A stretch of 64,000 nt of DNA, taken from assembly GCA_017447805.1 (NCBI GenBank), contig JAFSMR010000015.1:1-64000 (forward strand), given 5' to 3'. Position 1 is the first letter of the stretch, and each line of letters begins with the position of its first letter. The notes under the pieces were generated by a model. The model did no database searches, had not been told where the DNA came from, and saw only the letters and a list, made by a program, of their open reading frames with translations. Source of the stretch: Kiritimatiellia bacterium (lineage in GTDB: Bacteria > Verrucomicrobiota > Kiritimatiellia > RFP12 > UBA1067). A program made the translations under genes and the position numbers. Of the stretch, positions 1 through 64,000 are shown piece after piece.

Positions 1-2478
1 CGTAGCGGCGTGCTTCACGAAAACGCTCAAATCTTTGCGGCAGTCTGAAGTGCCGATGCAACACTTGGTCTTGCCCCGGTTTTTGCCCTTTTCAAACAGA
101 AGGATATTGGTGTCAACTGTTGCCGATTCAAAAATCTTCTCTCCGGCGAAATCGATCAACAGTTGCGGATTGGTCTTCTCGGCGAAGAACTTTCGCATAG
201 CTTCTCCATATCCTGCGCGCATCCACTTGTTTGAGGTGATATAGCACAAATGTCCATTGGCGTTCAGCAATTGCCACCCGCGTTCGTAGAAGAGACAATA
301 GATATCACCAGTCTTGGCAAACGTCTCATATCCACACGGCTTGTAGAAATCGCCTAACTTTCCATGGTCGGCTTGTAGTTGAATATACGGCGGGTTGCCG
401 ATGACCACATCAAACCCCCGCTTGATGTCGAACATCCATTCAGGATCGAAGAAAGGCGAGACGGCAACTTGGTCATAAGGATTCCAGACGGCAATCTGCT
501 CGGCGTCGTGGGCGTCAAACAGGTTCCCTGATGAGAAACGCGAGACGAGTTCATCACGGAGTTTCTTGTCCTCCTGTCGAAGACGACGCTTTTCGCTGCG
601 CGTCTTTGCGCCGAAATAACGATGGCGCACGTCGTGCAGCTGTTTCTTCAAGTCGTCAATCAGGACGGCGTCGAAGAGATTCATCTGCTGCGGCGGCTTC
701 TTCATGGCGACAAGCGAATTCGCCGCGACGAATTTCGTTTCAAGATTCGGAAGCGTGTTTACTCCGTAGTTGCAATGCTTGTCACTTGTCGGCTCACCCT
801 GTTCGCAGATAAGCGAAATGAAGAAGCGCAGCTTCGTAATCATCATGGCAATTGGCTGTATATCGACGCCAAAGATGCAGTTCTCGATGACGCGGAGCTT
901 GATGGCGTAGAGGTCGGAAGTGGTCGCCGAGGACGACGCCCCTCCCAATGCCGCTGCACGTTCAACGATAGCATGAAGCATTCCCATGGGAAATGCCCCA
1001 GAGCCGCAGGCGGGATCAAGCACTTTGATTTCAAGAAGATGCTTCAATTGCTCTTCCGATGATTTGTCCTTGACTGGCTTCATGTAGGCATCAAGCGATT
1101 CCTTCACCATGTAGTCGACTATCTCGCGCGGAGTGTAGAACGACCCTGTGGCATTACGTGCCGTAACCTGTGTCTCAGGATTGTATGAGGCAAGAAGGTT
1201 TTCAAACACGCGTCCGAGAAGTTCGGGGTCGAGGGACACCTCCGCATCGTTTACGGAGTTCTCTTCGACAGTGAAATTGTAGCGGTCGAGAAGCGGGAAT
1301 AGTCCGGGTGCGCTCTCATCCGTGTCAAAAAAGAGGTAATTGGGGATAAAGGCGCGGCGCTTGAAATGACCCGTCTTCGGGTCTTTGGCGGTGTTGCGGG
1401 AGAAACCGTCGTAGAGCATTTCCCTATTGCCGTTCTTCGTAAACTCTTCCCGATATATGCTCTTCGGCTTGTCAAGGCATTCAAAGAGTCCGCCATTCAT
1501 GTAAGGTATGCGCTCAAATAGCGAAAGCACTTCGCCCTGTGAGACAGCAAACAATTCAGCGTAACGATAGAGATTGCCAGGTTGTTGTTCCCGGCCAGAG
1601 GCAAAGCGCCGCAAATGCTCACCGGTTTCTTCATCGAGGATGGGAGAATTGAGCGTCGCGAAGAAGAGGTTTTGCAGAATGGCATTATAGTAGTTGCCAC
1701 TCGTGTGAGAGACAGGGTCGAAATCTTTGAGAATAGCCTTGAGCGTTCCCGGTGTGAAAAGGTTGGCGGGGACAAGATGCTTTTGGCGGATGAACCACAC
1801 GAAAAGCAGTCGTGTTATGAGGCGGATGACTTTGATGTTGATGTTCTCGCGATCGTCGAAATTGTTTTCCGGGTCGTTGGGGAAATAGACGCCCGCCTCC
1901 TCCGAGATCGCCATCTGGTACCATGCGAAAAGTTCTTTGTAGAACTCTTTGGAGAGCGCTTCGACGGAAAAGGCTTCACGGATTGCGGAAAAGGACGCGG
2001 CCTCGGCGGATCGTAGCCCGCCCAGCGAAGCGAAGCGCGTTACCGCCGTGCGGTATTGGCTCGATGAATCGCCGAATGCGAATGTGAACCGCTTTGCGGC
2101 TGTCGCCGCTCCCTTGAGATCGCAGATAAAAGAAACACGCCATGTTGTCGTTTCTGTCGAATGAAACACGGCGATTGCGGCGTCGAGATCGCCAGACTTC
2201 AACCATGGGACAAGCATGTTCCTCAACCCCACGCGGCGACGGCTTGCCTGATCGCCGGCAACGGAAAACTCGAAAAGTCCGATTTTGTAATTGTCAGGCG
2301 TTTCGAACTCACCGAGCAACCAGCCTTTCATGTCACGCGACGACTCTGCAGCGGGAACGACAATCCCTTTGGGCGTCGCCAACAGCCGATCGACGCCTAT
2401 GCAAGTGTGCAAGAATGCACTCCATGCATCACGGTCGTAACGGCGCTGAAAAAGAAACTGGAGTTCTGATTTCGTCAT
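1..2478 (-). CDS. Eco57I-like adenine-specific DNA methyltransferase, 3' end beyond window
   Basis: Partial gene: an open frame of 826 codons runs off the left edge. It starts at the ATG at 2478, five bases after the helicase stop, with a GGAATGA-type ribosome site overlapping that stop. SAM-binding motif I (DPACGSGAF) begins at residue 488 and catalytic motif IV (NPPY) at residue 695, the order of gamma-class N6-adenine methyltransferases of the Eco57I/COG1002 type. The roughly 480-residue N-terminal part is typical of large standalone methyltransferases in restriction-like systems. The target-recognition region is probably in the missing part. It is translationally linked to the PLD-helicase gene, so the likely role is self-DNA modification for that nuclease. 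A DISARM/BREX-type methylase is an alternative; no other such core gene is visible here. Confidence 0.88.
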   Translation of the reverse strand, partial: MTKSELQFLFQRRYDRDAWSAFLHTCIGVDRLLATPKGIVVPAAESSRDMKGWLLGEFETPDNYKIGLFEFSVAGDQASRRRVGLRNMLVPWLKSGDLDAAIAVFHSTETTTWRVSFICDLKGAATAAKRFTFAFGDSSSQYRTAVTRFASLGGLRSAEAASFSAIREAFSVEALSKEFYKELFAWYQMAISEEAGVYFPNDPENNFDDRENINIKVIRLITRLLFVWFIRQKHLVPANLFTPGTLKAILKDFDPVSHTSGNYYNAILQNLFFATLNSPILDEETGEHLRRFASGREQQPGNLYRYAELFAVSQGEVLSLFERIPYMNGGLFECLDKPKSIYREEFTKNGNREMLYDGFSRNTAKDPKTGHFKRRAFIPNYLFFDTDESAPGLFPLLDRYNFTVEENSVNDAEVSLDPELLGRVFENLLASYNPETQVTARNATGSFYTPREIVDYMVKESLDAYMKPVKDKSSEEQLKHLLEIKVLDPACGSGAFPMGMLHAIVERAAALGGASSSATTSDLYAIKLRVIENCIFGVDIQPIAMMITKLRFFISLICEQGEPTSDKHCNYGVNTLPNLETKFVAANSLVAMKKPPQQMNLFDAVLIDDLKKQLHDVRHRYFGAKTRSEKRRLRQEDKKLRDELVSRFSSGNLFDAHDAEQIAVWNPYDQVAVSPFFDPEWMFDIKRGFDVVIGNPPYIQLQADHGKLGDFYKPCGYETFAKTGDIYCLFYERGWQLLNANGHLCYITSNKWMRAGYGEAMRKFFAEKTNPQLLIDFAGEKIFESATVDTNILLFEKGKNRGKTKCCIGTSDCRKDLSVFVKHAAT

Positions 2479-2483
2479 GGCAT

Positions 2484-5400
2484 TCATTCCTTTGCAATCG
2501 TTTCGCTGACTACAAGCGTCAACGGCTCTTCAGGTGTCATCGGGGCGTCTGGCGAGACGCTTGATTTGTATGTTTCGTGCAAGGTTTCAATCTCATCGAC
2601 GAGTTCCTGGGAATCAAAGTCGCCGTGCCTATGGTACTTGCCTCCAAGACGGTAGAGTTCGCGTTCGAGATGTACGAACCTTCCTCGCTTCAAAAGGGAT
2701 TCCAAGTCTGCGATTTTCGGCTTAAGCGACGCATCGAGAATTCCATCGGCGACATTGCGGACGCACTCGCGCAGGAATTTCCCTGCGACGGCGGCGGGCT
2801 TGGACAGCCTGCCTGACGGAGCGAGAAGAGGCTCGTCTGTTTCCCGGGCAAGTCCGCTGCCTTCTTGGAAACGCGATAGGACATCACGCACGGCAGAATA
2901 GTTTTCGCTTTGTGCTTCTGAAGTCCACGGCAATGGCTTTTCGTCTGGGCTTGCTTCAAGAAGCTTTAGGATTTCTATGGATGAAAGCTGGCGCGGCAGT
3001 TCTCCTCTCTTGATGGCATAGAACGCCGTACGGCGATTGTTGGCGAGATAGACCAGCGTTTTACCGTCTTTGCCGGAACGTAAAGCGCGGCATTTTTGCG
3101 GTAAAGCTTTGATGCGCTCATACCATTCCGGCTCTTTCTTGCGGAAGTCCCGGAGAATGCGCATGAAACGAATCATGTCGTCCATAGGATCCTTGGGGTT
3201 TGCATTGTAGAGATGGAACTGCCTGAGAAGTTCTTCTCGCGAATATATCTGTGCATCCTCGCCAAGTGCGGAGTGGAAACCTTGCATCTTGATGAGCGAA
3301 TACTGGTATAGCCCAATTACTTCATTCCCCTGCGTTGAGGGATAGAAGAGGTAATTGTAAATCGCACCTGCACTTGATCCTATTCGGTTAACACGCCCTA
3401 TGCGTTGCATGAGGCGTGTCGCATTCCATGGCGAATCGTAGTTGACGATGATATTTGAACGATGGAGATTTACGCCTTCCGCAAGAGTGTCGGAGCAAAG
3501 CAGGAGATTGAAGTCGTCTTTCTTTTCGCCGGGGAAGTTGGCATCAAAGTTCTCGGCCACGGTAGTCCGAAGCACCGCGCGGTTTGACGAATCGACGCGC
3601 AGAACATCTGCGCGTCCAAGGCGCTTAGGCAGTTCCCGCTCCAGATATTCAAGCGTGTCGGTCGATTCCGAGAACACGACGAGTTTCCCCTCCTTGTTGC
3701 GAGCGGAGTCAAACGCTTCCGATTCAAGTAGTTCAACAAAGCGGTCAAGCTTTGGGTCAACCGAGACGTGCGACCAATCATCGCGCAATGTCTGCAAGAC
3801 CGCAAGATCGTTCTTGAGAAGTTCCAGCAGTTCTGGTTCAAACGCATCAGCCGGATAGGCAATGTCCCCGCGTTCATGTCCACGTCGATTGACAGCGATT
3901 TCAATTATCTCCTCGAAGGTTTTCCCCTGCTCGATATAGCCGGTTACATCAAGATCAGGAATTATGAGTACCGAATCTGCCGCGAACATATCAATCATGT
4001 CTTGTGTGATACGGCAGAATGTAGCAAGGGACTTCTTGAACGCCACGAAACTGGATTCCAGGCGTTTGACCATGAACACCTTGTAAACCTTGGAAAGAAT
4101 GTCGGCAACTTGTTTGGCGTGAGGATATTTCTTCTTGTGTTCTGGCTTCAAAAATTCAATGGCTCTGTATCGTGCGTATTCAACCAGATCAGTAAGCTTC
4201 CTGTTGGTCTCCTTGAAAAGTACCGCAAGTGCATCGTCCATTTTATACAAGATTTCATTCGGGGGCTCAACTGTCGGGAACACGATGCCCTGCGCGGCGA
4301 TGTCTTTGGCGTATTCTGCGTCATTGAGGATGTTTTGTCGGGTGCGACGAATGAATATCTTTTCCAAGACCCCAGTTCGAATTTCTCCATAGATGCGGTC
4401 AATGGCAGCAGTATCAACTTTGCCGGTATCCTTTGCGCGGCGCATTTCCCTCTTGTAGGATTGGCTTAGTGGCGCAAAGAATCCAGCTATGTCACGTACG
4501 CCGTCTATTGTGGATGCACGGTCATCCTGGAAAAGTCGTATCTGATTCAAGAGGTCTTCAGGTGTGTTGTTAAGCGCCGTAGCCGTGACAAGAATTACCT
4601 TCTTCTGCCGTCCCGGCACGAATCCTCCGACTGGTCGAGGCGACTTGCATATTCGTTGAATGCGATTGTAGGTTTCCGTGCGCGTATTGCGGAATCCATG
4701 CGACTCGTCAACGATCACGAGGTCGTATTCAGTAGGGGAAAGATATTCGCCATTGTCTTCATCCAACACCTTGTGAAGAGAGCCGTTTGAGACGAAGTGG
4801 ACCTGACGTTTCGTGATGCCAAACTTTCTAAATGTTGCTTTCCAGTTGTCCTCTACGGCCGGAGGATACACGACAAGTATCTTAGTACGTTCTCCATTCT
4901 CGGCCATAAACCGCTTGGCTATCATTACTGCAACGATAGTCTTGCCAAGGCCAACAACATCGCCAAGGAAAAACCCGTCATATCTGCGAAGGAGCTGATA
5001 GCCCTGCACCACGGCATCACGCTGGTATTTGAGGTCGCGAACATCAGCGGGGACATCCATTGCAAATGAATCCTCGGCAAAATCTCCATAGAGGTCAATC
5101 AAAACCCGCATGAATATCTCAAAAGGTGTAGGTGCGTGTCCGAGATACGTCTTTGCTTTTGCCTTGGCGATATCTTTTCCCGTTATCGGGACTCCTTCCG
5201 ACCAAAGACGGTCAAACTCCGCCTTGCAGTATGCAACATCATCATAGTCTTTCATGGCCACATTCAGCTCGTAGCGTGGCGATGGCGATGTTCCAAGACC
5301 TGCATCGGTAAGATTTGACGACCCCATGATAACCCAACCGTCCGTATTGGGGCCGTGGTTCTCAGGGAGGCAGAGATAGAACTTTGCATGGAGGTTTCTG

Positions 5401-5789
5401 CTTGAATGGACGCGCAGTTCGAGTTTCCCCGAAATCACATCGTCGCAAAGCTGAAGGATGCCGTCCTCAATCTCCTTCGTATAGCCAGCAGAGCGGATGT
5501 CATCTACAAATGCCTTGGTGTATTGCTGTTTGGCATCCTCCTTGTCGCCAAAGAACATCATGCCTTCCCGCTGTGACTTGCGGAAAACATTGTCAATGTC
5601 AATTCCTACAAGCACTTGGATTTTTTGCGTGTCCTTCAGTTCGTTTCGCAACTTGAAATAGCCGGATGAGCGGAAATAACCAGACACGGCCTGAAACGTG
5701 TGGAAGTTCATGCCCATACCATCGACAATGCCTTTCAGTTTTGCGAAAAGCGTGTCGCCGTTTTCGTTGTTGAAGAATTTCGTAGCCAT
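2484..5789 (-). CDS. PLD-nuclease/SNF2-type helicase fusion (restriction-like)
   Basis: 1101 residues. An N-terminal phospholipase-D-like domain (about 1-190) shows a single HxK motif, HAKFYL (H134, K136), followed by GSSNLTDAG near 156-164. A superfamily 2 helicase follows: Walker A GDVVGLGKT at about 276-284, motif II DESH at 361-364 and a motif VI RIGRVNRIG near residue 805. The tail from about 900 matches no domain I recognise. PLD nucleases usually act as dimers, each supplying one HxK motif. With the methyltransferase just downstream, this looks like an ATP-dependent restriction enzyme in which the helicase drives a PLD nuclease, comparable in logic to CglI/NgoAVII systems or the DISARM helicase plus PLD proteins but fused in one chain. 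Function is inferred from domains and context. Confidence 0.88.
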   Translation of the reverse strand: MATKFFNNENGDTLFAKLKGIVDGMGMNFHTFQAVSGYFRSSGYFKLRNELKDTQKIQVLVGIDIDNVFRKSQREGMMFFGDKEDAKQQYTKAFVDDIRSAGYTKEIEDGILQLCDDVISGKLELRVHSSRNLHAKFYLCLPENHGPNTDGWVIMGSSNLTDAGLGTSPSPRYELNVAMKDYDDVAYCKAEFDRLWSEGVPITGKDIAKAKAKTYLGHAPTPFEIFMRVLIDLYGDFAEDSFAMDVPADVRDLKYQRDAVVQGYQLLRRYDGFFLGDVVGLGKTIVAVMIAKRFMAENGERTKILVVYPPAVEDNWKATFRKFGITKRQVHFVSNGSLHKVLDEDNGEYLSPTEYDLVIVDESHGFRNTRTETYNRIQRICKSPRPVGGFVPGRQKKVILVTATALNNTPEDLLNQIRLFQDDRASTIDGVRDIAGFFAPLSQSYKREMRRAKDTGKVDTAAIDRIYGEIRTGVLEKIFIRRTRQNILNDAEYAKDIAAQGIVFPTVEPPNEILYKMDDALAVLFKETNRKLTDLVEYARYRAIEFLKPEHKKKYPHAKQVADILSKVYKVFMVKRLESSFVAFKKSLATFCRITQDMIDMFAADSVLIIPDLDVTGYIEQGKTFEEIIEIAVNRRGHERGDIAYPADAFEPELLELLKNDLAVLQTLRDDWSHVSVDPKLDRFVELLESEAFDSARNKEGKLVVFSESTDTLEYLERELPKRLGRADVLRVDSSNRAVLRTTVAENFDANFPGEKKDDFNLLLCSDTLAEGVNLHRSNIIVNYDSPWNATRLMQRIGRVNRIGSSAGAIYNYLFYPSTQGNEVIGLYQYSLIKMQGFHSALGEDAQIYSREELLRQFHLYNANPKDPMDDMIRFMRILRDFRKKEPEWYERIKALPQKCRALRSGKDGKTLVYLANNRRTAFYAIKRGELPRQLSSIEILKLLEASPDEKPLPWTSEAQSENYSAVRDVLSRFQEGSGLARETDEPLLAPSGRLSKPAAVAGKFLRECVRNVADGILDASLKPKIADLESLLKRGRFVHLERELYRLGGKYHRHGDFDSQELVDEIETLHETYKSSVSPDAPMTPEEPLTLVVSETIAKE

Positions 5790-5807
5790 GTATACCCCTG
5801 ATCTTGT

Positions 5808-6056
5808 TTATTGGTTCACTTCCCAATGGCCGAAGCGTTTGCCGCCTACTTGAACTGTTTCCATTTTGGAAACTGTTGCGTCTCTGACGAGTTCACCCGA
5901 CGCGAATATGTTCTTTACATGTTTGCTGATTGCCGCTTTCTGAACTCCAAACAATTCGGCAATTTTCAACTGCGTCAACCACACCGTCTCGTTTTCAAGA
6001 CGCACATTCAACCTGACTGTATCGTTTGGCTGATACACCACAATCTGGTTCTCCAT
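5808..6056 (-). pseudogene. RhuM-family N-terminal fragment with AlbA_2-type tail
   Basis: 82 codons from the ATG at 6056, chosen because GGAGG lies about six bases upstream. Residues 1-68 match the N-terminal winged-helix part of RhuM-family proteins, which normally run to about 300 residues. After ETVQ the chain switches to VGGKRFGHWEVNQ and stops. That tail is nearly identical to the end of the upstream gene (VGGKRFGHWEVAE), and the DNA shows a 26-bp direct repeat (5821-5846 and 6087-6112). The fragment therefore appears to have been made by recombination onto a shared 3' end. It may still be made as a small DNA-binding protein, as its HTH-like section is intact. It lies 18 bases upstream of the helicase start. 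Confidence 0.7.
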
Positions 6057-6073
6057 CTTATCCTCCATAACTT

Positions 6074-6568
6074 TCATTCCGCCACCTCCCAATGGCCGAA
6101 GCGTTTGCCGCCGACTTTTCTCAAGCGTTGCGCGAGCCGCAATCTTCTTACCGCTTTCTCAACGCCGCGCTTGGTGAATCCCAAAACCTTCGCAATTTCT
6201 TCAAGTGTACATCGCGGATTTGTCGATAATATGGTAATGATTTGCCCGTCTGTCGATTCATCTCCCTCGCTCCTAACCGAACTCCTAACCGAACTCCTAT
6301 CCACACTCCAATCCACAGTCCTAACCGAACTTTGCGGACGCGTCATGACCATGACGAAATCGTCGCCGTCTTCGACCTGCCATTGGGGATCGGGAAGTCC
6401 CCATTCGCGGCATCTGGCAATGATGTCGCCAACATCGCATTTCAACGATGTGCAAATGGGGGCGATCATCGATGCAGCAACAGATACAACCGTCATATGC
6501 CGCAAATCCGTTCGCGCCATATCACGGTCGATGAGCAGTTCACACAGTTTTTTGTAGCGTAGCGCCAT
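6074..6568 (-). CDS. Chimeric XRE / AlbA_2-C-terminal winged-helix regulator
   Basis: 164 residues from the ATG at 6568, which has AGGAG ten bases upstream; longer in-frame starts lie upstream of the promoter. Residues 1-51 (MALRYKKLCELLIDRD... through GDIIA) match small YozG-type XRE repressors, but about 12 residues around helices 3-4 are missing. The rest, from RCREWGLPDPQW, matches the C-terminus of AlbA_2/ATP-binding transcriptional proteins: a strand region, a serine-valine-arginine rich tandem linker (SVRSEG type, from roughly 12-bp DNA repeats) and a winged helix ending GGKRFGHWEV. It is first in the restriction-like operon behind a consensus promoter, so a controller role is plausible. 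Whether the shortened XRE domain still binds DNA is uncertain. Confidence 0.65.
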   Translation of the reverse strand: MALRYKKLCELLIDRDMARTDLRHMTVVSVAASMIAPICTSLKCDVGDIIARCREWGLPDPQWQVEDGDDFVMVMTRPQSSVRTVDWSVDRSSVRSSVRSEGDESTDGQIITILSTNPRCTLEEIAKVLGFTKRGVEKAVRRLRLAQRLRKVGGKRFGHWEVAE

Positions 6569-6602
6569 TAACCGACAACTCCTACATAAGAATATGGCAC
6601 GC

Positions 6603-6631
6603 ATTATACCATATCTCCAGGAGGATGTCAA
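6603..6631 (-). promoter_or_regulatory. Consensus sigma-70 promoter of the PLD-helicase operon
   Basis: Read on the minus strand, TTGACA (6631-6626), a 17-base spacer and TATAAT (6608-6603) form an ideal promoter, with TGG before the -10. The spacer holds the 9-bp palindrome CTCCTGGAG, a possible operator for the regulator encoded just downstream. Confidence 0.85.
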
Positions 6632-6684
6632 TGGATGGGCAGAAGTAAATTGCGTTTTGAAAATTGCCAATTTGGGTGGTATCA

Positions 6685-6868
6685 AAATTAGAAATTAGAA
6701 ATTAGGAATTAGAAATTAGAAATTAGGAATTAGAAATTAGAAATTAGGAATGTAGAACATGTAGTTTGTTTGGTATTTGTTTAACTTGAGAGGCTGTTTA
6801 ATCATAATTCCTAATTCCTAATTCATAATCCCTAATTTCTAATTTCTAATTCCTAATTTCTAATTCTG
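6685..6868. repeat. AATTAG microsatellite arms in inverted orientation
   Basis: The 346-bp gap 6569-6914 holds the promoter and this element. The left arm is a run of GAAATTAG/GGAATTAG units (about 6685-6750); the right arm is the complementary CTAATTCC/CTAATTTC series (about 6798-6868). Between them is a GTAGAACATGTAG motif and a TTGAGAGGCTGTTTAATCAT block found again near 32390. GAACGCGGCG units follow. The arms could fold into a long hairpin downstream of the GH78 gene. I see no coding sequence. Confidence 0.8.
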
Positions 6869-6914
6869 AACGCGGCGAAGCCGCCCTGAACTTTCTGAAC
6901 GCGGCGGAGGCGCG

Positions 6915-9272
6915 TTATTCTTTGGGAGGTATGATTTCAGCTTCGATGCCTTCGGGGATAGAGTAATTCCAGTTTAGCTTGCCATTATCATCGTATTGCC
7001 ACTCGGAAACAATAAGGCCTACCGGCGAGCGGTAACTGACGCGTAGCGATTTAAGGAGAGGATTCGGCCGAGGAGCGAGGCGGATTTTTTTGTAACCGGG
7101 CTCTAGCGGCGAAATTCCTGCGGCGTATTCGACGAGCCATCCGGCGGCTGCGCCATAGGCATAATGGTTGAAAGAATTCATCTTTACATCGCCGAAGCCT
7201 TTTTCTTTGGTGTAGCTATTCCATCGCTCCCAAACGGTAGTCGCGCCTTGATCTACGGAATAAAGCCACGAAGGGAATCCGTGTGAAAGCATCAGGTGCC
7301 AGGCTAAATCATCCATATTGTTTTGCGAAAGGGTATCGAGCAAAATTCCTGTACCAAGAAAACCTGTCGCAAGACGATTGGAATTGCCGGCAAAATTTCC
7401 CCTCAGAAGCTTAATAGTCCTTTCTTTAGCATCACCTTCTACGAGGCCGGTCTTAAGAGCGAAGAGGTTTGGCGTTTGCATTCCGCGGAACATATTTTTT
7501 ATAAGGCCATCTTCCTCGAGGAATTCTTTGCGAAAATCCAAGAGGACTTTTTGCTTTTCGGCTTCCCATTTTTTCGCTTCGTCACCCTTGCCCAAACCAC
7601 GGGCCATTTCGCTCATCATATCGGCATCTATAATCGCCCAAGCGTAACCTAAGAAATTCCAATACGTAACATGGTCGGCGGTGAGGGTTTTATTGCTCCA
7701 GCGATTGCCGCTTGTCCCATAAGGTTCAAACGAAAGCCAATCGCCATACGAAGTTTTGCCTTCTTTCATTCTATAGCGATGCTTCAAGACATGTTCGGCG
7801 AAGAGAGTCATCGCCTGCCAATTTTCTTCAAGAATTTCTTTCTTGCCGTAGGTCTTCCAGAGGGTATAGGGGATGACAATGCCGGCGTCTGCCCATCCGG
7901 CGCTAGTCTCGCCGCCCCAGGGTCCCGTAGGCGCAACATCGATAAACAAATCGCCGTTTCGCGAGTCGCGCATATCTTGCATCCACTTCGAGAGGAAATC
8001 ATAGACATCTGCGAAATAGCAAGCCGTCTTTGCGAAAATTTGCGTGTCGCCCGTCCAGCCCAACCTTTCATCGCGCTGTGGGCAATCTGTAGGAATACTT
8101 AGATAGTTAGAACGCATTCCCCATCTTACATTGCTTACGAACTGATTGAGCGCGGGGTCTGAAGAAACGATCTCTAGAGTATCCGCGCCTTCCTTTATGC
8201 TAGTTACGGGAATCGATTTGATAGATTTTATCTGCACATCATTATTCGCCTTGAGAGCGATATATCTATAGCCGAAGAAAGTGTGGCGGGGAATATATTC
8301 GACAAAGTTTCCATCGGCGGCGCCTGCGCCGAAAGTATAGGCGCCTTTAGCGCGAATGCCGCGAAGGTTTGCGCGATATACCGACCCTCGGGGCCCGTCA
8401 GAGCCGCGTTTGGCCGATTTATCGCTATCGTTCAGCATTTCTGCGGGGAAATATTCGAGAGTCGTTTCTGGAGTTGATGCGAAGACAAATTTCGGGACGG
8501 CAGCGGAATTTTGACCGAAATCGAGGATAATGGTTTCACCTTTCTTCAAAGTAAAAGGGCATTCGCGATTTATCGGCTTGAGCGCGAGGTCTTCGCGCAG
8601 ATATACTTCGCCGCCAATATGATAGCTTTCCTCGCCGGAAAATTCGTCCGATTCAATCGCCATCGATAATTTTTGCGCATCGATATTTTCTATTGTCGCA
8701 TCATAGATTTCTCCGTCCCATATTCCGCCTAGCGCCACGGGAGAATTGACGCCAGCAAGCCATGTTTCATCGGTCGGGACGATTTCTTTCGTCCCATCGG
8801 AATAGGTGAATTCAATCTCGCCTTTGAGAGCGCTGTTTTTGCCGGCAAATCCCGTAACGCCGTCGCGCCACCATCCGGCCGATACGATAGCCGAAAAATC
8901 GTTTATCTCGCCTTTGCCTGAATTCAGCAGCGGCAATATATCGTAGTCGAAAACGAGTCTGCGCTTTGTAGGGGTAGTGCTGCCGGGCGCGAGGGTGCGT
9001 TTTGGATTTGGCGTTTGCCCATTTACGCCAAGAGAATGGACGCCTAGGCTCGTTACTTTCCAAACAGCCCCGACGACAAGCTCTTTATTTTTGGTTTGTT
9101 TGAAAAACCGTGTGGAAAGAGGAGCGCAATCTTTCGATTTTTTTTGGATTTCGGGGTATTCAAAAGGTGCGCGAATCCATTTCGCCTCGCTAAAAGGCGA
9201 GCGCGCCTGGGCTATTAGAGGCAGGCCGAGTATCAGCGGCAGTAAAATATTTCTAATTCCATTGTTCTTCAT
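6915..9272 (-). CDS. Exported GH78 alpha-L-rhamnosidase
   Basis: 785 residues. An N-terminal hydrophobic signal (about 7-23, ending near AQA) suggests export. Beta-sandwich domains fill the first 360 residues. The (alpha/alpha)6 barrel carries the GH78 signature DCPQRDERLGWTGD at about 396-409, where E402 is the expected general acid. A C-terminal beta domain ends in PRPNPLLKSLRVSYRSP. The enzyme should remove terminal alpha-L-rhamnose from plant, bacterial or host-associated glycans. It is transcribed divergently from the GH89 gene, and their promoters share one palindrome. The start codon lies seven bases after the -10 with no Shine-Dalgarno, so a leaderless message is likely. Confidence 0.92.
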   Translation of the reverse strand: MKNNGIRNILLPLILGLPLIAQARSPFSEAKWIRAPFEYPEIQKKSKDCAPLSTRFFKQTKNKELVVGAVWKVTSLGVHSLGVNGQTPNPKRTLAPGSTTPTKRRLVFDYDILPLLNSGKGEINDFSAIVSAGWWRDGVTGFAGKNSALKGEIEFTYSDGTKEIVPTDETWLAGVNSPVALGGIWDGEIYDATIENIDAQKLSMAIESDEFSGEESYHIGGEVYLREDLALKPINRECPFTLKKGETIILDFGQNSAAVPKFVFASTPETTLEYFPAEMLNDSDKSAKRGSDGPRGSVYRANLRGIRAKGAYTFGAGAADGNFVEYIPRHTFFGYRYIALKANNDVQIKSIKSIPVTSIKEGADTLEIVSSDPALNQFVSNVRWGMRSNYLSIPTDCPQRDERLGWTGDTQIFAKTACYFADVYDFLSKWMQDMRDSRNGDLFIDVAPTGPWGGETSAGWADAGIVIPYTLWKTYGKKEILEENWQAMTLFAEHVLKHRYRMKEGKTSYGDWLSFEPYGTSGNRWSNKTLTADHVTYWNFLGYAWAIIDADMMSEMARGLGKGDEAKKWEAEKQKVLLDFRKEFLEEDGLIKNMFRGMQTPNLFALKTGLVEGDAKERTIKLLRGNFAGNSNRLATGFLGTGILLDTLSQNNMDDLAWHLMLSHGFPSWLYSVDQGATTVWERWNSYTKEKGFGDVKMNSFNHYAYGAAAGWLVEYAAGISPLEPGYKKIRLAPRPNPLLKSLRVSYRSPVGLIVSEWQYDDNGKLNWNYSIPEGIEAEIIPPKE

Positions 9273-9279
9273 GCCGAAA

Positions 9280-9308
9280 ATTATACCATATTTTTTATCG
9301 CGGGTCTA
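9280..9308 (-). promoter_or_regulatory. Promoter of GH78 gene
   Basis: On the minus strand, TAGACC (9308-9303), a 17-base spacer and TATAAT (9285-9280) preceded by TGG. The -35 overlaps the GTCTAGAC palindrome (9304-9311) shared with the divergent GH89 promoter. Confidence 0.75.
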
Positions 9309-9336
9309 GACTAGCCCCCCTAAAATATGCTAAAAT
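9307..9336 (+). promoter_or_regulatory. Promoter of GH89 gene
   Basis: TAGACT (9307-9312), an 18-base spacer and TAAAAT (9331-9336) preceded by TGC. The ATG is at 9344, seven bases after the -10, so the transcript would be leaderless. Confidence 0.65.
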
Positions 9337-9343
9337 ATGAGAC

Positions 9344-11068
9344 ATGAAAATTTTTAGTCCTATTATGCTTGCAACCATACTTTCTGCATTTTCGTTCGCG
9401 AGGGGCGAAATGCCTCCGATTCGCCTCGCATACAACTATTGCACGCTTTCCTACACCTTTGCATACTATTCAGATGAAGAGTGGGATGCAGAAATAGAGC
9501 GTCTAGCCGATAGGGGCTATAATGTTGCGCTCGTGATCGACGGCACATTCAAGGTTTGGCAACAAACATTGCGCTCGCTTGGCTATAGCGAGGAAGAAAT
9601 TTTCGCTTTTATTCCGGATGAATGCGCAAGAGCTTGGTGGTTGATGGGAAATTTGACTGGCGAGGGCGGTCCCCTCGACCAAAAGACAATCGATGAAGAC
9701 GCCGCGAGGGGGCGCAGGATTTGCGCGAAGATGCGCGAGAAGGGGATTGAGCCGATTCTGCAAGGTTTTACCGGCATGATGCCGCTAGGCGAGAAATATG
9801 GCGCTTTGCAGCAAGGTAAGTGGGCGTGTTACGAAAGGCCGCCGATCTTGAATCCGACAAGCGAGGCGTTTTACAAGATTTCAAAGGTCTGGTATCGAGA
9901 ACTCGAGAAAGTCTATGGATTCAAGCCGAAATATCTTGCTGGCGACCTGTTCCACGAAGGCGGGAAAATCGATGGCGTGGATGTAACTGCGGCGACGCGT
10001 GAAGTGCAGGCGGCCCAGCAGCGCGCTTTCCCAGGCGTAATATGGGTAGTGCAGGCTTGGCAGGCGAATCCTACTCTAGATATCCGCGCCGGCTTGGATC
10101 CTCGGTTTACTTTAATCGAAGCGCTTGTCAAAGATATGGGCTCGCAGCCGGCGCCAAAAGATTTTGGACCTCTTCCGTGGGTTTGGTGTGAAGTCTTGAA
10201 TTTCGGCGGCAATCACGGTCTCTATGGCAATCTTCGAACTTTCGCCAATCTCGGCAAGGCCGCCGACAGCCCTACATTCAGAGGCTATGGTTCGCTTTCG
10301 GAAGGATTCTTTACAAATCCGATTTGCTATGATCTTTTTGATGAAATGATGATGCGGCCCAAGGGTAGCGTTATGAATGACGAGGAGCTTGCGAATTGGG
10401 TCGCCGGCTGGATAGACAAGCGCTATAATATTGCGATAGACAAGCGCGAAGAAAAGTCGGCAAAGCTTCTTCATGAGGCTTGGAATTGTTTAGCAAAAAG
10501 CGTCTATGCTTGCCCTTATTGTCAAGAAGGGACAGTAGAAAACGTGCTTTGCGCGCGTCCTTCTTGGCAGGTGAATAATGTCAGCGCATGGGGTCCGAGG
10601 AAGGGACTTTGGTATGAACCGGCCATTTTAGAGCGCGCGCTTGAATGTTTTGAAGAAGTGAAGGGGAATTTCGTAGAGCTTTGCGGCAATAACCGCGAAG
10701 CAATCGATAATTTCGCTTATGATTTCTATGATATCAAGCGGCAGGTGAGGGCAAATAGATTGCGCAAGTTAGCGCCGAATCTAAAGAATGATAAGGCCGC
10801 GCGAGATGAATTTATTGCAATTGCGCGAAAGATGGCCAATGAGGATGGCGGAGCTTTTGGCGTCCCTGAAGAGTTTTCTCTCGATTCGCAACTTCGCGGT
10901 GCTTACAAGAGGGCGGGCGTTAGAGGCGTAAAGGCGTTTTTGCGCATGATTACTACATGGGCCGATGAAGAAAAACATGGCCGTTCGGAACTTGAAGATT
11001 ACGCAAATCGAGAATATCGCGAACTAATCGAGCTATATTATCTTAAGCGCTGGGAAAAGTTTCTTTAG
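9344..11068 (+). CDS. Exported GH89 alpha-N-acetylglucosaminidase (NAGLU-like)
   Basis: 574 residues with an N-terminal signal (about 4-20). It matches the catalytic and C-terminal helical domains of the NAGLU family: GDLFHEGG with E205 as probable acid/base, CEVLNFGGNHGLYGN near 282-296, and GYGSLSEGFFTNPICYD with E320 as probable nucleophile. It is shorter than human or clostridial members because the N-terminal beta domain is absent. The enzyme removes terminal alpha-GlcNAc, for example from gastric-type mucin or heparan-type glycans. Paired divergently with the rhamnosidase, it points to use of complex host or dietary glycans. No Shine-Dalgarno is seen before the start. Confidence 0.88.
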   Translation: MKIFSPIMLATILSAFSFARGEMPPIRLAYNYCTLSYTFAYYSDEEWDAEIERLADRGYNVALVIDGTFKVWQQTLRSLGYSEEEIFAFIPDECARAWWLMGNLTGEGGPLDQKTIDEDAARGRRICAKMREKGIEPILQGFTGMMPLGEKYGALQQGKWACYERPPILNPTSEAFYKISKVWYRELEKVYGFKPKYLAGDLFHEGGKIDGVDVTAATREVQAAQQRAFPGVIWVVQAWQANPTLDIRAGLDPRFTLIEALVKDMGSQPAPKDFGPLPWVWCEVLNFGGNHGLYGNLRTFANLGKAADSPTFRGYGSLSEGFFTNPICYDLFDEMMMRPKGSVMNDEELANWVAGWIDKRYNIAIDKREEKSAKLLHEAWNCLAKSVYACPYCQEGTVENVLCARPSWQVNNVSAWGPRKGLWYEPAILERALECFEEVKGNFVELCGNNREAIDNFAYDFYDIKRQVRANRLRKLAPNLKNDKAARDEFIAIARKMANEDGGAFGVPEEFSLDSQLRGAYKRAGVRGVKAFLRMITTWADEEKHGRSELEDYANREYRELIELYYLKRWEKFL

Positions 11069-11083
11069 GCTGCCTGCGGCGCG

Positions 11084-11659
11084 TTACAGAATCGAAATTG
11101 CGCCTTGCCTGAGAATCGTAATTTCGCCGGAGTGCGAAACTTTTGCAACGGTTGAAGCAATGCCGCCTTTCGAAGGCCCATCGTCAACAACGAAATCGGC
11201 TTCCAGCCCAATCTGCGCGAGCGCCTCATCGGCGTTCGTCGCATCCTTCCCGCCTGAAATATTTGCGCTCGTAACTCTTAAAACGCCGCCGCACTTTTCA
11301 ATGAGGCGAAGAGTCCAATCGTGATTTGGAATCCTGAAGCCTTCAGTCTCGCCTTTGGAGTTTTCGATTATTAGCGTCAACGCGCCCGGCCAGAAGCGCT
11401 GGGCGAGTTCTTTCGCCTTGCCGTTTAGCGCAAAGCCGAATGATTCGATCGCCGCTATGCTCGAAGCGAGAAGGGCGATAGGCTTCTTTTCGCTTCGCAT
11501 TTTTATCGAATACAGCCTTTCTACAGATTGCGCGTGACGAGGGTGCGCGGCAAGCCCATAGACAGTATCAGTCGGTATAACGCCAACTTTGCCTAAATTC
11601 AGCATCTCGGCGATTCCTCCAATCGCCTCGCTCGCAGCTTTTATCGTTTCGCCTTTCAT
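11084..11659 (-). CDS. tsaC: Threonylcarbamoyl-AMP synthase (YrdC/Sua5 family)
   Basis: 191 residues, one YrdC domain. GVIPTDTVYGLAAH near residue 27 and KKPIALLA near 79 form the nucleotide and carbonate site; TSANISGGKDAT near 130 is a family signature. It makes threonylcarbamoyl-AMP from threonine, bicarbonate and ATP for t6A37 in tRNAs that read ANN codons. The Sua5 C-terminal domain is missing, so the TsaC form applies. It ends 16 bases from the convergent GH89 stop and is divergent from fusA. The start lies 14 bases after the -10 with no clear Shine-Dalgarno. Confidence 0.92.
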   Translation of the reverse strand: MKGETIKAASEAIGGIAEMLNLGKVGVIPTDTVYGLAAHPRHAQSVERLYSIKMRSEKKPIALLASSIAAIESFGFALNGKAKELAQRFWPGALTLIIENSKGETEGFRIPNHDWTLRLIEKCGGVLRVTSANISGGKDATNADEALAQIGLEADFVVDDGPSKGGIASTVAKVSHSGEITILRQGAISIL

Positions 11660-11673
11660 CTTCTTCGGGCGAT

Positions 11674-11702
11674 ATTATATCATTTCTTTCGCTTCGCCGC
11701 AA
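11674..11702 (-). promoter_or_regulatory. Promoter of tsaC
   Basis: On the minus strand, TTGCGG (11702-11697), a 17-base spacer and TATAAT (11679-11674) preceded by TGA. Confidence 0.75.
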
Positions 11703-11713
11703 GTGGCGCGCCC

Positions 11714-11742
11714 TTGCACGCGGACGGTAAATTTGGTATAAT
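11714..11742 (+). promoter_or_regulatory. Promoter of fusA
   Basis: TTGCAC (11714-11719), a 17-base spacer and TATAAT (11737-11742) preceded by TGG. The fusA ATG is at 11751, eight bases after the -10. Confidence 0.8.
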
Positions 11743-11750
11743 ATGCCGCC

Positions 11751-13823
11751 ATGAGCTCTGATTTATCGAATTTGCGAAATATTGGTATTGTCGCACACAT
11801 TGACGCCGGTAAAACAACTACTACCGAGCGCATTCTTTTCTATACTGGCAAAATCCATAAACATGGCGATGTGCATGATGGTAACACTACTACCGATTTT
11901 ATGGTCCAGGAGCGCGAGAGAGGCATTACGATTCAATCTGCGGCGATTTCGTGCGAGTGGAAAGGCAAGTCGATAAATATCATCGATACGCCTGGACATG
12001 TCGATTTCACGATGGAAGTCGAGCGCTCATTGAGAGTTTTGGATGGCGCGGTTTGCGTGTTTTGCGCGGTAGGCGGCGTTCAGCCGCAATCAGAGACCGT
12101 ATGGCGCCAGGCCGATAGGTACAATGTGCCGCGGCTTGCATTCGTCAACAAGATGGATCGTATGGGCGCAGATTTTGCGCGTGTAGTCGAAGAGCTCAAG
12201 AATAAATTGAAGGCGAATGCCGTGCCGATAGAATTGCCGATCGGCAAAGAAGAAAGTTTCGCCGGCGTAATCGATCTACTGAAAATGAAGGCGATTACTT
12301 TCGATGAAGCGAGCGACGGCAAGAATTTCACGGTCGGCGAAATACCTGCAGAGCTAAAGGAAGAAGCGGAGCTAGCGAGGAGCGCGCTTGTAGAGGAAGT
12401 AGCAAATCTGGACGAAGGGGTGATGGAGGCGTATCTCGAAAAGGGCGACCTTACCGAAGAAGAAATGCGTCCGGCGATTCGCCGCCAGGTAGTCGCCGGC
12501 AAGATGGTGCCTGTCCTTTGCGGCACATCGCTGCGGGATAAAGGCGTTCAGCCGCTCCTCGACGCTATTTGCGATTATTTGCCTTCGCCTGAAGATCGTC
12601 CGCCCGTTTCGGCGACAGATTTGAAGAGCGGCGATAAAGTAGAGCGCAAGCAAAACGCAGGCGAACTTCTTACGGCTCTAGTATTCAAGATTTCCACCGA
12701 TCCTTACGTAGGCAGGCTTTTCTTCACTAGAGTATATGGCGGCGTATTGAAGAAAGGCGCCAATGCCTACAATCCGCGCACCAAAAAACGCGAGCGCATA
12801 ATGAAAATCGTGCGCCTCTTTGCGGATGCCCAGCAAGAAGTAGATGAACTTAAGGCGGGCGATATCGGCGCTGTCGTCGGCTTGAAAGAATGCACTACGG
12901 GCGATACGCTTTGCTCCGAAATGAAGCCTTGCTATCTCGAGCGAATTACCGCCCCGCAGCCTGTCATGTTCATGGCGATTGAGCCGAAATCCAGCGCCGA
13001 TAAAGAAAAGCTGGTCGATTCAATGAAAGCGTTGGCGGCGGAAGACCCGACATGCCAATTCCGTGAAGACGAGGAAACCGGCCAGACGATTCTTTCAGGC
13101 ATGGGCGAATTGCATCTCGAAATCCTCGTCGACCGCCTTAAGAGAGAATTCAAATGCGCCGCGAATACCGGCAAGCCCATGGTGAGCTATCTCGAGACGA
13201 TTACAAAAGAATCCGAAACTTCGTTTACTTTCGATAGAGAACTTGGCGGGAAGCGCCATGCCGTCGGCCTTAGGCTTTCAGTAAAGCCGCTTGAGCGCGG
13301 CAAGGGACGCGAAATCGTGCTGTCGCGCGAATTCCGCAATCAGGTTACCGATAAGCATCTTCTCGAGTGCGTCGAGCAGGGTATTGCGGATGGAATTTCC
13401 ACTGGAGTTCTCGCAAGATTTCCAATGGTAGATCTTTGTGTAGAATGCCACGAGGCGCAAATTGTAGACCCTGAAGTATCTGATGAAGTTGCGTTTCGCT
13501 CGGCCGCGATGATGGGCTTTAGGGAAGCGGCGGAAAAAGCCGGCGCAGAATTTCTCGAGCCAATCATGAAACTCGAAATCACTACGCCGCCGGAATCCGT
13601 CGGTGAAGTGTTGGGCGATTTGAACTCTCGCCGCGGCACGATTATGGATATGGAGCAGCGTGGCGATATGCAGATCGTGCACGCCAAAGTCCCGCTCGCG
13701 AAACTCTTCGGCTATTCTACCGCCATCCGGTCGTTGACGAAAGGGCGCGCTTCATATTCCATGGAGCCTGATATGTTCGAGCTCGCCCCCAAAGCGGTAA
13801 GAGAAGAAATCCTCTGCGCCTGA
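11751..13823 (+). CDS. fusA: Elongation factor G
   Basis: 690 residues, full family length. GTPase motifs are complete: [13 protein letters not shown] near 16-28, DTPGHVDF near 82-89 and NKMDR near 136-140. Domains II to V follow through the C-terminal [10 protein letters not shown] region. It drives tRNA-mRNA translocation, and with ribosome recycling factor it splits ribosomes. It stands alone rather than in an rpsL-rpsG-tufA string. There is no Shine-Dalgarno, and the start lies eight bases after the -10, so even this abundant housekeeping mRNA appears leaderless. Confidence 0.97.
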
Positions 13824-13859
13824 CGCGCCTCCGGCGCAGAAATCGCGGGCGCGGCGCTA

Positions 13860-13888
13860 TTGCGTTTAGGCGAAAAATTTGGTATAAT
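13860..13888 (+). promoter_or_regulatory. Promoter of the pilus/secretin operon
   Basis: TTGCGT (13860-13865), a 17-base spacer and TATAAT (13883-13888) preceded by TGG. The ATG follows at 13899. The GGCGAAAAATTTGGTATAAT segment closely resembles the promoter before the efflux lipoprotein at 61 kb. Confidence 0.8.
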
Positions 13889-13898
13889 TACCCCTTGA

Positions 13899-15164
13899 AT
13901 GGCAGATAGTGTGCACATAGCCGCCTTTGTCGGCGGCAGTTTGAGCGTTTATGGAGCGCCGGATGCCTCGAAAGAGGTGGTTTTAGCGTTGCCTCTTGGG
14001 CGTTTGCTCGTAAGGCCTGTGAAGATTCCCGCGCAGTTGGAAACAAGCGAAGAATCTTATGCAAAAGGCGCTTTGCAGGCGATGAATCCGTATCCTGACG
14101 AAGATTTGACGGTTGGGCTAGAGACGCAATGCGAGAAGGCCGAAGAAAAATATGTGCTCGCCGGGGCGTTGCCGGAAAGTTCGGCGGAAGATATAGGAGA
14201 GGCGCTAGATTCAGAAAAGCTCAATCCTGTAAAGATTGATGCGCTGGCGCTTGGGATATTGCGCGAGGCATGGGAGCAGGTAACACGGGATACAGGACAC
14301 GAGACAGGGAATAGGGAGCTGCGGCGGCTTGTATTGATAGATGAAGCGAGCGAAGATATAGCCGCATTTATACTCGACGGCGATTTGATTGTCGCCTCCA
14401 GGGCAATCGCCCGCGGGGCAGAATTAAAGCGCGAGATAATGATTACGATGCTCGAGGCGGAAGATTTCAACGGCGAAAAAGCGCTTCAAGAAATCGTCGT
14501 CGCTGGCGAGGTCGACTCTTCCGGTCTCGAAGTATTCGCGCCGGTGCGCCATATTTCGCTTTCATCGCGCGCCTCGGATATTCCCGGTATCGAGGGCATT
14601 CGCCAGCGCGCGACGGAAGAAACCAGCCTTAATGCGCTGCCGGAAAGTTGGCGCGAGACGCTTGAAGAGACTCGCTTCAAGTCGAAACTTAACCGGTTTA
14701 TGGCGGCAGCGCTCGGGATTTGGGTATTGGCGATGGGCGTATTATTCGGCGTGCCGATTGCCTATAGCTATATGATCGATCATCAGAAGCAGCTTTCGAA
14801 AGAGCATTCCAAGCGCTACAACGAAGTAAAGGAGATGCGCGAGAAGGTGGAGTTAGTGCAGAAATATTCCGACCATTCGCGCGGCGCGCTCGAGATATTG
14901 AAGGCGGTTTCCGATAGGTTGCCGAAGGGTGTAGAGCTAAACAACTGGAATTTCAAGCGTGAAGAGATGATTCGCATTTCTGGCGAATCTGTCGATAAGA
15001 CGGGCGCGTATAACTTGGCGGATGCTTTGAGAGATATGAAAGAAGGCGGCGAAGACGGCGAGAACGTATTCGCGAGCGTCGAGTTGCACGGGCCGACCGC
15101 GATGAAGGGCGGCAAGCAGAAATTCGATATCGAGTGCAAATACGAAGTCGAGGAGGAGCAGTAG
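13899..15164 (+). CDS. PilM-PilN fusion / GspL-like inner-membrane assembly protein
   Basis: 421 residues. The first 250 look like a degenerate PilM/GspL actin-like cytoplasmic domain. One transmembrane helix spans about 266-292, followed by a coiled segment and a periplasmic PilN-type domain ending in acidic residues. This single chain would replace PilM plus PilN, or serve as GspL, linking the cytoplasmic motor to the periplasmic part of a type IV pilus or type II secretion machine. It is first in an operon with a PilO/GspM-like protein and a secretin. Sequence similarity is weak; the call rests on topology and order. Start at 13899 with no Shine-Dalgarno. Confidence 0.65.
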   Translation: MADSVHIAAFVGGSLSVYGAPDASKEVVLALPLGRLLVRPVKIPAQLETSEESYAKGALQAMNPYPDEDLTVGLETQCEKAEEKYVLAGALPESSAEDIGEALDSEKLNPVKIDALALGILREAWEQVTRDTGHETGNRELRRLVLIDEASEDIAAFILDGDLIVASRAIARGAELKREIMITMLEAEDFNGEKALQEIVVAGEVDSSGLEVFAPVRHISLSSRASDIPGIEGIRQRATEETSLNALPESWRETLEETRFKSKLNRFMAAALGIWVLAMGVLFGVPIAYSYMIDHQKQLSKEHSKRYNEVKEMREKVELVQKYSDHSRGALEILKAVSDRLPKGVELNNWNFKREEMIRISGESVDKTGAYNLADALRDMKEGGEDGENVFASVELHGPTAMKGGKQKFDIECKYEVEEEQ

Positions 15165-15166
15165 AA

Positions 15167-15706
15167 ATGGCAAGCAAGATGAGCCTAAAAGAAAAAGCTG
15201 TCGCCTCGGTAATGGGCGTGATTTTACTATATGCGCTAGCGGTGATATTATTCTTCGCGCGCCAAAAGCAGGAATGGAAGAAGGCCGCAAAACAATATGA
15301 TCTAGCTTGCGAAAAATATCGCAAGGAGAAAAAGCTCATAGCCGAAAAGGCGAAGTGGGCCGATGCATACGAAGAAGAAAAGGCGCGCATGCCGCTATTC
15401 GAGCTAGGCAAAAATACCGATACTACATGGCTTCAGAAAATGGACGAGCTCGCGGCCAAGCACCATGTCTCGATTTCCCAAAGCCAAGGTGGCAAGGAAA
15501 TCGAAGTCGGCGAAGTATTGGAGCTGCCGATAGAAGTAAAGAACTGGGAAGGGGCGCTGGAGTCGCTCGTAAGGTTTTTGCATGAGCTGGAGAACACCGA
15601 TGAAGGCATGTTCGATGTTCGAAGCATTAGTTTCAAACCTAGCAACAAGAAAGGCTATCTTAAAGGCAGCTTTATCTTGACGTGCGCATATATGAGAGAA
15701 AAATAA
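15167..15706 (+). CDS. PilO/GspM-like alignment-complex protein
   Basis: 179 residues from the ATG at 15167, which follows the previous stop by two bases and has GGAGGAG upstream. One N-terminal membrane helix (about 12-29) is followed by a coiled coil and a periplasmic ferredoxin-like domain, the build of PilO/GspM. It would pair with the PilN-like part of the preceding protein and help connect the inner membrane to the secretin. The assignment is by topology and position. Confidence 0.6.
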   Translation: MASKMSLKEKAVASVMGVILLYALAVILFFARQKQEWKKAAKQYDLACEKYRKEKKLIAEKAKWADAYEEEKARMPLFELGKNTDTTWLQKMDELAAKHHVSISQSQGGKEIEVGEVLELPIEVKNWEGALESLVRFLHELENTDEGMFDVRSISFKPSNKKGYLKGSFILTCAYMREK

Positions 15707-15729
15707 TTTCAGTCTGGGAGATAACAAGA

Positions 15730-18708
15730 ATGATGAAGACGAGCATTTTCAAGTTGTTTTTATTGGCGCTAACGATCATCGCCTCGGATGCGGCGATTGC
15801 CCAGGGTGGCAGGGTCCTAAGGCCAGGCGGCTCCTCGCGGCGAAGCACAAACAATACATCATCTTCCGCTACGGCCAACGCAAACGCGACGGCGAGCGCC
15901 GCGGCGGTAGACGGCGAAGAAGCGAGCGCGAGCGACCTCAATTTCAAAGATGCGCCAATCGAGATGATTCTCGAAATTTATGGAAAGCTAGTCGATAGAA
16001 CGGTCCTCAAAGACCCACAGACGCCGCAGGCTACCATTACCCTGGAATCTCGTCCAGGCCAGAAGCTCACGAAAGAAGAGCAGATCGAAGCGATTGAAGT
16101 CGTATGCGAAATGAATGGCATACATTTTGAAAACTACGGCGACAAATTCGTGAGAGCCTTGCCGCGCAAGGGCGCAGAAAAAGAAGGTATTCCTCTTTAC
16201 ATGGACCCTAGCGACGAAGACCTCGCCGCGCTTCCAATGGGCAAAGTAGTTGCTGTAATGCTAGAATTCAAGAATATTTCTGTTCAAGATGAAGCGCAAA
16301 AGGCTCTCGAGGGCTTCAAGACGGCTTCTGGTCTTTTGCAGGTATTCGAGAGGACGAATTCAATTCTCGTTACCGATACTAAGCAGAACATTCTCGTAAT
16401 GATGAAAATCGCGCGCGCCATCGATATCGCGACGCCTGTTCTCGAGAGCGTATTCGTGCGTCAAATCGAATATGCTTCGGCGACAGAAATCAAGACGGCG
16501 CTAGAGCAGATTGTGCAAGAATCGCAAAAAGAACTCGAAAAGAGCGGCAAGGCCCAGCAGAATGCGCAGGCGAACGCCGCTTCGCGAAATCGCCCTGAGC
16601 CGACGGTCCTCAAGAGGCCGAGCCAGAACAACAACCAGCCGGCCGCGCCAACCAGCCTCGAATCGCTTGTTACAAGCGTATCTGACGCCGATAGAGGTAT
16701 GATTAGAGGCAAGGTTTTGATTTTGGCAGATGAAAGATCTAACAAACTAGTCGTAATTACCGCGAAGTCGAACATGGATTTCTTCGATAAGGTAATCAAG
16801 CAGCTCGACGTAGAAACGACGCCTGATACCGTTGTTAAAGTCTATCGCCTTAAATACGCGGAGGCCGAGGATGTCTCTGATATGATCAACGATTTGATCG
16901 GCAACTCGCAAAAATCTTCCAGCTCATCGCGTCAAAACCAAAATCAAAATGCGAAGGCTGGCAGCGGAGCGAATCTTACTTCGAAGAGCGGCACGAGCAC
17001 ACCGAGTACGACTACGAAAGCGCCGGCGAATCAGCGTAGCGGCGAGCCGAAGGCGGGGGAACTTTCGAAAGATAATACGACCGTCCTCGCCGACAAGCGA
17101 ATCAACGGCCTCGTCGTAATGACGCAAAAAGAGCTCGTCCCGACAATCGAAGGCATCATCGAATCGATGGATGTTCGCCTGAGCCAGGTTCTAATCGAAA
17201 CGGTAATTATCGAAGTTCAGCTCGGTGATGATTTGCAAACCGGTATCGACTGGATGCAAAGAGGGCGCACAAAAACTCAGGGTACGCAATATGATCAATA
17301 TGGCAGGCCAATCTATTATTGGTTTGGCGATAACGGCGATGTCGTTAAATCTGCGACTGAGCCTACGAAAGAAGGCGTAACATATACTCAGGGAGAAAAC
17401 CCAATCCAATCTGGGCATTTGAATAGAGATGGCCTATTCAATAACGGTAGCTATATGCTCGGTGGCGGCGGCGGTCAAACGGGAGCAGCTAGCCTATTGC
17501 AGTCTCTCGTCAGTAACACGACGACGAACATCTTGAGCGGCTTGACGAGCGGCGGCGTGAACTATTTCTTGAAATCCGACAAGTTGAATCTCGCGGCAAT
17601 TATTCAAGCTTCAAAATCGGATAACCGCTCGAAATTTCTCGCTTCGCCCATCATAATGACGGTCGATAATAAAGAGGCGACAATCGAGGCGACAGAAATG
17701 AGATACCTCTTCAAGGGATATGCCACGACTTCTTCCTACTATGGAACTTCGCAAAAAGACTACGAGCAGAAGGAGCTTGGTATTACCGTAAAAGTAACGC
17801 CCAAGATCAATCCGAACGGCACTGTGATGTTGACGGTCGAAGAAGAATATTCGCAGGAAGGCGCAGGCCAGATGGTAGACGGCGAAAAGCAGGCTACTAC
17901 GATTACGCGTAAGATGTCGGCAGATGTAGTCCTAGAGAACATGCAGACGGTCGTCTTTGGCGGTTTGACGCAGACCGTCACAAGCGAAGCAGAATCAGGC
18001 ATTCCGATTTTGAAAGATATTCCATGGATTGGCAAGTGGCTATTCGGGTCGGTTAGCCAGACCGAGGCTCGTCATGAACTTCTCGTGTTCATGACGCCGT
18101 ATGTGCTTGATGATGCAGAAGCGGCACAGGCTGAGGCATTCAGGCGCAAGAAGGCGCTTAGCGACCAAACTCCGTGGACAGATAACGGCTGGAGCGCATC
18201 GAAGCTCGCTGATCCCGTCGGCAAGAAGGAGCAGATGCGTCGTCTTAAAGACGAGTGGAAGCGGCAGGACGAAGAGCGCAAGACTCGCCTCGCTATCGAA
18301 AAGGCGAAGATGGACCGCGCGAAAGCTCTCGAGCAGATGGATGAAGAAGAGCGCAAGTTCTGGATCGAAGCCCATCGTGATGAGCTAGAGAAGGAAGAAA
18401 AGGAGCGCTTTGATGAATTCATGCAAGAGCAGAGCGATTTGAAAGAGCTTGCCGATGATATCAAGTCTAGCCGCATGAAGAAGGCCGAGGCGAAGATAAA
18501 GGAAGCGAACGATGCTTATCAAGGGGATAATGAAGCTGGAAGGCTAGCGAGGGAAAAAGCGGAATCGGAAAATAGTGTTCCCGATAGGGCGCCGGTTGAA
18601 CCTATTCCGGCTGAGCAGCCTGCAGCTCCGGCAGAACCCGTGCCGGCAGAACCTGCGCCAGTTCAGCAGCCGGTGAATCTACTAGACGGATTAGGTCTTT
18701 CGGAGTAA
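15730..18708 (+). CDS. Secretin (PilQ/GspD family) with long C-terminal tail
   Basis: 992 residues from the ATG at 15730 (GGGAG upstream); a signal peptide of about 25 residues ends at AIAQ. N-domains cover about 60-500 and include low-complexity Gln/Asn/Ser insertions. The secretin core at about 510-785 contains SQVLIETVIIEVQLGDD, VTPKINPNGTVMLTVEEEYS and the signature SGIPILKDIPWIGKWLFG near 756-773. After the core come about 200 extra residues: a Lys/Glu-rich coiled stretch, then a Pro/Ala/Glu repeat ending LLDGLGLSE. The protein forms the outer-membrane channel for a type IV pilus or type II secretion system. No ATPase, platform or pilin gene lies in this window. Confidence 0.9.
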   Translation: MMKTSIFKLFLLALTIIASDAAIAQGGRVLRPGGSSRRSTNNTSSSATANANATASAAAVDGEEASASDLNFKDAPIEMILEIYGKLVDRTVLKDPQTPQATITLESRPGQKLTKEEQIEAIEVVCEMNGIHFENYGDKFVRALPRKGAEKEGIPLYMDPSDEDLAALPMGKVVAVMLEFKNISVQDEAQKALEGFKTASGLLQVFERTNSILVTDTKQNILVMMKIARAIDIATPVLESVFVRQIEYASATEIKTALEQIVQESQKELEKSGKAQQNAQANAASRNRPEPTVLKRPSQNNNQPAAPTSLESLVTSVSDADRGMIRGKVLILADERSNKLVVITAKSNMDFFDKVIKQLDVETTPDTVVKVYRLKYAEAEDVSDMINDLIGNSQKSSSSSRQNQNQNAKAGSGANLTSKSGTSTPSTTTKAPANQRSGEPKAGELSKDNTTVLADKRINGLVVMTQKELVPTIEGIIESMDVRLSQVLIETVIIEVQLGDDLQTGIDWMQRGRTKTQGTQYDQYGRPIYYWFGDNGDVVKSATEPTKEGVTYTQGENPIQSGHLNRDGLFNNGSYMLGGGGGQTGAASLLQSLVSNTTTNILSGLTSGGVNYFLKSDKLNLAAIIQASKSDNRSKFLASPIIMTVDNKEATIEATEMRYLFKGYATTSSYYGTSQKDYEQKELGITVKVTPKINPNGTVMLTVEEEYSQEGAGQMVDGEKQATTITRKMSADVVLENMQTVVFGGLTQTVTSEAESGIPILKDIPWIGKWLFGSVSQTEARHELLVFMTPYVLDDAEAAQAEAFRRKKALSDQTPWTDNGWSASKLADPVGKKEQMRRLKDEWKRQDEERKTRLAIEKAKMDRAKALEQMDEEERKFWIEAHRDELEKEEKERFDEFMQEQSDLKELADDIKSSRMKKAEAKIKEANDAYQGDNEAGRLAREKAESENSVPDRAPVEPIPAEQPAAPAEPVPAEPAPVQQPVNLLDGLGLSE

Positions 18709-18741
18709 GGGCTAAAGAAGAGTCAAAAGGGAAAATAAGCG

Positions 18742-19686
18742 ATGTTAAAGTGGATAGCGATTCTTCTTTTAGCTGCAGCGGCGATTATCGGGAGTATATC
18801 CTGGGTAAAGGTAAACAATTCGCGCGAAGCTACGGCGCTCGCTCGTCAGAGGACGGCGGAAAGCGCGGCCGAGCAAGCGAAGGATGAAGCGCGAAAAGCC
18901 CAGAGCGAAGAAAAGATGGCGGCTTCTCGGGATAGCGCGATGCAACAAGAAGCGAAGATTCGCCAAGAAGAGCGCTTGAAGAAAGAAGCCGAAAAAGAGT
19001 CCAAGGCGCTTGAGGCGGAAAAGGCGAAGCATGATGCGGCAGCTGCTAAAGATATGAAAGCCGCGAAAGAATCAGAAGCTAAGGCGGCGCAAGCGACGCG
19101 CGAAGCGGAAAAAGCTCGCGAGGCGACCGCGAAAGCCCAGGCAGAAGCGGCGAAGGCTGAGGCGGAAAGAGCGCGCCTAGAAGCGGAAGCGGCGGCCAAA
19201 AAGGCTGAGGCCGAACAAGCGAGAGCCGAGGCGACTAAAGCCGAGGCGAAACTTTGGGAACTTAAGGCGCTTGATTTGGTTACGCTAGAGAGAGAACTTA
19301 ACGAATATAAGCAAGAGCTCGATGAAAGAGAGCTCGCGCTCAGACCCGAAAAGACGATTAAAGACCTCGTGAATATCGCGCCGGAAGAAGAAGGCGAAAA
19401 GACAGAAGACGGAAAGATTTTGCCGGAAAACGATAGAACAATCCCCGCGCCCGAGAGAGCGCTACATAAAGCAAATCGCCTTAAGGACGAAAAAAGCGAA
19501 GAGCTTTTCAGAAAATCGAGAGCGCTTACAGTAGCGAGACTCGAGAAGCTGTATCTCGCGGCGATAAAAGAAGATAGAATAACAGACGCTTATTATTACG
19601 AAAGCACAATAAAATCGTTCTACCCCGATTGGAAACTCGGGGAGGCTGATAAAGAGAAAACGAAAGAACAGGAAGAGACGAAATGA
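18742..19686 (+). CDS. Membrane-anchored Ala/Glu/Lys coiled-coil protein
   Basis: 314 residues. One N-terminal membrane helix (about 3-20) is followed by an Ala/Glu/Lys-rich coiled coil to about 190 resembling TolA or IncA-type stalks, then a small C-terminal helical part with DAYYYESTIKSFYP. I do not recognise a family. Its place 33 bases after the secretin gene suggests a structural role for the same envelope machine. Its stop overlaps the ychF start (ATGA). Composition-driven matches would be unreliable. Confidence 0.75.
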   Translation: MLKWIAILLLAAAAIIGSISWVKVNNSREATALARQRTAESAAEQAKDEARKAQSEEKMAASRDSAMQQEAKIRQEERLKKEAEKESKALEAEKAKHDAAAAKDMKAAKESEAKAAQATREAEKAREATAKAQAEAAKAEAERARLEAEAAAKKAEAEQARAEATKAEAKLWELKALDLVTLERELNEYKQELDERELALRPEKTIKDLVNIAPEEEGEKTEDGKILPENDRTIPAPERALHKANRLKDEKSEELFRKSRALTVARLEKLYLAAIKEDRITDAYYYESTIKSFYPDWKLGEADKEKTKEQEETK

Positions 19687-20801
19687 GTCTTTCAGTAGGA
19701 ATCGTAGGACTGCCTAACGTAGGTAAATCTACATTGTTCAACGCGCTCACGAAGCGCCAGCAGGCAGCGGCGGAAAATTATCCGTTTTGCACAATCGAAC
19801 CGAATAGTGCAATCGTGGAAGTCGCCGATTCGCGGCTCGAGAAGCTCGCCGAAATCGTGCATCCCGAAAAGATAATCCGCGCGACGGTGGAGTTCACCGA
19901 TATCGCCGGGCTCGTGAAGGGCGCCTCGAAGGGTGAAGGGCTTGGCAACAAGTTCCTCGCCAATATCAGAGAGTGCGACGCAATTTTGCATGTAGTTAGA
20001 TGCTTCGAAAACGATGATATCATACATGTGCAGGAAGGTGGCAACAAATCGGCGCCGATCGACCCTGTGAGCGATGCGCAAGTAATCGAGACGGAACTTA
20101 TCTTGGCCGATATGGAGCAGCTCGCCAAGCGCTACGATAAAGTAAAGAAAGAAGCGCAGGCGAAAGTCGCGCTAAGGCCCGAGGCGGAAGCTTGCGCCGC
20201 TCTTCTTAAACATCTCGAGGATGGCAAAAGCGTAAGGACATTCCCTCGCAAGGAAGGCGATGCGATTCTCGGCGTCCTGAAAGAGCTGCATTTCTTGACT
20301 GATAAGAAAGTAATCTACTGCGCGAACGTATCTGATGATGATGTAACGGGCGAAGGCAACGCGCATGTAGAAGCGCTAAGGCAATATGCTCAAAAAGAAG
20401 GCGCCGAGGTAGTCGTAATTTGTGCGCAGATGGAGGCCGATTTGGCAGGGCTATCGGATGATGAGGCGAAGGAATTCCTAGAAAGCTATGGGCTAAAGGA
20501 AAGTTCGCTCACGAGGACCATTCAGCTGGCCTACAATACATTGGGCCTCGCTAGCTTCTTGACGGCCGGTCCGAAGGAAGTCCGCGCCTGGACGTTCCGT
20601 CAAGGTTGGAAAGCGCCGAAATGCGCCGGGGTAATCCATACGGACTTCGAGAAAGGCTTTATTCGTGCGCAGGTCGTGGCATACGAAGATTACGTGAAGT
20701 GTGGCGGTGAATCCGGCGCTCGCTCGGCGGGTCTCTTGAGGCCCGAAGGTAAAGAATACGAAATGAAAGATGGCGATGTAGTCGAATTCATGTTTAATTA
20801 G
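19683..20801 (+). CDS. ychF: Ribosome-binding ATPase YchF (Obg family)
   Basis: 372 residues, normal length. The G1 motif GLPNVGKSTLFNAL is near residue 8 and G3 DIAGLVKGAS near 73; the C-terminal TGS domain ends DGDVVEFMFN. YchF prefers ATP and associates with ribosomes, with roles in start-site choice and stress response. It overlaps the upstream coiled-coil gene by four bases, so it is translationally coupled. Confidence 0.97.
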   Translation: MSLSVGIVGLPNVGKSTLFNALTKRQQAAAENYPFCTIEPNSAIVEVADSRLEKLAEIVHPEKIIRATVEFTDIAGLVKGASKGEGLGNKFLANIRECDAILHVVRCFENDDIIHVQEGGNKSAPIDPVSDAQVIETELILADMEQLAKRYDKVKKEAQAKVALRPEAEACAALLKHLEDGKSVRTFPRKEGDAILGVLKELHFLTDKKVIYCANVSDDDVTGEGNAHVEALRQYAQKEGAEVVVICAQMEADLAGLSDDEAKEFLESYGLKESSLTRTIQLAYNTLGLASFLTAGPKEVRAWTFRQGWKAPKCAGVIHTDFEKGFIRAQVVAYEDYVKCGGESGARSAGLLRPEGKEYEMKDGDVVEFMFN

Positions 20802-20825
20802 CAAAGGCGAAGGAATCAGGGAAAG

Positions 20826-22220
20826 ATGAAAAATTTCATATCGACGAGGAAGGGTTTTGAAGCATCGGCACCGGATACGGTGTTCGAGGGGCTGGCGCCG
20901 GATGGCGGCTTGTATGTCCCTAAGAGCGTGGAAAAAAGCGACTTGCCGGCATTTGCAAATCTCGGAGAAGCGGAAGAATATGTGCTTAACAAATTCTTCG
21001 GCGATTTTCCCGAGGCGACGAGGAAAGAAGCCGTCGAAAGAATGCTATCGCGCTTCCCGAAAGACGACCCTACCCCGATCGTATCGGCGGATGGCTTTGA
21101 GATTCTCGAACTTTTCCACGGCCGCACCGGCGCGTTCAAAGATGTAGCGTTATCGATGCTAAGCGTATTCATGCGCGAGGCGGCAAATGGCAGGAATGTC
21201 CTCGTTTTAACGGCAACGAGCGGTGATACGGGGTCCGCCGCGATGCAAGGATTCGCCGGGGTGGATGGCACCCAGGTCGCGGTATTCTTCCCGAATGTCG
21301 GCACATCGCGTATCCAGCGCCTTCAGATGACGACGCCAAGCGAAAAGAATGTGCACGCAATCGCGATTCGTGGCAATTTCGATGATGCGCAGTCTGCCGT
21401 GAAGAGGATTTTCGCAGATAAGGCGTTCAATGAAGAAGCGGCAAAGGCGGGCGTCGCGCTTTCTAGCGCGAACTCGATAAATACAGGAAGGCTTGTTCCG
21501 CAGATTGGTTATTATTTGCTCGCGGCCTCGAAGCTCGTCGAATTCGATGTAGTAGTTCCGAGTGGCAATTTCGGCAATCTGCTCGCGGCGTATTATGCGA
21601 AAATGCTCGGCGCGAAAATCGGGCGATTCGTTTGCGCTTCGAATGTGAACGATGTTCTCGCGAGATTCGTCAAAAGCGGCGTCTACGACCCGGGCGATAA
21701 ATTTACGATTACCAATTCTCCTTCGATGGATATCATCCGCTCTTCCAATGTCGAAAGGCTCGTTTGGCTTCTAAGCGGCGGACTTGAAGGCGATATCGAA
21801 AAAGCCTGCCGTGAAACCGCGCGCCTTATGAATGACTTGGACGGGAAAGGCAAGTATGAATTATCCGACGCGGCGAAGGCGAGACTCTTCGCAGATTTCG
21901 CAGGCGGCGTTGCAACTCAGGAAGAGACGCTTGAAGAAATGCGCCGGATGCGCAATGCGTGCGGCTATATCCTCGACCCCCATACGGCGGTGGCCGTAAA
22001 AGTCGCGCGCGATTTAGGCTATCCCAAGAGCGGCAAGAAGGTAGTAGTTGCAGCTACGGCGACGCCTTACAAATTCCCCGAGACTTGCCTGGAGGCGTTC
22101 GGCGAAAACCTGCTCCTCACGCCGCCTGATTCTTTCAAGTCGCTCGAGAAGGCGCCGATTACACAGACGAAGGTAGTCGATGTAGACGGAATCGACGATG
22201 CCGTAAGAGAATGCTTTTAA
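20826..22220 (+). CDS. thrC: Threonine synthase
   Basis: 464 residues of the long fungal/proteobacterial-type PLP family. STRKGFEAS at the start and APDGGLYVP at 24-32 are N-terminal family marks; HGRTGAFKDVAL carries the PLP lysine at K105. SGDTGSAAMQGF and VVPSGNFGNLLAAYYAKMLG are phosphate-cup and active-site segments. It converts O-phosphohomoserine to threonine. The start has AGGGAAAG upstream. It lies 24 bases after ychF in a run of same-strand housekeeping genes. Confidence 0.96.
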   Translation: MKNFISTRKGFEASAPDTVFEGLAPDGGLYVPKSVEKSDLPAFANLGEAEEYVLNKFFGDFPEATRKEAVERMLSRFPKDDPTPIVSADGFEILELFHGRTGAFKDVALSMLSVFMREAANGRNVLVLTATSGDTGSAAMQGFAGVDGTQVAVFFPNVGTSRIQRLQMTTPSEKNVHAIAIRGNFDDAQSAVKRIFADKAFNEEAAKAGVALSSANSINTGRLVPQIGYYLLAASKLVEFDVVVPSGNFGNLLAAYYAKMLGAKIGRFVCASNVNDVLARFVKSGVYDPGDKFTITNSPSMDIIRSSNVERLVWLLSGGLEGDIEKACRETARLMNDLDGKGKYELSDAAKARLFADFAGGVATQEETLEEMRRMRNACGYILDPHTAVAVKVARDLGYPKSGKKVVVAATATPYKFPETCLEAFGENLLLTPPDSFKSLEKAPITQTKVVDVDGIDDAVRECF

Positions 22221-22224
22221 GAAT

Positions 22225-22803
22225 ATGAAAATATTCGTCGCAACACATAATAAGCATAAGCTCGAAGAGATTGGCGCAATACTCCCTGGAATCGAGGTAA
22301 TAGGCGATAATCCTGAAGGAGTAGTCGAAGACGCGAGCGATTTTGCCGGAAACGCATTGATAAAGGTGCGCGCGATTGCCAAGCGACACAAGGGCGATTG
22401 GTCGATGGCCGATGATTCGGGTCTTGAGGTTGCCGCGCTCGGCGGCGCGCCGGGAATCCACAGCGCGAGATACTCTGGCGAGCCGACCGATTCTGCGAGG
22501 AATAACGCGCTTCTTCTGAAGAATCTCGAAGGCGTAGAAGATCGCCGCGCGAATTTCACATGCGTCATCGCGCTCGTCGGGCCGGACGGCGAAGAGTATA
22601 TCGCCGAAGGCAAGTGCTTCGGGCGAATCGAAAAGGCGCTTGCCGGCAATGGCGGCTTCGGATATGATCCTCTCTTCGTGCCGGATGGCGAAAGAGAGAC
22701 TTTCGCCGAGCTGGGCGCCGAGAAAAAGAATGTAATTTCACATCGCGCGAGAGCTCTCGCAGAGGCTAAGAAAATAATCACGAAAGGAAAACCTGCGGTA
22801 TGA
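22225..22803 (+). CDS. rdgB: XTP/dITP pyrophosphatase (HAM1/RdgB)
   Basis: 192 residues. ATHNKHKLEEI at the start binds phosphate; ADDSGLEVAALGGAPGIHSARYSG near 67-90 is the family core; GFGYDPLFVPDG near 150 and SHRARAL near 172 complete the site. It hydrolyses inosine and xanthosine triphosphates to keep them out of DNA. It begins four bases after thrC and its stop overlaps the next start. Confidence 0.96.
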   Translation: MKIFVATHNKHKLEEIGAILPGIEVIGDNPEGVVEDASDFAGNALIKVRAIAKRHKGDWSMADDSGLEVAALGGAPGIHSARYSGEPTDSARNNALLLKNLEGVEDRRANFTCVIALVGPDGEEYIAEGKCFGRIEKALAGNGGFGYDPLFVPDGERETFAELGAEKKNVISHRARALAEAKKIITKGKPAV

Positions 22804-23582
22804 GAATGAATTTTTCTGTGCCCGTAATCGCTTTGATCGGCGGCGTCGCGATAGGCTATTGCTTCAGAGGCGGAGCGAAAGTAGAGGAGGTCGATAGCGG
22901 CGAAAGCGCGGTCGGCCGTCATCACGAGATGATTGCCGACAAGGGCGAGGACGCGAGTTTGCAAGCTCTGAGAGACCGAGTCAAAGAACTGGAGGCCGAA
23001 GTTAAGAAATACGAGCTCTTTAGCGAGGCAGTATCCAATACGCCAACTGTCGCCGAGGCGCAGCCAGTGCGCGAAGAGCGTCGGCGCGAAGGCTTTCGCG
23101 ATAGAATAGAGAGAATGAAAAAGGAAAATCCCGAGCAATACGCGCAGATGACGAACGATATGCGGCGCTGGCGCGATATGCGAAAGGAGCGCGCGCAATC
23201 GAAAATCGACCTACTCGATTCCTATTCTTCTCGCGGCCTCTTGGCGGGCAATTCGCTCGAGAATGCCGACGCGCTCAAGAATCTGCTCGCCTCGCGCGAA
23301 GAAATCGAAGAGAAAATACACCGCGAAGATTTGAGCGATGAAGAGCGCGAGGCGACTATGCGCTCCATGTTCGAAACAGATGGCGCAATTGGCGACATGA
23401 ACGAGCAAGTCAGGCAAGATCTCTTCGCGGCGGTAGCTAAAGACCTCGGGTTTTCCGATGAAGATTCGCGCCTCGTCGTCGAGGAGCTGAATACGATTAT
23501 CGAAGCGACGAATGGCGGTTTCGGCGGACCTCCTGGCGGCGGCCCGCGCGGCCCCAGGGGCGGTGGAAGGAGAGGTCGCTAA
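22800..23582 (+). CDS. Hypothetical membrane-anchored protein with Gly/Arg-rich end
   Basis: 260 residues. An N-terminal hydrophobic helix (about 5-23) is followed by a coiled segment, charged helices rich in Met, Arg and Glu, and a C-terminal Gly/Pro/Arg tail. The helical part recalls Spy/CpxP-type or LTxxQ periplasmic proteins in composition, but I see no defining motif and assign no function. It overlaps rdgB by four bases. Confidence 0.7.
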   Translation: MRMNFSVPVIALIGGVAIGYCFRGGAKVEEVDSGESAVGRHHEMIADKGEDASLQALRDRVKELEAEVKKYELFSEAVSNTPTVAEAQPVREERRREGFRDRIERMKKENPEQYAQMTNDMRRWRDMRKERAQSKIDLLDSYSSRGLLAGNSLENADALKNLLASREEIEEKIHREDLSDEEREATMRSMFETDGAIGDMNEQVRQDLFAAVAKDLGFSDEDSRLVVEELNTIIEATNGGFGGPPGGGPRGPRGGGRRGR

Positions 23583-23609
23583 AAATCATTTATGCAAGAG
23601 GAGGCTGAT

Positions 23610-26237
23610 ATGACCCATGCAAAGGCGCTACTATTCGCAGCAGGCTCGGTGGCGATAATGGGGGTCGGCATAGCCTCCCCGGATGGCGCGCTCGAAAGAG
23701 CACGCGAGAGACTTTCGAAATTAACGCTGGAGGAAAAAGCTTCTCTAGTTGGCGGGTCGGGTACAATGACCCTCGGGACCGTAGAGCGCGCAGGAATTAC
23801 AAATGAATGGACTTTTTCCGACAATTCCCATACTATTCGCCCTAGATTAAAGCGCTGGACGTGGGATCATGAAGAAAGCTCCGAGGCGGATAAGGCGACT
23901 GTTCTTCCCTCCATGGGCGCATTGGCCGCGACCTGGAATAAAGATTTAGCGCAAATGCACGGCGAAGTAATGGGAGAGGAAGCCCGTGCGAGGGGCGTAG
24001 ACCAGATTTTAGGACCCGGCATCAATATAATGCGAACGCCCCTTTGCGGCAGAAACTGGGAATATTTGAGTGAAGACCCGTATCTTGCCGGCGAGATGGC
24101 AAAAAAAATCGTTGCAGGTATTCAATCTCGAGATGTCGCGGCCACGGTTAAACATTTTGCGCTGAACAATCAGGAGTTAGACCGTCATTGGGTAAACGTC
24201 CTTGTAGATGAAAGAGCGCTTAATGAAATTTATCTTGCCGCATTTCGCGCGGCGATTGTCGAGGCAGGTTCCTACGGCATAATGAGCGCGTATAATAAAT
24301 ACAATGGCGAATGGTGCAGCGAAAACGATTATTTGCAGAGGGCGATTCTTCGCGATAGATGGCATTTCCCCGGCACTATCGTTACAGACTGGGGCGGCCA
24401 GCATTCTACTGTTCGCGCGGCGCTTAATGGCGCCGGTATCGAAATGAATCGCGGCGATGATATTAGATATTTCAGAAATCCAGACGACAAAGAGTTTCCG
24501 ATTGCCGAAGAAGTAAAGAAGTCGAATATTCTCGAAAAGACCCTCGATGATATGGCGCTTAGGACGCTCTGGGTAATGGAAAAAACGAAATTCTTCGAGC
24601 CCGAAAAGCGATTTAAGGGCGAGGTTGATTCTTTAGCGCATCGCAAAAAAGCGCTCGAGATTGCGGAAGAGGCGATAATTCTACTGAAGAATGACGCCGG
24701 AATTCTGCCGCTTGATAAGAAGGAAACGAAGAGGATTCTTTTGATTGGCAAACTCGCCAATAGCGAAGTATGCAGAAATGGCTGGAGCGCGGAAGGCAAC
24801 CCGCCCTACGAAATTACGCCGCTTAGGGGAATCGCGGAATATCTCGGCGCGCGTGCAGATATAATTACGGCCCCGCTTATTGCAGGCGATGAAGAAATCG
24901 CTTCGTTCCATCCTATCGAAGCCGCGATGGAAACATACGATGAAAATGCGCGAGATGCCGGCATGAGCATAAAAGCGTGGAAGGCGGAATTTTGGCGTGG
25001 CGGCGAAATCAAAGGCGCACCTGTCGCAACGGGCGCGATTAGAAGACTTGATACCGTTTGGGCTACTTCGCCGGCAAACGGCGTAGAGCTAGATAATTTT
25101 TCGGCTAGATTCACTACTTCTCTAAGAGCTGATGAAACCGGCAATTACCAGTTGGAGGTGATTTGCCCGAAAGGCAGCGGAATTAGGCTTTTCGTAAATG
25201 GCAAGAAGCTGGCTAATAATTGGGATGGGGAAGACGGCGAAAAGATTCGCGAGCGCTTCAAGATGAAGGCCGGCAAAAGCTACAGAATCGTCGTCGAATA
25301 TAGGTCGTGCGGCGGCGCGGCATTTTGTAGATTCGGTTGGATTCCACCTAGCTTTACTTCGATGGACTTGAATCAAGTTCGCGAAGAAGCGGAAAAAGCA
25401 GATGCGGTAATCTTATTCACGGGAACAGAAATCGGCCATGGGCAGGCGTTGGAATGCGAGGGAGAAGATAGACCTAACATGCGTTTAGCCGATGGCCACG
25501 ATAAAGCGATCGAAAATATTCTATCTTGGAATCTAGGCAAGCTTGTAATTGTAAATCGAAGCGGTGCACCGATGGAACTCGGCTGGATTGACAAGGCCGA
25601 TACCTTCTTGCAGATGCCCTATCTCGGACAAGAGGCCGGCAGGGCGCTTGCAAAAATTCTCTTTGGCGATATCAACCCCTCGGGACGACTTCCCTATACT
25701 TGGCCTAAACGCTATGAAGATACGGCGGTTGCGAAATTGGGGGAATATAAGAAGAGCCAGGTTGCATACAACGAGAGCATCTATGTCGGATATCGTTGGT
25801 TTGATAAAGAGGCAATCGAGCCTTTATTCCCATTCGGATACGGGCTCGGGTTTACAAAAATCGAGTATGGCGAAATGGAGGTTGCGCGGGGCGTTGGAAA
25901 GGCCCAGGAGGAAACTTTCACTATTACTCTTCAGCTTGCCAATGCCGGCAAAATCGGCGGCAAAGAAGTAGTCGAGTTATATGTCGCTTGCCCATCTTCC
26001 AAGGTAGAAAGGGCGCCAAAAGAGCTTAAAGGCTTTGATAAAGTATATGTCGCTCCATACGATTCGGCTAGCGCAAAAATCACGATATCCGCGCGAGATT
26101 TGGCATATTTTGATTCTTTTCTGCATGTTTGGCGAACTGAGCCAGGGCGTTACAAGATTCTTATCGGCCCTAATAGCGAAGATATTCGCGTTGAAGGCGA
26201 AGTAGAAATCGAAAAAGAGTACTTTTTCGAAAATTAA
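23610..26237 (+). CDS. GH3 beta-glycosidase with PA14 insertion
   Basis: 875 residues from the ATG at 23610, chosen because AGAGGAGG lies just upstream and inside any longer version. A weak N-terminal hydrophobic segment may be a signal. The (beta/alpha)8 domain includes KHFALNNQE and FPGTIVTDWGGQHS with D260 as nucleophile. A PA14 carbohydrate-binding module is inserted in the second domain (about 440-585), as in BglB-type beta-glucosidases, and a fibronectin-III-like domain closes the chain. Substrate could be beta-glucosides or beta-xylosides. With the GH78 and GH89 enzymes it supports a glycan-degrading lifestyle. Confidence 0.92.
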   Translation: MTHAKALLFAAGSVAIMGVGIASPDGALERARERLSKLTLEEKASLVGGSGTMTLGTVERAGITNEWTFSDNSHTIRPRLKRWTWDHEESSEADKATVLPSMGALAATWNKDLAQMHGEVMGEEARARGVDQILGPGINIMRTPLCGRNWEYLSEDPYLAGEMAKKIVAGIQSRDVAATVKHFALNNQELDRHWVNVLVDERALNEIYLAAFRAAIVEAGSYGIMSAYNKYNGEWCSENDYLQRAILRDRWHFPGTIVTDWGGQHSTVRAALNGAGIEMNRGDDIRYFRNPDDKEFPIAEEVKKSNILEKTLDDMALRTLWVMEKTKFFEPEKRFKGEVDSLAHRKKALEIAEEAIILLKNDAGILPLDKKETKRILLIGKLANSEVCRNGWSAEGNPPYEITPLRGIAEYLGARADIITAPLIAGDEEIASFHPIEAAMETYDENARDAGMSIKAWKAEFWRGGEIKGAPVATGAIRRLDTVWATSPANGVELDNFSARFTTSLRADETGNYQLEVICPKGSGIRLFVNGKKLANNWDGEDGEKIRERFKMKAGKSYRIVVEYRSCGGAAFCRFGWIPPSFTSMDLNQVREEAEKADAVILFTGTEIGHGQALECEGEDRPNMRLADGHDKAIENILSWNLGKLVIVNRSGAPMELGWIDKADTFLQMPYLGQEAGRALAKILFGDINPSGRLPYTWPKRYEDTAVAKLGEYKKSQVAYNESIYVGYRWFDKEAIEPLFPFGYGLGFTKIEYGEMEVARGVGKAQEETFTITLQLANAGKIGGKEVVELYVACPSSKVERAPKELKGFDKVYVAPYDSASAKITISARDLAYFDSFLHVWRTEPGRYKILIGPNSEDIRVEGEVEIEKEYFFEN

Positions 26238-26247
26238 CCTAGCCCCC

Positions 26248-26276
26248 TTGCGCTAATTAGCAAAATTTGTTAAAAT
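26248..26276 (+). promoter_or_regulatory. Promoter of rplY-rplI operon
   Basis: TTGCGC (26248-26253), a 17-base spacer and TAAAAT (26271-26276) preceded by TGT. A leader of about 70 bases follows before rplY, unlike the leaderless genes elsewhere, leaving room for control by a ribosomal protein. Confidence 0.7.
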
Positions 26277-26352
26277 ATCCGCCGTTTTGTCCGCAGAGGG
26301 TAATGTAAGGTGCATGAGAGTATGCGGCTAGGACACGAAAAAAGTACAGAAA

Positions 26353-27003
26353 ATGGATCAGATTAGATTGAAGGCGTCTGCACGTACCGAGCAAGGTACA
26401 GGTGCAGTTCGTCGTTTGCGCCGAGCGGGAATGATTCCTGGTTCGGTTATGAAGATGAAGAAAGGTGGCACAGAGCTGATTAAGCTCCCTGCGCACGACT
26501 TCATGATGTCCATGAGAGGTCACGCGGCGAAGCAGTTGCTCGTCACCCTCGACTTGGATGGTAGGGAAGTTCCGGCACTTATGCGCGAGATGCAGAATGA
26601 TGTTCTCGCCGGCACGCCGATTCACGTAGACTTCTCTGAAGTATCCCTCAGCGAGAAGGTCCGCGTTACCGTTCCGATTTATCTCGTCGGCGAAGCAGTC
26701 GGCGTAAAGATCGGCGGCGGCGTTCTCGAGCAGGTGTTGAGAACAGTCGATGTAGACTGCTTGCCTGGCGATATCGCCGAGAAGTTCGAAATCGATATCT
26801 CCCAGCTCGGTCTCGACCAGACGCTCTTTGTGCGCGACCTCAAGCTTGGCGACAAGTTCACGATCGCTACGCGCGGCGAGCTCGCAGTTGCAGTTGTTAA
26901 AGCTCCTGATGATGTGCCAGGTGCAGGTACTGGTGAATCCAAAGCCCCGGAAGTAATCAAGAAGGGCAAGGAAGATGCCGCAGCCAAGAAGGAGTCTAAA
27001 TAA
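26353..27003 (+). CDS. rplY: Ribosomal protein bL25 (TL5/Ctc long form)
   Basis: 216 residues. An N-terminal 5S-rRNA-binding L25 domain (about 1-95) is followed by the TL5-type beta domain (about 98-185) and a Lys/Glu/Ala tail. It binds 5S rRNA in the central protuberance. It opens the rpsF-ssb-rpsR-rplI operon; its TAA overlaps the rpsF ATG by one base. The pth gene that often follows rplY is absent here. Confidence 0.93.
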   Translation: MDQIRLKASARTEQGTGAVRRLRRAGMIPGSVMKMKKGGTELIKLPAHDFMMSMRGHAAKQLLVTLDLDGREVPALMREMQNDVLAGTPIHVDFSEVSLSEKVRVTVPIYLVGEAVGVKIGGGVLEQVLRTVDVDCLPGDIAEKFEIDISQLGLDQTLFVRDLKLGDKFTIATRGELAVAVVKAPDDVPGAGTGESKAPEVIKKGKEDAAAKKESK

Positions 27004-27404
27004 TGAAGAAGTATGATGCTCTTTATATTTTCGTAGGTATCACGAAAGATGATGCTCTCAACGCTAATCTCGAGAAGGCGCTGGCGGAAATCACCCGTCT
27101 CGGCGGCACGGTTCTCGCAACCGAATCGCTCGGCAAGCGCGCGTTCTCGCGTCCGATGAAGAAGCGCGATCACGGCGTGTATGTAAAGGCACGTTTTGAA
27201 ATCGATCCTGCTTGCATCGCAGAGCTCGTGAAACGCTACAAACTCGTCGAAGAGGTCTTTCGTGTTCAGATTCTCGCGGTAAGCGAAAAGCTCGAGCACA
27301 AGCTCGCAAACGAGCGCGCGGCACGTCAGGCAAGAATCGCTTCGCAACAGGCGAAGCTTGATCCCCAGGTTGCTCAGCCGGCAGAAAGCGTAACTGAAGC
27401 GTAA
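27003..27404 (+). CDS. rpsF: Ribosomal protein bS6
   Basis: 133 residues, the ferredoxin-like fold of bS6 with a C-terminal Ala/Gln/Glu extension. RPMKKRDHGVYVKARFEID is the typical central segment. It partners with bS18 on the 30S platform. The start overlaps the rplY stop (TAATG), so translation is coupled. Order rpsF-ssb-rpsR-rplI is standard. Confidence 0.93.
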   Translation: MKKYDALYIFVGITKDDALNANLEKALAEITRLGGTVLATESLGKRAFSRPMKKRDHGVYVKARFEIDPACIAELVKRYKLVEEVFRVQILAVSEKLEHKLANERAARQARIASQQAKLDPQVAQPAESVTEA

Positions 27405-27430
27405 AGAAAGAGAAGGACGGGGTAATCGTC

Positions 27431-27853
27431 ATGGCATCGTTTAACAGAGTAATCCTAATGGGCAACCTAACGCGCGATCCTGATGTTCGTGCGGTAGGCA
27501 ACAGTGGCATGAAAGTTGCGCGTCTTGGCATAGCTCTCAACGAGCGTCGCCGCGATCGCAATGGCCAGATAGTGGAAACGCCGGTTTTCGTCGATGTGGA
27601 TGCGTGGGATAGGCTTGCAGAACTCTGCGGACAGTTTCTTTCGAAAGGTCGCTCCATACTCGTCGAAGGTCGCCTCCAGATGGATACTTGGGAAAGAGAG
27701 GGAGTTCGTCATCAGAAGCTGAAAGTTCGTGCCGCAACGATTAAGTTCTTGCCGCAGGGCGATCGCCTTAATGGCGGCGCGCAGAGGCAGAACTACGTAG
27801 AAGCGCAAATGAATGCTTCTTACGATAACGACCCTGATGATATACCGTTCTAA
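27431..27853 (+). CDS. ssb: Single-stranded DNA-binding protein
   Basis: 140 residues. An OB fold covers about 3-110 with NRVILMGNLTRDPDVR near the start and SKGRSILVEGRLQMDTWE in the middle. The acidic tail ends DDIPF, the conserved peptide that recruits RecO, RecQ, PriA and other partners. It lies between rpsF and rpsR as in many bacteria. Confidence 0.96.
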   Translation: MASFNRVILMGNLTRDPDVRAVGNSGMKVARLGIALNERRRDRNGQIVETPVFVDVDAWDRLAELCGQFLSKGRSILVEGRLQMDTWEREGVRHQKLKVRAATIKFLPQGDRLNGGAQRQNYVEAQMNASYDNDPDDIPF

Positions 27854-27880
27854 GAATCTTAAAAAGCAAGGAATCAAATT

Positions 27881-28111
27881 ATGTCTTTCAAAAAATCCAA
27901 CAGTTCGGCCGGTGAAGAATTCGCCGCAAGAAAGCGTCCGCCGCTTGGCCCCAAGGACAAGATCGACGTGAATGATATCGAAACTCTTCGTTATTATATT
28001 ACCGACTACGGCAAGATTCTGCCTGCTCGCATTACGGGAGTTACTTCTCAGCAGCAGCGTCAGATTCGCCAGGGCGTAAAGAGAGCTCGCAACATGGGTC
28101 TCATGGCCTAA
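27881..28111 (+). CDS. rpsR: Ribosomal protein bS18
   Basis: 76 residues. IDVNDIETLRYYITDYGKI and the basic end QQQRQIRQGVKRARNMGLM are the bS18 core. AAGGAAT precedes the start. It binds 16S rRNA together with bS6. No zinc-binding cysteines are present, so this is a Cys-free type. Confidence 0.95.
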   Translation: MSFKKSNSSAGEEFAARKRPPLGPKDKIDVNDIETLRYYITDYGKILPARITGVTSQQQRQIRQGVKRARNMGLMA

Positions 28112-28129
28112 GGAAAGGAGAATACGACT

Positions 28130-28603
28130 ATGGCAAATCATATCGAAGTGCTCCTTATGGACAATATCAAGAAGCTTGGCAAATCTGGCCAGATCGTCAA
28201 GGTCGCGCCCGGATATGCCAGGAACTACCTCTTCAAGAAGAACCTCGCTTCTCTCGTAACGGAAGAAGCCCGCCGCCGTCTCAAGAAGCTTGAGGCCGAG
28301 CGTGCAGCCAAGGCCGCCGAGGCGAAGAAGGAAGCTCTTGAAGTCGCTCGCAAGCTCCAGAATCTTGAGATTACAGTATCTGTCCACACGACCGACGGCA
28401 AGAAGCTTTACGGCTCTGTAGGCGCAACGGATATTCTCGCGGCGATCGAAGCAAACCGCGGAATCAAGCTCGAGCGCAGCCAAATCGACCTCGCCGACAA
28501 CCTCAGGGAAATCGGTGAATACGAATCTAATATCGACCTCGGCCACGGCGTAACGGTCAAGTTCAAGGTCACGATTCTCGATGAGGATGCAGTAGCAGGC
28601 TAA
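28130..28603 (+). CDS. rplI: Ribosomal protein bL9
   Basis: 157 residues. The N-terminal domain has EVLLMDNIKKLGKSGQIVKVAPGYARNYL; a long connecting helix of Lys/Ala/Glu follows, then the C-terminal rRNA-binding domain. AAAGGAG lies upstream. It is the last gene of the operon, with a terminator about 55 bases after the stop. Confidence 0.95.
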   Translation: MANHIEVLLMDNIKKLGKSGQIVKVAPGYARNYLFKKNLASLVTEEARRRLKKLEAERAAKAAEAKKEALEVARKLQNLEITVSVHTTDGKKLYGSVGATDILAAIEANRGIKLERSQIDLADNLREIGEYESNIDLGHGVTVKFKVTILDEDAVAG

Positions 28604-28655
28604 AAAATTTAGTCCCTCCTTTATCGGTATATATTGCCGGTAGAGTTAAAGAACG

Positions 28656-28697
28656 GGCGCGGAAGTTTACCTAGGAACTTGCGCGTCTTTCTTTTTG
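28656..28697 (+). terminator. Probable intrinsic terminator after rplI
   Basis: A 12-bp stem (28656-28667 with 28676-28687, one mismatch and one G-T pair) is followed by TCTTTCTTTTT. It fits a rho-independent terminator for the ribosomal-protein operon. Confidence 0.65.
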
Positions 28698-28699
28698 GA

Positions 28700-28845
28700 A
28701 TCAGTCGTGTACTATGGAGTCCCCATAGCAACACTCAGCCGCCGTAGTTCGAGTTTCGAGTTGTGGGCGCCTATCCTCAGCCGTCGGTTTGTCGCTCATC
28801 GCCGCCGGGAAAGTGGCGGACAGTCCGCCTATGGTCTGACAAAAA
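28700..28845. other. Candidate structured RNA or attenuator region
   Basis: The 638-bp gap 28604-29241 contains no convincing gene. In this part, a hairpin pairs CTATGG with CCATAG and GTGT with ACAC (28709-28736). Further on, GGCGGA (28815-28820) can pair either with upstream CCGCC (28802-28806) or with downstream TCCGCC (28824-28829), two mutually exclusive stems. A copy of the dispersed GTAGTTCGAGTTTCGAGTTG repeat lies at about 28746-28765. It does not match RNase P, SRP, tmRNA or 6S RNA as far as I can judge by eye. Confidence 0.3.
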
Positions 28846-28894
28846 GATATAAATATACATTTGCATTGTCATAATCAATTTCAGATATGATGAA

Positions 28895-29077
28895 GCAAAC
28901 GCTTGTTTTACCGGAATTGATTATGATTATGGCCGTGCAAGCGTTTGTTTTGCCAGAATCAATTTTGATTATGAGCGTGCAAGCGCTTGTTTTGCCCCGC
29001 TGGATTTCAATTATGAGAAAACAAGCGCTTGTTTTGGGATATTTGGTTTTGATTATCGAAAAGCAAATGGTTGATTT
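28895..29077. repeat. 42-bp tandem array with palindromic CAAGCGCTTG cores
   Basis: Cores of the form GCAAGCGCTTGTTTT start at 28895, 28937, 28979 and 29021, with a decayed copy at 29063: exactly 42 bp apart each time. The inter-core parts share a GATTATGA-like motif. The fourth core sits in an 18-bp perfect palindrome (29018-29035). Because 42 is divisible by three, frames on both strands stay open and read as 14-residue repeats, but neither looks like a real protein. The spacing equals four helical turns, so a cooperative protein-binding site array is plausible. Confidence 0.75.
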
Positions 29078-29200
29078 TGGCCTAGATAAGACCGAGGCGG
29101 TTTTCCGGCGGCTTGAGGGGCGGTGAGCCCTGAATGGCACGAATCGACTTTAACTTCTGAATGCGGTCAAAAAATGGGTAAACTCCAGGCACAGTGCCCC

Positions 29201-29229
29201 TTGCGCCCAGGCGCGGAATTTGGTATAAT
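29201..29229 (+). promoter_or_regulatory. Promoter of MmeI-like gene
   Basis: TTGCGC (29201-29206), a 17-base spacer and TATAAT (29224-29229) preceded by TGG. The chosen ATG at 29242 lies 12 bases on, without a Shine-Dalgarno. Confidence 0.8.
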
Positions 29230-29241
29230 ATCGCCCGGAAT

Positions 29242-32052
29242 ATGGCAAGGGATATCAAGAGAGCTGCGCGTAAATTTACAGAATACTGGTTACTCGGCAA
29301 AGAATCGGAAGTTGCGAGTTACCAAAAATTCTGGCTTTCGCTTCTAGGCGATGTCTTGGGCGCAGAGGACGCAATCAAGCGCATAAAATTCGAAGTCCCC
29401 GTGCCGATGGGCAACACTACGAAATATATCGATGGTTGGATAAGCGAAACGAAAGTCTTGATCGAACAGAAGACGCGCGGAATAAAGCTTTCGGCGCCGC
29501 AATCGGGTCACGGCGGCAAAACGCCCTACGAACAAGCCCTGGAATACAACAATGCTCGCGGCTACAACGATAAGGCGCGCTGGATTATCACTTCGAATTT
29601 CGACGAAATATGGGTCTATGATATGGCCCATCCACTAGCCGAGCCCCAAAAGCTGAACCTCGGCGATTTGCCGCGCGAAATTCATCGTCTCGAATTTATC
29701 GTCGACTCCAGAATTGATGAAGTAAGGCGAAAAGAAGAAAGAATTTCGAAACAGGCCGGTGAAATCGTCGGTGAACTATATGATGAAATCCTAAAACGCT
29801 ATGCGCCGGCGCCGGATGGGATCTCCCCGATGCCGGAAACTCTCGCTTCCTTGAACAAGCTTTGTGTGCGGCTGGTATTTTGTTTCTATGCCGAGGATGC
29901 CGAACTTTTCGCGAAAGATTCATTTTGGCAGCTCCTGAAAAACACCCCGGCGCCTTTTTTGCGAACTCAGCTTCTGAAGCTTTTCCGCGCTCTCGATACG
30001 CCAATAGAAGAGCGCGAGCCGTATCTCGAGAGCGAAATCGCCATATTCCCTTATACCAATGGCGGACTCTTCAAGCACGTTCGCGACTCGGAAATCCCTC
30101 CTCTCGATGAAGGAATAAAATCGCTGCTCGTTAAATCTGCAAACTTCGACTGGCGCGATATCAGCCCGACGATCTTTGGCGCGCTCTTCGAATCTACCTT
30201 AAACCCTGCGACCCGCCGCGCCGGCGGCATGGTCTATACTTCGATTGAAAATATTCACAAGGTAATAGACCCTCTGTTCCTCGACGAGCTGAAAGCAGAG
30301 CTGGAAAAAATTAAGCTGGAGCGCAATATATCGCGCCGCAGCAACGCCGCCAGCGCGTTTCAGCAAAAGCTCGCCAGCCTTACGTTCCTGGACCCCGCAT
30401 GCGGCTCGGGTAACTTCCTTACCGAGACTTTCCTTTCGCTGAGAGAACTTGAAAACGAGGCGATAAAACTTTCCGAACGACTCCAGTCCGATGAGCGCAT
30501 CTTCGATTTGGGCGACACGGTAAAAGTTAAAATCGACCAATTCCACGGCATCGAGATAAACGATTTCGCTGTATCTGTAGCCAAGACCGCCATGTGGATT
30601 TCAGAAGCCAAGATGCTCGAAAAAACGGCAGAGCTCCTCGCTATCGAGCCTAAATATCTTCCGCTTCACGACTATGACGGCATCATCGAAGGCAACGCGC
30701 TCCACCTCGATTGGCCAAAAACCGATTATATCATGGGCAATCCTCCGTTCGTAGGGGCGAGGAACAAATCGGCAGAACAAGCTTCCGACATGATTAGCGT
30801 CTTCGGCAAAGATTGGAAAAACCTCGGCAACCTTGATTATGTAGGTGCGTGGTATTATAAAGCTGCGGCGCAAGGTAGGGCGGCCGCCCCGCGGCCGCCG
30901 GAAAGTCGCGCCGCACCTCGTTGCGCTTTCGTTTCAACAAACTCAATCTGCCAAGGCGAGCAAGTAGCCGCGCTTTGGAAACCGCTAATAGAAAAATTTG
31001 GCCTCGAGATCGATTTCGCTCATCGCACATTCAGGTGGGATAACGAATCTGCTGAAAAAGCGCATGTGCATTGCGTTATTATAGGCTTCCATGTCGGGGA
31101 ATGTCTCGCGCAGAGTCGCAGAGGCGCTGAGAAGCGAATCTTTGATGGAGACAAGGAGATTAAGGCATCACATATCAACGGCTACTTAATGGCCGCGCCA
31201 GATATTTATGTCGAAAGCCGCACCAAGCCTATTTGCGATGTGCCCGGAATCGGCATCGGCAACAAGCCCATTGATGACGGCAACTATCTCTTTACGAAAG
31301 AAGAGTTGAATGACCTCATAAAGAAGGAGCCGCTGTCCGAGAAGTATTTCCGGCCGTGGTATGGCTCTGAAGAATTTATCAACGGCAAAAAGAGATTTTG
31401 TCTTTGGCTTGGAGATTGCACTCAAAGCGAACTTTTCCAAATGCCCGAATGCATGAAACGTGTACAGGCTGTGCGCGAATTCCGTCTTGCCAGCAAAAGC
31501 CCAGGCACGCAAAAGATAGCCGATAAACCAACTCGCTTTCATGTGGAAAATATGCCAAAAGACAATTACATCGTCATACCTGAAGTATCTTCTGAAAAGC
31601 GTAGATATGTTCCTATGGGCTTCTTTACACCTGATATACTATGCAGTAATCTGGTGAGAATCATTCCCTCTGCTACTCTCTATCATTTCGGCGTGCTCAC
31701 TTCATCCGTTCACATGGCGTGGATGAGAGCGGTCGCAGGAAGGCTAAAGAGCGATTATCGCTATTCTGCGGCAATCGTCTACAATAACTTCGTCTGGCCG
31801 GAGCTTGGCGCCTTGAGCGCCTTGCGCGAAAAGATCGCCCAAACGGCACAAGCGATTCTCGATGCGCGCGCAAAATACACGGACTGCACTTTTGCGCAAA
31901 TGTATGGCGACAAGATGTATCTATTCCCAGAATTGGTAGCCGCCCATCAAGCGAACGACCGCGCCGTCCTCGCATCTTACGACCTCGCGCCGGATACCCC
32001 GGAGCACGAAATCGTCGCCCACCTCTTCAAACTCTACGCCGAAAAAACATAA
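29242..32052 (+). CDS. MmeI-like (type IIL) fused restriction endonuclease-methyltransferase
   Basis: 936 residues from the ATG at 29242; longer starts lie inside the promoter. The N-terminal nuclease shows D64-x10-E75-x-K77 (IDGWISETKVLIEQK), close to the D-x9-ExK site of MmeI. A helical spacer follows, then a gamma-class adenine methyltransferase with DPACGSGNF at 384-392 and NPPF at 500-503, and a target-recognition domain with FRPWYGSEEFINGKKRFCLWL. Such enzymes cut at a distance from their site and protect host DNA by one-strand methylation. Two low-complexity segments, about 545-556 (GRAAAPRPPESR) and about 622-632 (AQSRRGAEK), derive from the window's dispersed repeats and interrupt otherwise family-like sequence. 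Activity after these insertions is unknown. Confidence 0.88.
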   Translation: MARDIKRAARKFTEYWLLGKESEVASYQKFWLSLLGDVLGAEDAIKRIKFEVPVPMGNTTKYIDGWISETKVLIEQKTRGIKLSAPQSGHGGKTPYEQALEYNNARGYNDKARWIITSNFDEIWVYDMAHPLAEPQKLNLGDLPREIHRLEFIVDSRIDEVRRKEERISKQAGEIVGELYDEILKRYAPAPDGISPMPETLASLNKLCVRLVFCFYAEDAELFAKDSFWQLLKNTPAPFLRTQLLKLFRALDTPIEEREPYLESEIAIFPYTNGGLFKHVRDSEIPPLDEGIKSLLVKSANFDWRDISPTIFGALFESTLNPATRRAGGMVYTSIENIHKVIDPLFLDELKAELEKIKLERNISRRSNAASAFQQKLASLTFLDPACGSGNFLTETFLSLRELENEAIKLSERLQSDERIFDLGDTVKVKIDQFHGIEINDFAVSVAKTAMWISEAKMLEKTAELLAIEPKYLPLHDYDGIIEGNALHLDWPKTDYIMGNPPFVGARNKSAEQASDMISVFGKDWKNLGNLDYVGAWYYKAAAQGRAAAPRPPESRAAPRCAFVSTNSICQGEQVAALWKPLIEKFGLEIDFAHRTFRWDNESAEKAHVHCVIIGFHVGECLAQSRRGAEKRIFDGDKEIKASHINGYLMAAPDIYVESRTKPICDVPGIGIGNKPIDDGNYLFTKEELNDLIKKEPLSEKYFRPWYGSEEFINGKKRFCLWLGDCTQSELFQMPECMKRVQAVREFRLASKSPGTQKIADKPTRFHVENMPKDNYIVIPEVSSEKRRYVPMGFFTPDILCSNLVRIIPSATLYHFGVLTSSVHMAWMRAVAGRLKSDYRYSAAIVYNNFVWPELGALSALREKIAQTAQAILDARAKYTDCTFAQMYGDKMYLFPELVAAHQANDRAVLASYDLAPDTPEHEIVAHLFKLYAEKT

Positions 32053-32570
32053 AAACGCCCGGACGAACAACCCACAACCGTTCATGCCTTGCGGCCAACT
32101 TTTTGCCATGGCATTCCCCGTCCGAACGCCCCATATTATATCATATTTTATTTAGACAAGACCTAAATTTTCACCTGCGATACTACGTGGTCACGAAATA
32201 GCACACGAATAACAATCCAGTATCATTAACGGTTTTTGCAAAATGCGTTCTTGTGCTGGCCAGGGTTATTGACAGTATTTTAACCCGAGAGACGCTCAAG
32301 GCGCTCAAGTGCGCAGAGGTCCTATTTAGTTAGTAGTTAGCAGTTAGCAGTTTATTTTGTTCGGTTTTTATCTCGCGCTCAAGGCTGTTTAATCATAATT
32401 CCTAATTCCTAATTCCTATACTACTAACTACTAACTGCTAATTCCTAATTCCTAATTTCTAATTTCTAATTCCTCCTGTCCTCCATGCTAAAATGAACAT
32501 CTGAACACCTGAACATCTGAACGCGGCGAAGGCGCCCTGAACGCGGCGGTTAGTTAATTTTCAAATTGCG
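32053..32570. repeat. Gene-free spacer with composite dispersed repeats
   Basis: The 556-bp gap 32053-32608 has no gene I can support. About 32285-32320 carries a GCTCAAGGCGCTCAAG/GCAGAGG block. About 32328-32355 carries TTAGTTAGTAGTTAGCAG units, 32390-32480 the CTAATTCC microsatellite with a TTTAATCATAATTCC junction as at 6800, and 32518-32550 GAACGCGGCG units. All these modules recur in the 48-54 kb island. A possible weak hairpin pairs CGGACG near 32063 with CGTCCG near 32119, downstream of the MmeI-like gene. Confidence 0.7.
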
Positions 32571-32572
32571 CA

Positions 32573-32601
32573 TTGCATGTGAGCGGATAATATGATATAA
32601 T
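32573..32601 (+). promoter_or_regulatory. Promoter of aldolase-amidase pair
   Basis: TTGCAT (32573-32578), a 17-base spacer and TATAAT (32596-32601) preceded by TGA. The ATG at 32609 is seven bases later, so the message should be leaderless. Confidence 0.8.
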
Positions 32602-32608
32602 ACCAACC

Positions 32609-33427
32609 ATGAATGCAAAACTTTATATAAATCCGCCTCTTGTAAATCGTGCATACGATTGGAAGAATGGTCCGCAACCTAAAACACGCAAAGAATTGGA
32701 TAAATTCTTCAATTCTGCTCCTATTGTGAGGGTGAAAGAGCAGATATGCGAAATGGGCCGCAGGATATACAACAAGGGTTATACGGACGGCAATGGTGGC
32801 AATCTATCAGTTAGGGTTGGCGAAGACCTCGTTCTTTGCTCGCCTACGCTTTGCTGCAAGGGCTTTATGAAGGTCGAGGATATTTGCCTCGTTGATATGA
32901 ATGCCGGGCAGCTTTGCGGCTACAGGCCGCGCACAAGCGAAGTAAAGGTTCATATCGCAATGATGAAGGCTACTGGTATGAATGCCTGCATGCATTGCCA
33001 TCCCCCGCATTGCAATGCGTTTATTTTCGCCGGCATTGTTCCGCCCAACGGGATTAATCCGGAAGCAGATATTTTCTTGAACCAAATTCCTCTTGCGCCA
33101 TACGCGACGCCAGGAACAGATGATGTCGCCGAGAGCGTAGCCAAGGCCGCGCAGAAGGGCAATGTCGTGTTCATGGAAAATCATGGAATTGTCTGTGGCG
33201 GGCGCGATATTGAAGAGGCAGAATGGTTCGCAGAAAATGCCGATGCCTATTGCCAGGTTCTGTTGCTGGCAGCCGGTCACGGCGCGCCGCTTCAGCAGGT
33301 CGGCAAGAATGGCGTTAAAGATTTTCTGAAGATTCGCAAGGCCATGGGCCTTACTGTAGATGATAAAGCTCCTCTTTACAATACATCGAAATTCAACGGC
33401 TATACGATGAAGAAAACAGGTCGCTGA
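32609..33427 (+). CDS. Class II aldolase/adducin-family protein
   Basis: 272 residues. GNGGNLSVRVGEDLVLCSPT near 61-80 binds the substrate phosphate. MHCHPPHCNAF near 130 supplies metal-ligand histidines, and VFMENHGIVCGGRDIEEA near 187 supplies a third. These zinc aldolases cleave fuculose- or rhamnulose-1-phosphate, or isomerise or decarboxylate related sugars; the substrate here is not clear. Next to glycosidases that release deoxysugars, a fuculose/rhamnulose role is attractive but unproven. The following amidase starts two bases after its stop. Confidence 0.85.
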   Translation: MNAKLYINPPLVNRAYDWKNGPQPKTRKELDKFFNSAPIVRVKEQICEMGRRIYNKGYTDGNGGNLSVRVGEDLVLCSPTLCCKGFMKVEDICLVDMNAGQLCGYRPRTSEVKVHIAMMKATGMNACMHCHPPHCNAFIFAGIVPPNGINPEADIFLNQIPLAPYATPGTDDVAESVAKAAQKGNVVFMENHGIVCGGRDIEEAEWFAENADAYCQVLLLAAGHGAPLQQVGKNGVKDFLKIRKAMGLTVDDKAPLYNTSKFNGYTMKKTGR

Positions 33428-33429
33428 AA

Positions 33430-34479
33430 GTGCCGATAAAGCTCTATGCTTTCACGCTTGTCTTTGCGCTTACAACGATGAGCGTGGAAGCGATTGACGC
33501 CTCCGATCGTTATAGAAGCCCGAGAAATCCTGAACGGCCGGTCCGTCAATCCACCGAGCTTATAGTTTTACATACGACCGAGGCGGCCGAGAGAGGATCG
33601 CTGAAGAAACTTTCGGAACGCGGCGAATGCCACTATTGCGTTACGGAGGCTGGCGAAATTTATCGTATAATCGATCGCGATAAAGAAGCTTTCCATGCGG
33701 GTCGTTCGATGTGGAATGGCAAGGATAATGTCGATAGCTTTTCGATTGGCATAGAATGCGTAGGCTATCATGATAAGGCGATGACGGTAGTTCAGCTCAA
33801 GGCTATACGCGAATTGGTCTCAGAGCTGAAATCGATGTATCATCTCGATGATAGTAAAGTCGTTTCGCATGGTCACGTGGCATACGGCGCGCCGAATAAA
33901 TGGCACAAGAAAAAGCATCGCGGCAGAAAGCAGTGCGGAATGCTCTTTGCAATGCCTAGCGTAAGAAAAGAGCTAGATTTGAAATCGAGGCCCAAATTCG
34001 ATCCCGATGTAAAAGCCAAGCGCCTTGTAGTTGGCGATACATATCTAAATTCCGTATTATATGGCAAGGTTGATACGATGACGGGTATTTACGGCAAGCC
34101 AACAGAAGAAAAGCCTAAAAAAGAAGTCGCGGCAAAGCCAAAACCCGTAAATGCGAAGGGCGGCAAATCAGCCGCAAAACCAGCGACAAAAACAGCTCCG
34201 AAGGGCGCGTCTTCATCTTCTTCAAAAGTAGCAGCGCAAAAGAATACATCAAAATCTTCTTCTTCCTCAGTCGGCAAGATGCCAACCTCGATAGAAGAAT
34301 TGAAGAAGATGGGTTACAAAATAAAAGGAACTGTTTCACCATATAATACAGCCTCTAAAATAATTGGCGCTAGATGGAACAGCGCAGATACATTTTATAC
34401 AATCCGCAACAAAGTAATACCCGGTAATCTGATAAATCCCGCAAAGATAGAGAAGGGAATGCAGATTTGGGCGAAATGA
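33430..34479 (+). CDS. N-acetylmuramoyl-L-alanine amidase with LysM-like end
   Basis: 349 residues from a GTG start two bases after the aldolase stop. A signal segment covers about 5-22. The amidase_2 zinc domain runs about 35-175: IVLHTTEA gives one histidine, FHAGRS and SIGIECVGY are core strands, and HGHVAYGAPNKWHKKKHRGRKQCG provides later ligands. A Lys/Ala/Ser-rich linker (about 215-285) leads to a C-terminal LysM-like wall-binding domain. It should cleave the muramoyl-peptide bond in peptidoglycan turnover. Pairing with an aldolase is unusual and may reflect only shared transcription. Confidence 0.87.
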   Translation: MPIKLYAFTLVFALTTMSVEAIDASDRYRSPRNPERPVRQSTELIVLHTTEAAERGSLKKLSERGECHYCVTEAGEIYRIIDRDKEAFHAGRSMWNGKDNVDSFSIGIECVGYHDKAMTVVQLKAIRELVSELKSMYHLDDSKVVSHGHVAYGAPNKWHKKKHRGRKQCGMLFAMPSVRKELDLKSRPKFDPDVKAKRLVVGDTYLNSVLYGKVDTMTGIYGKPTEEKPKKEVAAKPKPVNAKGGKSAAKPATKTAPKGASSSSSKVAAQKNTSKSSSSSVGKMPTSIEELKKMGYKIKGTVSPYNTASKIIGARWNSADTFYTIRNKVIPGNLINPAKIEKGMQIWAK

Positions 34480-34482
34480 GAA

Positions 34483-34504
34483 GGGCCGCGAGGAATCGCG
34501 GCCC
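34483..34504. terminator. Strong GC hairpin between convergent genes
   Basis: A perfect 9-bp stem, GGGCCGCGA with TCGCGGCCC, around a GGAA loop sits between the amidase stop and the convergent rplT stop. There is no T-run on either side, so intrinsic termination is uncertain, but position suggests a bidirectional terminator. Its core resembles the dispersed GC palindrome. Confidence 0.5.
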
Positions 34505-34536
34505 AGTCTGAAGCATCCTTATCGGGGAAAATTCCA

Positions 34537-34884
34537 TTAGGCGTTCTTTGCGATTTCGACAATCGTCTTGAAGCCCTCGGGGTCGCGAATAGCGATCTCG
34601 CTGAGCATCTTGCGATTGAGTTCTACATTAGCCTTGATCAGGCCGGCCATGAGCTTGGAGTAGCTAATTCCCTGCTGACGGGCCGCCGCATTGATACGGG
34701 CGATCCAGAGCTGACGGAAATCACGCTTTTTCAGCTTACGGTGCTCGGTCGAAAGGCGCATCGCGCGATCGACGGCCTCCGTGGCCTGACGGAAAAGTTT
34801 GCTGCGTGCACCGCGAAAACCCTTGGCGAGTTCCAGGCGGCGACGACGGCGTTCACGAGATGCTGGTGCGTTAGTTGCGCGCAT
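34537..34884 (-). CDS. rplT: Ribosomal protein bL20
   Basis: 115 residues, standard length. The basic start RATNAPASRERRRRRLELAKGFRGARSKLFR and LWIARINAAARQQGISYSKLMAGL are family signatures. It is needed for early 50S assembly. It follows rpmI by 24 bases in a minus-strand group; infC, the usual partner, is not adjacent. Confidence 0.95.
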   Translation of the reverse strand: MRATNAPASRERRRRRLELAKGFRGARSKLFRQATEAVDRAMRLSTEHRKLKKRDFRQLWIARINAAARQQGISYSKLMAGLIKANVELNRKMLSEIAIRDPEGFKTIVEIAKNA

Positions 34885-34908
34885 TGTTTTACGTTCCCTT
34901 CCTTATAA

Positions 34909-35103
34909 TTAAGCCTGAAGCATGCGCTTCATGGTCTTGGTTACTGTGGAATCGGTTACTGTAGTGCCGCGCAAATTGCGCTTGCGTGTGCGCGGCTTGT
35001 AGCCGTTCAAGTGGGCTTTGCCCGCCTGTGAGCGCATCACCTTACCAGTAGCCGACGTTTTCATGCGCTTGACCGCGCATTTCTTTGTCTTCATCTTTGG
35101 CAT
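34909..35103 (-). CDS. rpmI: Ribosomal protein bL35
   Basis: 64 residues. [32 protein letters not shown] is the canonical N-terminal part. AAAGGAT and AAGAAC precede the start. It is co-transcribed with rplT, with the bS22-like gene 71 bases upstream. Confidence 0.95.
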
Positions 35104-35174
35104 GTTCTTTTCATCCTTTCCATATTCCCGGTCGGGCAGTCGGTTGTTGGCCCGAACCAGTTGGTTTAGGTTAT

Positions 35175-35264
35175 TTATTTGTTCTTGTGCCGCTGAGCTT
35201 TCATACGCTTATCGTATTTGTGCTTCGACATTTTTTTGCGGCGTTTCTTTTTGATGGATCCCAT
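35175..35264 (-). CDS. bS22-like / AURKAIP1-COX24-domain mini ribosomal protein
   Basis: 29 residues, beginning [14 protein letters not shown] and ending RHKNK; almost half are Lys or Arg. The GS(V/I)xKKRRKxMxKxK pattern matches the tiny AURKAIP1/COX24-domain proteins seen as bS22 in actinobacterial ribosomes and as mS38 in mitochondria. AAGGAGAG lies upstream of the ATG at 35264. It sits between hisG and rpmI, so a ribosomal role is strongly suggested. The gene is easily missed because of its length. Confidence 0.8.
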
Positions 35265-35300
35265 TTTATGGCTCTCCTTGATTTCCCTTTTCAGGTTGCT

Positions 35301-36170
35301 TCAGTAAATTATCTTATTAAGAGGTAGTTCGATTATTCCAGTCGCCCCAGCTTTCGTTAGAAGGGGGATCAAGTCGCGTACCTTGCGCTCTTCGACTACA
35401 GATTCGACGGCGAACCAATCTTTATCGCGAAGTGTATTGACGGTCGGCGCGTGCAATGCAGGGAGCGCAGCGACTACTTTATCGAGCGATTTTGCCGGAG
35501 CATTGCATTTCAACAAGACTTGCCTTTGGGCTTCAAGCGCACCTGTGAGCAGCATCTTGAGCTGTTCGAGCTTAGCCCTCTTTGCCTTATTCTTCCAACT
35601 CGTTTTATTGGCAATGAAACGGGTAGTAGAGGTAAGGATTGTATCGACGATGCGAAGATTGTTTGCTCTTAGGGAACTGCCGGTTTCAGTCAAATCCACA
35701 ATCGCATCCACGAGTTCCGGCGCTTTTACTTCTGTTGCGCCCCATGAAAATTCGACATCAGCTTTAACGCCATGTTTCTTCAGGTATCTTTTGACAAGCC
35801 CCATAGCTTCTGTAGAAATGCGCTTGCCTTCAAGATCCTTGACTGTTTTAATCTTGGAATCATTCGGCACGGCAAGAACCCATCTTACAGGGTTGCTTGT
35901 AGCCTTGGAATAATTAAGCTCGCAAATCTCTTGGATATCGCTGCCGTTTTCATAAACCCAATCATAGCCGCAAATGCCGGCATCAAGAAGCCCTAGCTCG
36001 ACATATCGGCTCATTTCCTGCGGTCTCAAGAGGCGACACTTGATTTCTTCGTCATCAATGGTTGGAATATAACTGCGGCTTGAACATGAAACATTGAAGC
36101 CCGCGCGCTTAAAAAGCGCGAAGGTCGATTCCTGCAAACTGCCTTTCGGTAAACCTAAAACAATAGCCAT
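35301..36170 (-). CDS. hisG: ATP phosphoribosyltransferase, long form
   Basis: 289 residues, so the long, self-regulated form. GLPKGSLQESTF opens the catalytic domain; DAGICGYDWV near 70 and DLTETGSSLRANNLRI near 170 form the PRPP/ATP site. The C-terminal part (about 215-289) is the ACT-like histidine-binding domain. It catalyses the first step of histidine synthesis. No other his gene is adjacent. It has its own promoter, with a leader of about 31 bases lacking a clear Shine-Dalgarno. Confidence 0.94.
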   Translation of the reverse strand: MAIVLGLPKGSLQESTFALFKRAGFNVSCSSRSYIPTIDDEEIKCRLLRPQEMSRYVELGLLDAGICGYDWVYENGSDIQEICELNYSKATSNPVRWVLAVPNDSKIKTVKDLEGKRISTEAMGLVKRYLKKHGVKADVEFSWGATEVKAPELVDAIVDLTETGSSLRANNLRIVDTILTSTTRFIANKTSWKNKAKRAKLEQLKMLLTGALEAQRQVLLKCNAPAKSLDKVVAALPALHAPTVNTLRDKDWFAVESVVEERKVRDLIPLLTKAGATGIIELPLNKIIY

Positions 36171-36207
36171 TTTCTATTTTTTGTTCTTTTTACGTAAAAC
36201 GGCGCAT

Positions 36208-36236
36208 ATTATATCAAATATTTCGCATTTAGTCTA
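36208..36236 (-). promoter_or_regulatory. Promoter of hisG
   Basis: On the minus strand, TAGACT (36236-36231), a 17-base spacer and TATAAT (36213-36208) preceded by TGA. The -35 equals the TAGAC-type element of the glycosidase promoters. Confidence 0.7.
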
Positions 36237-36278
36237 TAGTAAGAAGTAAATTTTTTATGAGTCTTGAGGCAAATCTTC

Positions 36279-39200
36279 TCAGTGGCCGCCGGAGGGTGGA
36301 TTTGATAATTTTGATTTTACGATAGAAGAAAGAGAAGTTAGCAGTTTATCTGGGGTAGAGCCTGAAATATCTTCGACTAAAACTATACGGCCCTGGGCGG
36401 CAGAGTAGAATACTGCGCGCTTATCTTTAACATCTACGCGAGCAATCCCTTTTGCCGCGCATTCGACTTTGAAAGTCGCAAGTTTTACGAAACGCTCGGT
36501 TACAGGCGGCAACTTCCCGAAGCGATCTTTCATTTCGCTAACGAGGTTTCGGATATCTTTCTTATCCGTCGCTTCGGCAAAGCGTTTGAGAAGGGCAATG
36601 CGCTGAGAATCTTCTTCGATATATGAATATGGAATTGAAGCTGATGTATCGCTAGAAGGTTCTGCCGGCGAGAAATCGATGAAATCCAGATTGATTTTCA
36701 CATCGATTATATTCTTTACTTTCTCGCCTTTAATCATCGCAATTGTTCTTTGCAAAAGTTGGCAGTAAAGGGTGAAGCCGATTGTCGCTATGTGGCCAGA
36801 TTGTTTGGCGCCCAGAAGATTCCCCGCGCCTCGTATCTCGAGGTCGCGCAAAGCGAGGTTAAAGCCGCCGCCTAGTCCCCCATGGCGCTGGAGAGCCTTT
36901 AGCCTTTCGCGCGCATCTGAGTCTAGCGCATTGCCTTGCGGCAGAAGCAAAACGGCATAACCTTTTTTCGACGAGCGCCCGACGCGGCCTCGAAGCTGAT
37001 ACAAGTCGGCTAGACCGAATTTATCCGCCTCATCGATAAGTATAGTGTTCGCGCGCGGAATATCGATACCGGATTCCACAATTGTTGTCGAAAGCAGAAT
37101 ATCAGATTTCCCTTGTTCGAATTCGCGGATTTTCTTGCTTAGCTCGACTGTGTTCATTTGACCATGGGCTACAGTAAGTTTGGCTTTCGGGCATAGTTGC
37201 CTCAAACGGCGCTCGACTCTTGGAATAGTCAAAACTCTATTATGGAGAAAATAAACTTGGCCCGCACGCTTAAGTTCGGCTTCGATGCTAGAGCGAATAA
37301 TTTCATCGGAATCTCTAACGATCTTCGTCTCGACGGCGACTCTTTCGCGAGGCGGTGTTCGCAATATCGATAGATCTCTTGCGCCTGTCATCGATAGATA
37401 TAATGTTCGCGGGATGGGGGTAGCCGAGAGAGTGAGAATATCGGCAGTCGCTCGCAAAGATTTCAGGAATTCCTTATGCCTAACGCCAAAGCGCTGCTCT
37501 TCATCGATAATAATCAGGCCTAAATCGCGGAAATGGATTTTGTTGGTGAGTATGGCATGAGTGCCTATTACTATATCGCACGATCCATTTGCGATACGCT
37601 TGAAAGTCCCCTCTTTCATGTTTTTGGATTGGAATCGTGAAACGACTTCAATCCTAATAGGCGTGCCATCGAATCGCGAGGCGAAAGTTTCGAAATGTTG
37701 TTCTGCAAGAATTGTTGTAGGAGCAAGAAGCGCAACCTGCCGTCCATTCATTGCCGCTATATAGGCCGCGCGCATCGCTACTTCGGTTTTCCCATATCCT
37801 GCATCGCCGCAAATCAGCCTATCCATGGGACGATTCGAGGCCATATCTTTTTTTACGGCTTCAATCGCCGAAAGCTGGTCGGCTGTTTCTTCATAAGGGA
37901 ATGCCGCTTCAAAAGCGTCTATCCCTTCGCAGTAGATATCGTATGCGAACGAAGGCGTTATCTCACGCTTTGCTTGTGTTTCCAAAAGTGCAACGGCCAA
38001 GTCGTGGATTGCTTTATTTGCGTTTTCTTTATCGTGTTGCCAGCGTTTGCCATCGAGGCGATGCATTTGGACAGCAGCGCCTTTTACGCCAACATAACGC
38101 GAGATCAAATGGGCATGTGCCGCCGGAACATGAAGAAGCGCGCCGCCTTCGTATTCTATAGTGAATACTTCATTTCTCTTGCCGTCGACTATTATTTCAG
38201 AAGAGCCTACAAAGCGACCTACGCCATGATCTACATGCACTACATACTCGCCGGGCTCCAGTTCCTCGAAATCATTTATCCTAAGCGCGTCGAAGCGTGC
38301 TTTTCTGCGATGCAAAGAGCTGGTTCTCTTAGCAAATACCCTATCTGATTTCGTCTCTACGATTAGACCAGGGATTTCAAAGCCGCCTGAAAGTTCATCT
38401 AGCTGCAGAATCTCGGCGCCGCGACGCCGCGCGGCATCAATATGCTTTTCCAGACGCTTTCGAGAAGCTTGAAAAAGCTCGGGGTGATGCGCTTCATCAA
38501 TTCCGAGTTCGGAAAAACCAGGAAGGGGGGATGAGTGAAAATCGATTGGCCAAGCGCCTTCAATTTCGATTTCACCGCTGGAAACAATCGTAAAATTTTT
38601 CTCTTTGGGAATATCAAGATTGTAGCTCGTGTTTCCCAGCGCGAAAATGACCGCGTCCTCCGGCATGATATCGAATATAGATAGTTTTTCCTCGCCATTG
38701 GAAGATTCCGAAATCGGAAGAAATGCAGCGTTCCCGGTATTGCCTATCGAAATTTGCGAAGAAGAATCGAATATTCTTATCGATTCCAAAGTATCGCCGA
38801 AGAATTCTAGTCTAATCGGATTTTTTTCGCCCGGACTCCATACGTCGATTATGCCGCCGCGAATAGAATATTCACCTTCATGTTCTACTATCGGCGAGCG
38901 AGAGTATCCTGCAGATGATAGAAGCTCGTTAAGAGAAGAAAGCTTTAGCGCCTCGGGTTTTTCGAGCGTAAGCTCGATCTTCTTCATCCTCGAGCGCGAA
39001 AATTTTTCGCTAATCGATGCGAAAGGCGCAACGACTATTGCAGGGTATGGCGAAATCGACCACGCATCAATCGCGGCAATGGTTTTTAATCTTTGACCGA
39101 GACTCGATTTATCATCTTCTATGAGCGTTGGAAATTGCAATAGAGCAAATCTTTTTAATTGAAAGAGCTTGGAAGAGGTCAAGATATCGAGGTCGTCTGC

Positions 39201-39374
39201 AATTCTATCCGCCTCGGGGATCCCCGGCGTTACGACTAGAGCAATTTTATTTTCGCTCGCGACAGCTAGCGCCGCAAAAGCGTCAGAAGAGCCAATAAAT
39301 GACGGCACGGCGAATAATTTGCCGTGCTCCAGATTTTTGAATTGCGAAAAATGCTCTAGTGCATTGCCGATCAT
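36279..39374 (-). CDS. mfd: Transcription-repair coupling factor
   Basis: 1031 residues, slightly short for the family. A UvrB-like N-terminal region is followed by the RNA polymerase-interacting domain (ELEPGEYVVHVDHGVGRF near 372). The RecG-like translocase has GDAGYGKTEVAMRAA and DEEQRFGV motifs, LTLSATPIPRTL and QLRGRVGRS. A C-terminal TRCF domain follows. It removes stalled RNA polymerase at lesions and recruits UvrA. Its start overlaps the nuclease stop by four bases. Confidence 0.95.
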   Translation of the reverse strand: MIGNALEHFSQFKNLEHGKLFAVPSFIGSSDAFAALAVASENKIALVVTPGIPEADRIADDLDILTSSKLFQLKRFALLQFPTLIEDDKSSLGQRLKTIAAIDAWSISPYPAIVVAPFASISEKFSRSRMKKIELTLEKPEALKLSSLNELLSSAGYSRSPIVEHEGEYSIRGGIIDVWSPGEKNPIRLEFFGDTLESIRIFDSSSQISIGNTGNAAFLPISESSNGEEKLSIFDIMPEDAVIFALGNTSYNLDIPKEKNFTIVSSGEIEIEGAWPIDFHSSPLPGFSELGIDEAHHPELFQASRKRLEKHIDAARRRGAEILQLDELSGGFEIPGLIVETKSDRVFAKRTSSLHRRKARFDALRINDFEELEPGEYVVHVDHGVGRFVGSSEIIVDGKRNEVFTIEYEGGALLHVPAAHAHLISRYVGVKGAAVQMHRLDGKRWQHDKENANKAIHDLAVALLETQAKREITPSFAYDIYCEGIDAFEAAFPYEETADQLSAIEAVKKDMASNRPMDRLICGDAGYGKTEVAMRAAYIAAMNGRQVALLAPTTILAEQHFETFASRFDGTPIRIEVVSRFQSKNMKEGTFKRIANGSCDIVIGTHAILTNKIHFRDLGLIIIDEEQRFGVRHKEFLKSLRATADILTLSATPIPRTLYLSMTGARDLSILRTPPRERVAVETKIVRDSDEIIRSSIEAELKRAGQVYFLHNRVLTIPRVERRLRQLCPKAKLTVAHGQMNTVELSKKIREFEQGKSDILLSTTIVESGIDIPRANTILIDEADKFGLADLYQLRGRVGRSSKKGYAVLLLPQGNALDSDARERLKALQRHGGLGGGFNLALRDLEIRGAGNLLGAKQSGHIATIGFTLYCQLLQRTIAMIKGEKVKNIIDVKINLDFIDFSPAEPSSDTSASIPYSYIEEDSQRIALLKRFAEATDKKDIRNLVSEMKDRFGKLPPVTERFVKLATFKVECAAKGIARVDVKDKRAVFYSAAQGRIVLVEDISGSTPDKLLTSLSSIVKSKLSNPPSGGH

Positions 39375-40438
39375 CTATCTTGGAAATGTATTTTCAACTG
39401 TTTGAACACATCAATTTTCATTATTGGCCAAACTCTTGAAGGCAGGCCTGCCTCCAGGGGCCGCTCTAGAAAATCATCTAGTTCTGATAGAAAATCGAAA
39501 CCAGATTTTTCTTCTACTTCATCTATCGATACAAGCCATTTTGCCGGATATTCACGCCACGATACAGATTGCGGAATAAGAAAAGCCATGGCCCGAACAT
39601 CCATATTTTGTTGTGCTACTACGATTTGATAAAATTCGCCGGGAACATCTATGCCTGTGCCGCTGATCGTTTCTTTATCTTCATTAGTAATCGCTCCGAC
39701 AATCACCCAGATTTCACCATATTTCGCAGTCCACAAATCAGCAATTCGATGCTCGATATCGCGCCAAATGCCTCTATTGAGTTGCGGAGATTGTGGCGAT
39801 ATGTTGCTCATTAAAAATGTAGCTTTTTGCGCATCTGGCCCAAATCGTGTAGCAATGGCGTGATTCGGCGCCATGTGACCGCGGTCGTATCCGCTCCTCG
39901 TGTAGCTTGCAGATGCTGGACAATTCGGGGCTTCGCGATCTTTCTTGAAATCGGGTCTTTTGGGCGCTGCGTATTTTTCCTCGCGCGGCACATGATAGGC
40001 AACCCACGAAGGTCGTCTTAGAGAAGGGGACCAGCCAATGACAAATTCGCCGCGATCGATAATTGTTATATCTTCTGGCGCGGGCGCGCCTGTTCTAACC
40101 GGCGCGCCGGCAAAGAAGACTTGTCCGCTGGGAGGCTCAAGGTCGTATTCGTAAACGACATCCGTGCCGGTAATATCCAGCGCATCGAGTATATCGGCAA
40201 GTGGATAGCCAACAGATTCTAGAGACGATGTGACAAATACAGGATACTCTTGCGATTTGTTATCAATCCATTTTTTTGGATGATGAACATACCAAACGCT
40301 CAGATATGAGAACGCCGAACCTAAAATCAAAAGTATGAGGGCGGCCAAAAGCGCAAGACGACGATTCTTGCTTCGCGTCTTACGCCTTTTTGCCGTGCCT
40401 TTCGATTTTGTATCGGCTTTATCGCTTTTTTTCTTCAC
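39371..40438 (-). CDS. Membrane-anchored DNA/RNA non-specific endonuclease
   Basis: 355 residues. A basic N-terminus and one membrane helix (about 28-50) place the rest outside the cytoplasm. The beta-beta-alpha-Me nuclease carries DRGH at 185-188 (H188 as general base) followed by MAPNHAIATRFG, then LMSNISPQSPQLNRGIW, the metal-binding region of the NUC1/Serratia nuclease family. It probably degrades extracellular or periplasmic DNA. It overlaps mfd by four bases and follows a zinc-ribbon gene by five. Confidence 0.92.
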   Translation of the reverse strand: MKKKSDKADTKSKGTAKRRKTRSKNRRLALLAALILLILGSAFSYLSVWYVHHPKKWIDNKSQEYPVFVTSSLESVGYPLADILDALDITGTDVVYEYDLEPPSGQVFFAGAPVRTGAPAPEDITIIDRGEFVIGWSPSLRRPSWVAYHVPREEKYAAPKRPDFKKDREAPNCPASASYTRSGYDRGHMAPNHAIATRFGPDAQKATFLMSNISPQSPQLNRGIWRDIEHRIADLWTAKYGEIWVIVGAITNEDKETISGTGIDVPGEFYQIVVAQQNMDVRAMAFLIPQSVSWREYPAKWLVSIDEVEEKSGFDFLSELDDFLERPLEAGLPSRVWPIMKIDVFKQLKIHFQDR

Positions 40439-40443
40439 GGAAC

Positions 40444-40689
40444 TTAGAAGTCGCCCAGTTCAATGCGAATCGTCCGCCCCTTGAGGGCTTGAGTCTTCGC
40501 CTTCGCGCTATCATCTTGACCGTGACGAACAATCCCGTCATCGGCAGAATATTCTTCGCGGTTATCAGGAACGACTATCGTCGCACCGCAAGCTGGGCAT
40601 TCTGTTTTTTCCCCTATCATATCCAGCGTTGCCTCGATTTCCGTCTGGCAGCTGGGACAGAGAAAACTCATGAAGCCATCTTCAATCAT
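40444..40689 (-). CDS. Small zinc-ribbon protein
   Basis: 81 residues. Two CxxC pairs (CPSCQ and CPACG), 18 residues apart, make a zinc ribbon typical of small PVC and delta-proteobacterial proteins; the rest is polar and ends in IELGDF. The start overlaps the nagB stop (ATGA); a start six codons later at MSFLCPSC is possible but has no better ribosome site. Function unknown. Confidence 0.75.
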   Translation of the reverse strand: MIEDGFMSFLCPSCQTEIEATLDMIGEKTECPACGATIVVPDNREEYSADDGIVRHGQDDSAKAKTQALKGRTIRIELGDF

Positions 40690-41474
40690 TTTTTCAAGCC
40701 TTCCAACTTTGTCTCGCTACGCCACTTGTAGTATGCCTTGAGTTTAAGCTTTGAAGCAGATTCTTCATCGCAGAAAATCCAAGCATCATTATGCATCTGG
40801 AGAGCGGAAGCGGTGCAGAATTGGCTAATACCGCCCTCGACCATCCCTTTGACGGCATCAGCTTTGTTTTTGCCGAATGCAAGAAGGATAATCTTCTTCG
40901 CTTCGCAGATTGTTCCTACGCCCATCGAGAGGGCGCGGGTAGGAACTTCGTCTTCCTTGCCCTTGAAGAATAGGCGAGCGTTATCCTTGATTGTCGAAGG
41001 CGTAAGATACACGACGCTCGTTCTGCTGGCAAGTGAAGTTCCGGGTTCGTTGAATGCGATATGGCCATCTGAGCCAATTCCGAGAACCTGAATATCGATG
41101 CCGCCGGCCTTCTTGATCTGAGCTTCGTATGCCTTGCATTCCTTCTCGGGATTCTTTGCTAGACCATTCAGAACATGGGTATTGGAAAGCTTGATATCAA
41201 TCTTCTTGAAGAGATTTTCATTCATGAAGTAGCGATAGCTCTGCTCGTGAGTAGGCGCTAGACCTACATATTCATCGAGGTTCCAGCTCTTTACTTCCTT
41301 ATAGGAAACTTTCTTCGCCTTCACTGCTTTGGCCATCTCATTATACATGAGAACTGGTGTAGAGCCAGTTGCCAACCCGAGAACGGTTTTAGGGTTGGCC
41401 TGCACAGCTGATGTAATCATCTGGGCGGCGAGCTTGGATGCTTCTTCTTTAGTCTTGCATACTACAATTTCCAT
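40686..41474 (-). CDS. nagB: Glucosamine-6-phosphate deaminase
   Basis: 262 residues from the ATG at 41474, preferred to one three codons earlier because AAGGAG lies nine bases upstream of it. GLATGSTPVLMYNEM near 33, SWNLDEYVGL near 64 and GIGSDGHIAFNEPGTSLASRT near 132 are the family motifs. It converts GlcN-6-P to fructose-6-P and ammonia, feeding amino sugars into glycolysis. This fits the alpha-GlcNAc-releasing GH89 enzyme. Confidence 0.94.
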   Translation of the reverse strand: MEIVVCKTKEEASKLAAQMITSAVQANPKTVLGLATGSTPVLMYNEMAKAVKAKKVSYKEVKSWNLDEYVGLAPTHEQSYRYFMNENLFKKIDIKLSNTHVLNGLAKNPEKECKAYEAQIKKAGGIDIQVLGIGSDGHIAFNEPGTSLASRTSVVYLTPSTIKDNARLFFKGKEDEVPTRALSMGVGTICEAKKIILLAFGKNKADAVKGMVEGGISQFCTASALQMHNDAWIFCDEESASKLKLKAYYKWRSETKLEGLKK

Positions 41475-41531
41475 CGTGGACATCTCCTTTTATTTAGTGG
41501 AAAATTCTTTATGCTCCATGATTATGCCGAT

Positions 41532-41560
41532 ATTATACCCTATATTTTAGTATATGTAAA
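41532..41560 (-). promoter_or_regulatory. Promoter of nagB operon
   Basis: On the minus strand, TTTACA (41560-41555), a 17-base spacer and TATAAT (41537-41532). It overlaps the last codons of the rodZ-like gene. Confidence 0.7.
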
Positions 41561-42548
41561 GCGGGGGTACCTCAATTTGCTCTCTATTGGTCTTGGGGCC
41601 AAACTTGATGTTTGAAGACTTTTCCCCGCTATTTTCGGGCGATTTGGACTCATTTTCGCCTTCATTTACGATTTGAGAAATCTCCTCCGTAGCGGCGGGG
41701 CTGCCTTCATCATTAGTCGCCGCACGCCATACTTTAGATATGAGCGCACAAACTAGCCACATAACGAGTATCGCGCCGATAGCGAGAATTCCGAATCTAA
41801 TTACGGAAGGAGGGATGGAGAACGGGAACTTATCTTCGTAGAAGAAATCCTTATCTTTCGATTCTGGCGGCAGGAATCGCGAAGGTTTTGTATGCGTTTC
41901 GGCCGTTTCCGGCGTCGCCTTGAAGGGGTCGGCCAATTTTATGCTTTGCTGCTCTAGCTTGAAGTCGTTTGCCGGTGTCGGCATTTCGCTTGCGCTTCTA
42001 ATCCCGATTGGCTCATCATCTTCATGATTGAGAATTTCATTTTCGATTTCTCTCTCGAAGAGGTCTAAGTTCTGGCGAGCTTCCTCGACTTTAGGTTCTT
42101 CTTTTTTCTCCGGCTCGAAAGCGAGGTCGCTTTGCGGCGACTCTTGCGCTTGTGGCGCGCTTGCGAATTCTTCTCTTTCCGGCATTGGCTCGGGCGCCGG
42201 CGCCGGTTCTAGAGATGGCGCCGGTGGCGGCGGAGGAGTTTCGACGCGAGGCGGCTGGGGCGCAGGTGCCGGAGAAGCCGCGGGCTTTCTCATCCTGATA
42301 ATCGGCTGGCGATTGCCGCTGTAGATATCCATGAACTCGGCGACCAATGGTTTCGGGTCTAGGCCGACAGCTTCGCAATAAAGTTTCACAAAGCCTCTGC
42401 CATAGATTGGCGCCGGGATTTTCGAGAAATTTTCGTTTTCCAAATCTTCGATTTGCTGTGGCATTAAGCGCGTCATCGCAGAAATCTGCGTAATGCTAAG
42501 GCCCTTCGCTTCGCGTGCCTTGGTAAGAGTTCCGCCAAAATCAATCAT
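41547..42548 (-). CDS. RodZ-like membrane HTH protein
   Basis: 333 residues. An N-terminal RodZ-type helix-turn-helix (about 5-80; KAREAKGLSITQISAMTRLMPQQIEDLE) is followed by a Pro/Glu-rich linker, one membrane helix (about 245-268) and a short periplasmic end. RodZ links MreB to the envelope in rod-shaped cells. The C-terminal DUF4115 domain is not evident. It is the last gene of the ftsH operon and overlaps ftsK by four bases. Confidence 0.8.
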   Translation of the reverse strand: MIDFGGTLTKAREAKGLSITQISAMTRLMPQQIEDLENENFSKIPAPIYGRGFVKLYCEAVGLDPKPLVAEFMDIYSGNRQPIIRMRKPAASPAPAPQPPRVETPPPPPAPSLEPAPAPEPMPEREEFASAPQAQESPQSDLAFEPEKKEEPKVEEARQNLDLFEREIENEILNHEDDEPIGIRSASEMPTPANDFKLEQQSIKLADPFKATPETAETHTKPSRFLPPESKDKDFFYEDKFPFSIPPSVIRFGILAIGAILVMWLVCALISKVWRAATNDEGSPAATEEISQIVNEGENESKSPENSGEKSSNIKFGPKTNREQIEVPPLYIY

Positions 42549-45211
42549 CGGTTTGTCTCCTCATAAAAAGATGGTTCTTCGACTGGTTGTAAAATTTGTG
42601 CTGGATCATCGAGTTCTTCATCGCCTGCGAAAGCATCTTGCTCGCCTGCGTTTTGGATATTTTCGCCGTTCATAATCGCGATGAGTTGCTGTTGATCGAG
42701 AAGAATCGTTCTTGGCCCTGCGCCGCTTTGCGGCGCGATAACGCCATTTTCTTCCAGCTGGTCGCAGAGTCTTGCGGCGTTATTATACCCGATTCCGAGT
42801 CTTCTTTGGAAATGTGAGACAGATGCGCGATTTGTGTTGATTATTACCTCGATAGCCTTCTTGTAGAGGCTTGCGCTTTCATTCGTCTTTACCGTTTCGC
42901 GAGGAGAGCTCGTGTTATCATCCTGTGGTAGATTATCGGGGTCGTCTGGATTCGACGAGAAGGGGTCGTCGATAGCCTGCTCTTTGACGCGACCGAGCTT
43001 TGTAGCGAATTTTTCATCGAATTGCGTATCGGAATGCTCTTCGATAAATTTCGTAATGCGCTCGATTTCTTCATCGGCGATCCACGCGCCTTGCGCGCGA
43101 ATCAAGAGGCCATCCTTCGACTTGAAAAGCATATCGCCGCGTCCGATTAGGTTTTCGGCGCCCGTATCATCGAGAATGGTTCTCGAATCGATACCTTGCG
43201 CCGTCTTGAACGCGACGCGTCCAGGAATATTAGCCTTGATAGTTCCTGTGATTACTTTCGCATCAGGTCTTTGGGTCGCGAGAATAAGGTGTATGCCTGC
43301 GGCGCGCGCTTTTGCTGTAAGGCGAGATATATCGGGCGTTACTTCCTTTGCCGCCGTCGCCATCAAATCTGCGACTTCGTCGATTATAATCACGATGTAA
43401 GGAACGGTCTTTGGAACGTCGGAAAGCTCTTCATCGCTTACGCTTCTGAACATATCGGTTTGCGTAACCGATTTGCGATGATTGAAATCGTAGATATTCC
43501 TCACTTTTTCGCGCGCGAAAAGCTTAAGGCGCTTTTCCATTTCCGCGACTGCCCAATGTAGAGCGAATACTACTTTTCTATTATCTGTAATTACCGGCAC
43601 CAAGAGGTGTGGAATCGAAGCGTACGGCGTAAATTCGACCGATTTCGGGTCGACCATTATCAGCTTCAATTCTTCCGGCGTGCGAGTCATGAGTAGCCCA
43701 TTGATAATGGAATTCAAGCATACCGATTTTCCTTGACCCGTTGCGCCTGCTACCAGCATGTGAGGCATCGTGGCTAAATCCGAGACCAATTCCTTGCCGG
43801 CGGCATTTTTGCCGAAGAGGAGAGGCAATTCCGCCTTGGATTTCTTCCATGCGTCAGATTCGATAATTTCGCGGAATGTAATACTGATCGGTTTTTTGTT
43901 TGGAACTTCTATGCCTACTCTATCTTCGCCCGGAATCGGCGCTTCGATTCTCAGCGAACGCGCGTGCATAGCGCCCATGAGGTTTTTCTCGATATTCGTG
44001 ACAGACGAATATCGAGTCCCCGGCGCAAGTTCTATTGCGTATTTCGTTACAACCGGCCCTTGGACCGTGTAGCTCATCTTTGCGTCGACGCCGAAGAGTT
44101 TAAGAGTATCGATAAGGCGTTTTGCTACTTCCTCGACATTGCCGTGATCGGCCGCAGATTTCGGTATCGGGTTCAAAAGCGAAATATCCGGCAGCACGTA
44201 AGGTCCTTTATCGTTATGGGGCTGAGGAGCTTCTTCGTTTTCTTCATAACGCGAAGATTTTGCGCTTTGATTGTTCGGTTGACTTGCCGCCGCGCCGTTT
44301 AGCTCTTCTTCTCTACCGGCTCTGGCGGCTTCACGCGCCTTGCGGATTGCTTCTACTTGTGCGGCGTATTTATCTTTTCTATCTTGCCGCGCTTGCTCCA
44401 TCCTGAGGCGCGCTTCTTCTATTTCGCGCTTCTTCGCGGCCTTTGCTTCTTTCAGCGCCTCCTTTGCGCGAAGCTTTTCTTCTTTGGCGCGCGCCTTTTC
44501 TTCTTCCTTTTGCCTCCGCGCTTCTTCGCGCGCCGCCAGCGCCGCGTTGTACGCCGCCTTTTCTTCTTCGCTCGCTTCTTCGCCGGGCTTTCCGAGGCGT
44601 GCGCCCGGCCCCATCGCCCAACCGATGATAGTCTGCGCGAGGCTTATTAGATTATGCATGCCGATTGCCGCCGCGAGCGAAGCTATGAGCAATATGACAA
44701 TAAGCACGGTCGAGCCGAATGGACTCAACAGCGGCATCAGGAATTTCGTCATTATCAAAAAACCGAAAACGCCGCCGGCTTGCTCGAAATTCGTCTTTAT
44801 TCTAAAGGAATGAATGCCTGGCGCATTGGGCTCGGCAACTTGAACGAGACATGCGCAGGCGATCAGAAACACGAAAAACCATGCAATTCGCCGCCCGGCT
44901 TTCATCCGCCGCCCGGCTATGCAGCAAATCCCTGCCAGAACACATGCGATTGGCACAATCCAAATCGCCATGCCAAAAAGCACATACCCCCAATATGCGA
45001 AGAAATCACCTAGCGCACCAATCCAATTGGAACTTTTTTCCACAGGTGAGCGCAAGCCTTCTATCGCTCGCCAATCATAACTCATCAATGCAACGAGAGG
45101 AAAGAGAGCAAGCGGAAATAAAAGCCAGCTCATAAGATGGTCCCCAAGGCTCTTGGGCTTGGCCGAGTCGTCAAGGGGTTGCTGTTTTTCCGTTGGAATC
45201 GGTTTTTTCAA
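42545..45211 (-). CDS. ftsK: DNA translocase FtsK/SpoIIIE
   Basis: 888 residues. Four membrane helices lie within about 30-195. A Lys/Glu/Ala-rich coiled linker follows, then the FtsK domain with Walker A GATGQGKS at about 489-496 and IIIDEVADL as Walker B. The C-terminal gamma winged helix (about 785-845; SHFQRRLGIGYNNAARLCDQLEENG) reads polar sequences. It segregates chromosome ends at the septum. It overlaps the upstream CdaR-like stub by 41 bases and rodZ by four. Confidence 0.95.
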   Translation of the reverse strand: MKKPIPTEKQQPLDDSAKPKSLGDHLMSWLLFPLALFPLVALMSYDWRAIEGLRSPVEKSSNWIGALGDFFAYWGYVLFGMAIWIVPIACVLAGICCIAGRRMKAGRRIAWFFVFLIACACLVQVAEPNAPGIHSFRIKTNFEQAGGVFGFLIMTKFLMPLLSPFGSTVLIVILLIASLAAAIGMHNLISLAQTIIGWAMGPGARLGKPGEEASEEEKAAYNAALAAREEARRQKEEEKARAKEEKLRAKEALKEAKAAKKREIEEARLRMEQARQDRKDKYAAQVEAIRKAREAARAGREEELNGAAASQPNNQSAKSSRYEENEEAPQPHNDKGPYVLPDISLLNPIPKSAADHGNVEEVAKRLIDTLKLFGVDAKMSYTVQGPVVTKYAIELAPGTRYSSVTNIEKNLMGAMHARSLRIEAPIPGEDRVGIEVPNKKPISITFREIIESDAWKKSKAELPLLFGKNAAGKELVSDLATMPHMLVAGATGQGKSVCLNSIINGLLMTRTPEELKLIMVDPKSVEFTPYASIPHLLVPVITDNRKVVFALHWAVAEMEKRLKLFAREKVRNIYDFNHRKSVTQTDMFRSVSDEELSDVPKTVPYIVIIIDEVADLMATAAKEVTPDISRLTAKARAAGIHLILATQRPDAKVITGTIKANIPGRVAFKTAQGIDSRTILDDTGAENLIGRGDMLFKSKDGLLIRAQGAWIADEEIERITKFIEEHSDTQFDEKFATKLGRVKEQAIDDPFSSNPDDPDNLPQDDNTSSPRETVKTNESASLYKKAIEVIINTNRASVSHFQRRLGIGYNNAARLCDQLEENGVIAPQSGAGPRTILLDQQQLIAIMNGENIQNAGEQDAFAGDEELDDPAQILQPVEEPSFYEETNR

Positions 45212-45380
45212 ATCTCGTTCTTTCTCCTTCTCTTGAAGTGATGAAGGTGTTTCTTTCGGGTTTCATTGCGTAATAAATCACAATCGCTAGGATTATCGCT
45301 AAAATCTTAAGGCCCCAGTTATCGATGATAAGACCGACTAGACTTTTGAGGAATGCGAATTGAGGTTTTGCATCCTTCAT
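45171..45380 (-). CDS. Short CdaR/YbbR-like membrane protein (no YbbR domains)
   Basis: 69 residues with a single helix, WGLKILAIILAIVIYYAM (about 22-39), the pattern at the start of YbbR/CdaR proteins. It occupies the gene position directly after cdaA where cdaR normally lies, and it overlaps cdaA by four bases. The YbbR domains that make up the bulk of CdaR are missing, so it is either a minimal regulator of the diadenylate cyclase or a shortened remnant. The tail is charged. Confidence 0.7.
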   Translation of the reverse strand: MKDAKPQFAFLKSLVGLIIDNWGLKILAIILAIVIYYAMKPERNTFITSREGERTRFEKTDSNGKTATP

Positions 45381-46225
45381 CGATTTTCCTCCTCTTCTTC
45401 GATATTGACGATTAACCTCTGCAGCGGCGCGAAGAGTATTGCCATAAAACCTTTATCGCGTGGATCTTCTGGCATTGCGCGAGTAACCCATCTTAAGAGA
45501 GAGGTCGTGTCGTTCGCGCCATATCTGAACAGCCTGCCGTTTCTTGCAATCGAAATCGCGCCACGTTCTTCCGAGACTACTACGACTAGCGCATCGGTTT
45601 CTTCAGATAGCCCTACGGCTGCTCTATGACGCATCCCGCTTGCCATCAGATTCGGATTGTTCGATACGGGGAAAATGCAGTGCGCGCTTGAAATTCGCCC
45701 GTTCTTCATTACGACTCCACCATCATGCAACGGCAGAGGTGGAGTAAATATCGATTTCACCAATTCCGGGGTGAAGATTGCATCTGTCGGAACGCCGGTC
45801 GTTTCGTAGGCCCTTAAAGCGATTCCTCTTTCAAAAGCTATCAGCGCGCCCATCCTGCGTTTCGCAAGCTCCTGCAATGTTTCAACAATTAGTTCCGGCC
45901 TCGCCGCGCCTTCTGGCGTATGCTTGGGTTTTTCGAAATATCCGAATGCGCCGACTGTCTGAAGAAAACGTCTGATTTCCGGCTGAAAGATCACGACCGA
46001 GGAAATCGCCATATAAATGAGAAGTATTTTTATTATTTGCGAAAGTACCTCGAACTTGAAGACCATCGAAAACAATACGAGCAGCGTCGCCAACACGCCG
46101 ACGCCGAGCAAAGTCTGGCCGAAACGCGAACCCTTGGCACCCTTTAAAATTGCATAGATCGCGACATACAGAATTAGTATCTGCACAATATCGGCAACAG
46201 AAATCGCTCTTAGGGCTTCAAGCAT
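45377..46225 (-). CDS. cdaA: Diadenylate cyclase
   Basis: 282 residues. Three membrane helices lie within the first 85 residues, followed by the DAC domain with DGG at 168-170 and RHRAA at 199-203, the two catalytic motifs. It makes c-di-AMP from two ATP at the membrane, controlling potassium, osmotic balance and cell-wall growth. It overlaps ftsH by eight bases and the CdaR-like stub by four. In Firmicutes it sits by cdaR and glmM; here it sits between ftsH and ftsK. Confidence 0.95.
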   Translation of the reverse strand: MLEALRAISVADIVQILILYVAIYAILKGAKGSRFGQTLLGVGVLATLLVLFSMVFKFEVLSQIIKILLIYMAISSVVIFQPEIRRFLQTVGAFGYFEKPKHTPEGAARPELIVETLQELAKRRMGALIAFERGIALRAYETTGVPTDAIFTPELVKSIFTPPLPLHDGGVVMKNGRISSAHCIFPVSNNPNLMASGMRHRAAVGLSEETDALVVVVSEERGAISIARNGRLFRYGANDTTSLLRWVTRAMPEDPRDKGFMAILFAPLQRLIVNIEEEEENR

Positions 46226-48101
46226 TTTCTTCGGCCTCCACTTTAGGTTCTTCTGCCTTGACCCCGGTGACTAGCTCTTCGACATCCTTCCCATCCATCG
46301 TCTCGCGCTCGATTAAGGTTTTGGCAAGAAGCTCTAGCTTTTCGCGCTTTTCTTGAAGCGTCTGCTCGGCCTTCTCGTAGGCTTGCTTCATCATCAGCGC
46401 AACTTCTTCGTCTATCATGCGGCTTGTCTCTTCGCTAAATGCCGGAGGCAAGGATTCTTGCGAGAATTGCGAAGGCTCGTTGAACGCCTGGAAACCGAAT
46501 CTATCGCTCATTCCGTAGGTGCAAACCATTCTGCGCGCGAGTTCCGTCGCCTGCTTGATATCTTGCGCGGCTCCCGTGGAAATTTCGCCGGTGAACATTT
46601 TTTCGGCGATTCTGCCGCCGCAAAGGACAACAAGTTCCGATAAGAAATGGCTCTTCGTGCGATTTAAGATATCTTTTTCGGGTAGCGACATCGTCGCGCC
46701 CAATGCCCGGCCTCTGGGAATTATCGTTACTTTATGCAAGGGATCGGTATTCGGCAGCTCCAACTGCAAAAGGGTATGTCCTGCTTCATGCCAAGCGGTG
46801 ATCTCGCGGTCGCGCTGCGAATAGCCTGCCGACTTGCGCTCGCGCCCCCACAATACCTTGTCGCGCGCTTCTTCGAGCGTCTTGATATCGACCGACTCTA
46901 GTTTCTTGCGCACGGCCAAAAGCGCGGCTTCATTCAGGAGGTTCGCCAAATCTGCGCCGGAAAAACCAGGCGTCCCGCGGGCAATCCTCTTCAAATCCGC
47001 GTCCGGCGCGAATTTGATCTTCTTGCCGTGAAGCTCCAATATTTCTTCGCGACCTTTTAATGTCGGCAAATCTATTACTACCTGTCTATCGAAACGCCCT
47101 GGTCTAAGAAGGGCGGCGTCGAGCGTATCGGGTCTATTGGTCGCCGCAATTACGATTACGCCTTCATTTGCATCAAACCCATCCATTTCGACCAGCATGG
47201 TATTTAGGGTCTGCTCGTAGGCGTGCGACCCGCCGAGAGCCCCGGCGCCAGATCTCTTCATTCCTATGGAATCGATTTCATCGATAAACACTATGCATGG
47301 CGCGCGCTTTTTCGCCTCTGCGAACATATCTCGCATTCGCGAAGCGCCTACACCTACGAACATTTCTTCGAAATCACTGCCGGATATCGCAAAGAAGGGC
47401 ACTTGCGCCTCGCCTGCTATCGCCTTGGCTAGAAGTGTCTTGCCCGTCCCGGGCGGGCCTACCAGCAATACGCCTTTAGGTATTCTGCCGCCAAGTTTCT
47501 TGAATGATTCCGGAGACTTTAGAAATTCGACTATTTCCTGAACTTCTTCTTTCGCTTCATCGATTCCCGCTACATCCCCGAATGTTACAGCCCTCTTATC
47601 TTCCCTGCCATTCAGAACTTTTGCGCGGGATTTTCCAAAGCCAAACGGCCCCCCCTCGCCGCCCATCCGGCGCGCAAGCCAATAAAACAGGGCGATGAAG
47701 CCTACGAAAAACAGTATCTGCATCAAGAAGGGCGATATCGCCGCGCGATGCTCATCGATTTTCACCGGTATGCCGCGAGCACGAAGATCTTCCATAATCT
47801 TCTCGTTTTCGCCAGGCACCAGTTTCACGCGATAGCGCTTCTTTTCTTTCTTGCCGTTTTCTTTACCGGCATCACCAACATATATTTCGCCAGTAAGCGC
47901 AGTTGTTCCATCCTCGCGGTCGATATATCGCGTAACATTGACGATATGCCCGTTTTTCAACGCATTATCGAATTCTACTTGAGAAAACTCGCTAACAGAT
48001 TTCTCATTAGGACTCATCTTGTAAAGCGAAAAAAACACAAGGCCAATCAAACCTATGATAAGCCAAGAGCGCAACGTATTGCTCCCATTCTTCTTTTCCA
48101 T
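46218..48101 (-). CDS. ftsH: ATP-dependent zinc metalloprotease FtsH
   Basis: 627 residues. Two membrane helices (about 12-28 and 124-143) flank the periplasmic part. The AAA domain has GPPGTGKT near 215-222, and HEAGH at 438-442 is the zinc site. It degrades membrane and selected cytosolic proteins. It opens an overlapping five-gene operon. The start lies eight bases after the -10 with no Shine-Dalgarno. Confidence 0.96.
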
Positions 48102-48109
48102 TGCCGCAT

Positions 48110-48138
48110 ATTATAGCATATTACCCCGCGGCGGGCAA
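48110..48138 (-). promoter_or_regulatory. Promoter of ftsH-cdaA-ftsK operon
   Basis: On the minus strand, TTGCCC (48138-48133), a 17-base spacer and TATAAT (48115-48110) preceded by TGC. Confidence 0.75.
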
Positions 48139-48181
48139 GTGCCCCAAGCGTTTTTATTTATCGCTCAAGGCGCTGAGCGGG

Positions 48182-48212
48182 AGGGCCGCAATTTATTGCG
48201 GCCCTCCCTCTT
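48182..48212. repeat. GC palindrome, full-length copy
   Basis: A near-perfect hairpin: GGGAGGGCCGCAA and TTGCGGCCCTCCC around a short AT loop, preceded by the GCTCAAGGCGCTGAGC block. Four shorter copies occur at 49158-49185, 50077-50102, 53659-53691 and 53737-53768. It lies just downstream of the HNH gene (minus strand) and could terminate its transcript. Confidence 0.8.
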
Positions 48213-48214
48213 CT

Positions 48215-48748
48215 CTAACGCGCGCCGCAGGCGCGGAGGAAATTCGTTATCGCCTCGTATGATTTTTCAAGCCCTAGATAAAATTTCGATTTAAGGGAAT
48301 TCTTCCAGCGGCAGATTATATAATGATGGCATTCATGGTTCATTTCCCAATCATATCGCTTTGAAAAAACTTCAAGCGCGACTCTTCCGCCATGCACCTT
48401 CATAATATTAAAGAAATCGTCCGGTTGCCAACGATGGACCCTTCGAGTATTTTCTGCTCTCGTTAGCCACCGGCAATTTTCTTTATAGTAGCCTCGCCGC
48501 CAATCTATTCTATCCAATGTTGCGCCTTGAAAATAGCCCTCTTTCATATCGGCGAGAAAATTTTCAAATTTAAACCACCGAAAATCTGAATCGTATTGGC
48601 TCACGATCCAATATAGCGAGTTGAGGCCTTGACTTTTTTGCCTGATTCGCTTAAGCAAATGAAACCAACATAGATAGATACCGGTCAACTTGCCTCCATT
48701 ACTGTAACCATGCTTTAGGCCATACTTATTCCCTTTCTTAAATGGCAT
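48215..48748 (-). CDS. Phage-type HNH/AP2-like endonuclease-related protein
   Basis: 177 residues. The segment LDRIDWRRGYYKENCRWLTRAENTRR (about 96-121) is the pattern of phage and homing HNH/AP2-like proteins, where the usual form is a DRIDxxxGYxxxNCRW block followed by Gln/Asn-Arg. The rest is basic and aromatic. The start has GGAGG and follows the previous stop by one base. Such proteins are common in phages and mobile elements. Whether it still cuts DNA is unknown. Confidence 0.7.
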   Translation of the reverse strand: MPFKKGNKYGLKHGYSNGGKLTGIYLCWFHLLKRIRQKSQGLNSLYWIVSQYDSDFRWFKFENFLADMKEGYFQGATLDRIDWRRGYYKENCRWLTRAENTRRVHRWQPDDFFNIMKVHGGRVALEVFSKRYDWEMNHECHHYIICRWKNSLKSKFYLGLEKSYEAITNFLRACGAR

Positions 48749-48749
48749 A

Positions 48750-49055
48750 TTACACCTCCAATTCTCCGAAGATAGTTAATAGATGCGCGGCCCAGCGTTC
48801 ATCTTTTTTGAAGCCATCGACTATTCTTTTTAGTCTTTCGGGGTCTTCAATTTCCATTTTCTTTCGCAATTTATGGAAAGGCTCTAGCGTTGGCAAGTTT
48901 GGCCCGAATTTGATTTGATGATATAACGCCCAGACGATTTCGGCGTTCTCATCTTCGCGAATTTCTTCTTCGGTCGGTTCTTCATCGGTGTAGCTATTGA
49001 TTCCCGGGTCACCCGGGAATGGATAGGGTATATGTTCTGATGTTTCTGCTTCCAT
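48750..49055 (-). CDS. Acidic hypothetical protein
   Basis: 101 residues, rich in Glu, Asp and Pro in the first half, with LYHQIKFGPNLPTLEPFHKLRKKMEIEDPERLKRIVDGF in the second. I do not recognise it. It is coupled to the HNH-like gene by a one-base gap. No Shine-Dalgarno precedes it; AT-rich repeat sequence lies directly upstream. Confidence 0.65.
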   Translation of the reverse strand: MEAETSEHIPYPFPGDPGINSYTDEEPTEEEIREDENAEIVWALYHQIKFGPNLPTLEPFHKLRKKMEIEDPERLKRIVDGFKKDERWAAHLLTIFGELEV

Positions 49056-49123
49056 GGTTTTTTAATTTAGTTTTAGTTGTAGTATGTAGTTGTAGAGTGG
49101 AATTGTTGATTTGTTTGGTTTTT

Positions 49124-49185
49124 ATTTAGCCGTGTAGAGGTGGAGAGGTGTAGAGCGGGAGGGCCGCAATTTATTGCGGCCGCCG
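49124..49185. repeat. Left copy of 62-bp perfect inverted repeat
   Basis: Starts ATTTAGCCGTGTAGAGG, runs through GGAGAGGTGTAGAGCGGGAG and ends with the GC palindrome. The exact reverse complement lies at 53737-53798. Beyond it, about 20 further bases (TTGTTGATTT..GTTTG) match imperfectly. The adjoining 49191-49215 holds TTCTAGAATTTCTAGAA units. Confidence 0.92.
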
Positions 49186-49286
49186 GAATCGTTTCTAGTT
49201 CTAGAATTTCTAGAATTTCTAGAATAGTTAGAAAACCTACCTGTTTCTACATGGTTAATCATAAAAAATTAACAATTCCTTATTCT

Positions 49287-49925
49287 TCATTTTGCGCCTT
49301 CGGCGCGCAGCGCAAAATGCGCGCATTCGCGAGCTGGGATTGGCCTCGCGCGCCGGTTCGCTGGGATTGCGTTGCCGCACGCGCAGCGGCGCACGCCGTT
49401 TTCTTCGATGCAATTGGCGCATTCTTCGAAGCACTGCTGCCAATCGTTATTTGTCCAAAGTTTAGCGGCGGCCTTTTTGTGGCGTTGTTCGTCGGCGATT
49501 TGCGAGGGAGTTTTCATCGCCGCTTCCTTCGCTTTCATTGCCGCCATCTTCATCCCAGCCTCGGCTTCGCGTTCGTTCTTTAAAGCTACGGAATTTATTC
49601 TTGCGTGGTATAGACGCAACGAGCGGATAAAATTCTTCTTCGTAAAAGGGTCGCCGCCTTTATGGGTGTAGTCGATTTCATCGGCGTATTCTATCCATTC
49701 TTTGATTAGCGCAATGGAATATTTGCCGGATAGATTTTTTCTGCGGCAATAATCTTTGACAAAGCTGAACCAATCTCGCATTTTGTTGTTCCAATGCGCC
49801 GGCACCTTATCGGGATTATCATCATCTTCACGGAGCGCGCGGGGCGGCGGCGGCGGCGGGTTTTCTTTCTCTTCTTTCTCTCTGGTTCTCTCTCTTTCGT
49901 CTCTTTCTTTTGCATAATTTTTCAT
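49287..49925 (-). CDS. Hypothetical island protein with charged, Pro-rich start
   Basis: 212 residues. The N-terminus is Lys/Glu/Arg-rich with six consecutive prolines; the middle (DWFSFVKDYCRRKNLSGKYSIALIKEWIEYADEIDY) is helical; the end has several cysteines (CFEECANCIEENGVRRCACG) that could bind a metal. I do not recognise a family. CGGAG lies about 11 bases before the start. It is one of the separate minus-strand genes in the repeat-rich island. Confidence 0.65.
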   Translation of the reverse strand: MKNYAKERDERERTREKEEKENPPPPPPRALREDDDNPDKVPAHWNNKMRDWFSFVKDYCRRKNLSGKYSIALIKEWIEYADEIDYTHKGGDPFTKKNFIRSLRLYHARINSVALKNEREAEAGMKMAAMKAKEAAMKTPSQIADEQRHKKAAAKLWTNNDWQQCFEECANCIEENGVRRCACGNAIPANRRARPIPARECAHFALRAEGAK

Positions 49926-50036
49926 GTGTAGTTTCTCCGATTGCCCTTTGGAAGGGTTGTTTTTCGTAGGTTTTTATATCGATTTTTAGTTTTTCGTTAT
50001 TTCGTTATCTCTTCGGGACGTCTCCCTTTAGTTAGC

Positions 50037-50146
50037 AGTTTTTATCTCGCGCAGAGGCGCTCAAGGCGCAGAGCGGGAGGGCCGCAATTTATTGCGGCCG
50101 CGGCGATGAGCCCTACCTGTTTCTACATGTTCTACATGGTTAATCA
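50037..50146. repeat. Composite repeat: GCAGAGG block, GC palindrome, TTCTACATG block
   Basis: In order: TTTTTATCTCGCGCAGAGG, GCTCAAGGCGCAGAGC, the palindrome, CGATGAGCCCTACC and TTTCTACATGTTCTACATGG. The first 60 or so bases are repeated inverted at 53659-53726 with one mismatch. The last block overlaps the stop codon of the neighbouring gene and recurs at 49233-49262 and 52172-52206. Confidence 0.85.
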
Positions 50147-50661
50147 CAATCAATCACTTTTGCTAATTTTTCGAGATCGGTTAGTTCATCGCGGCTTGGT
50201 TCATCGTAGACCTTTAACGACTGAGCGTTTTCGCGTGCGATGCCGAGCTTGCGCATTTCCGAGGCCGTGAGATGATTTTCGGCGTCTGGGCTCATCGCGG
50301 CTTCAATCGCTTGCTTATTCAATGAAAGCTTCGTGCGAACGAATGCGGCGGGGAGCGACCGAAGCCATTTATCGTCCGTCTCTGATTTACCATCGGCTCG
50401 CGTAATCGAAGAGCGCGTAGAAACTTTGAAGATCATGCCGTTAGAAATTCCGGCGGCGATATTCTTGCGAAGGAGGCAATTGAAAACGCTTGGATCGCAA
50501 TTGGCCATTTCCGCCAATATATCATTCTCGAGTTTGTTTACGATGCACTCGGCATTAGCGGCACCTTCTTTCAAAGATTCTAGGGCGTTTTGATAATACA
50601 TGAAGTCGTCTAGCTTCTTCGCTAGCTTTGACGGCAGTTTTGTAGTTTTATTATCTTTCAT
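50140..50661 (-). CDS. Hypothetical island protein
   Basis: 173 residues from the ATG at 50661 (AAAGGAAC upstream); the frame extends farther up but only through repeat DNA. It is helical, with SKLAKKLDDFMYYQNALESLKEG at the start and RSITRADGKSETDDKWLRSLP and ASEMRKLGIARENAQSLKVYDEP later. The style recalls small phage accessory proteins, but I cannot name it. Its last codon and stop lie inside a dispersed repeat. Confidence 0.65.
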   Translation of the reverse strand: MKDNKTTKLPSKLAKKLDDFMYYQNALESLKEGAANAECIVNKLENDILAEMANCDPSVFNCLLRKNIAAGISNGMIFKVSTRSSITRADGKSETDDKWLRSLPAAFVRTKLSLNKQAIEAAMSPDAENHLTASEMRKLGIARENAQSLKVYDEPSRDELTDLEKLAKVIDCD

Positions 50662-51084
50662 CTTTTTGTTCCTTTCGTGTTTGTTTAACTTGAGAGTCGC
50701 AGAGAACGCAGAGTTTTTAGTTGTAGTATGTAGTTGAAGTTGTAGAATGGTGTTTTCAAATTTCAATTCCGGCGGCCGCGGGGCGGCCGCCCTACCGAAC
50801 GACCTCTGCGCTCTCTGCGCCTCTGCGTTAAACAAAAACCGAACAAAACAAACAATTCCTTTCTCCAACTCGAACTCGAAACTCGAACTACATGTTCTCG
50901 TCTTTAATCGGAAAAGGGCGAGCATTGGCAAGGAAAGGCAAGAAAGCAAACCAATACTCGCTCTTTTCTGATTAAAGGCAATTCTAAGAAATTTGAAAAC
51001 GCGAAATACACGAAAATCAAATTCGTTTATTAAATCTGTATTATCGTGCATTCCGCGATTCATTGACATCACCTATCGTTTAGT
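50662..51084. repeat. Spacer with imperfect 27-bp inverted repeat and GC palindrome
   Basis: Gene-free gap of 423 bp. The arms 50902-50928 and 50951-50977 (CTTTAATC.GAAAAG.GCGAG.ATTGG) match with three differences around a 22-base purine-rich loop. At 50767-50796 lies a 30-bp sequence identical, inverted, to the insertion in the MmeI-like gene (30873-30902). GCAGAGG-type and TTCGAGTTT-type blocks fill the rest. Confidence 0.8.
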
Positions 51085-51957
51085 TTATTCGGTTACTGGC
51101 TGTTCGGTTTCACCGCCGCCTTCGCCGCCTTCGTCCTCGCCGTCGTCCTCGCCGTCATCGGGCGTTGGTGTCGGGTCGGGCTGTTCTTCTTCGCCGTCAT
51201 CCGGCACGCTAGAACCGTTTGCGGCGGCGATGGCCTGGAACTTGTCGAATACGCCGAGCAAGCCTACCATGATGTTTTGTGTAATCTCGGAAGGCTGCAT
51301 CTCGTAGACGACATTGAATCTATCGATCAACTTCTTGAGAAGAGGTCCGGCTTCGATGCGAAGTTCCCTGACGCTCTTGCCGCCACGCGTGGCCTTGCGG
51401 CGTCCGGTTTCCTGCATACGCGCGCGATAGAGCACTCTAATCGCGTTGTTGGTCGTCCCAAGCGAAGTGAGGAAGGGCGTTAACCCTAGCGCTTCGACAT
51501 GTGGGGTGTTGGTCTCGCTCGAGAGCTCCTCGCAAATATTTTTGACGAGGTAATTCTGCTCCGTCATGGAGAGCTTCGCGAGGTCCAAGAAGCGGGTTAG
51601 AATCGCGCGAAGTTCGTTTGCATGATTCCACGTCTCGCTATCCTGCGGGAACTTGAGAGCGCGCTTGAAGATAATCAAAATTACTCTCACGAGTTTATCG
51701 CGAAGAGCATCCTTGCCTTCGATCAGCGCGGTTTCTGTGTAGGAAATCGGCGCGCGATTCAAGATTTCGATTGTCTTCTTGAGCGAGTCGATTACCGGCA
51801 CGATTTCTTCGCCAAGCAGTGTCGCCGCGTTGGTGTCGATGAACTCGAGGATTGCTTCCAAGAACGCGAGGTACTGGGCATTGCGAAGTTTAGTCCCTAG
51901 GAACAAGGGAAGAATAACTTCTAGGTATGTTGGGTTGTTGTTTTCGTTATCTGCCAT
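51085..51957 (-). CDS. DUF6261-like protein
   Basis: 290 residues. LGTKLRNAQYLAFLEAILEFIDTNAATLLGEEIVPVIDSL and the later VEALGLTPFLTSL/NNAIRVLYRARMQETGRRK segments match DUF6261, a helical family common in Bacteroidota, often with several copies per genome. The C-terminus is a long Asp/Glu/Gly/Pro tail. Function unknown. There is no Shine-Dalgarno; a run of TAGT-type repeats ends a few bases before the ATG. Confidence 0.7.
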   Translation of the reverse strand: MADNENNNPTYLEVILPLFLGTKLRNAQYLAFLEAILEFIDTNAATLLGEEIVPVIDSLKKTIEILNRAPISYTETALIEGKDALRDKLVRVILIIFKRALKFPQDSETWNHANELRAILTRFLDLAKLSMTEQNYLVKNICEELSSETNTPHVEALGLTPFLTSLGTTNNAIRVLYRARMQETGRRKATRGGKSVRELRIEAGPLLKKLIDRFNVVYEMQPSEITQNIMVGLLGVFDKFQAIAAANGSSVPDDGEEEQPDPTPTPDDGEDDGEDEGGEGGGETEQPVTE

Positions 51958-52278
51958 ATTAGTTAGTTAGTTGTTAGTAGTTAGTAGTTAGTAGTTAGTT
52001 GTTAGTTGTTAGTTTGTGGTTGGTTGTTTTGGGTGGTGTCAAATTTTAGTTGGAGTTTCGAGTTGGAGTTGGAGAGTGGAATTGGTAATTTTGTTTAACG
52101 TTTTTTTAACGCAGAGGCGCAGAGTACGCAGAGGTTGTTCGCATTTCCGGCGGCCGCGGGGCGATGAGCCTACCTGTTTCTACATGTTCTACATGGTTAA
52201 TCATAAAAAAACAAACAATTCCTTTCTCCAACTCCAACTCGAAACTCGAACTACATGTTCTACATGCTTAATCATAAA
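51958..52278. repeat. Spacer of TTAGT microsatellite and composite blocks
   Basis: Gene-free gap of 321 bp. 51959-52015 is a TTAGTAGTTAGT-type microsatellite abutting the DUF6261-like start. It is followed by TTCGAGTTGGAGTTGG, the GCAGAGGCGCAGAG block, a shortened GC palindrome (52149-52162), the TTTCTACATGTTCTACATGG block and CAACTCGAAACTCGAACTAC. A second copy of the TACATG block follows, close to the end of the next gene. Confidence 0.8.
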
Positions 52279-52629
52279 TCAAAATTCCGTCTTTACTTCT
52301 ACGGGGTTGGTCTGCGAAGCCGAGTTCGTATCGCTTCCGGCGTTTTCTTCTGCTTGGCTTGTTTGGGTGATAACAGCTATTGCAGGAAGGCCTAGGGCGT
52401 AAACGCCCATCGATTGTGTACGCGTCTGCGGCGCCATCGCAGAACAGCCACTAGCGAAATATGCGGCAGATGCCGCGATCGCTCCGCTGACGAATGGTAA
52501 TACCTTATTCTTCATCCAGCGGTAAAGTCTGAGGAATCCTTGCCAAAAAGCGCTTACGCTTTCGGCACCTTCCTCGATTATTTCAGCCGCTTCGGATTCC
52601 GGCTCGTTTACATCTATAATTTCGTTCAT
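52279..52629 (-). CDS. Small membrane protein of the island
   Basis: 116 residues. An acidic start, one hydrophobic stretch (about 42-62, VLPFVSGAIAASAAYFASGCS) and a Ser/Thr/Asn-rich end. The ASGCS motif recalls a lipobox, but it lies too far in for a normal lipoprotein. AGGAG lies eight bases before the ATG, and a consensus promoter precedes it. Family unknown. Confidence 0.65.
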   Translation of the reverse strand: MNEIIDVNEPESEAAEIIEEGAESVSAFWQGFLRLYRWMKNKVLPFVSGAIAASAAYFASGCSAMAPQTRTQSMGVYALGLPAIAVITQTSQAEENAGSDTNSASQTNPVEVKTEF

Positions 52630-52654
52630 ATCATTAGCTCCTTTTGATGCCCAT

Positions 52655-52684
52655 ATTATACTCTAAGAGACTATTTTTTGTCAA
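52655..52684 (-). promoter_or_regulatory. Consensus promoter of the small membrane protein
   Basis: On the minus strand, TTGACA (52684-52679), an 18-base spacer and TATAAT (52660-52655). Confidence 0.8.
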
Positions 52685-52768
52685 GATGAGTTCTCGGCCG
52701 TTTCGTCCAATGCCGATAAACATTGGGTGAAACGCATATTTTTTTTCGCAAAATTCAGAAATGTAATT

Positions 52769-53194
52769 TCATAACCTACTCCCATTTTTCATTCGTTTAA
52801 TTACCTGTTTGAGGTTTTGTAAGAATGAGACGAAGGTCTTATACCCACCCTTAACACCCAGTCGTTGGAAGAGCTCGAAAGCATCTTTCGCGGCAGAATA
52901 GAGCGTAGAGTTTTTTGCGAGGTCCAGGGCAATTTGCCGCTCGGCAAATTGTTCGATTGTTTCATCGGCGCGGGGGTCGTCGAGGTTGACTTTGTCGAAG
53001 TTTTTATCGAGTAGCCGCGTCATTTTATAAAACGCATCGAATGTCGGCGGCATATCCGGCACCTGATGTTTTTCGTAAGTTCCCCAAACGGCTTTTGCGA
53101 GCCCTTTGAGATTATACTCGGCGCTTTCGCGCGAGTTGATTATTACGGCCATTGCTAGGCGCATGTTATTTTTAGTTTGAGTAGTGTTACTCAT
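52769..53194 (-). CDS. Hypothetical island protein
   Basis: 141 residues, mostly helical: NNMRLAMAVIINSRESAEYNLKGLAKAVWGTYEKH, DAFYKMTRLLDKNFDKVNLDDPRADETIEQF and a basic end. Not recognised. AAGGAG precedes the start. It is the first of the seven minus-strand island genes in transcription order. Confidence 0.65.
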   Translation of the reverse strand: MSNTTQTKNNMRLAMAVIINSRESAEYNLKGLAKAVWGTYEKHQVPDMPPTFDAFYKMTRLLDKNFDKVNLDDPRADETIEQFAERQIALDLAKNSTLYSAAKDAFELFQRLGVKGGYKTFVSFLQNLKQVIKRMKNGSRL

Positions 53195-53243
53195 TTCTTT
53201 TCTCCTTTCTGTGATTTTTATTTAACGTTTTTTATTTAACTTG

Positions 53244-53371
53244 AGAGGCGCTGAGTTTGTTTAATGTTGCCAATGTGAAAATGTTGCCAATACCAATAAC
53301 CAATTGGGAATTGGAAATTGGAAATGGCAACAATGGCAACACTGGCAACATTAAACAAACTCTGCGCCTCT
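53244..53371. repeat. 29-bp inverted repeat with one mismatch
   Basis: The gap 53195-53922 (728 bp) has no gene I can support. Arms at 53244-53272 and 53343-53371 (AGAGGCGC.GAGTTTGTT... with its complement) enclose about 70 bases of further short TTGCCA/TGGCAA and AATTGG repeats. It could form a long cruciform or RNA hairpin upstream of the island's first gene. Confidence 0.85.
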
Positions 53372-53430
53372 GCGCCTCTGCGCGAGATAAAACCAACTCG
53401 AAACTCCAACTTTCTCGGTAGATTTTATCA

Positions 53431-53601
53431 AAAATTTTTTTTGGCGCCAAGGCGCCCAGGGCGCAAGCGCGCATAAATTTTGTAGGCCCGGCGGCGCCCA
53501 GGGCGCAAGAAGCGCGGAAAATTTGTAGGCCCGGCGGCGCCTAGGGCGCAACTGAGCGGAAAATTATCGGCTTGCCCGCGCTCTAGGGCGCAAGAAGCGC
53601 G
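53431..53601. repeat. About 43-bp tandem repeat, four degenerate units
   Basis: Units begin near 53431, 53474, 53518 and 53560, each with AAATTTT, a GGCGGCGCC-like GC part and AGGGCGCAAGAAGCGCGG. Differences between units exclude a recent expansion. Open frames across it on the minus strand are repeat-made and not credible genes. Confidence 0.75.
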
Positions 53602-53658
53602 AATTTTTGTCGACCCCGAGACAACCAAAAACAAAATTACCAATTCCACTCTACAACT

Positions 53659-53798
53659 ACGGCGGCCGCAATAAATTGCGGCCCTCCCGCTCAGCGCCTT
53701 GAGCGCCTCTGCGCGAGATAAAAAACCCAAAAGCTACGGCGGCCGCAATAAATTGCGGCCCTCCCGCTCTACACCTCTCCACCTCTACACGGCTAAAT
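53659..53798. repeat. Two inverted copies of the GC-palindrome repeat
   Basis: 53659-53726 is the inverse of 50037-50104, and 53737-53798 is the exact inverse of 49124-49185. Together they close the right side of the repeat-rich island, just before the surface-protein promoter. Confidence 0.9.
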
Positions 53799-53857
53799 TA
53801 AAAACAAACTAAAATCAACAATTCCGCTTGTTTTTTGGAAAATTTTGCTTCGCCTAC

Positions 53858-53889
53858 TTGACGGGGGGGGGGGGGGGGTGTGATATAAT
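53858..53889 (+). promoter_or_regulatory. Promoter with G16 tract in its spacer (likely phase-variable)
   Basis: TTGACG (53858-53863) and TATAAT (53884-53889, preceded by TGA) are separated by 20 bases, mostly an uninterrupted run of 16 G (53863-53878). Thirteen G would give the optimal 17-base spacing. Slipped-strand change of the tract should switch expression of the surface protein, as with known phase-variable promoters. Confidence 0.75.
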
Positions 53890-53922
53890 ATAGGCGAAAA
53901 TCCTAAAATGGGAGGAATAGTC

Positions 53923-56900
53923 ATGTTCAAATTATTCAAGGCGAAATTGGTTGTCGCATTGGCGGCGGTGGGCCTCGCGCTCGGCGCAAGAGCAATAACA
54001 AATGAAGAAATTCAATATTATCTATGGTGCGAATATCTCGATTTCACATGGTCGGGAGATGTTTCTGTGGTTTATGATTATGGCTATGCCGTGAAAATTA
54101 CGGCGGAAGGGCAAGATAAATATTCGGAGCTGGTGACTCAAGTCTACGGGCCGTGCCTTTTGGGGTATAAGGTCAAAAGCTCCACCACTGATGGATCGAG
54201 TGCTTATCTTTCGATTAAGGATCCAGAAAATTACTTTAGTTCTGTAAGGTTAGAAGACTACACTTCGTATGAAGATATAGTTGATGTAGTATCGGATGAA
54301 GGCTTAAACGTACTCTCGTGGAGGGCTTCTACGCCCGTGGCAGGCGGGTCTGCCTCTTTGACTCTTCACCCTCTCAGTGTATGGCCGAGGGTTACATTCG
54401 ATATGACGGGGTGCACCGGGACGGCGCCGGACCTCACCGCAGATCCGTTGAACGACGAGGAGAGAATAAAAATACATACTGACGGCAATACTTACGCTAG
54501 GGTGGGCAAGAGGATTAAACTCCCCGCTACAGCGACTACATTCAGCAAAAATGGTTGTACCTTAACTGGTTGGTATGTAAGGCGTGCCAACGCGGAACGT
54601 GATGATTTCTACACTCCAGGCGATTTCGTTACAATGACCCTCGAGCCGATTACGATACGTCCATCGTGGATAGGTAATGAGCACAACGAGACTTCTGGCT
54701 ATGCCGCACGTGTGGAGTATTACAATGACGCAATTGGATGCGACCAATTGAATTTCTTCAGCTGGGGATGGCAAGCCGGGGAAGGCGCCGGCGGCGATGC
54801 TAGTATACAAGATTTCAAAGCCAACCATACCATTGAAATCATGGCCGATGGCTCGGGGTGTAAGACCCATCTAGGCGCTTCATTCGAGGGACCGTGCTAT
54901 TTGGAATATAAATGGAAAGGTACGGCTTCGGGCGGTGACGCGAGCGACAAGCCGTACTTCCACACGGAAATCTACAGAGACGGGGACGATTTTAATGTAG
55001 TAAAGTATGAAAGGTATAATAATGAGTTCTCGTCGACAAGCGAAGGTCTTACATGCGATGCAAAGAATGAATATGAATTCGGCAAGGATAAGGATATCTT
55101 AACGGTTATCTGGGAGACGGATAATTCGAATTACAGCGGCAAGACCACCCTTACGCTTGGAGGAGTTGTGTATTACCCCGTGCTTAAAGTAAATCTGTCC
55201 AGCGCGGATTCCATCTTGGATGAGCATAATTCTGTTGCCTATTGGGGCAGTGGCGTCAGTGCCAAGGAATATTGGTTTTCTAACTATTGCTTTAAGCCAG
55301 GCGTGGTTATTACGCTGCCTGGAGCAGAGAACATAAAATTCTCCAAAGATGGCTATCATCTCGCGGGATGGGAAATCGATGGAACAGACTACGCAATCGG
55401 CGCAAACTATACGATGCCCGGCAGACCTGTCGAGATGAAGCCGATTTGGGAGGAAGGCGGCGAGCTAAAGCAGCTTCTTGGCTGCGATTATCTCGATTTT
55501 ACGAGCGCGACAGTAGGCGGCGGAAAAGTCAACAATACGGCAGGCACTGATTTCTTGCGTCTCGAGGCGAGCGGCAACAATGGGCTTGCCGAAATTGGCA
55601 GCGGCGTGAAGGGTCCATGCTATATCGGCTATACATGGGTCGGCGAGGCGAATACGGACTATGCGGAAGGCTATTTCAAGTATCAAGACGCCCTTACGCT
55701 CCAGACTGAAACGGTAACTCACGCCCTGGACGGCACGATTAGCCCCATGGTTTTGCTCCCATTGGCGCAAGATTATTCGATTACATGGGGAGTCACCACG
55801 CAAGGCGCGGGCGCGAGCGCCGCGGCGCATGTAGACCTAAGCAATGTTACGGTATATCCCGGAATCATGTTCGATTATGGCGGGGCGACAGGCGCGGCGC
55901 AGTCCTTGACGGATGTACAAGAGGAAGAAGGCCTTGTTTTCGAGGATAGTGGAATATACTTCGCGGCTGTCGGCTCGAGGATTACGCTGCCCGGGCCTGG
56001 CACGCTGGCCAAGGAGGGCTATAATTTTTCGTGCTGGCTAATCGATGGCTCGGTATACCGCTCTGCCGGCCAAACGTACAAGATAGACGAGGCAAAGCCC
56101 ATTACAATCGAGCCTGTGTGGAGGCCAGACTATGGGAAGTATGTGAACTGCGATTATCTTAACTTTTTTGATTTTACGACCGGTAACGCTTCGGTAGATG
56201 TCGATACCGTGCAAAACCAAGTCTGCCTCGCAGCGCTTGAAGAATATTCGGAAGCCTGCCTATATACCGGCAACGACTCTGTCGCCGGGCCTGGCATTGT
56301 GAAATACGATTGGAACGGGCGCCAGAATACGACGGGCGGCTACGCGCAATTCAGTGTATTTGATTATTATTACTGGGAAACCGTAGTAGAACAATATTAT
56401 AACAAACTCGGGACCGAAACGACAAGCGGGAGCGCAATCGCGTATCTGCCGGAGTGCCACGATTACCAAATCCAATGGTGGGCTTGTAGCGCCGGCGGCG
56501 GCACTTATTGGAATCTATCCGATATTTCGTATTGGCCGCGCGTTACGTTCAATGGCGGTGATGCGACGGGCGAGGCGCCGAAGCTTTCGGATGTTCCGGC
56601 GAATATGGCGACTTTTTGCATGACGGGCGAGGATGGTTACAGCTACGCGAAGGCGAAGAGCTGGATTATATTGCCCGGCGCGGGTTCGTTCTCAAAAGCC
56701 GGCTATCATCTCGCGGGATGGAAAATCGGCGGAGTGGAATACGTGGTCGGCGCGCTGTTGCAGATGCCGGTAGAGCCAATTACGGCCAACGCTATCTGGG
56801 TCGAAGGCGAAGAGGAAGAGCCGGAGACCGAATGGCCTGGGCTCGTATACGACGACGATACGGAGTTTGGCGCGAAGGGGGCGTGGAATGGCTATTTCAT

Positions 56901-57885
56901 CGACGATAACGGCGTAGTAGTCGGCACGATCAACATCAAGGCTGGCGCATTCAAGAAGGGCAAGAGCGCCGCTACCTTCACCGTGACGCTTTGGAACAAA
57001 AAGTCCTTCAAGATCAAGAGCAATGTAATAAGGGATGATATCAACGGCTATTGGACCAATGCATCGGTGAAGGGCGGTAATTGGGTAGAGGCCTTCTTTA
57101 CCCACGAGAATGTCTATGGCTGGGTAAACGGCATATTCTTCGATGCCGGGCGCGATTTCTCAAGCGACAAGGGCGCGGCGGCGGCGGCATTCAAGAAGAA
57201 GCTCGACGGCGCGAAGAAAGATTTCGTATTGGCGGGGACTTCCACTCCGCTTTCCGGCAAGACGGATTTGCAAAATGGTTATATAGGCGTCACGGTTAAT
57301 ATCGGCGCGAAGGGCAAGCTTAAGTTTTCCGGCGTGTTGCCGGATGGCAACAAGATCAGCGGCAAGGGCGTAGCGCTCGTCGATTCGCGCGGCGTGTATG
57401 TTCCTCTCTGGACTCAGGTAGCCTCGAAGAAGGGGTATTTCGGCGGGCAGATGATTTCAGCAGATACCCTGCAACCGCTACGCAACCCGACAGGCTGGTG
57501 GATTGCGCCGCAGATTGAATCTGTCTTCGATTTTGTGGATGCTCAGCTTCTTAAGAATTCAAAGCCCACGGCATCTTGCACACTCTGGGCGCTTGGCGCG
57601 CCGGAGGCGATCGATGGCAAGGCGCTAGATGCTACAACGATTCCCGGCTGGTCGGAGCCGATGGCGCTTACCTTCAAGGGTAAGGCGTGGACGACTACGA
57701 GCGCGAATCCCGGCAAGCTTAAGCTTACGTATGTTCCCAAGACGGGGCTTATCAAGGGCAGCTTCACGGCGCTTTCCGGCAAGAAGAAATTCAAGGCGAC
57801 GATAAATGGCGCGTATGTCGGCAAGGAAGGCTTTGCCAACGCCTTCTTCAAGGGCAAGCGCTCGTTTGGCATTTGGATGGAGTAA
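53923..57885 (+). CDS. Large exported surface protein with four InlB-like repeats
   Basis: 1320 residues from the ATG at 53923, which has GGGAGGA just upstream. A signal peptide of about 24 residues ends ARA. Four modules of about 230-260 residues follow, each opening with a CDYLDF-like segment, carrying a GPCYxxYxW strand and closing in an InlB/Listeria-Bacteroides-type repeat (FSKDGYHLAGWEI, near residues 206, 473, 697 and 923). The last 345 residues hold several beta-rich Lys/Gly segments ending FFKGKRSFGIWME, a C-terminal domain I associate with gut Lentisphaerae/Kiritimatiellae surface proteins. Likely an adhesin or glycan-binding protein. The poly-G promoter suggests phase-variable display. 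Confidence 0.85.
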   Translation: MFKLFKAKLVVALAAVGLALGARAITNEEIQYYLWCEYLDFTWSGDVSVVYDYGYAVKITAEGQDKYSELVTQVYGPCLLGYKVKSSTTDGSSAYLSIKDPENYFSSVRLEDYTSYEDIVDVVSDEGLNVLSWRASTPVAGGSASLTLHPLSVWPRVTFDMTGCTGTAPDLTADPLNDEERIKIHTDGNTYARVGKRIKLPATATTFSKNGCTLTGWYVRRANAERDDFYTPGDFVTMTLEPITIRPSWIGNEHNETSGYAARVEYYNDAIGCDQLNFFSWGWQAGEGAGGDASIQDFKANHTIEIMADGSGCKTHLGASFEGPCYLEYKWKGTASGGDASDKPYFHTEIYRDGDDFNVVKYERYNNEFSSTSEGLTCDAKNEYEFGKDKDILTVIWETDNSNYSGKTTLTLGGVVYYPVLKVNLSSADSILDEHNSVAYWGSGVSAKEYWFSNYCFKPGVVITLPGAENIKFSKDGYHLAGWEIDGTDYAIGANYTMPGRPVEMKPIWEEGGELKQLLGCDYLDFTSATVGGGKVNNTAGTDFLRLEASGNNGLAEIGSGVKGPCYIGYTWVGEANTDYAEGYFKYQDALTLQTETVTHALDGTISPMVLLPLAQDYSITWGVTTQGAGASAAAHVDLSNVTVYPGIMFDYGGATGAAQSLTDVQEEEGLVFEDSGIYFAAVGSRITLPGPGTLAKEGYNFSCWLIDGSVYRSAGQTYKIDEAKPITIEPVWRPDYGKYVNCDYLNFFDFTTGNASVDVDTVQNQVCLAALEEYSEACLYTGNDSVAGPGIVKYDWNGRQNTTGGYAQFSVFDYYYWETVVEQYYNKLGTETTSGSAIAYLPECHDYQIQWWACSAGGGTYWNLSDISYWPRVTFNGGDATGEAPKLSDVPANMATFCMTGEDGYSYAKAKSWIILPGAGSFSKAGYHLAGWKIGGVEYVVGALLQMPVEPITANAIWVEGEEEEPETEWPGLVYDDDTEFGAKGAWNGYFIDDNGVVVGTINIKAGAFKKGKSAATFTVTLWNKKSFKIKSNVIRDDINGYWTNASVKGGNWVEAFFTHENVYGWVNGIFFDAGRDFSSDKGAAAAAFKKKLDGAKKDFVLAGTSTPLSGKTDLQNGYIGVTVNIGAKGKLKFSGVLPDGNKISGKGVALVDSRGVYVPLWTQVASKKGYFGGQMISADTLQPLRNPTGWWIAPQIESVFDFVDAQLLKNSKPTASCTLWALGAPEAIDGKALDATTIPGWSEPMALTFKGKAWTTTSANPGKLKLTYVPKTGLIKGSFTALSGKKKFKATINGAYVGKEGFANAFFKGKRSFGIWME

Positions 57886-57925
57886 GCGGCGCGGCGCGCC
57901 GGCGCCGGATGGTCAGATGGCCGTT

Positions 57926-57959
57926 TTCTAGGTTTCCTAGGTTTCTAGGAAACCTAGAA
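57926..57959. terminator. CTAGG-rich hairpin between convergent genes
   Basis: An 11-bp perfect stem, TTCTAGGTTTC with GAAACCTAGAA, around a loop that is itself palindromic. TTCTAGAATACCTAGAA follows. It lies between the surface protein and the convergent glycosyltransferase. There is no long T-run. Related CTAGAA units occur at 49191-49215. Confidence 0.5.
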
Positions 57960-58008
57960 TTTCTAGAATACCTAGAAGCGGTGAGCGGGGCGATTAGCCA
58001 TGCCTCTT

Positions 58009-59037
58009 TCAGCCAATGAGGGCGGAAATTGCGTTTGTGAAGGCAGCGTGAGAAAAGTTGGTCGCGTTATCTCTGCAAGAGCGTTCGGACCATGTGCGGC
58101 TTTCGAATTCTTCGATAGCGGCGCAAAGCGAATCGACCGTCTGTTCCTTGAAAAAGAGTCCAGTTTCGTTTTCGACTACTGTTTCCAGTGCGCCGCCTTC
58201 ACCGAAGGCGATTACTGGCGTTCCTGCGGCCTGCGCCTCGACGGGGACGATGCCGAAATCTTCTATCCCAGGGAATATAAGCGCCTTGGCGTTCGCGTAG
58301 AGTTCGCGCAGTTTTTCGTCCGTCACTCTGCCTCCGCCGGCAACGATGAGGCGGCGATTCATCTTTTTGCATGCGGCGACAGCGAGGTCCAGCCGTTTAT
58401 AGGCAACGTTTGCGCCAGCAAACAGGTAGTAGGGTTCGGATGAAGAATCTTCGCTGCGCCTAACGGAAGAGAAAAAGTCGATGTCTACCGGCGGATGGAT
58501 TACGGTAGAATCGCGATTGTAGATTCTCTTGATGCGATTAGCGACGAATTTCGAATTGGCGATGAAATGATCTACCGAATCGGCGCTCTTTAGATCTTCC
58601 TTCTTTAGGTAATCGAGAAAAAGCTTCATGCCGAGCTTGCCGAGAGGCCCGGCGCTTCTATAGTAATCATCGGACATATCCCAAACATATCTCATGGGAG
58701 TATGGCAATAGCAATAGTGCTTCTGGCCAGGGCGCTTCTTTATGCCTTTAATGGGACCTGATTCGCTGGAGATAATGAGATCGTACTTATCTAGTTTAAG
58801 ATGGCGAGTAGCAAAAGGCATTAGCGGCAAATATGCCTGTGGATGGCGGCGGCCTAGAGGAAGTTTTGAAATCAGACTTTCGCAGATGCGATGTCCGTTG
58901 AAAATTTTGCCGGCGTTTTTGGCGATAAAGGCGTGGGTGAAGATATCGGCTTGAGGGAAAATCTTCGCAAGCTGGGCGAGGACTTTTTCGCCGCCGCGGA
59001 TATTTGTAATCCAATAATGTAGAAGGGCTGTTTTCAT
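58009..59037 (-). CDS. Glycosyltransferase family 4 (WbaZ-like)
   Basis: 342 residues. The N-terminal Rossmann part has HYWITNIRGGEKVLAQLAKIFPQADIFTHAF and YCHTPMRYVWDM. The C-terminal GT-B part has YLFAGANVAYKRLDLAVAACKKM, IVAGGGR and FPGIEDFGIVPVEAQAAGTPVIAFGEGGALETV, with the donor-binding ExxxxGIxxxE region. It probably adds mannose or a related sugar to a surface polysaccharide. It is last in the stealth-GT2-GT4 operon; its ATG is one base after the GT2 stop. Confidence 0.92.
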   Translation of the reverse strand: MKTALLHYWITNIRGGEKVLAQLAKIFPQADIFTHAFIAKNAGKIFNGHRICESLISKLPLGRRHPQAYLPLMPFATRHLKLDKYDLIISSESGPIKGIKKRPGQKHYCYCHTPMRYVWDMSDDYYRSAGPLGKLGMKLFLDYLKKEDLKSADSVDHFIANSKFVANRIKRIYNRDSTVIHPPVDIDFFSSVRRSEDSSSEPYYLFAGANVAYKRLDLAVAACKKMNRRLIVAGGGRVTDEKLRELYANAKALIFPGIEDFGIVPVEAQAAGTPVIAFGEGGALETVVENETGLFFKEQTVDSLCAAIEEFESRTWSERSCRDNATNFSHAAFTNAISALIG

Positions 59038-59038
59038 A

Positions 59039-59887
59039 TTAAGGAATTCTCTCTTTCTGTTTCCCGAAGGCGCGGCCGTAGAACATATTGAAATAATAGA
59101 CGAATTTTTTCGGGGAAGATACTATTTTTGCGAGCGGATAGAATATATTCGCCGCTTTGAACCAAAGGGGATAGCGAAGTTTCTTCAGTAGCGCCATGCG
59201 AGTAATCCCATAGCCGCGAATCTTTTCGCGCGGCACGTTATTTTGAAGTGGATGGCGAATCTTTATTTTCGAAGAGCGATAGATTTTTGCGCCGGCGAGC
59301 GCGGCACGCGCGAGATAATCGCTATCGTCGCCGCCGAAGGGATAGCGGCTATTGGGTGAAGGACCGAAATTCTCGTCGAACGCCCCGATTCGCCTTACCA
59401 TTTCTGCTCGATAGAATTGGACGAACATTTCGCCTTTCTTGAAAATGGAATAGCGATTTTCCTTCTTCAGGAAATCTCTAGGCGGGAAAGCTGCGCCAAA
59501 ACCTTCCCAAACGCCGAGAATGACATCCGCGCTTCGGTTCGCGGCGAAAAGCGAAAGAGCATTCGCTATTGCGCCTTCTTCGTAGGTGCAGTCGTCATCA
59601 GGGAAGGCGACTATAGGCGAAGAGATGCGCTCGATTACTTCATTTCGCGCCGCACAAACGCCTTTGACGCTCGATTTCACATGCACGATTTTCCAGCGCG
59701 CAGGCAATTTTTCGATGATTGGAGCAAGGCGGTTATCGTTGTTCTGGTCGGCAATTATGATTTCGAGACGAATATCTTCGGGGGTAGAGCGGATTGACGA
59801 AAAGAAATCTTCCACTTCCTTTGTTCTCGAGCAAGTCGCTAAAATGAGCGTAATATCGCAATTCGGGGAAGTGGTCATTGTGTTCAT
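59039..59887 (-). CDS. Glycosyltransferase family 2
   Basis: 282 residues from the ATG at 59887, chosen because it overlaps the stealth stop as ATGA. TLILATCSRTKEVEDFFSSI and EIIIADQNNDNRL open the GT-A fold; PDDDCTYEEGA near 95 is the DxD metal site; RRIGAFDENFG and FGGDDSDYLARA complete the acceptor region. It likely builds a surface glycan with its neighbours. Confidence 0.9.
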   Translation of the reverse strand: MNTMTTSPNCDITLILATCSRTKEVEDFFSSIRSTPEDIRLEIIIADQNNDNRLAPIIEKLPARWKIVHVKSSVKGVCAARNEVIERISSPIVAFPDDDCTYEEGAIANALSLFAANRSADVILGVWEGFGAAFPPRDFLKKENRYSIFKKGEMFVQFYRAEMVRRIGAFDENFGPSPNSRYPFGGDDSDYLARAALAGAKIYRSSKIKIRHPLQNNVPREKIRGYGITRMALLKKLRYPLWFKAANIFYPLAKIVSSPKKFVYYFNMFYGRAFGKQKERIP

Positions 59888-60921
59888 CTTTCGAATGAGC
59901 ATTTATCGCCTAGCCTTCGCTCGAAGGCATTGGCGAGCTTTGTTTTCGCGGCTTCGAAATTTTCGATATCCGGCGAATCGTTCCAGCATACTACTTTATA
60001 TTTGCCCTTGGCGATGGCTTCGCAGGCCGCATCGAATTTGTCGAAGCCTTCGAACGACTTCGCGAAAGAAGTGGAGCGCGGGGAAAATTTTCCGCTCGCG
60101 AACTGCCAATATTGCATAAGCCATTGGTTGACATCGCCCGGGGTGCGGAATTTGTGGCGGCAGGTTTCATCAAGTTTCGTTTCTTCCTTGGCCCAGACTT
60201 CTTCGAATGTATCTTTTAGATATGCGACAGACGCGTGCTCGATGAAAAAGCCGATGAAATTGCCGTAAGGCAACGATAGAAGAGAGCGAATCAATTTTCC
60301 TTTGTAGAGAGGATTCCACCATTTGAAGAAATTCCCGCGGCGGCATTTGCGCTTATCGAAATTCGCGTTTATTATATAGAGATCGTCGATTTCGGCGCGA
60401 ATGCCGTTTTGTGTAAGATGGATTGCGCTTTCAATCGCGGCGTCGCGCGGGAGGCCGTGCGTGAAGAAATCGGTAGGTTTCAGCGGGGAAACGGGGAACA
60501 TATCGTCGTTGAAATAGACGAATTGGCGCGCCAAACCCGGCAGGCGGTGAAAATTCAGTTCGATTGTGTGCGAACTGAATGTAGGCAAATATTTTTCGGG
60601 AATATAATCTTGGTGGCGAACGATATTTAGACGCGGATTGGCAGTATCTAGCCAATCGGGGACATGTCCCCACGTGACGAAATGGATTTTTCTTACCCAC
60701 GGGGCGAATTTGTCTACGCCGCGAAACCAATATTTAAGAACTCCCCAATCGCGATATCTCTGGGCGCCGGCGTTCCATTTCGCTTCGGCGCCGGAACTTT
60801 CGAGCGATGAATATTTCGCGCGCTCGCTTTGCCAAGAGGGGTCTAGACCATCTACCCAAGGGATTACAAAATCGATGGGTTCGGTTGCTCTACAGGCGCC
60901 AATATTATCTTTCTCAGCCAT
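59884..60921 (-). CDS. Stealth-family hexose-1-phosphoryltransferase
   Basis: 345 residues. The stealth conserved regions are in order: IDFVIPWVDGLDPSW (CR1, near 16), RYRDWGVLKYWFRGVDKFAPWVRKIHFVTWG and FVYFNDDMFPVSPL (CR2), the EHASVAYLKDTFEEVW region (CR3), and GKYKVVCWNDSPD (CR4). Stealth proteins transfer sugar-1-phosphate to build capsular polysaccharide with phosphodiester links, which can hide cells from host immunity. It opens a three-gene operon. A TACAAT -10 preceded by TGC lies at 60938-60933, 11 bases before the ATG. Confidence 0.93.
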   Translation of the reverse strand: MAEKDNIGACRATEPIDFVIPWVDGLDPSWQSERAKYSSLESSGAEAKWNAGAQRYRDWGVLKYWFRGVDKFAPWVRKIHFVTWGHVPDWLDTANPRLNIVRHQDYIPEKYLPTFSSHTIELNFHRLPGLARQFVYFNDDMFPVSPLKPTDFFTHGLPRDAAIESAIHLTQNGIRAEIDDLYIINANFDKRKCRRGNFFKWWNPLYKGKLIRSLLSLPYGNFIGFFIEHASVAYLKDTFEEVWAKEETKLDETCRHKFRTPGDVNQWLMQYWQFASGKFSPRSTSFAKSFEGFDKFDAACEAIAKGKYKVVCWNDSPDIENFEAAKTKLANAFERRLGDKCSFER

Positions 60922-60996
60922 TTACAGCGCATATTGTAGCATATTTTCCGTCTTTGTGGTAGGGGGATGAAGAAAATTTCATGTCTTCGTTGGGCA

Positions 60997-61025
60997 TTGC
61001 GGGAAGGCGAAAAATATGGTATAAT
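60997..61025 (+). promoter_or_regulatory. Promoter of efflux lipoprotein gene
   Basis: TTGCGG (60997-61002), a 17-base spacer and TATAAT (61020-61025) preceded by TGG. Unlike most promoters here, it gives a leader of about 26 bases with a TAGGAGA ribosome site. Confidence 0.8.
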
Positions 61026-61057
61026 AGCGCTCACTAGACATATTAGGAGATATTATA

Positions 61058-62581
61058 ATGTCAAACAAGCTCCAATATCCCGCTATAATAGCGGCGGCTA
61101 TCGCCGCCGGATGTTCTTCGTTGCCTTCAGTCGGGCCAGATTACGAAAAGCCCGAAATCGAGATGGGCGAATATGCGCTGCCCGATGCAGGCTTGCCCAC
61201 GACGAATAGGCTGGAGACGGGCGAATACCAGCCTGCGAAGGGTGAAGGCGATTTCCGTCGTGGCGTTTCGACCGCTGATATCAGGGATTGGTGGACGAGA
61301 TTCCACGATCCCGTGCTTACGGATTTAGTCAATTTATCCGTTACGAACAACATGAGCTTCAGAATGGCGCAAGAGAGGCTTGAAGCTTCGCGCTGGTCGC
61401 TCATGGGGTCGTATGCCGCGTATTTGCCGAAATTCAATGTAAACGCGTCGGCGATGCGCATGGAGCGCGGCAAGAACACCTCGACGATGGCAGGCTCCGG
61501 CAGCAAGATGCATCGTGATGTGTTCGCGGGCGGGTTCGACGCCACTTGGGAAATCGATATATTCGGCGGCAGCCGCCGCGCGACCGAGGCCGCGTGGGCG
61601 CAAGCGCAAGCGGCAGGCTGGGATATCGCAGATGCATATGTAAGCTTGACGGCGGAAGTCGCAAGCCAGTATCTCGAGCTTCGCATTACCCAGCAAAGAA
61701 TAGAAGTAGCGCGAAACAACCTCAAGCTGCAGAGAGAAACTTACGATATTTTGAAATCGCGCCTAGATTCCGGCATTGGCGATGAGCTGGCGGTAAATCA
61801 GTCGAAATATCTCGTAGACCAGACATTGGCGACGATTCCCCCGCTTATCAGCAAAGAGACCGAGCTCAAGGATGCGATCGCGATTCTCATTGGCGAAATG
61901 CCTGGCGCGCTCGAAGATTTGCTCGCTGAATGCCCCAAGCGCGATTGGCTAGTCGATCCCGTGAAGTTGGAAGCTGTTCCTTTGGATATGATCCGCAATC
62001 GTCCGGATGTTCGCGTCGCGGAGCGCAAGCTTGCCGCGCAAGTAGCGTACGTAGGGGTCGCGAAGGGGATGTGGTATCCGAAACTCTTCATCAACGGGTC
62101 GCTTGGACTTGAATCTATTCATCCGAACAAGCTGTTCAATCATGATGCGATAGTCGGCTCGATTGGCCCCTCGGTAAGCTGGCCGATATTTCAAGGCGGC
62201 AATATTTATGCGAACATAAAAGTAGAAGAAGCGAGGATGAACGAGGCGATACTCGCATACGAGCTCGCGCTCGAGCAGGCATATAGCGAAGTTCGCGCCG
62301 CATATTCCGATTACACCCACGAATACCATCGCTATCTCGCGTTGCAAGGCGCGGTCAGGGCGGCGGAAGATGCCGTTACGATTTCGAAAGACCTGTACAA
62401 GAACGGGCTGAAGGATTTTACTGCGGTAATCGATGCGCAGCGCTCGTCGCTCGCGCTTGCCGAATCGCTGGTAGTATCGCGCGGCAGAATATCGCAATAT
62501 CTCATTGCTCTTTACAAGTCGCTCGGCGGCGGGATTGACGAGGAAGTTTTCGAGATCGAGCAAAGAGGCGAGGTTTTGTAA
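61058..62581 (+). CDS. Outer-membrane efflux lipoprotein (NodT/OprM family)
   Basis: 507 residues. The signal ends at the lipobox AAGC (Cys19), followed by SSLPSVGPDYEKPE as in OprM-type proteins. Two OEP repeats cover about 85-280 and 290-495, with DLVNLSVTNNMSFRMAQERLEASR and RPDVRVAERKLAAQVAYVGVAKGMWYPKLFINGSLGLE. It forms the trimeric exit channel for an RND or ABC exporter. The partner pump is not in the window. Start at 61058 with TAGGAGA upstream. Confidence 0.93.
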   Translation: MSNKLQYPAIIAAAIAAGCSSLPSVGPDYEKPEIEMGEYALPDAGLPTTNRLETGEYQPAKGEGDFRRGVSTADIRDWWTRFHDPVLTDLVNLSVTNNMSFRMAQERLEASRWSLMGSYAAYLPKFNVNASAMRMERGKNTSTMAGSGSKMHRDVFAGGFDATWEIDIFGGSRRATEAAWAQAQAAGWDIADAYVSLTAEVASQYLELRITQQRIEVARNNLKLQRETYDILKSRLDSGIGDELAVNQSKYLVDQTLATIPPLISKETELKDAIAILIGEMPGALEDLLAECPKRDWLVDPVKLEAVPLDMIRNRPDVRVAERKLAAQVAYVGVAKGMWYPKLFINGSLGLESIHPNKLFNHDAIVGSIGPSVSWPIFQGGNIYANIKVEEARMNEAILAYELALEQAYSEVRAAYSDYTHEYHRYLALQGAVRAAEDAVTISKDLYKNGLKDFTAVIDAQRSSLALAESLVVSRGRISQYLIALYKSLGGGIDEEVFEIEQRGEVL

Positions 62582-62614
62582 CGCCGCATTTCATTGTGCA
62601 ATTTCGAGGAAATC

Positions 62615-63112
62615 ATGATAGCCGTATATCCAGGAACATTCGACCCGATGACGCGTGGGCATTTCGATTTGATAATGCGCGCGGCGAAGCTTTACGATAG
62701 GCTCATCGTCGCAGTGGCGGCGACAAGCTCGAAGGAAGGGGCGATGTTCCCGGCCGCGGAAAGGCTCGAGATGATTCGTGAAGATGTCGCCAGGGCCAAT
62801 ATCAATAATGTCGAAGTGAAAATTCTCGATACATTGCTCGTGGATTTCTGCCGCCGCGAAGGCTCGAAAGTGGTAATTCGCGGCGTTAGGGTATATAGCG
62901 ACTTCGAATATGAATTCCAGATGGCGCTTACCAATAGACGCCTCGCGCCGGAAATAGAGACTTTATTCATGATGCCCTCGGAGAACCTCGCTTATGTGAC
63001 AGCCTCTACCGTTCGCGAAATTTCGCGTTACGGCGGCGAGACTTCGCCGTTCGTCACATCGGCAGTCCAGGAAAGGCTTGATAGATACGCTGGGGGAAAG
63101 AAAGGCAATTAG
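62615..63112 (+). CDS. coaD: Phosphopantetheine adenylyltransferase
   Basis: 165 residues from the ATG at 62615 (GAGGAA upstream). YPGTFDPMTRGHFDLI contains the nucleotidyltransferase (T/H)xGH motif; VVIRGVRVYSDFEYEFQMALTNR and MMPSENLAYVTASTVREIS are family marks. It makes dephospho-CoA from pantetheine phosphate and ATP. It is followed by the next gene without a gap. Confidence 0.96.
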   Translation: MIAVYPGTFDPMTRGHFDLIMRAAKLYDRLIVAVAATSSKEGAMFPAAERLEMIREDVARANINNVEVKILDTLLVDFCRREGSKVVIRGVRVYSDFEYEFQMALTNRRLAPEIETLFMMPSENLAYVTASTVREISRYGGETSPFVTSAVQERLDRYAGGKKGN

Positions 63113-64000
63113 ATGAAGAAGATGAAGATATTGGCGCTTGTGGCGATCGTATTATATTGCGGTTATTCTTTATATGCCGCCAGCGCCGTTTCCGCGCTCG
63201 ATAGAATGGCGATGGCAGATAGGCGATTGGATAAAGGCGATTATAAAGTAGCGCGCGCCGAATACATGGCGCTACTCGATGAAAAAGGGATTGCGCGAGA
63301 CGAGCTTTTATATCGCCTCGCGGAATGTTCGCGCGCACTAGGCGATAAAGTCGCGGCAAGAGCCCAATATAAGGAATTGCTCGAAAAACATCCCGCGACA
63401 CGCCATGGCAACCGTGCACGCCTCATGATGGCGCTCGCAGGAACAGACGATGAAAAGCGCAGCGAATTAAGGCTTCTCGATTCCGATGGCGTCGCGCCGG
63501 ATATTCGCGCATGCGCGCTGTATCATCTCGGCGTATTGAACGACGATGCGAATGCTTTCGATAAGGCGATCAAGGTAGACCCGAAGGGAAAATACGAACT
63601 CTACGCGAAATTCCGCCGCGCGATTCTTTTCGCTGATAGCGCCGACCCAGCAAAGAGGAATACCGCGATCGAAGATTTCCTTACTGTTCACGCTCGCACA
63701 TACAAACAAGACAAGAATTCCGAAGTCGCGAAATCAGCGTTGTATCTCGCGGGGACTTACTGCTATTCGAACAAGACGGCCGACAAGAAGAATTACGATA
63801 GGGCAGTAGCGTTCTTCCGCCAGTTCATCGCGAAATATCCTAACGACCAGCGCACGACCCTCGCAAGAACCATGGCGGCGTGGAGCGAATTTCAGCTAGG
63901 CAATTATGCCGCATGCGCCACTCTAGCATCCCAGGGCGGAACGGACGACCTCGATTATTTACGCGCGATGTGCGCATATTCCAGCGGAGATAAAGAAAGG
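63113..64000 (+). CDS. TPR-like protein, 3' end beyond window
   Basis: Partial: 296 codons, open to the right edge. The start MKKMKILALVAIVLYCGYSLYAASA looks like a signal peptide or anchor. Helical pairs follow: GDYKVARAEYMALLDEKG, GDKVAARAQYKELLEKHPATRHGNRARLMMALAG, and NYDRAVAFFRQFIAKYPNDQRTTLARTMAAW, typical of tetratricopeptide proteins of the YbgF/BamD style. The start codon directly follows the coaD stop. Role unknown; envelope assembly or outer-membrane transport is plausible. Confidence 0.8.
   Translation, partial: MKKMKILALVAIVLYCGYSLYAASAVSALDRMAMADRRLDKGDYKVARAEYMALLDEKGIARDELLYRLAECSRALGDKVAARAQYKELLEKHPATRHGNRARLMMALAGTDDEKRSELRLLDSDGVAPDIRACALYHLGVLNDDANAFDKAIKVDPKGKYELYAKFRRAILFADSADPAKRNTAIEDFLTVHARTYKQDKNSEVAKSALYLAGTYCYSNKTADKKNYDRAVAFFRQFIAKYPNDQRTTLARTMAAWSEFQLGNYAACATLASQGGTDDLDYLRAMCAYSSGDKER

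Follow-up and report, generated by a model that had tools for sequence, protein, structure and literature searches.

Promoter and gene at the locus

We analyzed a 64-kb stretch of DNA, which we refer to as the window, from an uncultured gut bacterium of the Kiritimatiellae. The features at the locus are as follows.

53427..53776, no strand: non-coding repeats upstream of the promoter (40-nt direct repeats and two copies of the GGCCGCAATAAATTGCGGCC palindrome)
53858..53863, + strand: -35 hexamer TTGACG (5/6 matches to the consensus; this genome's own consensus is TTGACA)
53863..53878, + strand: G16 homopolymer, read directly, the proposed slippage tract; the run starts on the final base of the -35 hexamer
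53864..53883, + strand: spacer of 20 nt, G15 plus TGTGA (the optimum in this genome is 18)
53879-53883, + strand: TGTGA between G16 and TATAAT, read directly from the sequence
53881..53889, + strand: extended -10 element TGATATAAT (TGA-TATAAT), with TGn at 53881-53883 and TATAAT at 53884-53889
53911..53916, + strand: Shine-Dalgarno sequence GGAGGA, preceding the ATG at 53923
53923..57885, + strand: coding sequence of an exported protein of 1320 amino acids (open reading frame); residues 1-24 (ending in LALGARA) resemble a Sec signal by inspection
54025..56805, + strand: four modules of about 220 residues (amino acids 35-251, 272-511, 520-735, and 742-961), each with a Flg_new-like end
56842..57882, + strand: C-terminal all-beta domain, which also occurs in many of the genus's exported proteins and in a paralogue on contig C13

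The original prediction placed a G16 tract between TTGACG and an extended TATAAT at a spacing of 20 nt, and a direct reading of the sequence bears this out. A simple promoter scanner overlooked the site because it admits only spacers of 16-18 nt. The run is far longer than expected by chance: even G9 is expected just 0.13 times in shuffles of the 64-kb window.

The downstream gene also turned out to be as predicted, with an open reading frame for a four-module protein of 1320 residues that starts, by inspection, with a Sec-type signal peptide (MFKLFKAKLVVALAAVGLALGARA). Pairwise identity among the four modules is 28-36% (z = 10-15). In a profile search, the protein scored 29.8 bits against Flg_new/List_Bact_rpt (PF09479), above the cutoff of 27, which places it among the Listeria-Bacteroides repeat proteins. 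Export is supported by the signal peptide, and the protein may be displayed on the surface. Among 60 congeners we found no close orthologue of the whole protein, only the C-terminal domain being shared, which counts against a switch. A sequence search of the PDB gave no matches. The predicted structure of the C-terminal domain is all beta (a modest model, with a pLDDT of 69), and we did not assign a function from it, as there was no convincing match in the PDB (TM of 0.24 or less by query). In the paralogue on contig C13, the same module and C-terminal domain are fused to an N-terminus that is caspase-like by inspection, and its promoter has an ordinary 18-nt spacer with just G5.

The repeat-rich island that was said to adjoin the gene is also present, upstream of the promoter. 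The region of the GGCCGCAATAAATTGCGGCC palindrome folds better than shuffled sequences do (z = -3.8), and the repeats have no demonstrated role in a switch. On the other side of the gene, at 58009-62581, are two glycosyltransferases, a Stealth-type (capsule phosphotransferase-like) protein, and an outer-membrane efflux protein, which are cell-surface genes.

Spacers and G tracts in the same genome

Consensus promoters (TTGACA and TATAAT) occur 31 times in this genome, versus once in the control. Their spacers are 18 nt in 25 cases and 17 nt in two, and 20 of the 31 have the extended -10 element (TGn). It had been proposed that losing three G would give an ideal spacing of 17 nt; because the genome's own spacers are mostly 18 nt, the optimum would instead be reached by losing two G, which leaves G14.

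Runs of eight or more G are rare: there are only 11 in the 2.25-Mb genome, and their lengths are 9 (one run), 10, 10, 12, 12, 15, 16, 17, 17, 18, and 22. This excess of long over short runs is unlike a random tail; it would follow if tracts, after they form, stay long or slip. The tract at 53863-53878 is the only one that we found inside a promoter spacer, the rest being in leaders or at more distant upstream positions, which counts against a switch. We considered whether the long tracts might result from the loss of mismatch repair and rejected this, as MutS1 is intact. The intact MutS1 is itself a point against a switch, since the tract would have to slip in spite of repair.

Poly-G promoter spacers in related genomes

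We searched 162 genomes of the order with a strict pattern (TTGA, G8 or longer, and TATAAT, with spacers of 7-32 nt admitted) and found 22 sites in 14 genomes, as compared to about 2 tracts in the reversed control. The spacer was 16-18 nt at 16 of the 22 sites (P = 3e-8 against a triangular null). When poly-C was sought in the same position, there were just 8 sites, with spacers scattered from 13 to 24 nt, so we did not treat poly-C spacers as a comparable class. Within the same genus, the pattern TTGAC-G8+-TANNNT matched 11 sites and none in the control, and at several of these, the G run directly follows the -35 hexamer, as it does at 53858-53889. The promoter at 53858-53889 is itself in neither the order-wide nor the same-genus count because G16 is too long for the gaps in the two patterns. 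Similar-looking promoters within genome G027 have G9 and G12 (spacers of 16 and 19 nt). The tracts in most relatives have 8-14 G, and that G16 is longer counts against the switch. We also took a census of 139 tracts of G8 or longer in six genomes: 31 lie in promoter spacers, with 0.4 expected at random positions, and one promoter-spacer tract was found from the opposite strand. Given the excess over the control, the clustering at 16-18 nt, and the result of the census, we rejected a chance meeting of a G run with promoter-like hexamers.

The proteins downstream tend to be exported. By a simple and crude rule that also catches membrane proteins, the N-terminus is signal-like in 19 of the 21 readable downstream proteins from the order-wide set, versus 15 of 37 open reading frames in the window (P = 2e-4). 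Under a slightly looser rule for the promoter, genome G093 has 11 promoter-spacer tracts, of which 10 precede exported proteins. The 3.5-Mb genome of G088 has 52 runs of G9 or longer. Twelve of them are promoter spacers, and another 17, of G9-10, are among the codons at the start of signal peptides, as in MKKHTLIGGGRKLSLALG..., and encode there a motif of the GGG-R/K type between the n- and h-regions. Slippage in these signal-peptide tracts would shift the reading frame, so the tracts of G088 are likely a two-layer contingency set.

These distributions bear on whether the promoter is real and its poly-G spacer passive, that is, tolerated and drifting between species but hardly varying within a population, with nothing being switched. 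The sequence of a spacer is weakly constrained and the genome has an intact MutS1, as this account would have it. However, a passive tract would not be concentrated in promoter spacers far above the random expectation, or before exported proteins, and the targeting of signal-peptide codons in G088 is unlike one as well. We consider a passive spacer to be unlikely.

The organism falls among the Kiritimatiellae: at the G023 site, in the same genus, the promoter and the downstream protein are as in Kiritimatiellae bacterium RGIG5528, from sheep colon. In sister species, different passenger sequences follow a shared promoter and signal peptide (MMNCKLTK...), and the copy in G093 diverges after the signal peptide, which suggests cassette exchange behind a conserved switch.

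Tract lengths differ between relatives

Our comparison of flanking sequences was crude and gave many false pairs, so we kept a pair only where the flanks were about 90% or more identical over about 100 nt. One orthologous promoter in G092 and G093 has a single mismatch in the 200 nt upstream and otherwise the same boxes: it reads TTGATTTC-G11-CTGATATAAT in one genome and has G10 in the other, which takes the spacer from 17 to 16 nt. The version in G101 has A plus G10. A second orthologous tract is G12 versus G11, and a third locus, which is repeated, has G14, G11, and G9. As these lengths differ beside near-identical flanks, the tracts change faster than their surroundings. The differences between species could include assembly errors, which counts against reading them as a switch.

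Similarly, the G16 tract as assembled may be wrong by one base or more. Short-read sequencing or assembly might have distorted the run or its length, with the true spacer being nearer 17-18 nt and stable. Two of the G runs elsewhere in this genome, the G22 run on contig C70 and the run on C9, are close to or at the end of a contig and resemble poly-G artifacts of sequencing, and a G-tract length in a reference is reported to disagree with that in the population, along with Illumina trouble on G-tracts (PMC9187656). In contrast, the G16 tract lies inside a 77.8-kb contig, exactly between two promoter boxes, and many comparable tracts were assembled independently in other genomes. We consider this account quite improbable. 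The least probable account, which we give very little weight, is that the tract acts other than by spacing (as stiff or quadruplex-forming DNA, as a regulator site, or with the working promoter elsewhere): two tracts in this genome (G12 and G17, on C6 and C67) do sit in a leader, after a TATAAT box and before a large exported protein begins, where spacing cannot be the mechanism, another is upstream of a further exported-protein gene (C36), and a promoter-tuning tract outside the spacer is known from Helicobacter pylori sabA (PMC4081817), but the run at 53858-53889 is flanked by a near-consensus -35 and an extended -10, and spacing directly explains why spacers across the order center on 16-18 nt.

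A candidate switch for an exported protein

The reading that we prefer, and hold with fair confidence, is of a sigma-70-type promoter in which a slippage-prone poly-G tract determines the distance between -35 and -10. It would reversibly and randomly switch the exported protein and would be one of a lineage-wide set. The original interpretation as a poly-G switch promoter is supported by the promoter layout and the exported product, by such spacers recurring well beyond chance at the levels of genus, family, and order, by their functional spacing, and by the single-G differences in orthologous promoters of relatives. Replication slippage would add or remove G, so that spacer length would differ among the cells of one clone. 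RNA polymerase would work best near 18 nt here, so about 13-15 G should give high expression, and the 16 G that were assembled (a spacer of 20 nt) would be a low, weak, or off state. A single assembled sequence would represent just one state of a poly-G promoter. The outcome would be reversible, graded, and random switching of a large modular protein, and if the protein is on the surface, switching might help the cell to evade phage, the host, or competitors.

Across the lineage, related gut Kiritimatiellae have poly-G in the spacers of promoters for many exported proteins, and in one relative that we examined, signal-peptide codons carry it as well. Because the lengths of the G runs differ even between near-identical copies, DNA slippage probably turns the expression of these exported-protein genes up and down at random.

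Comparison to known systems

In Neisseria meningitidis, a poly-G tract lies between the -35 and -10 of porA, and 11G, 10G, and 9G give graded expression; switching of porA also occurs in a strain with mutS deleted only for comparison (PMC3639595). In Treponema pallidum, transcription of tp0126 (an OmpW homologue) is best at a 17-nt spacing, as cited in PMC7864442. The locus in the window shares the features of this type of promoter: a homopolymer of at least 8 nt between recognizable -35 and -10 boxes, a spacer (20 nt) within reach of this genome's optimum by slippage, and an exported product, judging by the signal peptide and the modular protein of 1320 residues. Like porA, whose product is a surface protein, it has the poly-G spacer tract before an exported-protein gene; the organism and the gene are unrelated, the tract is longer (16), and the spacer optimum is 18 rather than 17. 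Going by the same citation, tp0126 likewise has poly-G between its -35 and -10 but is an outer-membrane OmpW-like gene from a different phylum, whereas ours encodes a modular repeat protein. Overall, poly-G contingency loci of the meningococcal porA or treponemal tp0126 kind appear to be part of the repertoire of gut Kiritimatiellae.

In a gut commensal, Bifidobacterium breve, poly-G slippage controls surface structures (the pilus), but that tract is intragenic and switches the reading frame (PMC9187656), so it resembles the signal-peptide tracts of G088 and not the promoter at 53858-53889. Phase variation by mononucleotide slippage was also suggested for Akkermansia muciniphila, from the Verrucomicrobia, a related gut phylum; the tracts described in the accessible part of that report are intragenic, in 17 genes including capsule genes, with no promoter-spacer class among them (PMC3048395). 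The slippage-promoter mechanism is already known, and it seems to be undescribed in the Kiritimatiellae: our literature search found no publication that joins Kiritimatiell* and phase variation.

Wider distribution

The lineage-wide set is a more interesting result than the single locus. Slippage-switched surface genes are so far known mostly from a few pathogens. That uncultured gut Kiritimatiellae have a recurrent set of poly-G tracts aimed at promoters suggests that bet-hedging of this kind is common in gut commensals. We lean towards the view that gut Kiritimatiellae have a phasome of up to tens of poly-G loci per genome, both transcriptional and translational (G9 in signal peptides), aimed at large exported proteins, and that the spacer trick is also spread across many uncultured gut lineages (Bacilli, Clostridia, Saccharibacteria, and others).

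A scan across the tree with the pattern TTGAC..G10+..TATAAT matched at least 119 stretches from many phyla, which we view as a lead and not as a measured frequency; the distribution of spacers is shaped by the pattern, and we did not use it as proof. Among the tree-wide matches listed, 71 of 95 had signal- or membrane-type N-termini downstream. Also among the matches listed, poly-G spacer promoters precede exported proteins in uncultured Bacilli, Clostridia, Saccharibacteria, Candidatus Ancillula, Streptobacillus, and others.
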